A program made the translations under genes and the position numbers. Source: Mesorhizobium sp. M7A.T.Ca.US.000.02.2.1 (GTDB taxonomy: Bacteria > Pseudomonadota > Alphaproteobacteria > Rhizobiales > Rhizobiaceae). From it: a stretch of 35,853 nt of DNA. The notes under the pieces were generated by a model. The model did no database searches, had not been told where the DNA came from, and was given only the letters and a program-made list of their open reading frames with translations. Where the stretch lies: NCBI RefSeq assembly GCF_003996995.1, contig NZ_RZTT01000009.1, positions 1 to 35,853 of the forward strand, read 5' to 3'. This document shows, in pieces, positions 1 through 35,853 of this stretch (within the stretch, counting starts at the first letter, position 1; each line of letters begins with the position of its first letter).

Positions 1-979
1 CTCTCAGGATGAAGTCGTGCAGCATCTTGGCGGCCGGCGACAGTGCGCGATTCCTGACCGTGATCAGGCTGTAGGGCCTGACCTCGATGTCGAATTCGGT
101 CTGGACGACGTCGATGGCGCCGGCCAGCCCGTCAGGGCTCTGGATGAATTTCGCCACCTGGACAGAGACCGGTGCGATGGCATCGGATTGCGCGACCATG
201 ACCAGGGTCAGGAGCAGCGAACTGGTGTTCAGGATACGGTCCGGCAAAGCGATGTTGCGATTGAGGAAGTTGCTCTCCATGGCCTGGCGCAAGGGTGAGC
301 CGCCGGACTGGAAGACCCAGTCATAGGCGGCGGTCTCTTCCAGCCGCACCGCCTCGCCCTTGGTGAGCGGATGGCCCCGGCGCACGATCAGGCAGGCCTT
401 CTCGACGCCGATGACGCGCGACTCGAACAGCCGCGGATTGAGATCGTCCGGGATGCGCGCGATGATGAAGTCATGGCGCGTGGCGATCAGCTCGCGTGCC
501 AGCACATTGGAGGTCTCGACCTGCATGGTGATCTCGATGCGCGGATAGATGCGGCGGATTTCACGAATCGCCGGCACCGCCAGCTCGATTGCCGGCGCGG
601 TCACGGCACCCAGGAAAACCGAACCACCCTTGCCCGCCTTGAGTTCGGAAATCTCGCGGTCCACCTCGCGCATCTCCAGCAGGATCGAGCGCGCCCGCCT
701 GGCCAAAGCCTTGCCGTATGGCGTCAAGGTGATACCGCGCGGCAGCCTCTCGCACAGCTTGACCTCCAGCACCGCCTCCATCTCTGCGATCATGCGCGAG
801 GCCGCCGGCTGCGAAATGTTCAGAACCTGGGCTGCCGCGCTGACCCGGCTGTGGTCGTCTAGCGCGACGATCATGCGCATGTGACGCAGACTGAGACCGC
901 TGCGCAGCAGGGTTTCGCCATCGCCCGGTGCTTCTCTGTAACCATTTGAAGCTGTTGTCGGATTCCCGGGCCGCGCCAT
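1..979 (-). CDS. gbpR: LysR-family regulator, GbpR-like (3' end cut by window)
   Basis: Reading leftwards from an ATG at 979 gives an open frame of 326 codons that runs off the left edge, so only a few C-terminal residues should be missing. The N-terminal winged helix-turn-helix is clear (LRHMRMIVALDDHSRVSAAA, then SQPAASRMIAEME, about residues 31-75), followed by the LysR linker and a periplasmic-binding-fold effector domain (from GSVFLGAVTAPAIELAVPAI). It is divergent from a ChvE-type sugar-binding gene followed by gguABC. In Agrobacterium this arrangement carries GbpR, which controls chvE in response to sugars. Family and fold are seen directly; the GbpR identity and sugar response come from synteny. 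A leader of about 30 residues precedes the HTH, so a later start is possible. Confidence 0.85.
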   Translation of the reverse strand, partial: MARPGNPTTASNGYREAPGDGETLLRSGLSLRHMRMIVALDDHSRVSAAAQVLNISQPAASRMIAEMEAVLEVKLCERLPRGITLTPYGKALARRARSILLEMREVDREISELKAGKGGSVFLGAVTAPAIELAVPAIREIRRIYPRIEITMQVETSNVLARELIATRHDFIIARIPDDLNPRLFESRVIGVEKACLIVRRGHPLTKGEAVRLEETAAYDWVFQSGGSPLRQAMESNFLNRNIALPDRILNTSSLLLTLVMVAQSDAIAPVSVQVAKFIQSPDGLAGAIDVVQTEFDIEVRPYSLITVRNRALSPAAKMLHDFILR

Positions 980-1291
980 CGCTTTTCCCTGCCTTCTGCT
1001 CGTGTAAGGCCGACCTTGGAGTCAGCCCGTCACGTCCCAATACATATACCAACCATGATATAGCAACCATCAAAGATCGCATTTGACAGTTATGGCAAAG
1101 ACCCACACCCTCCGCGCGTTCCAAGACGTGACGGTCGCTGACGAGAAAATCGTATCGATTGAATCAGCGTCTCGGGGCCATGGGAGGATACCGGAGATCG
1201 ATATGACGGCAGCAGTGCCCTTGGCGCTTCTGCACGATTGCGCGGCCCGCGACCCCCGGGGTGCCGCGTCCATCAAACAGGGAGAGTTAAA
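980..1291. promoter_or_regulatory. gbpR/chvE divergent control region
   Basis: This 312-base gap separates two divergent genes and should hold both promoters and the LysR operator. An AT-rich patch at 1041-1070 contains two direct copies of CAACCAT (1050-1056 and 1064-1070) and ATAT ends in inverted orientation, the only local structure that looks like a LysR site. A TTGACA hexamer lies at 1083-1088, but no good -10 follows at 17 bases. A short reading frame across 1083-1295 has no ribosome site or recognisable product and is not called. The operator assignment is inference. Confidence 0.45.
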
Positions 1292-2362
1292 GTGAAAATC
1301 ATCAAGACACTGGCCGCCGTCGCGGCCCTTGGCATCGCTGCCATGACCTACTCGGCGCACGCAGCCGACAAGGGTCTTGTCGGCGTGCTGATGCCGACCA
1401 AGACCTCGCAGCGCTGGATCAATGACGGCGACGCCGTCAAGTCCCAGCTCGAGGCTCTCGGCTACACCGTCGACCTGCAATACGCGCAGGACGACATCCC
1501 CAACCAGCTCAGCCAGCTGGAAAACGAAATCACCAAAGGCCCGAAGGCGCTGATCATTGCTTCGATCGACGGCACCACCCTGTCGGATGCTCTGCAGAAG
1601 GCCGCTGACGCGGGCGTCGTCGTCGTCGCCTATGACCGCCTGATCAAGAAGACCGCCAATGTCGACTACTACACCACCTTCGACAATTTCGGCGTCGGCG
1701 TGATCCAGGCGAATTCGCTGGTCAAGGGCCTCAAGGAGCGCTTCCCGAACACCAAGCCGTGGAACGTCGAACTGTTCGGCGGCTCGCCCGACGACAACAA
1801 CGCCTTCTTCTTCTACGACGGTGCGATCTCCGTCCTGCAGCCACTGATCGACGACGGCTCGATCAAGATCAAGTCCGGCCAGACCGGCATGGACAAGGTC
1901 GGCACGCTGCGTTGGCTCGCCGCCACCGCCCAGGCGCGCATGGACAATCTGCTGTCGGCCAACTATTCGGACGGCAGCCGCGTCGATGGCGTTCTGTCGC
2001 CCTATGACGGCCTGTCGCGCGGCATCACCGCCTCGCTGCGCGCCGTCGGCTACGGCACCGAGGCTCAGCCGTGGCCTGTTGTGACCGGCCAGGACGCCGA
2101 AACCGCTTCGGTCAAGCTGATCATCTCGGGCGAGCAGTACTCGACCGTGTTCAAGGACACCCGCGAACTGGCCAAGGCCACCGTCGAACTCGTCGACAAG
2201 GTGCTCTCGGGCGGCAAGCCGGACGGCCTCGATGAAAAGACCTACAACAACGATGTCAAGGTCGTCCCCTCGATCCTGTTGACGCCGCATGAGGTCGACA
2301 AGTCGAACTACCAGGCACTGGTCGTCGACTCCGGCTACATCAAGGCCGACGAACTGAAGTAA
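1292..2362 (+). CDS. chvE: ChvE-like periplasmic sugar-binding protein
   Basis: This is the 356-residue substrate-binding subunit of a sugar ABC importer, expected to bind aldoses such as arabinose, galactose or glucose in the periplasm. The GTG at 1292 was chosen because GGAGAG sits 5-10 bases upstream and the next residues form a signal peptide ([20 protein letters not shown], then SAHA, cleavage about 24/25). The mature part is a type I periplasmic-binding fold of the multiple-monosaccharide family, with motifs such as [15 protein letters not shown] and [11 protein letters not shown]. In Agrobacterium ChvE also presents sugars to the VirA kinase; nothing in this window shows that role here. 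It is the first gene of chvE-gguA-gguB-gguC, followed by a hairpin that may keep binding-protein mRNA in excess over the transporter genes. Confidence 0.93.
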
Positions 2363-2379
2363 CCCCGATTACAAAGTCA

Positions 2380-2408
2380 GGGGTCCTGCGCAACGCAGGG
2401 CCCCTTTT
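2380..2408 (+). terminator. Hairpin with T-run between chvE and gguA
   Basis: An 11-pair stem (2380-2390 with 2394-2404, one G-T pair) with a 3-base loop is followed by TTTT. Between a binding-protein gene and its ATPase gene it probably works as a partial terminator or 3' stabiliser that sets a high chvE to gguAB ratio. Confidence 0.75.
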
Positions 2409-2483
2409 CGTTCACCAGCGAGCCCGGTATTGTCGCCGACCTCGCCGGCAATGTTTGCCGACCTCTCAAGGAGCGGTTGTCCC

Positions 2484-4016
2484 ATGGCCCCGACGATTTT
2501 GGAGATGCGCGACATCACCAAGACGTTCCCAGGCGTGAAGGCGCTGTCGAACGTCAACCTCAGCGTCGAGGAAGGCGAGATTCATGCCGTGGTCGGCGAG
2601 AACGGCGCCGGCAAGTCGACGCTGATGAAGGTGCTGTCGGGCGTCTATCCCTCAGGAACCTATGACGGCCAGATCATCTTTAACGGCGGGGAATGCCAGT
2701 TCAAAGGCATCCATGACAGCGAGCGCAAGGGCATCGTCATCATCCACCAGGAACTTGCGCTGGTGCCGATGCTGTCGATCGCCGAAAACATCTTCCTCGG
2801 CAACGAGCACGCCAGATACGGCATCATCGACTGGAATTCCAACGAGGCGCGCACCAGCGCCCTGTTGAAGAAGGTGGGCCTCAAGGAGGACCCCAAGACG
2901 CTGATCACCAATATCGGCGTCGGCAAGCAGCAGCTGGTCGAGATCGCCAAGGCGTTGAGCAAGGAAGTCAAGCTCCTGATCCTGGACGAGCCGACGGCGT
3001 CGCTCAGCGAAAAGGACAGCCAGGCGCTGCTCGACCTTCTGCTCGAATTCAAGCGGCAGGGCATGACCTCGATCCTGATCTCGCACAAGCTCAACGAGGT
3101 GAACCGGGTCGCAGACAAGGTGACGGTGATCCGTGACGGGCGCACCATCGAGACGCTGGCCAAGAAGGACATCTCTGAAGACCGCATCATCACTTCGATG
3201 GTCGGCCGCTCACTCGACGACCGCTATCCGCCGCGCGAGCCTGACATCGGCGAGGTCGTGTTCGAAGTGAAGAACTGGTCGGTCTATCACCCGATCCATG
3301 CCGAGCGGCAGGTGATCAAGGGCATCGACATCAACGTGCGCAAGGGCGAAGTCGTGGGCATTGCCGGGCTGATGGGCGCTGGCCGCACCGAATTCGCCAT
3401 GAGCCTGTTCGGCCGCTCCTACGGCCGCCGCATCTCCGGCGAGGTGCTGCTCAAGGGCAAACCGGTCGACGTATCCTCGGTGAGCAAGGCGGTCCAACAC
3501 GGCATCGCCTACGTCACAGAGGACCGCAAGACCTACGGTCTCAACCTCATCGACCATATCAAGCACAACATCACGCTGGCCAATCTTGGCGGCGTCTCGC
3601 GCCACAGCGTGATCGACGACATGCGCGAGCTCGCCGTTGCCAACGACTATCGCAAGAAGACCAATATCCGCGCTTCCAGCGTCTATCAGATGACCGGCAA
3701 TCTCTCCGGCGGCAACCAGCAGAAAGTGGTGTTGTCGAAATGGCTGTTCGCCGACCCGGACGTGCTGATCCTCGACGAGCCGACGCGCGGCATCGATGTC
3801 GGCGCCAAGTACGAAATCTATACGATCATCGCCCGTCTCGCGGCTGAGGGTAAGGCGATCGTCGTCATCTCGTCGGAAATGCCGGAATTGCTCGGCATCA
3901 CCGACCGCATCTACGTCATGAACGAAGGGCGCATCGTGGGCGAAATGCCCGCCGCGGAAGCAAGCCAGGAAAAAATAATGCGCGCCATCGTTCGTGGAGA
4001 AGGAAAAGCAGCATGA
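2484..4016 (+). CDS. gguA: GguA sugar ABC transporter ATPase (two ATPase domains)
   Basis: This 510-residue protein has two fused ABC ATPase domains, as is usual for carbohydrate importers of the MglA/XylG/GguA class. Domain 1 has Walker [10 protein letters not shown] (about 38-46), a degenerate signature region ([15 protein letters not shown]) and Walker [12 protein letters not shown]. Domain 2 has a degenerate P-loop (GLMGAGRTE), an intact signature [15 protein letters not shown] and Walker [15 protein letters not shown]. This asymmetry is normal for the family. The ATG at 2484 follows AAGGAGCGG; an upstream in-frame start at 2430 adds 18 unconserved-looking residues. The stop overlaps the gguB start by 4 bases (ATGA), so the two are probably translationally coupled. 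It works on the inner face of the cytoplasmic membrane with GguB. Confidence 0.94.
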
Positions 4017-5299
4017 GCACCGAAAGCGCCCCCGCCCCGCAGGGCAACGTCGCCGAAGAGCAGCGCCCACGCATCGCCGTCTCGGCGCTGACGACGAACC
4101 TGCGCGAATACGGCCTGATCCTGGCGCTGATCGCCATCATGGTGTTCTTCCAGTTCACCACGAACGGAACGCTGTTCAAGCCGGTGAACCTGAGCAACCT
4201 GGTACAGCAGAACTCGTTCATCATCGTGATGGCGCTGGGCATGCTGCTGGTGATCGTCTCCGGCCATATCGACCTGAGTGTCGGATCGGTGGCGGGCTTC
4301 ATCGGCGCGCTGGCGGCGATGATGATGGTCATCTGGCCGCTCGGTCCGTTCAGCAACCCGCTGGTGGTCTCGATCATCTGCCTGATCGTGGGCGGCGCGA
4401 TCGGCGCCGCGCAAGGCTATTGGATCGCCTATCACCGAATACCGAGCTTCATCGTCACGCTGGCCGGCATGCTGATCTTCCGCGGCATCTGCCAGGCCCT
4501 GCTGGGCGGCGGATCCTCGGTGGGGCCGCTACCCGATGGCTTCAAGGCGCTCAGCTCCGGCTTCATCCCGGATGTCATCGGCCCGCTGACGCTGATCCCG
4601 CCGACAGTGAACGCGGCCGGCAAGACCATCATGGGCAGCGGCCTGACTCTGCACATGACGACGATCGTGCTGGGCCTGATCGCTGTGCTGGCCTACGCCT
4701 ATTTCGGGGTGAGGACGCGCCGCAAGCGCGAACGCCATGGCTATGAGGCCGAGCCCTTTGCCCTGTTCGTCGTCAAGACGCTGGTCGGCAGCGCGCTGGC
4801 GCTGTTCCTGGTCTACCAGTTCGCCAGCTACAGGGGCCTGCCGGTGGTGCTGCTCGTCATGGGCGTGCTGATCTCGCTGTTCGTCTTCGTCACCAAGCGC
4901 ATGACCATCGGCCGCCGTATCTATGCCATGGGCGGCAATTCCAAGGCCGCGCAGCTGTCAGGCATCAACACCGAGCGGCTGACGCTGATGGTGTTCATCA
5001 ATATGGGCGTGCTGTCGGCGCTCGGCGGCCTGATCATCGCGGCGCGACTGGGACAGGCGGTGCCGGCCGCGGGCCTCGGCAGCGAACTCGACGTCATCGC
5101 CGCCGTCTTCATCGGCGGCGCCTCGGCGATGGGCGGCGTCGGTCAGGTCATCGGCGCGGTGGTCGGCGGCTTCATCATGGGCGTGATGAACAACGGCATG
5201 TCGATCATGGGCGTCAATGTCGACTGGCAGCAGGTGGTCAAAGGCCTGGTGCTGCTCGGCGCCGTGATCTTCGACGTCTACAACAAGAACAAGGCTTGA
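4013..5299 (+). CDS. gguB: GguB sugar ABC transporter permease
   Basis: This 428-residue integral membrane permease belongs to the branched-chain amino acid/ribose-type permease family. About ten or eleven hydrophobic stretches are visible, for example [48 protein letters not shown] and the glycine-rich [18 protein letters not shown] near the C-terminus. The motif [13 protein letters not shown] after the second hydrophobic segment is typical of the XylH/MglC/GguB group. A basic loop ([17 protein letters not shown]) near residues 230-250 enlarges it relative to RbsC-type permeases, as is usual for XylH/GguB. The start overlaps the gguA stop by 4 bases. It pairs with GguA and receives sugar from ChvE. 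Confidence 0.93.
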
Positions 5300-5310
5300 A
5301 CGGGCTTAAG

Positions 5311-5412
5311 AGCAATTCCAAGGAAAAGTGTGAAACGGTTTTCCGCCTGGAATTGCGCCAAGACAATGAGTTAGAGCGGTTCGCCGTTTCCGTGAAACGG
5401 TGAACTGCTCTA
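5311..5412. repeat. RIME-like intergenic mosaic repeat between gguB and gguC
   Basis: Two adjacent imperfect palindromes fill much of the 306-base gguB-gguC gap. The first pairs GCAATTCCA (5312-5320) with TGGAATTGC (5348-5356), with an inner AGGAAAA/TTTTCC arm. The second pairs TAGAGC (5372-5377) with GCTCTA (5407-5412), with an inner GCCGTTTC/GAAACGG arm. This layout matches the Rhizobium-type intergenic mosaic elements I know from rhizobial genomes; the family name is from memory. The rest of the gap (5413-5605) shows no gene and no clear terminator. Confidence 0.75.
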
Positions 5413-5605
5413 GGCGAGGCAAGCAGGAGGCATACGATCGCGGCGCTGCCGGCAACCCGCCGGTAACAGAAGTCCCTGAGGGACCAGGCCCGCGAGCGCA
5501 ATCCGAACTGAGAATTTAAACCGTGGCATGGACGAGGTCCCGGCCGCGCTGAGTAAGGTCTGCCGTTTTGGCAGTCCTGCCAAGGCAAATGAGAGAGGAT
5601 TCATC

Positions 5606-6598
5606 ATGCTGATCTCCCAGATCCTCGACGACGCCGAGACCATCCGCGTCGTCGCCCGCAATGGCGGCAAGACCCGGATCATCAATGGCGCCCGCAGCGT
5701 ATATTCGCTGGCGATGGAGGCCGCCCGCACCGGCGTCGGCCTCGTCGCGCTGATCGAACGCAAGGGGCTTGGCGAGACGGTCGATCTCGAGGCCGCTTAC
5801 AAGAAGGGGCGGCTGCTGTCGCCGATCAATCACCCTGATCCGGCGCATCTGCACCTGACCGGCACCGGGCTGACGCATCTCGGCTCCGCCGCGACGCGCG
5901 ATTCCATGCACAAGAAGCTGAGCGCCGACGGCGAGGAGCAGCTCACCGATTCCATGAAGATGTTTCGCATGGGGCTGGAGGGCGGCAAGCCGGCAAATGG
6001 CCAGATCGGCGTGCAGCCGGAATGGTTCTACAAGGGCAACGGCACGATGGCGGTGGCGCCAGGCGCCGCACTCCTGTCACCGGCCTTTGCCAAGGACGCC
6101 GGCGAAGAGCCCGAGGTGGCCGGCATCTATGTCATCGGCGACGACGGCGCACCTTTCCGCGTCGGCTTCACGCTGTCGAACGAGTTTTCCGACCACGTGA
6201 CCGAGCGCGTGAACTATCTGTTCCTCGCCCATTCCAAGCTGCGCAACGCCTCGTTCGGTCCGGAAATCCTGATCGGCGACCTGCCGCCCGATATCCGCGG
6301 CACCTCGCGCATCGTGCGTGACAGCGAGGTGCTGTGGGAAAAGCCGTTCCTGTCCGGCGAAGCGAACATGTCGCACACCATTGCCAATCTCGAACATCAC
6401 CATTTCAAATACGCGGCCTTCCGCCAGCCGGGCGACGTGCATGTGCATATGTTCGGCACGGCCACGCTCTCTTTCGCCGACGGCATCAGGACCGAGGCCG
6501 GCGATGTGTTCGAGATCGAGGCCGGGGACTTCGGCCTGCCGCTGCGCAATCCGCTCGAGATCGAACAGCCGGTGAAGGTGGCGGTGAAGGCGCTTTGA
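5606..6598 (+). CDS. gguC: GguC, FAH-superfamily enzyme of the sugar locus
   Basis: This 330-residue protein of the fumarylacetoacetate-hydrolase fold is the GguC/AraD1-like family found after gguB in Agrobacterium and rhizobia. The ATG at 5606 follows GAGAGAGGA; an in-frame upstream start at 5528 lacks a good ribosome site. FAH-type acidic residues are visible around EEPEVAGIYVIGDDG (about 167-181) and GFTLSNEFSDHVTE (about 187-200), followed by a conserved-looking HHHFKYAAFRQPGDVHVHMFG stretch. No signal peptide is present, so it is cytoplasmic. FAH enzymes handle 2-keto acids, and some annotations propose a 2-keto-3-deoxy-sugar-acid dehydratase; the exact reaction of GguC is not known to me. 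The operon implies a step in catabolism of the sugar taken up by ChvE-GguAB. Confidence 0.88.
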   Translation: MLISQILDDAETIRVVARNGGKTRIINGARSVYSLAMEAARTGVGLVALIERKGLGETVDLEAAYKKGRLLSPINHPDPAHLHLTGTGLTHLGSAATRDSMHKKLSADGEEQLTDSMKMFRMGLEGGKPANGQIGVQPEWFYKGNGTMAVAPGAALLSPAFAKDAGEEPEVAGIYVIGDDGAPFRVGFTLSNEFSDHVTERVNYLFLAHSKLRNASFGPEILIGDLPPDIRGTSRIVRDSEVLWEKPFLSGEANMSHTIANLEHHHFKYAAFRQPGDVHVHMFGTATLSFADGIRTEAGDVFEIEAGDFGLPLRNPLEIEQPVKVAVKAL

Positions 6599-6602
6599 GG
6601 TA

Positions 6603-6767
6603 GCGCCTTTTTCCTTCTCCCCTTGTGGGAGAAGGTGGATCGGCGCGTTAGCGCCGAGACGGATGAGGGGTGTTCCAGCGAAGTGAGACGTTAGCGTTCC
6701 CTGGAACACCCCTCATCCGTCGCCTTCGGCGACACCTTCTCCCACAAGGGGAGAAGGAAAAAGGCGC
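6603..6767. repeat. 165-bp nested palindromic repeat between convergent genes
   Basis: The outer arms are perfect over 35 bases (6603-6637 with 6733-6767) and the inner arms over 21 bases (6658-6678 with 6701-6721). Small hairpins lie between them (for example CGCCTTCGGCG near 6721-6731). It sits exactly between gguC (+) and the binding-protein gene (-). An RNA copy of either strand would fold into one long rod, so it can end transcription from both sides. It looks like a rhizobial palindromic repeat with REP-like modules; a related, single-armed version appears near 33930-33997. Confidence 0.85.
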
Positions 6768-6774
6768 CTCAACC

Positions 6775-7545
6775 TCAATAAATATCGAAGTCGAAATACT
6801 TGGCCTGGATCTTCTTGTAGGTGCCGTCGGCGACGATCGCGTCGATGGCCGCGTTGAGCTTGTCGCGAAGTGCTGTGTCTTCCAAGCGAACGGCAATACC
6901 GGCTTGCGTTTCCGTGCCCTTGACGTCGCCAACCAGTTTGCAGCAGCCGTCGCTCGCCTTCTTCAGCCAGTCCATCAGCACGAACTTGTCCGAGATCACA
7001 GCGTCAAGACGACCGTTGGTCAGATCGGTGATCGCCTCTTCCTGGGTCGGATAGAGCTTTGCCTCCGCGCCTGCCTTGCCATACTCATTCTGGGCGTAGT
7101 CGGCCTGCGTGGTCGAGGCCTGGGCGCCGACCGTCTTGCCGGCCAGTGCCGATGGTTCGGTCGAGGTGAGATCGCTGTCCTTCGGCGCCACCAGAGCCAG
7201 CGGTGTCGTATAATATTTGTTGGTGAAGGCGACCTGCTTCTTGCGCTCCTCGGTGATGCTCATCGAGGCGATGATGGCGTCGAATTTCTTCGCCTGCAAA
7301 GCGGGAATGATGCCGTCCCAGTCCTGGGTGACGATCTCGCACTCGACCTTCATCTGCGCGCATAGTGCATTGGCGATGTCGATGTCGAAGCCTTCGACCT
7401 TGCCGTCAGCCGTAATGGTGTTGAACGGCGGATAGGCGCCCTCCGTGCCGATCTTGATTTTCTCCTGCGCCTGCGAAAGCGAGCCGGCCGCCACCACCAG
7501 CATGGCAGCGCCTGCTGCCGATATGATCCATTTCGAAATCTGCAT
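6775..7545 (-). CDS. Amino-acid-type ABC substrate-binding protein (orphan)
   Basis: This 256-residue periplasmic protein belongs to the SBP_bac_3 (HisJ/ArgT/AotJ-like) family. The ATG at 7545 follows AGGGGAACC, and the first 26 residues form a signal peptide (MQISKWIISAAGAAMLVVAA, then GSLSQA). The mature start KIKIGTEGAYPPFNTITADG, together with VEGFDIDIANALC, WDGIIPALQAKKFDAIIASM and DAVISDKFVLMDWL, is diagnostic of polar or cationic amino-acid binding proteins, most like lysine/arginine/ornithine binders. No permease or ATPase gene lies nearby, so its membrane partner must be elsewhere. It reads in the same direction as the dCTP deaminase gene, 97 bases after it. The substrate is inferred from family resemblance only. 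Confidence 0.9.
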   Translation of the reverse strand: MQISKWIISAAGAAMLVVAAGSLSQAQEKIKIGTEGAYPPFNTITADGKVEGFDIDIANALCAQMKVECEIVTQDWDGIIPALQAKKFDAIIASMSITEERKKQVAFTNKYYTTPLALVAPKDSDLTSTEPSALAGKTVGAQASTTQADYAQNEYGKAGAEAKLYPTQEEAITDLTNGRLDAVISDKFVLMDWLKKASDGCCKLVGDVKGTETQAGIAVRLEDTALRDKLNAAIDAIVADGTYKKIQAKYFDFDIY

Positions 7546-7642
7546 TTTCTTGGTTCCCCTTGAACGCCGGCATCTTGACGACCAGCAAGGCAGCCAAGCA
7601 TGGCGAGCCAGCGCAGGCAAGTATTTTGCCTGACGGCGGCGC

Positions 7643-8737
7643 TCAGCGCGCGGCGCGGAAATGCTTGGACAGCTTCAGGCCCTGCGCCTGGTAGTTGGAG
7701 CCGAGATCGGTGCCGTAGAGGGCCTGCGGCCGCTTCAGCATGTGTTCGTAGACCAGCCGGCCGACGATCTGGCCATGGTCGAGAATGAACGGCACTTCAT
7801 GGCTGCGCACTTCCAGCACCGCCCGGCTGCCCGTGCCGCCAGACGCGGAGTGGCCGAAGCCCGGATCGAAGAAGCCGGCATAGTGGACGCGGAATTCGCC
7901 GACCAGCGGATCGAAGGGCGTCATCTCGGCGGCGTAGAGCGGCGGTACGTGCACCGCCTCCTGGCTGACGAGGATGTAGAACTCGTCGGGGTCGAGCACC
8001 AGTTCGCCGGCGCCGCTCTTGTGGATCGGCTCCCAGAAGTCGACGACTTCCTGCGCCGCGCGCTTGTCGACATCGACGAGGCCGGTGTGATGCTTGCCGC
8101 GATAGCCGACCAGCCCGTTCTGATCGCCGTTGAGGTCGATCGACAGCGCGATGCCGCCGCCGGAAATATTCGGCGGCTCGGTGGCGACCAGCGTCTGCGC
8201 GCGATGCAACTCGTGCAGCTCGGCTTCCGAGAGCAGCGCATTGCCGGTGCGGAAGCGGATTTGCGACAGGCGTGAGCCGGTGCGCACGACGATCGGGAAG
8301 GTGCGGGGGCTGACTTCCAGAAACAGCGGGCCGTGATAGCCGGCAGCGATCTTGTCGAACTCGTGGCCGCGATCGGTCATGACCCGGGTGAAGATGTCGA
8401 GCCGCCCGGTCGAGCTCTTCGGATTGGCCGAGGCCGAAATGTCAGCCGGCAATGCCAGGCTTTCGAGCAAGGGCACGATATAGACGCAGCCGGTCTCCAG
8501 CACCGCGCCCTCGGCAAGATTGATCTCGTGCAGCTGCAGCCGGTCGAGCTTTTCCGAGACCTTGTGGTTGGGGCCGGGCAGGAAGGAGGCCCGCACCCGC
8601 CAGGCCTTGTCGCCGAGCCTGAGATCGAGACTGGCCGGCTGGATCTGGTCGGCGTCGAGCGCACGCGCCGACTTCAGCGCGCCGGACTGGAACAGCGCCG
8701 ATATGTCCTGGTCGGGAAGAATGCCTGTCTGCCGCAA
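7643..8737 (-). CDS. dcd: dCTP deaminase, double-domain alphaproteobacterial type
   Basis: This 364-residue protein is the long form of 2'-deoxycytidine 5'-triphosphate deaminase, which converts dCTP to dUTP for thymidylate synthesis in the cytoplasm. It appears to carry two dUTPase-like folds in tandem: the first half has SANPKSSTGRLDIF (about 105-118), and the second half has HYAGFFDPGFG, then a loop and RAVLEVRSHEVPFILDHGQIVGRL (about 280-335). The ordinary Dcd subunit is about 190 residues, so this is roughly a fused pair. The start is a TTG at 8737 preceded by GGAGTGGAGCC; no better ATG is in frame. It is divergent from metZ, with a 273-base shared region. Confidence 0.85.
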   Translation of the reverse strand: MRQTGILPDQDISALFQSGALKSARALDADQIQPASLDLRLGDKAWRVRASFLPGPNHKVSEKLDRLQLHEINLAEGAVLETGCVYIVPLLESLALPADISASANPKSSTGRLDIFTRVMTDRGHEFDKIAAGYHGPLFLEVSPRTFPIVVRTGSRLSQIRFRTGNALLSEAELHELHRAQTLVATEPPNISGGGIALSIDLNGDQNGLVGYRGKHHTGLVDVDKRAAQEVVDFWEPIHKSGAGELVLDPDEFYILVSQEAVHVPPLYAAEMTPFDPLVGEFRVHYAGFFDPGFGHSASGGTGSRAVLEVRSHEVPFILDHGQIVGRLVYEHMLKRPQALYGTDLGSNYQAQGLKLSKHFRAAR

Positions 8738-8770
8738 GGCTCCACTCCTAGGTCAGACGTTTTTCTTGTC

Positions 8771-8815
8771 GCAGGTTCTGGTCGCAAAACCGTGGAACAC
8801 TTTTGCGGAACCTGC
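8771..8815. repeat. Bulged palindrome in dcd/metZ divergent region
   Basis: GCAGGTTC (8771-8778) pairs with GAACCTGC (8808-8815), and CGCAAAA (8783-8789) pairs with TTTTGCG (8801-8807), leaving a 4-base bulge and an 11-base loop. The loop text (CCGTGGAACAC) resembles rhizobial intergenic repeat modules. It could also be an operator for dcd. I see no direct evidence for either. Confidence 0.55.
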
Positions 8816-8845
8816 TTGGTACAAACCTCTTAATGAAGCCGGCAA

Positions 8846-8874
8846 TTGACGCAAGCGTGGCGCGGGTCTAAAGG
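8846..8874 (+). promoter_or_regulatory. Candidate metZ promoter
   Basis: TTGACG (8846-8851) is followed after exactly 17 bases by TAAAGG (8869-8874). The -35 is strong and the -10 weak. Transcription would begin near 8881, immediately before the riboswitch aptamer, which supports the placement. Confidence 0.5.
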
Positions 8875-8883
8875 GTCGTTATC

Positions 8884-8940
8884 CCGTGGTGATTTGGCCG
8901 GTCGGCTTGCAGCCACGTTAAACAAGTCGCTAAAGGACCG
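8884..8940 (+). promoter_or_regulatory. SAM-II riboswitch (metA-type) upstream of metZ
   Basis: The segment holds the hallmarks of the SAM-II aptamer in order: P1 CGTGG (8885-8889) closing on CCACG (8913-8917), the GATTTGGCCG loop strand (8891-8900), CTTGCAG (8906-8912), and the 3' strand TTAAACAAGTCGCTAAAGGA (8918-8937) with the conserved TAAA and GCTAAA. SAM-II is known from alphaproteobacterial methionine genes, where S-adenosylmethionine binding lowers expression. Its place 70 bases before metZ fits exactly. An intrinsic terminator follows at 8962-8992, so control is probably at transcription. Confidence 0.93.
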
Positions 8941-8961
8941 TCGGGCCGCAAGGCCGTATGG

Positions 8962-8992
8962 ACCGGTTGCGACTTTCGCGGCCGGTTTTTTT
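8962..8992 (+). terminator. Intrinsic terminator of the SAM-II leader
   Basis: An 11-pair stem (8962-8972 with 8976-8986, including two G-T pairs) and a 3-base loop are followed by a run of T to 8992, 18 bases before the metZ start. It lies downstream of the aptamer and upstream of the ribosome site, the arrangement expected for a riboswitch expression platform. A small GGCC-GCAA-GGCC hairpin (8944-8955) lies between aptamer and terminator. Confidence 0.88.
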
Positions 8993-9010
8993 GTGTCTGG
9001 AAGAAAAGCG

Positions 9011-10198
9011 ATGAGCACCAAGAAGCGCAACTGGAAGCCTCAGACGGCACTCGTGCACAGCGGAACGCTGCGTTCCGGTTTCGGCGAAACGTCGGAAGCG
9101 ATTTACCTGACCCAGGGCTATGTCTACGAAACGGCACAGGCCGCCGAAGCCCGTTTCAAGGGCGAGGAGCCGGGTTTCATCTATTCGCGCTACGCCAACC
9201 CCACCGTCGACATGTTCGAGAAGCGCATGTGCGCGCTCGAAGGCGCCGAAGACGCCCGCGCCACCGCGTCCGGCATGGCGGCGGTGACGGCCGCCCTTCT
9301 GTGCAGCGCCAAGGCCGGCGACCATATCGTGGCGGCACGTGCGCTGTTCGGCTCCTGCCGCTGGGTGGTCGAGACGCTGGCGCCGAGATACGGCATCGAG
9401 GCGACGCTGGTCGACGGCACCGACATCGCCAACTGGGAAAAGGCGGTCAAGCCGAACACCAAGCTGTTCTTCCTGGAAAGCCCGACCAATCCGACGCTGG
9501 AAGTGGTCGATATCGCCGCTGTCGCCTCGCTTGCCAATTCGATCGGCGCAAGGCTGATCGTCGACAATGTCTTCGCCACGCCTTTGCAGCAGAAGCCCTT
9601 GCAGCTCGGCGCCCATATCGTCGTCTATTCGGCGACCAAGCACATAGACGGCCAAGGGCGCTGTCTCGGCGGCGTCATCCTGTCGGACAAGAAGTGGATC
9701 GACGAGAACCTGCACGATTATTTCCGCCATACTGGCCCAAGCCTGTCACCCTTCAACGCCTGGACGCTGCTGAAAGGCCTGGAAACGCTGCCGCTGCGCG
9801 TGCGCCAGCAGACGGAAAGCGCCGGCAGGATCGCGGATTTCCTGGCCGAGCGGCCGGAAATCGCCCGCGTCATCTATCCCGGCCGCGCCGACCATCCGCA
9901 GGCCGACATCGTCAAGAAGCAGATGTCGGGCGGCTCGACACTGATCTGTCTCGACGTCAAGGGCGGCAAGCAGGCGGCCTTCGCCTTGCAGAACGCGCTC
10001 GACATCGTCTTGATCTCCAACAATCTCGGTGACGCCAAGAGCCTGATCACCCATCCGGCGACGACGACGCATAAGAATTTGAGCGACGAGGCGCGCGCCG
10101 AGCTCGGCATCGGGCCGGGCACGCTCAGGCTGTCGGTTGGGCTGGAGGATGCCGACGATCTGCTCGAGGATATCGCGCAGGCGCTGAAGGCCAGGTAG
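9011..10198 (+). CDS. metZ: O-succinylhomoserine sulfhydrylase
   Basis: This 395-residue PLP enzyme of the Cys/Met metabolism family makes homocysteine from O-succinylhomoserine and sulfide, a direct-sulfhydrylation route to methionine. The ATG at 9011 follows GGAAGAAAAGCG; the long upstream frame extension runs through the riboswitch and is not coding. Visible motifs are YSRYANPT (about 58-65, phosphate contact from the neighbouring subunit), ASGMAAVTAA (86-95), FFLESPTNPTLEVVDI, LIVDNVFATP and the PLP lysine in YSATKHIDGQGR (K210). The last motif with HIDGQGRCLGG is typical of MetZ rather than MetB or MetC. The SAM-II riboswitch upstream agrees with a methionine role. It ends 23 bases from the convergent brnA stop. 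Confidence 0.93.
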   Translation: MSTKKRNWKPQTALVHSGTLRSGFGETSEAIYLTQGYVYETAQAAEARFKGEEPGFIYSRYANPTVDMFEKRMCALEGAEDARATASGMAAVTAALLCSAKAGDHIVAARALFGSCRWVVETLAPRYGIEATLVDGTDIANWEKAVKPNTKLFFLESPTNPTLEVVDIAAVASLANSIGARLIVDNVFATPLQQKPLQLGAHIVVYSATKHIDGQGRCLGGVILSDKKWIDENLHDYFRHTGPSLSPFNAWTLLKGLETLPLRVRQQTESAGRIADFLAERPEIARVIYPGRADHPQADIVKKQMSGGSTLICLDVKGGKQAAFALQNALDIVLISNNLGDAKSLITHPATTTHKNLSDEARAELGIGPGTLRLSVGLEDADDLLEDIAQALKAR

Positions 10199-10221
10199 CG
10201 CGCGCGAGCGTCGTCACAGGA

Positions 10222-10548
10222 TTACAGGCCGACCGCCTTGCGCAGCACTTCGTTCATGCGGGTCTGCCAGCCATCGCCAGCGGCCTTGAAGCGGTCGAGA
10301 ACGTCGGCGTCGAGGCGTAGCTGTACGGCACGTTTGGGCCGGGCAAGCGGCGGCCGGCCAACCTTGCGGCGCGAAACGGCATCGGTTGGCTGCGCATCCG
10401 GATCGGCTTCGGCCGCAGCGGTGATCTTGGCATCTTCTTCGTCGGTCATCGCGGCAAGCGCCTTTTTGGCCAACGCCAAAGCGTCAGCACGTGACAGCTG
10501 GGGCGCAGCTGCCTCACGGCGTACGATCGTCTTAGAGGTTTTCGACAT
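10222..10548 (-). CDS. brnA: BrnA-type antitoxin
   Basis: This 108-residue protein has the C-terminal ribbon-helix-helix of BrnA antitoxins (VGRPPLARPKRAVQLRLDADVLDRFKAAGDGWQTRMNEVLRKAV in segments over about residues 63-106), including the characteristic GDGWQTRMN. The N-terminal half is charged and alanine-rich and is probably the toxin-binding segment. The ATG at 10548 lies inside the 3' end of the toxin gene (17-base overlap), as expected for a co-translated brnTA pair. Known BrnA binds BrnT and represses its own promoter. A frame extension to 10617 exists but runs through brnT and is not used. Confidence 0.87.
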   Translation of the reverse strand: MSKTSKTIVRREAAAPQLSRADALALAKKALAAMTDEEDAKITAAAEADPDAQPTDAVSRRKVGRPPLARPKRAVQLRLDADVLDRFKAAGDGWQTRMNEVLRKAVGL

Positions 10549-10801
10549 AGTCCGTAATTTCCTGCCTTGTGGCCTTGCGCAGCGAAATAACGCGGATGGC
10601 GTATCGTCGCTCGACATAAACCATCACATGGACGCCAGTTCCGATCAGACCGATGGCAACGAGGCGGTCCTCGCCAAAGTCCTCGCTGTCGTCGAGCCTG
10701 ATAGCGGCGTTGGCGAAGTCGAAGGATGGTGCGATCGCAAAATCCACGCCATGCTTGGCCCTGTTCATCCTGGCCTTGTTTTCATCCCACTCGAACTGCA
10801 T
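10532..10801 (-). CDS. brnT: BrnT-type ribonuclease toxin
   Basis: This 89-residue protein matches the BrnT family from its first residues: FEWDENKARMNRAKHGVDF (3-21), then DDSEDFGEDRLVAIGLI and the basic C-terminal RYAIRVISLRKATRQE. BrnT is a RelE-like, ribosome-independent ribonuclease neutralised by BrnA. The ATG at 10801 gives the usual BrnT length. It is first in a brnT-brnA operon with a clear promoter at 10828-10856 overlapping short palindromes. Such modules are common in rhizobial chromosomes, often as solitary accessory islets between core genes, as here. Confidence 0.9.
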   Translation of the reverse strand: MQFEWDENKARMNRAKHGVDFAIAPSFDFANAAIRLDDSEDFGEDRLVAIGLIGTGVHVMVYVERRYAIRVISLRKATRQEITDYVENL

Positions 10802-10827
10802 CGCCGCCGGTGCGTTCCCATAAATTA

Positions 10828-10856
10828 TGTATACACAAAAATAGAGCCTAACGCAA
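10828..10856 (-). promoter_or_regulatory. brnTA promoter with overlapping palindromes
   Basis: On the minus strand TTGCGT (10856-10851) and TATACA (10833-10828) are 17 bases apart. The -10 lies within the perfect palindrome TGTATACA (10828-10835), and a second palindrome CGTATATACG occurs at 10863-10872 just upstream of the -35. These are good candidates for BrnA autoregulatory operators; binding is inferred. Confidence 0.6.
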
Positions 10857-10907
10857 CATTTCCGTATATACGATAATTATTCCAGCGGTCAAACCTAGCT
10901 GACGCCT

Positions 10908-12059
10908 TCAGGCGCCGGACGGCGTCTCTTCCAGCTCGGCCGTCTTGGTGCCGATGGTCATCGCATTGCCGCGCCAGTCGACGGCGCCGCCGAGCCAGCC
11001 GCGTCCCCACATCGCCGGCAGGATCAGGTCGCGCGCCATGATCGCGGCGACCATGCGTGGCGACAGGTACCAGCCCTTGGACCAGGCCAGGGCGCACTCC
11101 GGAAGGTAGAAGGCCGCCAGTACGGCAATGGCGGTTGCCCAGAGGCTGAAACCGGCACTGGCTGCGGCAATCAGCGCAAGCACCAGCGGCACCACGGCGC
11201 CGGTCAGGATTTCGGGTGCGAAGAACAGCGGGAAAGTGACGCGGCGCAGGCGCGCCCAGCGGGCCTGACGCGACCAGATCTCGTCAAACGAGCGCCGGCC
11301 AAGCGGCTGCTCGAAGGGGGCGGCGACGAGATTGACGCGCAGGCCGAGGCTGTTCACCAGCTTGGTCGCGGCGGCGTCCTCGGCGATCTCGGCGGCCAGC
11401 GCGCGGATGCCGCCATTGGCGTCGAGCATCGGCTTGTTCCAGAGCATGCTCTTGCCCTGGGCAAAGCCAAGGCCGAGCGCCTCGCCGGCATATTGCCAGC
11501 GCGCCTGCAGCGTGTTGAGGAAAGCGCATTCGACCTCGGCCCAGAAGCCGGCAGGCCGGGAGCCGATCGGCGTCGAGCAGACAAGGCCGGTGCCGGGCCG
11601 CCAGGCAGCCATCAGGTGCTGGACGTAGTCTCTCGGCATCAGCACGTTGGAATCGGCCAGGACGACCCAGTCGTGCCGCGCCGCTTCCCAGCCCTTGACG
11701 CAATTGTTGAGTTTCGGATTGGCGCTGATGCGGTCGTCGCCGATAAGCAGCCGGGCTGGCACTTTCGGAAACCGGACGATCGTCCTGTTTATCAATTTGA
11801 CCACCGGATCGTCGGCATGGGCAACGCAGAAAATCAACTCGTAGCGCGGCCAATCGAGCGAGAAGGCGCGTTCCAGCGTCTCCTGCGTGAACGGCTCGAC
11901 GCCGCGCGACGGCACGACGATCGACACCGGCCGCGGCTTGGCGGCCGGCGGCCCAATGGTGTGGCGCCGTTTCAGACGCGAAGCGGCGAGCACGATGCTG
12001 GCGAGATTCGAGAGGATGAGGACAGTTGAAAGCGTGGCGGCTATGAGAGTGAGTTCCAT
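10908..12059 (-). CDS. GT21-type glycosyltransferase (ceramide glucosyltransferase-like)
   Basis: This 383-residue membrane-associated glycosyltransferase has an N-terminal hydrophobic anchor (about 3-26) and hydrophobic segments at about 285-320. The GT21 pattern is visible: an acidic D1 region HADDP (81-85), D2 in LADSNVLMP (135-143), a D3 acidic cluster AEIAEDAA (223-230) and the RQARW motif (264-268, the (Q/R)xxRW box). GT21 enzymes move glucose from UDP-glucose to ceramide; related bacterial enzymes also modify hopanoids (HpnI-like). Alphaproteobacterial members are known to make glycosylceramides or other glycolipids. It stands alone, divergent from apaG. Which lipid it uses cannot be told from sequence. 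Confidence 0.8.
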   Translation of the reverse strand: MELTLIAATLSTVLILSNLASIVLAASRLKRRHTIGPPAAKPRPVSIVVPSRGVEPFTQETLERAFSLDWPRYELIFCVAHADDPVVKLINRTIVRFPKVPARLLIGDDRISANPKLNNCVKGWEAARHDWVVLADSNVLMPRDYVQHLMAAWRPGTGLVCSTPIGSRPAGFWAEVECAFLNTLQARWQYAGEALGLGFAQGKSMLWNKPMLDANGGIRALAAEIAEDAAATKLVNSLGLRVNLVAAPFEQPLGRRSFDEIWSRQARWARLRRVTFPLFFAPEILTGAVVPLVLALIAAASAGFSLWATAIAVLAAFYLPECALAWSKGWYLSPRMVAAIMARDLILPAMWGRGWLGGAVDWRGNAMTIGTKTAELEETPSGA

Positions 12060-12167
12060 CGAAATCCGGTCACTCCAGGAAAACCGGTCCGCAAGATGGC
12101 CGGTTTCAACAGTTCAGCAGAGCGCCCGAGTCGCGCATCACCAGTCCGCGCACACCATCATTGTCAT

Positions 12168-12185
12168 ATGTCACTTAAATGACAT
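12168..12185. promoter_or_regulatory. Palindromic operator candidate between glycosyltransferase and apaG
   Basis: ATGTCA-CTTAAA-TGACAT is an 18-base inverted repeat with 6-base arms, and a further TGTCAT lies just before it (12162-12167). It is in the 233-base divergent gap, about 110 bases from each start. The composition stands out from the GC-rich surroundings. The regulator is unknown. Confidence 0.45.
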
Positions 12186-12292
12186 TCTTTGTCGGCACCT
12201 GCCCGCGAGGTCGGCCAGAGGAGGCTTCGGTCGGTTGACCTAACCGCACAGAGCGCCGAAAGTTCCGCTGGAACCGTTTTTTGGAGCCGCTT

Positions 12293-12685
12293 ATGTATAG
12301 CGCCGTCACGCGCAACATCGAAGTGCAGGTCAGGCCATTCTATCTGGAGGACCGTTCGGATCCCTCGGAGAACCGCTATGTCTGGGGCTATCAGATAACG
12401 ATCGACAATCAGTCGGACGACTTCGTGCAGCTTCTGTCGCGCTATTGGCATATCACCGACGGCACTGGCCGGGTCGAGGAAGTGCGCGGCCCCGGCGTCG
12501 TCGGCGACCAGCCCGAACTCAATCCCGGCGACAGCTACCAATACACGTCCGGTTGCCCGCTCTCGACACCATCCGGCATCATGGTCGGGCACTACACGAT
12601 GCGCAACCAGCAGGGCGAGACGTTCGACATCGCCATTCCGGCGTTTTCGCTGGACCTGCCGGGGACGCGGCGGACGGTGAATTGA
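12293..12685 (+). CDS. apaG: ApaG family protein
   Basis: This 130-residue cytoplasmic protein of the ApaG/DUF525 family has the usual length and order: [20 protein letters not shown], then [51 protein letters not shown] and a [11 protein letters not shown] segment. ApaG has a fibronectin-type-III-like beta fold; it has been linked to Co2+/Mg2+ resistance and AppppA metabolism in enterobacteria, but its biochemical role is unclear. The ATG at 12293 follows TTGGAGCC. It ends just before a strong hairpin that separates it from the convergent hslO. Confidence 0.93.
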
Positions 12686-12689
12686 TTTC

Positions 12690-12720
12690 GCCTCACCGGC
12701 CGCTCCGCGGCCGGTGAGGC
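12690..12720. terminator. Bidirectional hairpin between apaG and hslO
   Basis: A perfect 14-pair GC-rich stem (12690-12703 with 12707-12720) closes a 3-base loop. On the plus strand it is followed by GTGGTTTTCT; on the minus strand the tail is GAAATCAATT. It can serve both convergent genes. Confidence 0.8.
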
Positions 12721-12732
12721 GTGGTTTTCTCT

Positions 12733-13764
12733 CTACTGAGCCGCGAATTCCGCCGGGTCGAAGTCATATTGCTTCGAGCAGAATTCGCAGGCGACGTGGA
12801 TGCCGCCGTCCTCGGTGCTGTCCTTGATCTCCTGCGCGGAAAAACCCTCGAGGATGCCGCGGATCTTGTCCCTGGAGCACGAGCACTGGTCGGCGACCGG
12901 AACGCCGCCGAAGACGCGCACGCCATGCTCGTGGAACAGCCTGTAAAGCAGCCGCTCGGCACCGATCGTCGGGTCGATCAGTTCGGTCGGCTCGATCGTG
13001 CCGAGCAGCGCCAGCAACTCCTGCCAGGAATTGTCGACCGGGTCGTGGATCTCCTCGCGCGGATCGCCATCGCCACCCGGCAGGTCCGGGACGCGCATGC
13101 GCTCGGGCGACTGCGGCAGGAACTGCGCCAGGATACCACCGGCGCGCCACTGCTCGCGGGCACCGCCAGGACCGGGCGTCAAAAGCTTGGCCACCGACAG
13201 CCTGAGATCGGTCGGGATCTGTTCCGACTGGCGAAAATAGGTGCGTGCCGCATCTTCCAGCGTCTCGCCGTCGAGTTGGACGATGCCCTGGTAGCGCTGC
13301 GTGTGAGCGCCCTGGTCGATGGTCAGCGCCAGCACGCCGCTGCCAAGCAGCGTCTGCTGGGAAGTTTCGCCGGCCGCGACAAGGGCTTCCAGCCGGTCGG
13401 CGTCAAAACGCGCATAGGCGCGCAGCGCCGAGGGCGTGGAAAAATCCGCGACCAGCATGTCGACAGGCCCGTCGGTGCGGGTCTGCAGGATGAACTTGCC
13501 CTCGAACTTCAGCGAGGTGCCGAGCAGCACGGTCAGCACACAGGCCTCCGCCAGCAGGCGGGCGACCGGCTCGGGATAATCGTGGCGGCTGAGGATGGCA
13601 TCGAGCATCGGCCCGAGTTGGACGGTGCGGCCCCGCACATCGAGCGGGCCGACCTCGAACGGCACGACATGATCGTCGCCGGCATAGCCAAATTCGCCGA
13701 GTTTGGGGTGATGTTCAGTCACTTGATAGGTTTCCAACATGACAAAGCTCCAGGGCGCGGCCAT
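12733..13764 (-). CDS. hslO: Hsp33 redox-regulated chaperone
   Basis: This protein of 343 residues from 13764, or 335 from 13740, is the cytoplasmic holdase activated by oxidation. The four zinc-binding cysteines near the C-terminus are all present in the CxC...CxxC pattern (DQCSCSRDK and ACEFCSKQY). The N-terminal part begins VVPFEVGPLDVRGRTVQLGP and contains the family core (VLLGTSLKFEGKFILQTRTDGPV). Both possible starts have ribosome sites: GGAGG five bases before 13764 and TGGAG before 13740; I prefer the longer by site strength, with low certainty. It is the last gene of an argD-argF-hslO run, a known rhizobial order. Confidence 0.92.
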   Translation of the reverse strand: MAAPWSFVMLETYQVTEHHPKLGEFGYAGDDHVVPFEVGPLDVRGRTVQLGPMLDAILSRHDYPEPVARLLAEACVLTVLLGTSLKFEGKFILQTRTDGPVDMLVADFSTPSALRAYARFDADRLEALVAAGETSQQTLLGSGVLALTIDQGAHTQRYQGIVQLDGETLEDAARTYFRQSEQIPTDLRLSVAKLLTPGPGGAREQWRAGGILAQFLPQSPERMRVPDLPGGDGDPREEIHDPVDNSWQELLALLGTIEPTELIDPTIGAERLLYRLFHEHGVRVFGGVPVADQCSCSRDKIRGILEGFSAQEIKDSTEDGGIHVACEFCSKQYDFDPAEFAAQ

Positions 13765-13874
13765 GCCGCCCTCCGGGGCGCATGCGTCGAAACGCGCTTG
13801 ATTTGCGTGATGCGGCGCAAATAGGCATCACACCCCCGCAGATCAAGCTCCCGGGGATCAAGCGCCGAGACACT

Positions 13875-14786
13875 TCAAGCGCCGAGACACCAGGCAAGCA
13901 CGGCCTTCTGGGCATGGAGCCGGTTCTCGGCCTCGTCGAAGACCACCGAATGCGGCCCGTCGATGACCTCGTCCGTCACTTCCTCGCCACGATGCGCCGG
14001 CAGGCAATGCATGAACAGCGCGTCCGGCTTGGCCTTGGCCATCAGCTTGGCGTTGACCTGATAGGGCGAGAACACGTTGTGGCCGCGGGCGCGATGCTCC
14101 TGACCCATCGAAACCCAACAATCCGTGACGATGCAGTCGGCCTGATCGACGGCTTCCTCGGGCGAGCGGGTGAAGTGCAGCTTGCCGCCATGTGCCCGCG
14201 ACCAGTCGATATGCTTCTGCGCCGGTTCGCTGCCCTCGGGCACGGCGACGTTGAGGTTGAAGCGGAACCGGGCCGAGGCCTCAAGCAAGGAATGCAGCAC
14301 ATTGTTGCCGTCGCCGGTCCAGGCGATGGTCTTGCCGGCGACCGGACCGCGATGTTCCTCGAAGGTCATGATATCGGCCATCAGCTGGCAGGGATGGGTG
14401 TCGTCGGTCAATCCGTTGATCACCGGCACGGTGGCGTTCTCGGTCAATTCCAGCAGGCGCTCATGCGAGGTGGTGCGGATCATGATCGCATCGACATAGC
14501 GCGACAGCACCTTGGCCGTGTCGGCAATGGTCTCGGAGCGGCCGAGCTGCATCTCGGTGCCGGTCAGCATGATGGTCTCGCCGCCGAGCTGCCGCATGCC
14601 GACGTCGAAGGAGACGCGCGTGCGCGTCGACGGCTTGTCGAAGATCATTGCCAGCACCTTGCCTTCAAGCGGTTTGGTGCGCTCGCCGGCCTTGAGGCGC
14701 GCCTTTCGCACCACCGCATCGTCCAGCATCAAGCGCAGATCGCCTTCGGAAACGGTGGAAAGATCGGTGAAATGGCGAACTGACAT
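13875..14786 (-). CDS. argF: Ornithine carbamoyltransferase
   Basis: This 303-residue enzyme makes citrulline from ornithine and carbamoyl phosphate in arginine synthesis. The carbamoyl-phosphate motif STRTR (53-57), HPCQ (131-134) and the C-terminal HCLP (260-263) are all intact. The ATG at 14786 was chosen over a TTG two codons earlier. It starts 17 bases after the argD stop, so the genes are surely co-transcribed. A gap of 110 bases to hslO contains no clear terminator. Confidence 0.95.
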
Positions 14787-14803
14787 CAGCAATGGTTCCG
14801 GGA

Positions 14804-16003
14804 TTACTTCGCCGCGGCGGAAGCGATCGCCTCCGCCAGGCCCTTGGCGCCGGCGCGGATGCGGTTGAGCGCCTCATGGATCTCGGCGTCGGTGACGGTG
14901 AGCGGCGGCAACAGGCGAATGACGTTGTCGCCGGCCGGAACCGCCAGCAGGTTCTGGTCGCGCAAGGCCATGTTCACCTTGGTGTTGGGCATGGCGCATT
15001 TGAGGCCGAGCATCAGCCCGGCGCCCCTGATGTCCTCGATGATTTCGGGAAATTCGTCGGCGACCGACGCCAGCCCCTGCTTCATCAGCAGCGCCTTGCG
15101 CTGGACATCTTCGAGGAAACCGTCTTCCAGCACGACATCGAGCACGGCGTTGCCGACCGCCATGGCAAGCGGGTTGCCGCCGAAAGTGGTGCCGTGCACG
15201 CCAGCGGTCATGCCGACGGCCGCTTCATCCGTGGCAAGGCAGGCGCCCATCGGGAAGCCGCCGCCAATACCCTTGGCGATCGCCATGATGTCTGGCGTGA
15301 CACCTGACCATTCATGCGCGAACAGCTTGCCGGTGCGGCCGATGCCGCACTGGACCTCGTCGTAGATCAACAGCAGGCCGTGCTGTTCGCACAATTGCCT
15401 GAGCCGCTTCAGCGACTGCGTCGGCACCGGGCGGATACCGCCCTCGCCCTGCACCGGCTCGATCAGGATCGCGGCCGTCTCCGGCGTGATCGCCTTTTCG
15501 GCGGCGTCGATATCGTCGAAGCCGACCTGATCGAAACCTTCGACCTTAGGGCCGAAGCCTTCGAGATATTTGTACTGGCCGCCAGCCGCGATGGTCGCCA
15601 GCGTGCGGCCATGGAAGGCGCCTTCGAAGGTGATGACGCGGAAGCGCTCGGGATTTCCTTTGACGAAATGGTAGCGCCGCGCCGTCTTGATCGCGCATTC
15701 CAGCGCCTCGGCGCCGGAATTGGTGAAGAACACCTTGTCGGCGAAGGTGGCGTCGGCCAGCCGCTCGCCAAGCCGGCTCTGCCCCGGAATCTCATAGAGG
15801 TTGGAAACATGCCAGAGCTTGGCGGCCTGCTCGGTGAGTGCGGCGACCAGATGCGGATGGCTGTGGCCCAGCGAATTGACGGCGATGCCGCCGGCGAAAT
15901 CGAGATATCGCTCGCCCTTGTCGGTAATCAGCCATGTGCCTTCCCCGTGGTCGAAGGCCAGGGGTGCGCGAGCAAAGGTCTCGTAAAGCGCCGAACCGCT
16001 CAT
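14804..16003 (-). CDS. argD: Acetylornithine aminotransferase
   Basis: This 399-residue class III PLP aminotransferase acts in arginine synthesis (N-acetylglutamate semialdehyde to N-acetylornithine) and often doubles as succinyldiaminopimelate aminotransferase. Visible are [16 protein letters not shown] (about 94-109), [15 protein letters not shown] (212-226) and the PLP lysine in [15 protein letters not shown] (K244). The ATG at 16003 follows GGAGACGCATATA; an in-frame extension to 16081 passes through a terminator-like hairpin and is more likely leader. It heads argD-argF-hslO and is divergent from gcrA. Confidence 0.94.
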
Positions 16004-16030
16004 TATATGCGTCTCCGGTACCGGAAAATC

Positions 16031-16052
16031 AAAAAGCCGCCAAAGCGGCGGC
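16031..16052 (-). terminator. Terminator-like hairpin in the argD leader
   Basis: On the minus strand GCCGCC (16052-16047) and GGCGGC (16041-16036) form a 6-pair stem with a 5-base loop, followed by TTTTTGATTTT. It lies 28 bases before the argD start and cannot belong to an upstream minus-strand gene, because the next gene is on the other strand. A second pairing, AAGCCGC with GCGGCTT, would use the same 3' arm. This suggests attenuation of argD; see findings. Confidence 0.55.
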
Positions 16053-16179
16053 CTGTGCGGCTTATCCTGTTTTTCGGCCATGAAGTCAACGAAAACGTCG
16101 CGTAGTGGCGCGCGGCAAGCCCCCCGACGGGACGCCGGCTCATAAGCGACCGGGCAAGTTGGGGAAAACCGAAAAAACC

Positions 16180-16328
16180 GATTCGTGTTGCACTTGGGAC
16201 TCTTGTCACCGAGTCAGCGCATAGAGTAGTTGTAGTCGAGAAATAACTAGATTTCGTGCGGCGGACCTAATCACCAGATATATGTGGTGTCTGCCCCGGC
16301 AAATGTTGCCGGGTCGGGAGAAGGATTC
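16180..16328. promoter_or_regulatory. Four GANTC (CcrM methylation) sites upstream of gcrA
   Basis: GANTC occurs at 16180-16184 (GATTC), 16198-16202 (GACTC), 16211-16215 (GAGTC) and 16324-16328 (GATTC). Three lie within 36 bases, about 145-180 bases before gcrA. CcrM methylates this site in alphaproteobacteria and GcrA reads the methylation state at promoters, so the cluster fits cell-cycle control of gcrA and/or argD. No strong -10 hexamer is obvious; TTGTCA at 16203-16208 is a possible -35. Confidence 0.65.
16295..16313 (+). promoter_or_regulatory. Stem-loop in the gcrA leader
   Basis: CCCGGCAA (16295-16302) pairs perfectly with TTGCCGGG (16306-16313) around a 3-base loop, about 47 bases before the gcrA start. 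There is no T-run after it, so it is not a terminator. It may affect mRNA stability or translation. Confidence 0.5.
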
Positions 16329-16360
16329 CGATTGCCGCACGCTTAGAGGAGCGCGGTCTC

Positions 16361-16879
16361 ATGAACTGGACTGACGAGCGGGTAGAACTCTTGAGAAAAC
16401 TGTGGTCGGAGGGTCTGAGCGCAAGCCAGATTGCTGCGCAGCTTGGAGGGGTCAGCCGCAACGCGGTCATCGGGAAGGTGCATCGGCTGAAACTGTCGGG
16501 CCGCGGACGCTCGACCGCCACACCGGCACGCCAGAAGAAGGCAGCGCAAGGATCGACCGTCCAGAAATCGGTATCACGCGCTGCAACCACGGCACGCCAT
16601 GTCACGACATCGATCGGCGCGACCGCCTTGCAGACGCAGTTCGACGCCGAACCCGTGGCACGCCATTACATCCGCCCGGTTGAGAATGTCGTGCTGCCGA
16701 TCTCGCGGCATCTGCAACTGGTCGAGCTGACCGAGCGAACCTGCAAATGGCCGAACGGTGACCCGCTTTCAGAGGACTTCCATTTCTGCGGCAACGAAGC
16801 CGCCGAAACCGGACCCTACTGCAAATATCACGCCCGCGTGGCGTTCCAGCCGGCATCGGAGCGGCGGCGGAGTCGCTGA
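16361..16879 (+). CDS. gcrA: GcrA cell-cycle regulator
   Basis: This 172-residue DNA-binding protein is the alphaproteobacterial GcrA, which works with sigma-70 RNA polymerase at promoters carrying methylated GANTC. The N-terminal helix-turn-helix (MNWTDERVELLRKLWSEGLS, then ASQIAAQLGGVSRNAVIGKV, residues 1-40) is diagnostic. A basic low-complexity linker follows (about 45-85). The C-terminal sigma-interacting part keeps its Cys/His pattern (ERTCKWPNGDP, FHFCGNE, YCKYHARVAF). The ATG follows TTAGAGGAG. It is divergent from argD, with clustered GANTC sites in between, and is followed directly by tandem heptamers and a terminator. Confidence 0.95.
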   Translation: MNWTDERVELLRKLWSEGLSASQIAAQLGGVSRNAVIGKVHRLKLSGRGRSTATPARQKKAAQGSTVQKSVSRAATTARHVTTSIGATALQTQFDAEPVARHYIRPVENVVLPISRHLQLVELTERTCKWPNGDPLSEDFHFCGNEAAETGPYCKYHARVAFQPASERRRSR

Positions 16880-16936
16880 GCGAATAGCGAATAGCGAATA
16901 GCGAATAGCGAATAGCGAATAGCGAATAGCGAATAG
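16880..16936 (+). repeat. Eight perfect GCGAATA heptamers
   Basis: GCGAATA is repeated eight times without error from 16880 to 16935, starting one base after the gcrA stop codon. The copies are out of phase with the codon reading (7-base unit), so slippage would not extend the protein unless it reached the stop. Confidence 0.95.
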
Positions 16937-16975
16937 AAACGGCTTGCCTTCCGTCACAGGAAGCAAGCCGTTTTT
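16937..16975. terminator. Terminator between gcrA and corA, inside heptamer repeats
   Basis: AAACGGCTTG (16937-16946) pairs with CAAGCCGTTT (16964-16973) and CTTCC pairs with GGAAG, with one bulged base and a 6-base loop; T runs to 16975. The AAA on the other side gives a T-run on the minus strand as well, so it can end both convergent transcripts. Confidence 0.85.
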
Positions 16976-16983
16976 GTGTTCGC

Positions 16984-17011
16984 TATTCGCTACTCCCTAT
17001 TCGCTATTCGC
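16984..17011 (-). repeat. Inverted copies of the heptamer
   Basis: TATTCGC, the reverse complement of the left-side unit, occurs perfectly at 16984-16990, 16998-17004 and 17005-17011, with a decayed copy (TACTCCC) at 16991-16997 and another (TGTTCGC) at 16977-16983. Together with the left array it flanks the terminator symmetrically and lets the RNA fold into a longer rod. Confidence 0.9.
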
Positions 17012-17017
17012 TCTCTT

Positions 17018-18028
17018 TCACAGCCAACCGTTCTTCCTGAACCGCCAGTAGAGGAACGCGCAGATGAGCGCGATAGCGCCCAGCACCACCGGATAGCCGT
17101 ATTCCATCTTCAGTTCCGGCATACTGTCGAAGTTCATGCCGTAGATGCCGGCGAGCGCCGTGGGCACCGCCAGGATCGCGGCCCAGGAGGCGAGTTTCTT
17201 GGTGTTCGCCGTTTCCTGACTCTGGCCGACCAGGAGGCTGGCCTCGAAAGCGAACGCCAGCACTTCGCGCAGGCTGTCGATCTTCTCCTGGACGGTGCGG
17301 ATGTGGTCGGTCACGTCGCGGAACAGCGGGTGCATGGCGGTATGTATCTGCGGCAGCTCGGCGCTGGTCAGCCGTCGGCAGACTTCGACCAGCGGAAGCG
17401 CGGCATTGCGCAGGCGCAGGAGATCGCGGCGCAGCATATAGAGCCGTTCGATGTCGGGAGCGGTCATCGGCTTCAGCAGAACCTTGTCCTCGATCGCCTC
17501 GACTTCGTCCTCGATCTGCTCGAGCACCGGCATGTAATTGTCGACGATGAAATCGAGAATGGCATAGAGGACGAAATCCTCGCCCTTGGCCAGCGAGTGC
17601 GGGCAGCTTTCCCAGTGCTGACGAACGGCGGCATAGGACGTCGAAGGACCGTGCCTGACGCTGACGATGTAGCCTGAGCCGACGAACAAATGGGTCTCGC
17701 CGAAGGTGACCCGACCGTCGATCAACTGCGCCGTGCGAGCGACGATGAACAAGGCGTCGCCATATTGCTCGATCTTCGGCCGCTGGTGCGGGTGCTCGGC
17801 ATCCTCGATCGCCAACTCATGCAGGTGGAACTGCGCCTGGACGCGCAGCAACAGGTTACGGTCGGGCTCCAAAAGGCCGATCCACACGACATGACCGGAT
17901 TTCTTTGCCCATTCGCCGGCTTCCTCGATGGGAATGTCGGCGATGCGGCGCCCCGCCGTGTAGACGCCGCAAGCGATAATGCCCGATATCGGCCCAGGCG
18001 CCGGGGTCAGGTCCCGAGCATTTTCCAT
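17018..18028 (-). CDS. corA: CorA-family Mg2+/Co2+ transporter
   Basis: This 336-residue pentameric channel-type magnesium transporter of the inner membrane has a large N-terminal cytosolic domain and two C-terminal membrane helices. The signature GMN is at 297-299 in IYGMNFDSMPEL, after TM1 (about 280-298), and TM2 follows (about 312-328) with a basic tail. A long helical region (about 160-270) matches the CorA stalk. The ATG at 18028 follows GGAGGTCGTG, a strong site. It is convergent with gcrA and lies 89 bases after phoU on the same strand. It could carry Co2+ or Ni2+; sequence alone cannot decide. Confidence 0.92.
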   Translation of the reverse strand: MENARDLTPAPGPISGIIACGVYTAGRRIADIPIEEAGEWAKKSGHVVWIGLLEPDRNLLLRVQAQFHLHELAIEDAEHPHQRPKIEQYGDALFIVARTAQLIDGRVTFGETHLFVGSGYIVSVRHGPSTSYAAVRQHWESCPHSLAKGEDFVLYAILDFIVDNYMPVLEQIEDEVEAIEDKVLLKPMTAPDIERLYMLRRDLLRLRNAALPLVEVCRRLTSAELPQIHTAMHPLFRDVTDHIRTVQEKIDSLREVLAFAFEASLLVGQSQETANTKKLASWAAILAVPTALAGIYGMNFDSMPELKMEYGYPVVLGAIALICAFLYWRFRKNGWL

Positions 18029-18117
18029 CACGACCTCCCGGAGCAAATCCACGGGCGAGGATAGAGGCAAAGCTCGGAAAGCTTAGCGTAAATCGGGTGA
18101 CGGTTCGAGAGGCGCGT

Positions 18118-18843
18118 TCACTTCACCGGCTGCGTCTCGGAAAGACTGATTTTGTCGGTCTTGTCACCCTTGGGCCGCTCAGCCGGCAACTGATCGCCGG
18201 TGACGATGTAATAGATGGTCTCGGCGATGTTGGTGGCGTGATCACCGATACGCTCGATGTTCTTGGCACAAAACAACAGATGCGTGCAGGGCGTGATGTT
18301 GCGCGGATCTTCCATCATGTAGGTCAGCAATTCGCGAAACAGCGATGTGTACATGGCGTCGATCTGGTCGTCACGATCGCGCACGAAGCCGATTTTCTCC
18401 ACCGCGCGAGACGCGTAGACGTCGAGCACTTCCTTGAGCTGGGTCAACGCCAGGGTGGACAGAGCCTCGAGGCCGCGGAACAGGCTGGTCGGCTGGCGTC
18501 CATCGGTGACGGCGACCACCCGCTTGGCAACGTTCTTGGCGAGATCGCCAACCCGCTCGAGGTCGGCGGAGATGCGAATGGTCCCGACGATCTCGCGCAA
18601 ATCCGCCGCCATCGGCTGACGCTTGGCAATGATGATGATGGCCTTGTCGTCGATTTCGCGCTGGCCCTCGTCCAGTACGGTATCGTCGCGGATGACCTTC
18701 TGGGCAAGGCCTGGGTCGGCATTGACGAGAGCGGTGACCGCCTGCTCGACCATGCGCTCGGCATGGCCTCCCATCGCGGCGATGCGCTTCGACAGATATT
18801 TCAACTCCTCGTCATAAGCGCTGACGATGTGCACGGACTGCAT
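18118..18843 (-). CDS. phoU: Phosphate signalling protein PhoU
   Basis: This 241-residue all-helical protein has two PhoU repeats, each with an acidic metal-binding E/DxxxD-type motif: ISADLERVGDLAKNVAKR (first repeat) and CAKNIERIGDHATNIAET (second). PhoU couples the Pst phosphate importer to the PhoR kinase and limits phosphate uptake. The ATG at 18843 follows GGAAGG; a GTG six codons earlier is less likely. It is 113 bases after the PhoR-like kinase gene. In many alphaproteobacteria pstSCAB stand between them and phoB follows; here neither is present. Confidence 0.94.
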   Translation of the reverse strand: MQSVHIVSAYDEELKYLSKRIAAMGGHAERMVEQAVTALVNADPGLAQKVIRDDTVLDEGQREIDDKAIIIIAKRQPMAADLREIVGTIRISADLERVGDLAKNVAKRVVAVTDGRQPTSLFRGLEALSTLALTQLKEVLDVYASRAVEKIGFVRDRDDQIDAMYTSLFRELLTYMMEDPRNITPCTHLLFCAKNIERIGDHATNIAETIYYIVTGDQLPAERPKGDKTDKISLSETQPVK

Positions 18844-18956
18844 GGCAAAATGCCTTCCCACGGGGTGTTTTGATTTTGAGTCGTTTCCTCGAATCCCCGC
18901 TGATACGCTAGCCGGATGACAGAAAAAAGAAACAGTCCCTTTGAATTAGTGCGATA

Positions 18957-20222
18957 TCAGTGAGTCGGCAAATGAACCGAGAATGCCGCGCCGTTGCCGA
19001 CTTCGGACTTGATCGAAAGCCGGGCGTTGTGGCGCGTCAGTATATGCTTGACGATCGACAGGCCGAGGCCGGTACCCTTCTGGGTCCGGCTGGTCTCGAC
19101 GTCGACGCGGTAGAAGCGCTCGGTAATGCGCGGAATGTGCTCCTCGGGAATGCCAGGGCCAAAGTCCCTGATCGTCACGTCGATGCCCGGCTCTGATCCG
19201 GCATCGCTATGGGCTATGGATACAACCACGCGCCCACCCGACTGCCCGTATTTGCAGGCGTTTTCCAGGAGGTTCTCGAAAACCTGGAAAAGCTCATCGC
19301 GATCGCCAGGCACATGAAGCGGCCCATCGGCGTAGTGCCGCTCGATGGCAACGGCGTTTTCGCTGGCCAGCGGTCCGAGCGAGTCGATGACGCTGTCGAC
19401 TGTCTGCCGCAGATCCACCTCGGTTCCCGGCTTCAGATAGGGTTTCATCTCGAGCCGCGACAGCGACAACAAATCGTCGATCAGACGCGCCATGCGACCG
19501 GTCTGGCTCTGCATGATCTGCAGAAACTGGTCGCGCGCCGCCGCGTCGTTGCGGGCTGGCCCGCGCAGCGTTTCGATAAAGCCGGCGATTGAGGCGAGCG
19601 GCGTGCGCAGTTCATGGCTGGCATTGGCAATGAAATCGGCGCGCATGCGGTCGATCCGGCGTGCTTCGCTCTGGTCCTTGAACACCAGCACATAGAGATC
19701 GGTGGCGTGACCGACCGAGGACACACTCACCCGGTAGGCCCGTTCGACCGGCAGTTTCTCCATGTAGTCGACGACATCGGAGGCGATATCGCCCGACAGT
19801 ACGCCGTCCAGCAGGGTCTGCATCTCCGGCGCCCGGAATTTCAGCGACAGCGACATGCCTGGCGCGATGCCACCGAAGGCGGCGAAGGCGGCGGCGTTGG
19901 CATGGACGATGGTGGCGGTCCGGTCGAAGATGATCAGCGGATCGGCGACGGCGGCGGCCAGATATTCACCAGAGAGCCGCTGCAGGCCGATGGCCTCGAT
20001 GGCAACGCCGCTGCCGGTGGATTGGCGCGCGCCGGTGGCCGGCAGTATTGCCGCTGCAAGCAGCAACAGCAGCGCCGCGAGGACGACATAGGCAGAAATC
20101 CCGGCCAAGGCATAGACGGCGACGACCGCGGTGACGCCGGCCGCAAGCTGCCAGCGGCTATGCCACAGCCGTGCGGCCATGGTTTGCGTGATGCCTCTCT
20201 GCTCTGTGTCCAGGTCAGCCAT
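18957..20222 (-). CDS. phoR: PhoR-like sensor histidine kinase
   Basis: This 421-residue membrane histidine kinase has two hydrophobic segments close together (about 25-42 and 44-62), so almost no periplasmic loop, as in PhoR. A PAS-like domain follows (about 82-185, PLIIFDRTATIVHANAAAF), then HisKA with the phospho-acceptor in NASHELRTPLASIAGF (H203) and HATPase_c with the N box FENLLENACKYG (N321), DFGPGIP and GTGLGLSIVKH. The ATG at 20222 is preferred over a longer frame start at 20264. Its identity as PhoR rests on architecture and the phoU neighbour; no response-regulator gene is in the window. Confidence 0.85.
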   Translation of the reverse strand: MADLDTEQRGITQTMAARLWHSRWQLAAGVTAVVAVYALAGISAYVVLAALLLLLAAAILPATGARQSTGSGVAIEAIGLQRLSGEYLAAAVADPLIIFDRTATIVHANAAAFAAFGGIAPGMSLSLKFRAPEMQTLLDGVLSGDIASDVVDYMEKLPVERAYRVSVSSVGHATDLYVLVFKDQSEARRIDRMRADFIANASHELRTPLASIAGFIETLRGPARNDAAARDQFLQIMQSQTGRMARLIDDLLSLSRLEMKPYLKPGTEVDLRQTVDSVIDSLGPLASENAVAIERHYADGPLHVPGDRDELFQVFENLLENACKYGQSGGRVVVSIAHSDAGSEPGIDVTIRDFGPGIPEEHIPRITERFYRVDVETSRTQKGTGLGLSIVKHILTRHNARLSIKSEVGNGAAFSVHLPTH

Positions 20223-20295
20223 TCGCACGTGGACCTGCCCCCATGTCTTCGCACCCGGTCGCACGGTGGCGGAAAACTTCCACTAGACCGCTTGC

Positions 20296-20400
20296 CGCAT
20301 GACCCCGAAAATCGGGAATCGATTTTCGGAAAGGATCATGCGCAAATTAAAAGTGCTACAGCGTCCTTTGCGCATCCAAACGGACGCGCGGCGCTGTAGT
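20296..20400. repeat. Rhizobial intergenic repeat between phoR and ppk2
   Basis: Two neighbouring imperfect palindromes: GCATGA (20297-20302) with TCATGC (20336-20341) around CCGAAAATCG/CGATTTTCGG arms, and CTACAGCG (20356-20363) with CGCTGTAG (20392-20399). This matches a RIME-type module I recognise from Mesorhizobium intergenic DNA. It fills most of the divergent promoter space and ends 46 bases before the ppk2 start, so promoters must lie in or beside it. Confidence 0.75.
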
Positions 20401-20445
20401 GGCTCCCCATAGCATGAGTCCGGAAGCTGGAAAGGGTTCGTCTCG

Positions 20446-21354
20446 ATGAAAAAAGCCAAGGAAAGTCCCGCCGCGCCAACTTCGGGGCCGCTGAAGATCA
20501 GGATCGGCGGCAAGGAGAGGGAGTTCGACATCGAAAATCCCGTGCTTCCCGACTGGGTCGAGGACAACAAGCTGACCGCCGGCGGCTATCCCTACGACAA
20601 GAAGATGAAAAGCGACGAGTATGACGAGATGCTCGAGAAGCTGCAGATCGAGTTGGTCAAGGCACAGGCCTGGCTGCAGTCGACCGGCAAACGGGTGATG
20701 GCGCTGTTCGAGGGTCGCGATGCTGCAGGCAAGGGCGGCACGATCTTCGTGGTGCGCCAGTACCTCAATCCGCGCACGGCACGCAACGTGGCGCTGACCA
20801 AGCCGACCCCGACCGAGCTTGGGCAATGGTACTACCAGCGCTATGTCGACCACTTCCCGACTTCAGGCGAATTCGTCACCTTCGACCGCTCCTGGTACAA
20901 CCGCGCCGGTGTCGAGCCGGTGATGGGTTTCTGCACCCCGCAGCAGCACGAGCAGTTTCTCGAGGAGACGCCGCATTTCGAGCGGATGATCTCCAACGAG
21001 GGCATCCACTTCTTCAAATTCTGGCTGAACATCGGCCGGGAAACGCAGCTCGAGCGCTTCCATGACCGTCGCTACAGCCCGCTGAAGAGCTGGAAGTTTT
21101 CGCCCATCGACGTTGCAGGCATCACCAAGTGGGACGACTACACCAAGGTGCGCGACACAATGTTCGAGCGCACCAACAAGGAATTCGCGCCGTGGATCAT
21201 CGTACGGGCCAATGACAAGCGGCGCGCGCGGCTGGCGATCATGCGGCGCATCCTGTCGTCTCTGCCCTATGAGGGGCGCGATCTCGAAATCATCGGCAAG
21301 GAAGACAAGAAGATCATCGGCGAAGGGCCGTCATTCCTCGGCAAGCAGGATTGA
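20446..21354 (+). CDS. ppk2: Polyphosphate kinase 2
   Basis: This 302-residue PPK2-family kinase transfers phosphate between polyphosphate and nucleoside diphosphates (class I, usually ADP or GDP to ATP or GTP). The Walker A is GRDAAGKG (90-97) and the Walker B region [12 protein letters not shown] (146-157); the lid-type stretch [19 protein letters not shown] and the basic [16 protein letters not shown] are also present. Length and motifs fit a single-domain enzyme. The ATG follows GGAAAGGG at a longish spacing. Its place beside phoR and phoU suggests a link with phosphate stress, though it is on the other strand. A strong hairpin follows. Confidence 0.93.
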
Positions 21355-21360
21355 CGCTTC

Positions 21361-21390
21361 CGCGCCGCGCGGCCTTGGCCGCGCGGCGCG
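21361..21390. terminator. Bidirectional hairpin after ppk2
   Basis: A perfect 14-pair GC stem (21361-21374 with 21377-21390) with a 2-base spacer is followed by TTCCTT on the plus strand. It lies between the convergent ppk2 and the crotonase gene. Confidence 0.75.
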
Positions 21391-21407
21391 TTCCTTGAGG
21401 CTTTCGA

Positions 21408-22157
21408 TCAGGCCGCGAGCCGGGCGATGCGTTGCAATCGCCGCAGCGTGGTGTCGTCCTGCAGCGCCTGCTGGAAAAGCGAAATCTCCTGATCGATGCG
21501 GTCGCAGAGGGCCTCGGTGTTCCCTTTCAGCAGGCCGCGCGTCTGCAGCAACGCGGCGACCGGCTTCTTGACGAGTTGTCTTGCTCGGCCGAGGGCCGCC
21601 TCCTCGACGGTGCCTCCCGGCACGATCTCCGCGACAAGGCCGAGCGCCCTGGCGTCCTCGGCGCGAAGCGTGTCGCCGAGGCAGAAGAAGCGGAAGGCAC
21701 CGGCGTAGCCGAGCTTCTGCGGCGCCAGGATGCTGGTCGCCGCATCCGGCACCAGGCCGAAATCGACGAACGGCACCCTGAACGTGCTCTCATCGGACGC
21801 GATCACCATGTCGCAGTGGAACAGGATGGTGCAGCCGACACCGACGGCATCGCCATCGACGCATGCCAGGATGGGCTTTGGAAACGTCGCCAGCGTGCGG
21901 AACAGGTCGGTGACGGCGGCGATCAGTTTCTGGTGCTTGGTGGCGTCGAGGAATTCGGAGAAGTCGCCGCCAAGACAGAAACAGCCTGCCAGGCCGCGCA
22001 GCACGACGACGCGAACCTCCTCATTGTCGGCGGCTTCATGGAAGGTCCTTGCCAGGCTTTCATAGGCTCTCCTGTCCAGCACCGGCCGGCCGTCGCTCGA
22101 CGACACGGTGACGACCAGCGTGTGGTTGCGAAGTTCAGGTTGCGGGTGTGTGCTCAT
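21408..22157 (-). CDS. Crotonase-fold protein linked to luxI; isomerase-like active site
   Basis: This 249-residue single-domain crotonase starts 14 bases after the luxI stop. The oxyanion-hole pattern is present (CFCLGGDFSEF, about 59-69, and DGDAVGVGCTILFHCD, 101-116). The two glutamates that hydratases use are replaced: T110 stands where GCEL-type hydratases have Glu, and the PE of the second motif is PF (129-130). Instead D138 in GLVPDAATS sits where PaaG and delta3,delta2-enoyl-CoA isomerases have their acid base. I therefore expect a double-bond isomerase or related enzyme, not a normal hydratase. An ATG at 22175 that overlaps the luxI stop (ATGA) is an alternative start; 22157 has GGAG before it. 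Its likely role is to prepare the acyl chain for LuxI. Confidence 0.85.
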   Translation of the reverse strand: MSTHPQPELRNHTLVVTVSSSDGRPVLDRRAYESLARTFHEAADNEEVRVVVLRGLAGCFCLGGDFSEFLDATKHQKLIAAVTDLFRTLATFPKPILACVDGDAVGVGCTILFHCDMVIASDESTFRVPFVDFGLVPDAATSILAPQKLGYAGAFRFFCLGDTLRAEDARALGLVAEIVPGGTVEEAALGRARQLVKKPVAALLQTRGLLKGNTEALCDRIDQEISLFQQALQDDTTLRRLQRIARLAA

Positions 22158-22171
22158 GGCTGTCTCCGATC

Positions 22172-22810
22172 TCATGACGCACGCCTTTGCCCGAGCATGT
22201 CGGGATATCCCCTGGCCAACACGGGAGCAAAATGATTGCGGCGCGACCGCACCACATCGAGTGTGTGTTCGTTGAAGGTCAGCAAGGTGGCGACGACCTG
22301 CTGGTTGCCATAGGTGCGCTGATAGCCCAGCGGGGTCGCCAGGAAATGCAGCTGCAAGGCGCGCAGCACCCACATCGGCTCGAACTCGATGATCACCTTG
22401 TCGACGCCGCGCTTCAGCCCCCACTCGACGAAACCGGCAATCAGTTCGGTGCCGACGGTCGAAACGCCACGACGGCCATCACGAAAACCGGGAGCCACCG
22501 CGTAGCGGGTCAATTCCCAGATGTTTGGACCCGATGGCGGCGTTCCTTCGGAAAGATCGGTCAAGACCTCGGTCAGCAGATGTGGCCGCGTCGTCGGCAA
22601 CATCCTCTGATAACCCGCCACTTCACCGCCTCTGATGACGATCTGATGGACCGCCTCGTCGTGGTCGAACTGGTCAAGTTCGAGCCCGTCGGGCCGCCTG
22701 AGGTCATCCCACCCCATCTCTTCGACGAATATCTTGTAGCGCAAACGATGGACGGCCTCCCAAAGGTCGGGACGTTCCATCAATTCCTGGGTTGTAAGGG
22801 AAAAAAGCAT
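22172..22810 (-). CDS. LuxI-type acyl-homoserine lactone synthase
   Basis: This 212-residue protein has the length and invariant residues of the family: R24, F28 and W34 in LRYKIFVEEMGWDD, D46 and D49 in LDQFDHDEA, R69 in GYQRML, and E99 and R102 in WELTRYAV. It makes an N-acyl-homoserine lactone from S-adenosylmethionine and an acyl-ACP or acyl-CoA. The ATG at 22810 follows AGGAGA. It is 96 bases after luxR on the same strand and followed closely by a crotonase-fold gene. The T-V-G segment near 120 (GVSTVGTELIAGF) resembles synthases with longer or oxo chains, but the acyl group cannot be read from sequence. Confidence 0.94.
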   Translation of the reverse strand: MLFSLTTQELMERPDLWEAVHRLRYKIFVEEMGWDDLRRPDGLELDQFDHDEAVHQIVIRGGEVAGYQRMLPTTRPHLLTEVLTDLSEGTPPSGPNIWELTRYAVAPGFRDGRRGVSTVGTELIAGFVEWGLKRGVDKVIIEFEPMWVLRALQLHFLATPLGYQRTYGNQQVVATLLTFNEHTLDVVRSRRNHFAPVLARGYPDMLGQRRAS

Positions 22811-22889
22811 TCCGCCGTCTCCTGCGTTCAGAGGAAGATACGGCCGTGCTTTGATGAGAAAATTGCGTGATCGCGTAGGCAAAAATTCC

Positions 22890-22908
22890 AGGTCGGCACG
22901 GCCGACCT
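22890..22908. promoter_or_regulatory. 19-bp inverted repeat between luxR and luxI (lux-box or terminator)
   Basis: AGGTCGGC (22890-22897) and GCCGACCT (22901-22908) form a perfect palindrome with a 3-base centre, overlapping the luxR stop codon (22907-22909). Its size fits a lux-type box 80 bases before luxI. On the minus strand it is followed by GGAATTTTTG, so it could instead be a weak terminator of luxR. A TTGCCT hexamer follows as a possible luxI -35. Confidence 0.55.
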
Positions 22909-23638
22909 AACTAATGTAGCCGCGCCGTATCGCTTCCGCGACGGCCTGCACCCTGTTGACGGCACCTAGTTTGCTTTTGGCGTTAAGAAGATGTTTCTCC
23001 GAGGTGTGTTCGGAAATGCCGAGGATTTGCGAAATCTCCCATTCGGACTTGCCGACGGCGGCCCATTGCAGGCATTCGCGCTCGCGCGGCGTCAGCACGA
23101 TATGATCGATGGTGTTGCTCGCCATGGTGTGGAGTTGCATGGCGCGGCCAACCGCGTAGGTCGAGACCAGCGACACCTGGCCAAATTCGGCGGCGGACAA
23201 TTCCACAGCCTCGCCGCCGAGCGACACCATGACGATCTGGCCGTCAAGCGTGATCAACGGAAAGGCCAACCCATCACGCAATTTGAAAGCGCCGGCATCG
23301 CCCATCACCTCGCCGCTGCTCTTGTCTATGCGGATGCCCTGCGACGCCTCGTGCCACTGGAAGGGCGCCTGCAATTGTTTCATATGGCTGACGACCGGGT
23401 CATGGTCGACATAGTTGCGCGCGACATAGCGCTCCAGCCATTCGCCCGGCCAATCGCAGAGAAGCACATGCTGCTTTTGCTGGCCGGCCGGCGTGCCTGG
23501 CTGCGGTACGGTTCCCGCCATCAGCGCGGTGAGGCCGAAATCCGATGTTATGCCCAGCAGCCTTTCACAGACCGCCGCCGCCGTTGCGGCGTGCTGCAGT
23601 TGGTCTATGTATTCCAGCGTGCGATCGAACTGACCCAT
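22907..23638 (-). CDS. LuxR-type quorum-sensing receptor/regulator
   Basis: This 243-residue protein has an N-terminal autoinducer-binding domain with the key residues W67 and Y71 (WLERYVARNY), D80 and P81 (DHDPVV), W95 (FQWHE) and G123 (RDGLAFPL). The C-terminal LuxR helix-turn-helix follows (LTPRERECLQWAAVGKSEWE, then ISQILGISEHTSEKHL, about 183-218). All six usual ligand-domain positions are present, so it should bind an acyl-HSL, most simply the product of the adjacent synthase. The ATG at 23638 is preferred over a longer frame to 23707, which would cross the divergent promoter region. It is divergent from a binding-protein gene. Confidence 0.93.
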   Translation of the reverse strand: MGQFDRTLEYIDQLQHAATAAAVCERLLGITSDFGLTALMAGTVPQPGTPAGQQKQHVLLCDWPGEWLERYVARNYVDHDPVVSHMKQLQAPFQWHEASQGIRIDKSSGEVMGDAGAFKLRDGLAFPLITLDGQIVMVSLGGEAVELSAAEFGQVSLVSTYAVGRAMQLHTMASNTIDHIVLTPRERECLQWAAVGKSEWEISQILGISEHTSEKHLLNAKSKLGAVNRVQAVAEAIRRGYIS

Positions 23639-23715
23639 CGCAACATCAACCCCATGTTGCCTCGTGCATTTCGGCCAATGATGCGTGCCTGATTTACACT
23701 TCGCCACCGACCACG

Positions 23716-23780
23716 GATTGCAAATCGCATACTTATTTTGTGGCTTCCCTCACCGAGGCGGCCGAAGCTGATTTGCAAAC
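23716..23780. promoter_or_regulatory. Paired inverted motifs in luxR/binding-protein divergent region
   Basis: GATTGCAAATC (23716-23726) and GATTTGCAAAC (23770-23780) are inverted copies of one motif (10 of 11 positions match) with centres 54 bases apart, which is close to five helical turns. Each is near-palindromic around TTGCAA. They lie between divergent luxR (23638) and the binding-protein gene (about 23887). The 218-base gap holds no gene. Confidence 0.45.
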
Positions 23781-23886
23781 CGGCTAAATCATATCCTGAA
23801 ATCGGCGGGTTGAAATCAAAAACCATTGTGCCTGTACCATTTTCGTACCAAAACCGGTGCGAGCACGACTGTGGCGGAGTTTTATC

Positions 23887-24735
23887 TTGGCGTTCCGGTG
23901 GAGGTCCTTCGCCCTTGCGATGCTGATCGGCTTGCTGTCGTTCGCCGACGGCGCGCGCGCCGCGGCGCCTCAGGTTCCGGTGCTGTGGGATGCCAAGGAG
24001 CGGCTGCCCAAGCCAGACCTTTCAACGCTGCCCCGGCTGAGGTTCCTGACCACCACGGACTTCCCGCCCTTCAACTTCCTTGACGGCGCGGGAAAGCTGT
24101 CCGGCTTCCATATCGATCTGGCACGCGCCATCTGCGCCGAGCTTGGCATTGTCGAAAAATGCCAGATCCAGGCCCTGCCCTGGGCCGAGCTGGAAGGCGC
24201 ACTGCGGAAAGGCGAAGGCGAGGCGATCATCGCCGGCATCGCCGCAACACCGGAATCGCGCGCGACCTACGCCTTCTCACGCTCCTATCTGCAGTTTCCA
24301 GCGCGCTTCATCATGCCGAAAGGCAAGGCGCTGACCGAGCCCATCTTTGACAAATTGCACGGCAAGCGTGTCGGCGTGATATCAGGCTCGGCGCATGAAC
24401 GCATGCTGCGCGACTATTTCAACACGGTTCAGGTCGTCCCTTTCGACAGGCCGGAGGACCTCTATGCCGATCTCAAGGCCGGCAAGGTCGACGCCGCCTT
24501 CGGCGACGGCATGCGCCTGGCTTTCTGGCTGGGCGGCTCGGACGCGGCGGGCTGCTGCCGCTTTGCCGGCGGGCCCTATCTGGCGCCTGAATATCTGGGA
24601 TCGGGCATGGCCATCGCCACCAAAGCGGACAATTCGGCGCTGGCCGCCGCGATCGACTACGCGCTGCAGGAGATTTCGATGAAAGGCACGTTCGCCGAAT
24701 TTTATCTGCGCTATTTCCCGGTCAGCTTTTTCTGA
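23887..24735 (+). CDS. Periplasmic SBP_bac_3 substrate-binding protein, divergent from luxR
   Basis: This protein is about 282 residues from a TTG at 23887, which has GGAG eight bases before it and gives a clean signal peptide (FALAMLIGLLSFADGARA, then AAPQ). A GTG at 23857 in the same frame adds ten residues. The fold is the amino-acid-type binding protein: LRFLTTTDFPPFNFLDGAG, LSGFHIDLARAICAELG, WAELEGALRKGEGEAIIAGI, and DLYADLKAGKVDAAFGDGM. No transporter genes adjoin it. It lacks a kinase or cyclase domain, so it is a free periplasmic binder; the ligand is unknown. Its divergence from luxR makes shared control plausible. Confidence 0.85.
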   Translation: MAFRWRSFALAMLIGLLSFADGARAAAPQVPVLWDAKERLPKPDLSTLPRLRFLTTTDFPPFNFLDGAGKLSGFHIDLARAICAELGIVEKCQIQALPWAELEGALRKGEGEAIIAGIAATPESRATYAFSRSYLQFPARFIMPKGKALTEPIFDKLHGKRVGVISGSAHERMLRDYFNTVQVVPFDRPEDLYADLKAGKVDAAFGDGMRLAFWLGGSDAAGCCRFAGGPYLAPEYLGSGMAIATKADNSALAAAIDYALQEISMKGTFAEFYLRYFPVSFF

Positions 24736-24795
24736 TCCGGTTCCGGTCGGCTTTGCCGGCCTGACCTGAACCTCAACAGCGCCCGGCCAAGGACT

Positions 24796-25203
24796 TCAGG
24801 TCAGCGTGCGGAGCCGCGCCTTGGCCGCGCGGCCGATGGCAGCAACCGTCAGCGTGTCGAGATCGAGCTGACGCCGGATCAGCTGCAGCACCCGTACCTC
24901 TTCCATGCGCATTTCGAGGTCCACGGCGGCAACCTCGAAGGCGGCGGCATAGGCGGTGTCGCGCAGCCGCTCAGGCAAGACCTCGGCGACTTCAGCCAGC
25001 ACACCCTCCAGCCCGTCCTTTTCGTGCAGGCGCTTCTGGCAGTCCTGGGCAACGCCGACCAGCCTGTCGTGGTTGAAGTCCTCGAACACCGGCCAGGAGC
25101 GGACGACCTCGCCGATCCGCGCCAGTTCGACATCGGTCATGTCGCGGTCGGAGGCCGAGGTGATGACCATCAGATAGATCAGGGCTTCATGAGGTGTCGG
25201 CAA
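24796..25203 (-). CDS. TerB-like helical protein
   Basis: This 135-residue cytoplasmic protein begins at a TTG (25203) with a strong site AAGGAGAAAAAA; an in-frame ATG at 25296 has no support. The order of helices and acidic positions (LIYLMVITSASDRDMTDVEL, then ARIGEVVRSWPVFEDF; DLEMRMEEVRVLQLIRRQLDL) fits the tellurite-resistance TerB fold, which binds metal through conserved Asp/Glu. No other ter gene is present, so tellurite resistance is not implied. It is convergent with the binding-protein gene and divergent from lysS. Confidence 0.75.
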   Translation of the reverse strand: MPTPHEALIYLMVITSASDRDMTDVELARIGEVVRSWPVFEDFNHDRLVGVAQDCQKRLHEKDGLEGVLAEVAEVLPERLRDTAYAAAFEVAAVDLEMRMEEVRVLQLIRRQLDLDTLTVAAIGRAAKARLRTLT

Positions 25204-25368
25204 TTTTTTCTCCTTGAACCGGACCTCGAAGTTAGGAACGCCCGTTCTGCACCGCAAGGAAAAAGCGCCGCACGCGTTGACGCTCCGGCGCTGCACGCCT
25301 AGAGACCGGTTGAAAAACCCTTGCTGCGGCCCGCCTTCGGGCCGGCAAACGATTTGGAAAACTGTGAC

Positions 25369-27015
25369 ATGGCGGGATCAAACATCATCGATCTCAACCC
25401 CGAGCTGTTGGCGGCCGCTACCGAAAGCAAGGCGTGGCCGTTCGAAGAGGCCAAAAAGATCATCGAGCGCTACAAAGGCGCCGACTTCCCGCAAACAATC
25501 CTGTTCGAGACCGGCTACGGGCCGTCCGGCCTGCCGCATATCGGCACGTTCGGCGAAGTGGCGCGCACGTCGATGGTGCGCCATGCTTTCCGCGTCCTGA
25601 CGCAGGATAAGGTAGCGACCAAGCTTCTGTGCTTTTCCGACGATATGGACGGCATGCGCAAGATACCCGACAGCGTGCCGGACCGCGCCGCACTCGAGCC
25701 GCATCTGCACAAGCCGCTGTCGTCGGTCCCCAACCCCTTCGGCGGCGACTATGCCAGCTTCGCCGACCACAACAACGCGATGCTTTGCCGCTTCCTCGAT
25801 ACGTTCGGCTTCGACTACGAGTTCGCCAGCGCGACGCAATACTACAAGTCCGGCCGTTTCGATGCGATGCTCAAGCGCGCCGCCGAACGCTATGAGCAGA
25901 TCATGGCGGTGATGCTGCCGACGCTCGGACCCGAGCGGCAGGCGACCTACAGCCCGTTCCTGCCGATCTCGCCGAAGAGCGGCCGCGTGCTTTACGTTCC
26001 GATGAAGCATGTCGACGCCGAGGCCGGCACCATCACCTTCGACGACGAGGGCACCGAGACCACGCTTTCGATCACCGGCGGCCGCGTGAAGCTGCAGTGG
26101 AAGCCGGATTTCGGCATGCGCTGGGCAGCGCTTGGCGTCGATTTCGAAATGTTCGGCAAGGACCACCAGACCAATGCGGTGGTCTACGACCGCATCTGCA
26201 ACATTCTGGGCGGACGGGCGCCGGAGCATTTCGTCTACGAACTGTTCCTCGATGAGAACGGCCAGAAGATTTCGAAGTCGAAAGGCAACGGGCTGACCAT
26301 CGACGAGTGGCTGACCTATGCGCCGACCGAAAGCCTCGGGCTCTACATGTACCAGCGGCCACGGCAGGCCAAGAAGCTGTATTTCGACGTCATCCCGCGG
26401 GCCGTGGACGAATACTATACGTTCCTTGCCGCCTATCCCCGGCAGGACTGGAAGGAACGGCTGGGCAACCCGGTCTGGCATATGCATGACGGCAACCCGC
26501 CCGCGATCGACATGCCAGTGCCGTTCTCGCTGCTGCTCAATCTGGTCAGCGCCTCCAACGCGCAGAACAAGGATGTGCTGTGGGGGTTCATTTCACGTCA
26601 TACGCAAGGCGTGACGCCGAAGACGCATCCCGAGCTCGACCGGCTGGTCGGCCATGCGATCCGCTATTTCGACGATTTCGTGAAGCCGACGAAGACCTTC
26701 CGGCCTGCCGACGAGGTCGAGCGCGAGGCGCTGGCAGCCCTCGACGAAGCGCTTGGGGCGCTGCCGGCCGACGCCAACGGCGAAGCGATCCAGAACGCCT
26801 CGCTCAACGTCGCGCGCAGGATCGAGCGCTATCAGGATCATTCCAAGCAGAGCCCGGAGGGTGGCCCCGGCGTATCGGGCGCCTTCTTCCAGATGATCTA
26901 TCAGGTGCTGATCGGCCAGGAGCGCGGCCCGCGCTTCGGCTCGTTCGCAGCGCTCTACGGCGTTGCCGAGACACGTGCGCTCATTGAGCGGGCGCTGGCT
27001 GGTCAGCTGGCTTGA
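25369..27015 (+). CDS. lysS: Class I lysyl-tRNA synthetase
   Basis: This 548-residue enzyme charges tRNA-Lys. It is the class I type (archaeal and alphaproteobacterial), not the class II LysS of most bacteria: the HIGH motif is PHIGTFGE (HIGT 57-60) and the KMSKS motif KISKS (300-304), with the class I core [17 protein letters not shown] and [20 protein letters not shown]. The ATG at 25369 follows a modest GGAAAAC. A 7-pair hairpin (25327-25333 with 25338-25344) lies in the leader without a T-run. Its 3' end overlaps the convergent SNase-like gene by 35 bases. Confidence 0.95.
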
Positions 27016-27832
27016 GCACGCCGTCGACCTCTTCCAGGATCGAACCCGGCGCCTGAGGCGCCGGGCGTGGCGCGGCCGGCATCGCCGGCATGCCGGACAG
27101 ATCGGGCGCCGATCCGAAAATGCCCTTCTTCGCCGTGCGTGCCTTGTCGCCGGCCTCGATATAGGGGCCGCCCCTGGCGGCGCGCGCCCAGCCGTTGTCG
27201 ACCAGCCATTGGCCGACATCCTGCTTGCCGATCCGGCATTCGGCGGCGATCAGGTCGCGGCCGCCCTCGGGCGGCACCGTGCAGACCACCGCGCGACCGC
27301 GCAGGAAGGCGCGGAACGCCGTCCGCGCACGGACGCCGCATGGCCAGGTTTTGCCGTCCTCGCTGCAGGTCTCGTCCTGCCTGACGATATCGATGCCGGA
27401 AACCGCGACCGAGTAGCCCTTAGCCTCGATCAGTCCGGCGGCTGGCGCAACCGGCTGGAACAGCTTTGTGCCGTTCCAGTCGTCGGGCATTTTCGGCTTG
27501 GGCGGCACGGCCAGCGCGAGCTTGCTCAACGGCTCGCGCGGCTCGACCCGTTCAAGCCCCTCGGCGGGCAGTTCCGGGGGCGCGACGATTTCGGGATCGA
27601 TCGCCCTCGAATGCGGCGCCGGCTTTGGCGGCTGCGGGGCTCCTATGGCCGATGTGGCCGGCTCCTGCGGCACCGTCCCGGCAGCCTGCTGCGCCATCGT
27701 ATCGGCGCCCGGATCAAGCTGGTCCACCGTGATGACGCTTTCACTCCCTTTCAACGTGCGACCGCCAGTGACGACCATGGCCGCCATCACAGGGACCATC
27801 AGAACCGCCAGCGCATGATGGAGAAGCCGCAC
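26981..27832 (-). CDS. Membrane-anchored SNase-fold protein, probably catalytically impaired
   Basis: This 283-residue protein starts with GTG at 27832 (AGGT upstream). An N-terminal hydrophobic segment (about 7-22, [15 protein letters not shown]) is a signal anchor, followed by a long proline-rich spacer (about 45-115) and a staphylococcal-nuclease-like domain (about 135-235: [56 protein letters not shown]). The proline-rich C-terminal tail ends in PAPAQ. In active relatives the segment after GID reads APE; here it reads IVR, so the catalytic glutamate seems lost. It follows the S24 repressor gene by 9 bases, and its last 35 bases overlap lysS. Confidence 0.8.
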
Positions 27833-27841
27833 CAGCCGGAC

Positions 27842-28510
27842 CTATTGGCTTGCCCAGACAATCCGCGCCACCCACTCGACATCGCGCATGGGAATGTCGC
27901 GGTCGGGATGATCGGGATTGAGCGAGACCAGCGCAATCGACTTGACGGTCTGGCGCTCGAGCACCTTGGCCATCACCTCGCCTGATGTGGTCTTGACGAC
28001 GACGCGATCGCCCTTGCGGGTGACGGCGCCCGGTTCGACGATGAGGACGTCGCCATTGCGGTAGAGCGGCAGCATGGAATCGCCTTGCACCTGCAGCGCG
28101 TAGGAACTCTCGGTCGATTGCGCCGGCAGTTCGATCAGATCCCAACCCTGCCCGACTGGAAAGCCGGCATCGTCGAAGAAGCCGCCGGCGCCGGCTTGGG
28201 CAAAGCCGAGCAACGGCACGGAGCTTCTGCGGGCGACCGAAGCGGCATGGCTGGTCGAAGCACCATTGCTGATCCCGGGCCGGCCTTCGATCAGACCGGT
28301 GAATTCGTCGAGTGAGGCGCCCGTAGCCTCGATGATCTTGGCCAGCGATTCGGTCGAGGGCCAGCGTGGTCGGCCATCCGACGACAAACGCTTCGACTTG
28401 TTGAAGGCAGTGGAATCGAGCCCCGCACGCTTGGCCAAACCCGAGGCCGAAAGCGAATAACGCTTGGCAAGAGCATCGATGGCAGCCCAGACTCGGTCGT
28501 GCGAGAGCAT
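27842..28510 (-). CDS. LexA-like HTH/S24 peptidase-domain repressor
   Basis: This 222-residue protein has an N-terminal XRE-like helix-turn-helix (about 8-70: LAKRYSLSASGLAKRAGLDS, with a WPSTESLAKIIEATGASLDE helix) and a C-terminal S24 domain. The self-cleavage parts are all there: an Ala-Gly bond in FAQAGAGG (A106-G107), the serine in VQGDSMLPLYRNGD (S145) and the lysine in VMAKVLER (K182). It should therefore be able to cleave itself like LexA or CI. The ATG at 28510 follows AAGGAG. It lies just before the SNase-like gene on the same strand (9-base gap). What triggers it and what it represses are not visible here. Confidence 0.88.
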   Translation of the reverse strand: MLSHDRVWAAIDALAKRYSLSASGLAKRAGLDSTAFNKSKRLSSDGRPRWPSTESLAKIIEATGASLDEFTGLIEGRPGISNGASTSHAASVARRSSVPLLGFAQAGAGGFFDDAGFPVGQGWDLIELPAQSTESSYALQVQGDSMLPLYRNGDVLIVEPGAVTRKGDRVVVKTTSGEVMAKVLERQTVKSIALVSLNPDHPDRDIPMRDVEWVARIVWASQ

Positions 28511-28625
28511 GCTCGCTCTCCTTCGGTGCAGGAAAAAATACCTTTCCCTTCTAGTCTTGGAATGTCGTTTTGTCCACCGGTCGTGGAGTGGTTGCAAACG
28601 TTTCCGTCGATCGCGGAAAGTCCGA

Positions 28626-29180
28626 CTACCGGGATCGACCGACACCCTTGGCCAAGCTGCGCAGACCCTGGTGCGATGTCATGAAAATCCGCTCCGTTTG
28701 CGTCGGTGGCCGCGGGTTCACGGCACGACCAAGTGCCGCAACGACCTCGTCAATCTCAAGAAAGTTGCGAGCCTTGCGATCGTAGACGCCGGCTGTCGTC
28801 AGGATCAACGCGGCCGTCTCGCCATTGTCGAGGACGAAGCGGTGCTTGCCTACAACCTGGGTGCCTTCCCAGGTCTCGATCGAGGACACCACTTCGAAGC
28901 GGCGCCACAGCCTGATCTCGCGTGCATAGACCGCTTGCAGTCCGCCCATCATCGGCGCCCAGCCATTCTTCCTTGCCAGCGTGATGAGGCCTGCACGAAC
29001 AAACAGGTCGATGCGGCCGAGATCGGCCAGCATCATGTAGCGCGCATTGTTGAGATGGATGTTGAAATCGATGTCGGTCGGCAGGCAGCGGAAAGCCAGC
29101 CGGCCTTCGCCGCCCATCACATAGGGGCCACGGCTGCGTGCCGTGGCCATCATGCGCACCATGCGCGCCCAGACATACAT
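28626..29180 (-). CDS. Hotdog-fold acyl-CoA thioesterase
   Basis: This 184-residue 4HBT-type protein has the family pattern [20 protein letters not shown] (about 32-51), with the acidic residue and HLNNARY typical of the THEM6/FcbC-like group, followed by [17 protein letters not shown] and [22 protein letters not shown]. It would hydrolyse acyl-CoA thioesters in the cytoplasm. The ATG at 29180 is the first in frame. It is 65 bases after the fadB-like gene on the same strand, so it probably belongs to the fatty-acid oxidation cluster; the S24 repressor gene starts 115 bases further on. Confidence 0.85.
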
Positions 29181-29245
29181 TACAGCGCCCCATGTCCTCT
29201 TGGACGCGCAAAGGTCGCTGCAAGACGCTTGATTTTGTCCATGCG

Positions 29246-31465
29246 TCAGGCTGCCTGCTTCACGTCGCCTTTCGCATAGGGATCGAAGCGCTGGTAGAAG
29301 GTCTCGCCCTTCTCGGCCATGTCGAGCAGCAGCTTGGGTGCCTTGAACTCGGCGCCGTATTTCTTCTGCAGGTTCTTGGCGATCTTGACGAACGCCTTGG
29401 CGCCGATGCCGTCGATGTAGGACAGCGCACCGCCGGTGTAGGGCGCGAAGCCGAAAGCGAGGATCGAGCCGACATCGGCCTCGCGCGGGTCGGTGACGAT
29501 GCCTTCTTCCATCACCCGCGCCGCTTCCAGCGCGATGGTGACCAGCAGCCGCTGCTGCAGTTCCTCATAATCGACCTTCTCGGGTGCAAGCTGCGGATAG
29601 AGCTCCCTAAGGCCCGGCCACAACTTCTTCTTGGCGGGCTTTGCCGGATAATCGTAAAAACCCTTGCCGTTCTTGCGGCCGAAGCGGCCGTGATCGTCGA
29701 CCATGGCGTTGATCAGCGCCATCTGCTTGGGATCGACCGCCTTGTCGCCCAGATCCCTGATGGTCTGCTTCATGATCTTCTGGGCAAGGTCGATGGCCGT
29801 CTCGTCGGTCAGCGCCAGGGGGCCGACCGGCATGCCGGCCGCCTTCGCTGCATTCTCGATCATCGGCGCGGGAACGCCCTCGATCAGCATCTTGTAGGCT
29901 TCCGACATGTAGCGCAGCACGCAGCGATTGACGTAGAAGCCGCGCGTGTCGTTGACGACGATCGGCGTCTTCTTGATGGCGCGAACGAAGTCGATGGCGG
30001 TGGCCAGCGCCTTGTCTCCGGTCTTCTTGCCCAAAATGATCTCGACCAGCATCATCTTGTCGACCGGCGAGAAGAAATGGATGCCGATGAAATTCTTCGG
30101 CCGCGCAGAATTCTTCGCCAGGCCGGTGATCGGAATGGTCGAGGTGTTCGACGCGAAGATCGCCGATGGCTTCAGCACGGCTTCCGCCTGTTCGGTGGCG
30201 CTCTTCTTCACGCTCGAATCCTCGAAAACGGCCTCGACCACCAGATCGCAGCCGGCAAGGTCGGCATAGTCCGCCGTCGGCGTGATCAGCGACAGCAGTT
30301 TGTCCTTGTCCTCCGGCTTGGCGCGGCCCTTCTTGACCTGATCCGAGATCAGGCTGTCGGAATGCGCCTTGCCCTTGGCAGCCGACTCCAAATCACGGTC
30401 GAGCAGCACCACCGGGATGCCGGCCTTGGCGGTGACATAGGCGATGCCGGCGCCCATGAAGCCGGCGCCGAGAATGCCGACCTTCTTGAACTTGGTTTCG
30501 GGCACGCCGGCCGGGCGGCGGGCGCCCTTGTTCAGTTCCTGCAGCGACACGAACAACGAGCGGATCATCGCCGCCGCTTCCTTGGTCTGCATGATCTCGG
30601 TGAAATAGCGCTGCTCGATGCGCAAACCGGTGTCGAACGGCACCAGCAGGCCTTCATAGACGCATTTGAGGATCGCGGCGGCGGCCGGATAGTTGCCGTA
30701 AGTCTCGCGACGCAGGATGGCGATGGCCGGCGGCCACAGATTGAAGCCGGCGGGCGAATAGATCTGGCCGCCGGGCAGCTTGAAACCTTTCTCGTCCCAT
30801 GGCGCCACCGGCTTCAGGCCATTCCTGATCATCGCCTTGGCGGTCTCGACGAGCCTGGCCGGCTCGGCGATCTCATGGATCAGGCCCATAGACTTGGCCT
30901 TCTGCGGCGACAGTGTCTGGCCCGAGGTCAGCATCTGCAGCGCTTGCTGCTGATCGGTCAGCCGCGGCACGCGCTGGGTGCCGCCTGCGCCCGGGAAGAT
31001 GCCGATCTTCACCTCGGGAAGCGCCATCTTCACCTTGTCGCTGTCGGCGGCGACACGGCCGTGGCAGGCGAGCGACAATTCGAAGGCGCCGCCCATGCAG
31101 GTGCCGTTGATCGCCGACACCCACGGCTTTCCGCAAGTTTCCAGCTTGCGGAACAGGCCGGTCATCATGCCGGCATTGTCGAACAGCGCCTTGGTCGCCC
31201 TTTCGGCGTCCTTGCCTTTTTCCGCGGCGAAGGTCGTCAGCATCTTCTGCAGCAGGGTGATGTCGGCACCGCCGGAGAAGGTGTCCTTGCCGGAGGTGAT
31301 CACTGCGCCCTTGATGGCGGCGTCACCAGCCACCTTGTCGACAATGGCGTTCAATTCCCGCATCGCCTCTTCGGTGAAAACGTTCATCGAGCGGCCAGGC
31401 ATGTCCCAGGTGACCAGCGCAATGCCGTCGGCGTCGATGTCGAGGGTGAAATTGGTGTAGCTCAT
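29246..31465 (-). CDS. fadB: Bifunctional enoyl-CoA hydratase/3-hydroxyacyl-CoA dehydrogenase
   Basis: This 739-residue trifunctional-type alpha subunit carries out two steps of beta-oxidation. The N-terminal crotonase domain (about 5-200) keeps both hydratase glutamates, E129 in GGAFEL and E151 in [13 protein letters not shown]. The NAD-binding dehydrogenase domain begins at [18 protein letters not shown] (about 327-344), with [12 protein letters not shown] and [14 protein letters not shown], and two C-terminal helical dehydrogenase domains follow ([29 protein letters not shown]). The ATG at 31465 follows GGGGAGAG. It lies 14 bases after the thiolase gene, and the pair probably forms a multienzyme complex. 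Confidence 0.94.
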
Positions 31466-31479
31466 CGTTTCTCTCCCCG

Positions 31480-32688
31480 TCAGACGCGTTCGATGATGGT
31501 TGCGGTTCCCATGCCGGCGCCGATGCACAGCGTCACCAGAGCGGTGTTGAGATCGCGGCGCTCGAGTTCGTCCAGCACGGTGCCGAAGATCATCGCGCCG
31601 GTGGCGCCGAGCGGATGCCCCATGGCGATCGCACCGCCATTGACGTTGATCTTGTCGTGATCGATGTCGAAGGCCTGCATGTAGCGCAGCACCACCGAAG
31701 CGAAGGCTTCGTTGAGCTCGAACAGGTCGATGTCCGAGAGCTTCATCTTGGCGCGCTTCAACAGCTTCTCGGTGACGTCGACCGGGCCGGTCAGCATCAG
31801 CACCGGCTCGGAGCCGATGTTGGCGAAGGTGCGAATTCGCGCGCGCGGCTTCAGCCCCATCGCCTTGCCCGCCTTCTTCGAACCGAGCAGCACGGCGGCG
31901 GCGCCGTCGACGATGCCGGACGAATTGCCGGCATGATGGACGTGATTGACCTCTTCCACCTCAGGGTGCTTCTGCACTGCGACGGCATCGAAGCCGCCCA
32001 TTTCGCCTGGCATGACGAAGGACGGGTTGAGCGAGGCCAGCGACTGCATGTCGGTCGATGGGCGCATATGTTCGTCATGGTCGAGGATGGTCAGGCCGTT
32101 CTGGTCCTTGATCGGGATGACGGAGTTCTTGAACCGGCCATCGGCCCAGGATTTGGCGGCGCGCTTCTGGCTCTCGACCGCATAGGCGTCGACGTCGTCT
32201 CTGCTGAAGCCGTATTTGGTGGCGATCAGGTCGGCCGAGATGCCTTGCGGCACGAACCAGCCGGGCAGGCCTACGGACGGATCCATGAACCAGGCACCGC
32301 CGGAGGCGCCCATGCCGACACGCGACATCGATTCGACGCCGCCGGCAATGACGATCTCATCGGCGCCCTGGGCGATCTTGGCGGCGCCGAAATTGATGGC
32401 GTCGAGCCCGGAAGCGCAGAAGCGTGAGATCTGCATGCCGGGCGCCTTGGTGTCGTAGCCGGCCTCGAAGGCGGCGGCGCGCGGAATGACCGAACCGGCT
32501 TCGCCGACCGGATCGACGCAGCCGAAGATGATGTCATCGACAGTGCCGGTGTCGAGCCCATTGCGATCGCGCAGCGCCTCAAGCGTCTTGGCGGCAAGCC
32601 GCACCGCCGGCACCTCGTGCAGCGATCCGTCCTTCTTGCCCTTGCCGCGCGGTGTGCGCACGGCGTCATAGACATAAGCTTCAGCCAT
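31480..32688 (-). CDS. fadA: Acetyl-CoA C-acyltransferase (thiolase)
   Basis: This 402-residue thiolase carries out the last beta-oxidation step. The acyl-accepting cysteine is C91 in [11 protein letters not shown]; the C-terminal catalytic His and Cys motifs are [15 protein letters not shown] and [19 protein letters not shown] is also present. The ATG at 32688 follows AAGGAG. It starts 33 bases after the frameshifted acyl-CoA dehydrogenase and ends 14 bases before the fadB-like gene, so it is clearly in one operon with it. Confidence 0.95.
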
Positions 32689-32721
32689 TTGCTTGCTCCT
32701 TAGGTTTGCCTGATGTCGCTC

Positions 32722-33892
32722 TCAGAGAGAGCGGCCGATCAGCAATTTCATGATCTCGTTGGTGCCGCCGTAGATGCGCTGGACGCGGGCGTCGCGGAAC
32801 ATGCGGGCGATCGGGTATTCATTCATGTAGCCATAGCCGCCATGCAGTTGAAGGCATTCGTCGACGACTTTTCCCTGCAGGTCGCTGAGCCAGTACTTGG
32901 CCATCGACGCGGTCACAGGATCGAGGCCGCCGGCGATGTGGCGGGTGACGCAATCATTGTAGAAGACGCGGCCGACGGTGGCATCGGTCTTGAGTTCGGC
33001 CAGCTTGAACTGGGTGTTCTGGAAATCGATGATCGCCTTGCCGAACGCCTTGCGTTCCTTGACATAATCAATGGTCAGCGCCAGCGCCCGCTCGATCATG
33101 GCAATGGCGCCGGTGCCGATCTGCAGCCGCTCCTGCGGCAATTGCTGCATCAGTTGGACGAAGCCCTGCCCTTCCTCATGGCCGAGCAGGTTGGAGGTCG
33201 GCACGCGCATATCGTTGAAGAACAGCTCCGACGTGTCGTTGGCCTTGAGCCCGATCTTGTCGAGGTTGCGGCCGCGCTGAAAACCTTCGACCTCGTCGGT
33301 CTCGACGACGATCAGCGAGGTGCCCTTGGCACCCTTCTCCGGATCGGTCTTGGTGACGACGATGATGAAGTTCGCAAGCTGGCCGTTGGTGATGAAGGTC
33401 TTGGAACCATTGATCTTGTATTGGTTGCCATCCTTCTGCGCCCGCGTCTTGACGCCCTGCAGGTCGGACCCGGCGCCAGGCTCGGTCATGGCGATGGCGC
33501 CGATCAGCTCGCCGGTCGCCAGCTTCGGCAGCCATTTCTTCTTCTGCTCCCTCGGAGCCATAGTGGAGGATGTAAGGGGCGACGATCGAATTGTGCAGGC
33601 CGATGCCGAACCCGTCGACGCCGACATGGCCGATGGCCTCGATGATGGCGCTCTCATGCGCGAAGGTGCCGCCGGAGCCGCCATATTCCTCCGGCATAGA
33701 GGCGCAGAGCAGGCCGGCGGAGCCTGCCTTCAGCCAACTCTCGCGATCGACCATCTCGTTCTTCTCGAACTCGTCGTAGCGCGGCGCGATCTCCTCCGAC
33801 ATGAAGCGATGCGCCATGTCGTAGAGCATGCCGACCTCGTCCGCCGCCCAAGCGGGCTTCGGAAGGCCAAGGATTTCAGCTGGGTTGGTCAT
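32722..33892 (-). pseudogene. Acyl-CoA dehydrogenase interrupted by a single-base insertion
   Basis: The gene reads from an ATG at 33892 as a normal acyl-CoA dehydrogenase (HRFMSEEIAPRYDEFEKNEM, LLCASMPEEYGGSGG, GLHNSIVAPYILHYGSE). It then loses frame near 33549-33551; the rest continues in another frame from EQKKKWLPKLATGELIGAIA and MTEPGAGSDLQGVKTRAQKDG to YGGTNEIMKLLIGRSL at 32722. Removing one C from the CCC at 33549-33551 (GAGGGAG to GAGGAG on the coding strand) joins YGSE to EQKKKW exactly and gives 389 residues, the usual length. FAD-binding and catalytic regions are otherwise intact. It is either a recent inactivation or a sequencing error. It is upstream of the thiolase gene in the same direction. 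Confidence 0.9.
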
Positions 33893-33929
33893 GCTGGTAT
33901 GATACTCCTCCCGACATGCATCATCGAAA

Positions 33930-33997
33930 CTGAGGGCGGCGCACTGCCGCAGCGACCCCTCCCGACCCTTCGGGCCACCCTCCCCTCAAGGGGGAGG
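33930..33997. repeat. REP-like palindromic module between two acyl-CoA dehydrogenase genes
   Basis: CCTCCCC (33979-33985) pairs with GGGGAGG (33991-33997), with a smaller CCCTTCGGG hairpin (33965-33973) and a GGCGGC...GCCG arm before it. The module order (G-rich stem, GTGGCCCGAAGGGTC, GGAGGGGTCG) parallels half of the 6603-6767 element. It may end or stabilise the dmdC-like transcript. Confidence 0.6.
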
Positions 33998-34013
33998 AGG
34001 ACGCCGATCATCT

Positions 34014-35804
34014 TTAGAACGCTTCCGCCGGCAGTGCCATCAATGTGTCGGCGCCGCTCGAAATGCGGGCGAGATGCGCCGACGTCTCCGGCATGATCCG
34101 CTCCATGAAGAAGCGCCCCGTCACGACCTTGTTGTCGTAAAAAGATTGCGCGCCATTGGCGTCCGTCTTGCCAAGTGCCACCTTGGCCATCTGCGCCCAC
34201 ATATAGCCCAGAGCGACGAGGCCGAAGAGATGCATGTAGTCGGTCGAGGCGGCACCGGCATTGTCGGGCTTGGCCATGCCGTTCTGCACCAGCCACATGG
34301 TGGCGGCCTGCAAATCGTTGAGACCTTTCTTCAGCGCCTTGGTGAATGGCGCCATCTTCTCGTCGGAGCGGTTCTCCTCGCAGAACTCACCGACTTCCTT
34401 GAAGAAGGCCTGCACGGCGCGGCCGCCATTCAGGCCGAGTTTGCGGCCGACGAGGTCGAGCGCCTGGATGCCGTTGGCGCCTTCATAGATCATGGCGATG
34501 CGGGCATCGCGCACGAACTGGCTCATGCCGTGCTCTTCGATATAACCGTGACCGCCGAACACCTGCTGCGCCATGACGGCGTGGTCGAAGCCCTTGTCCG
34601 TGAGCACGCCCTTGACCACCGGTGTCATCAGGCCGGTGTAATCGTCGGCGGCCTGGCGGTCCTTGTCGTCGCCGGAGCGGTGGGCAATGTCGGACTTGAT
34701 CGCCGTCCACAGCGCCAGCGCGCGGCCGGCCTCGTTGAAGGCCTTCATGGTCATCAGGCTGCGGCGGATATCGGGATGGACGATGATCGGGTCGGCCTTC
34801 TTGTCCGGCGCCTTCGGCCCCGACAATGAGCGGCCCTGCAAACGGTCCTTGGCGTAGCCGACAGCGTTCTGATAGGCGATCTCCGACAGCGACAGCCCCT
34901 GCAGGCCCACACCAAGGCGCGCCTCGTTCATCATCGTGAACATCGCCTTCAGGCCGCCATTGGCCTCGCCGAGCAGCGTGCCCTCAGCCTCGTCATAGTT
35001 CATGACGCAGGTCGAATTGCCATGGATGCCCATCTTCTCCTCGATCGAGCCGCAGGAGACGGTGTTCCTGGTGCCCGGATTGCCCGATGCGTCGAGCTTG
35101 AGCTTCGGCACGATGAACAGAGAGATGCCCTTGACGCCTTCCGGCGCACCCTCGATGCGGGCCAGTACCAGATGGACGATGTTGTCCGACATGTCGTGTT
35201 CGCCGGCCGAGATGAAGATCTTCTGGCCTGAAATTTTATAGGTGCCATCGCCGTTCGGCACCGCCTTGGTCCGCAACAGGCCCAGATCCGTGCCGCAATG
35301 CGGCTCGGTCAGGTTCATGGTGCCGGTCCAGGCACCCTCGATCATCCTCGGCAACCATGTTGACTTCTGCTCGTCGGTGCCGTGGGTGATGATCGCGGCG
35401 ATCGCGCCTTGCGTCAGGCCCGGATACATCATCAAGGACATATTGGCCGAGACCATATATTCGGCGACGGCGGTATGCACGGCATAGGGCAGGCCCTGGC
35501 CGCCGAACTCGACGGGTGCAGCCAATCCCATCCAGCCGCCCTCGCGATACTGGTCGAAGGCCTCCTTGAAACCTTTCGGCGTGGTCACCGAGCCATCGTC
35601 GTGACGCACACAGCCTTCCATGTCGCCGACACGGTTCAGCGGATGCATGACGTTTTCGGCGAGCTTGGCGCCTTCGGCGAGGATCGCCTCGAGCACATCG
35701 GGCGTGGCGTCGGCAAATCCGGGAAGGTTCGAATAACGCTGATAACCCAGAACCTCGTTGAGCACGAACAGCGTATCCTGGACCGGAGCCCTGTATGTCG
35801 GCAT
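34014..35804 (-). CDS. Acyl-CoA dehydrogenase with C-terminal extension, DmdC-like
   Basis: This 596-residue flavoprotein is of the long acyl-CoA dehydrogenase group that includes 3-methylmercaptopropionyl-CoA dehydrogenase. Order: an N-terminal extension ([18 protein letters not shown]), the helical domain, the beta domain with [19 protein letters not shown] and [16 protein letters not shown], then the catalytic C-terminal helical domain ([40 protein letters not shown]) and an extra C-terminal domain of about 120 residues. The glutamate in YEGANGIQ is where the catalytic base lies in this group. The ATG at 35804 follows GGTGGAG. Orthologues in rhizobia head the acyl-CoA dehydrogenase-thiolase-fadB cluster, as here. 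Whether it acts on sulfur compounds or fatty acyl-CoA is not decided by sequence. Confidence 0.9.
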
Positions 35805-35853
35805 GCTTTTTCTCCACCCTGCAAACCCGGTCCGAATGCCCCGAAGACAAGCC
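35805..35853. other. Window end, upstream of the DmdC-like gene
   Basis: These 49 bases contain the ribosome site of the DmdC-like gene and nothing else that I can identify. The promoter of the fatty-acid oxidation cluster probably lies beyond the window. Confidence 0.5.

Follow-up and report, generated by a model that had tools for sequence, protein, structure and literature searches.

In Mesorhizobium japonicum MAFF 303099, Suo et al. (2023, mBio, PMC10470506) have described a quorum-sensing circuit that consists of R1, I1 and the crotonase gene mlr5639, which starts 8 bp after I1. The product of this circuit was identified as N-(2E,4E-dodecadienoyl)-homoserine lactone (2E,4E-C12:2-HSL) by NMR and a synthetic standard, and R1 is its receptor. 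Little signal was made after an in-frame deletion of mlr5639, and the deletion could be complemented. Some 90% of nearly 500 Mesorhizobium genomes have R1-I1 homologs, and the unit of three genes was also reported from Nitratireductor and Methylopila; the 5Z-C12:1-HSL of a marine Mesorhizobium is cited in the same paper. The authors hypothesized that the crotonase aids the formation of 2E,4E-C12:2-CoA but left the reaction itself open, and closed by asking what part the linked crotonase plays in the signal. The main text of the paper contains no word beginning with “isomerase” or “glycosyl”, and no later paper on the crotonase enzyme was found in the literature searched. In the Roseobacter group, Ziesche et al. 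(2018, PMC6356624) reported 2E,5Z- and 3E,5Z-C12:2-HSL and remarked that a biosynthetic shift into conjugation could yield the 2E,4E compound. The acyl chains of these signals are those of the substrate and the intermediate of the isomerase proposed below, although they come from bacteria different from Mesorhizobium and the available text of that report names no enzyme.

The luxR-luxI-crotonase cassette analysed here lies in a 35,853-nucleotide stretch of DNA from Mesorhizobium sp. M7A.T.Ca.US.000.02.2.1 (the window) and is the Mesorhizobium R1-I1-crotonase quorum-sensing circuit, i.e., a system already published. The single-clade tree, the census of residue 138, the lux box, the genomes that have lost the crotonase and the link to a downstream glycosyltransferase are new here. 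As the original prediction had it, the genes lie head to tail in one direction, on the minus strand, with 96 and 14 bases between them: a luxR-type receptor (22907..23638; 243 aa, 732 bp; Pfam Autoind_bind 1.9e-23, GerE 1.9e-16), a luxI-type synthase (22172..22810; 212 aa; Autoind_synth 3.2e-18) and a crotonase-fold enzyme (21408..22157; 249 aa; ECH_1 6.4e-39). A second in-frame crotonase ATG lies at 22175 and overlaps the stop codon of luxI (ATGA), as had also been noticed. The inner ATG (22157) was taken as the start because GGAG, read from the sequence as the likely ribosome-binding site (22164..22167, minus strand), stands six bases upstream of it.

Gene order, direction, the position of the crotonase right behind luxI and the genus are shared with M. 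japonicum. The R open reading frame has 732 bp in both, whereas the gap between luxI and the crotonase is 14 bp in the window and 8 bp in M. japonicum (PMC10470506). The window crotonase is the counterpart of mlr5639, as judged from gene order and family rather than from the MAFF 303099 sequence. All three proteins show 93–95% identity with their counterparts in M. jarvisii and M. loti CJ3sym; against M. ciceri bv. biserrulae WSM1271 and an M7A strain, identity is 100% for the crotonase and LuxI and 99% for LuxR. From the window, a crotonase-dependent, unusual unsaturated homoserine lactone had been predicted, and 2E,4E-C12:2-HSL of the corresponding M. japonicum cassette is such a signal (PMC10470506).

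The gap between luxR and luxI contains an 18-base lux box, CCTACGCGATCACGCAAT (22862..22879, minus strand), whose centre is 60.5 bp upstream of the luxI start; the inverted repeat of M. japonicum is 61.5 bp upstream of I1 (PMC10470506). It matches the palindrome of sister cassettes, ATTACGTGATCACGTAAT, at 14 of 18 positions and is the sole site in the 35.9-kb window with at least 13 matches. Matches of at least 13/18 were present in 63 of the 78 named-genome loci with a usable luxR-luxI gap (two of 80, L120 and L123, have none). A search of the draft genome for a lux-box regulon gave 7 forward matches against 13 in the reversed control, so that no regulon could be read from it. The closest solved chains of LuxI are PDB 5w8a (7e-30), which we take to be BjaI, and the 4-coumaroyl-HSL synthase 6wn0 (2e-25), both ahead of LasI (1ro5, 1e-14).

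A genome survey shows the association of the crotonase with luxI. Within the genus, the crotonase (E 1e-50 or better) was found in 127 of 146 genomes and luxI in 130, the linkage of the 127 crotonases being read at fetched loci only. A scan of named genomes returned 117 crotonase relatives; in all of the best 80, which were kept, luxI lies directly upstream on the same strand, with a gap of −4 to 80 bases, and the neighbourhood is therefore not a matter of chance. In a family sample of 394 genomes, 24 contain the crotonase (E 1e-65 or better), spread over 9 of 109 genera. Among the loci newly fetched from this sample (L054–L075), luxI stands beside the crotonase in 22/22 and luxR in 21/22, the exception being L067, where luxR was not seen beside the crotonase in the stretch examined. 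Since the genome sets overlap, the 138 luxI-linked loci correspond to 99 distinct crotonase sequences. From a class-level search, 29 of the matching loci (L175–L203) were taken for linkage, and none has luxI within the stretch examined.

Both glutamates of enoyl-CoA hydratases had been noted as missing from the crotonase, and T110 (codon 21828..21830) and P129-F130 (F130, codon 21768..21770; both minus strand) are indeed read at the places of the first Glu and of the second (PE). In the alignment, positions 110/129–130/138 are T/PF/D in the window crotonase, E/PE/G in the hydratase of the same genome (PRK05862) and in the window FadB, N/AF or SF/D in the six PaaG proteins fetched, and T/PF/E in a paralog from the same genome (L004, PRK06023). 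The window has its own beta-oxidation genes (29246–35804); the two glutamates of its FadB, already pointed out as an internal contrast, are E129 and E151 when counted from an inner start and E150 and E172 in the 760-aa open reading frame. In the 80 named-genome loci, fadB and fadA gave no match, within flanks that stop short of the expected site of fadB. D138 (codon 21744..21746, minus strand), the proposed catalytic acid/base, aligns with Asp in 6/6 PaaG and with Glu of isomerase-like crotonases, as had been anticipated for this residue. While two-glutamate enoyl-CoA hydratases have Glu at 110 and 130, T110 and F130 are found in 138/138 linked loci, in which D65, H114, D116 and D132 are likewise unchanged. 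Residue 138 is Asp in 134 of these loci and Glu in four. The latter, three from one family of the order (L166, L167 and L169) and one from another (L173), come from a sample of 397 order genomes and show that Asp138 is not required for linkage to luxI. In the class-level loci without a visible luxI, position 138 is Glu in 28 of 29 (L198 by eye) and Val in L186.

These residues place the crotonase close to a group that we label isomerase-like because it contains the Bosea enoyl-CoA isomerase 6lvo and matches human ECI2; the label is our own, as the name given to PRK06023 says no more than crotonase/enoyl-CoA hydratase family protein and 6lvo alone carries an isomerase title among the nearest solved chains. 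L004 and the chains 4nek, 6lvo, 5ve2, 7bor and 3fdu share T110, PF at 129–130, an acid at 138 and the fold with the window crotonase. Yet the five solved chains, aligned to L004, have Glu at the position corresponding to 138, as does L004 itself, whereas the Mesorhizobium-type cassette has Asp. Isomerase-like crotonases outside cassettes also differ in their surroundings: no luxI stands beside those examined, but the window crotonase adjoins one. Scores against NCBIfam models stay below the cut-offs (188.8 vs 282 for PRK06023; 97.6 vs 345.15 for PaaG, TIGR02280), while L004 reaches 435.5 bits against PRK06023. The Glu at 138 that marks PRK06023 is Asp in the window crotonase; the Asp after GL[VI]P at 138 that marks PaaG is present in it, as in 6/6 PaaG. 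PaaG (six of six fetched) thus shares Asp138 and F130 with the window crotonase but has Asn instead of Thr at 110. In Δ3,5-Δ2,4-dienoyl-CoA isomerase (DCI/ECH1), the catalytic triad is D176, E196 and D204 of the rat enzyme. We take the place of D204 to be 138 in the window crotonase, which would be the sole acidic one of the three places if the equivalences hold.

In a tree of 61 rows, in which the Mesorhizobium-type clade is represented by 16 sequences plus the window and the Val138 sequence L186 was left out, the 21 linked crotonases form one clade (100/100) beside unlinked isomerase-like proteins. The Asp138 crotonases form one clade (100/99) inside it. The simplest history suggested by this tree would be that an isomerase-like gene joined luxI a single time and that Glu changed to Asp later.

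AlphaFold modelled the crotonase with a pLDDT of 46 from the single sequence and of 81 from a 37-row alignment; in the latter model, the loop 131–135 beside D138 remains below 50. A Foldseek search with the 37-row model is led by 3fdu, behind which CDY/CDYL domains, isomerase-like chains and one hydratase are mixed. VIA-align ranks a CDY domain first (Z 28.3), hydratase-named chains follow within 1–3 Z units, and human ECI1 (1sg4), ECI2 (2f6q, 4u19) and 6lvo score 26.9–27.9, so that CDY domains, isomerases and hydratases are mixed among the neighbours at Z 25–28. Since these chains rank so close together, the reaction cannot be told from the fold alone.

The reading that we prefer, with a probability of roughly 0.6, is that the crotonase is a single-acid isomerase that would convert 2E,5Z-C12:2-CoA into 2E,4E-C12:2-CoA for LuxI within an autoinduced R1-I1 circuit. 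A putative isomerase activity, which the original prediction had favoured, is well supported by the sequence, namely by the alignment and the phylogeny. Cis-vaccenate (18:1 11Z) is the main rhizobial fatty acid, and we propose it as the origin of the acyl chain: three rounds of beta-oxidation would give 12:1 5Z-CoA, and one further acyl-CoA dehydrogenation would give 2E,5Z-dodecadienoyl-CoA, the presumed substrate of the crotonase. D138, acting as the one acid/base, would abstract a proton from C4, which is doubly allylic, and return one at C6, yielding 2E,4E-dodecadienoyl-CoA either directly or via the 3,5-diene. With the 5Z bond moved into conjugation in this way, the acyl chain would have precisely the 2E,4E form found in the signal. 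LuxI would then couple the acyl-CoA supplied by the crotonase with S-adenosylmethionine, and LuxR would bind the predicted lux box before luxI, leading to autoinduction of luxI and the crotonase. Together with the C12/omega-7 arithmetic, the pattern of residues and the single origin seen in the tree suggest one concrete reaction that may answer the question of Suo et al.

A narrower activity would leave part of this work to the host. As a plain Δ3,Δ2-enoyl-CoA isomerase, the crotonase would only convert the 2,5- to the 3,5-diene (or a 3- to a 2-enoyl chain), and another host enzyme would complete the 2,4-diene. The isomerase-like character of its relatives in the tree, the paralog L004 among them, and the Glu138 retained in four linked relatives fit such an enzyme; the presence of Asp instead of Glu at 138 throughout the Mesorhizobium-type clade hints, weakly, at changed chemistry, and we regard this narrower activity as unlikely. 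The 2E,4E-dienoyl-CoA could also arise by dehydration of 3-hydroxy-4-dodecenoyl-CoA if the crotonase were a dehydratase/hydratase, as many crotonases are hydratases and several NCBIfam hydratase models match it at E values of about 1e-23 to 1e-36, albeit below their cut-offs. However, with Thr and Phe at the two glutamate places of every linked locus, and with both glutamates retained in the hydratase and FadB of the same genome, such a reaction is improbable.

A crotonase without catalysis, which would bind acyl-CoA and pass it to LuxI or otherwise stabilise LuxI, would agree with its tight linkage to luxI and with the CDY/CDYL domains among its closest folds, which are not known as beta-oxidation enzymes. 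Yet an acid occupies position 138 in 138/138 linked loci, and 49 columns are invariant in a diverse alignment of 12 rows; we consider this role very improbable. For the single-acid isomerase, nature provides controls in the linked species with Glu138 and in three genomes that have luxI and luxR but have lost the crotonase.

In the latter genomes, all from the genus (G006, G051 and G114), luxI and luxR are intact and a full crotonase is absent. Of the gene, L044 retains both ends, L046 the 3′ end and L045 nothing recognisable. The three form one clade (SH-aLRT 100) in a quick LuxI tree, for which 98 rows were merged to 88 and which gave long-branch warnings for distant rows. Nine residues of LuxI and twenty-one of LuxR are common to the three, each found in less than 3% of the comparison sequences (72 LuxI and 68 LuxR from named genomes, at least 80% identity), and F143V, M146V and A151T are among the LuxI residues. 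No lux box was recognisable in their luxR-luxI gaps of 263–411 bp, where the matches are 9–10/18. A decay of the lux box in this clade is only suggestive, since the sister group, M. plurifarium and its relatives, is already at 10–11/18.

In all 12 named-genome cassettes whose crotonase is less than 80% identical to that of the window, a family-2 glycosyltransferase-like sequence lies 3′ of the crotonase on the same strand. These cassettes belong to two Nitratireductor, Aquibium, Notoacmeibacter, unplaced Rhizobiaceae/Hyphomicrobiales and three strains labelled Mesorhizobium, and include that of Nitratireductor alexandrii Z3-1, a strain also shown by Suo et al. (PMC10470506). The glycosyltransferase was also found in 17 of 18 family loci outside the genus (L058–L075), and none was seen in the stretch examined of the other 68 named-genome loci (for L100, it reaches 54 bases beyond the crotonase). 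The calls are based on Pfam domains for seven proteins submitted and on tblastn for the remainder. Two of the glycosyltransferases, compared with NCBIfam models, bear a distant likeness to cellulose and PNAG synthases, with scores far short of the cut-offs. A search of the window's own genome, run without a positive control, found none.

The glycosyltransferase behind the distant cassettes is a candidate output gene for the circuit. A wider reading, which we offer tentatively and at somewhat less than even odds, would see in the crotonase a dienoyl-CoA isomerase dedicated to tailoring the signal of an acyl-homoserine lactone system, the first in the literature searched. Derived from a catabolic isomerase-like crotonase that entered a luxRI cassette a single time, it would have been re-tuned from Glu to Asp at its single acid/base for the 2E,5Z to 2E,4E conversion. 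The glycosyltransferase would be a fourth gene of the wider cassette and its direct output, absent from the core Mesorhizobium cassettes, and the LuxI and LuxR of the crotonase-loss clade may have been re-tuned to another signal.

The crotonase gene, proposed to encode a signal-tailoring isomerase, is deleted in one Mesorhizobium clade comprising loci L044, L045 and L046 (genomes G006, G051 and G114, respectively), in which luxR and luxI are both intact. The gaps between luxR and luxI are longer in these three crotonase-less loci, and no clear lux box, i.e., the 18-bp inverted repeat upstream of the window luxI, was found within them.

Further luxI copies were also observed. The genome of the window itself carries a second, distant luxI (L002, contig C110, positions 3970–4521), which is 29% identical and has a luxR-like gene nearby. 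Five other loci (L047–L051) contain second luxI paralogs that share approximately 50% identity with the cassette LuxI and adjoin a luxR gene; no crotonase match was present within the flanking stretches examined. Two of these paralogs, L047 and L048, have a lux-box-like site at −67 that matches 14 of the 18 positions.

In the window, a β-oxidation cluster (fadB-like, thiolase, and acyl-CoA dehydrogenase genes; 29246–35804, minus strand) lies upstream of luxR at a distance of approximately 5.6 kb. One of its acyl-CoA dehydrogenases (32722–33892, minus strand) is apparently split across two overlapping ORFs in different frames, 32722–33684 and 33176–33892, the Pfam analysis covering the former. 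Either the gene is frameshifted or the draft assembly contains an error here.

Among the named cassettes, i.e., the best 80 of 117 crotonase relatives from named genomes, all 12 with a crotonase less than 80% identical to that of the window have a family-2 glycosyltransferase-like ORF downstream of the crotonase on the same strand (L076, L077, L079–L081, L085, L123, L125, L126, L128, L142, and L149). As they stand, these ORFs are approximately 450–720 residues long, the L126 copy being truncated by the contig end. None of the other 68 named cassettes was found to have such an ORF downstream of the crotonase within the flanking stretch examined. At the M. xinjiangense lm94 locus (L085), a second luxR–luxI pair (6875–8354) is located between the crotonase and the glycosyltransferase. 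Possibly, the glycosyltransferase is an ancestral fourth gene of the cassette and an output of the circuit.
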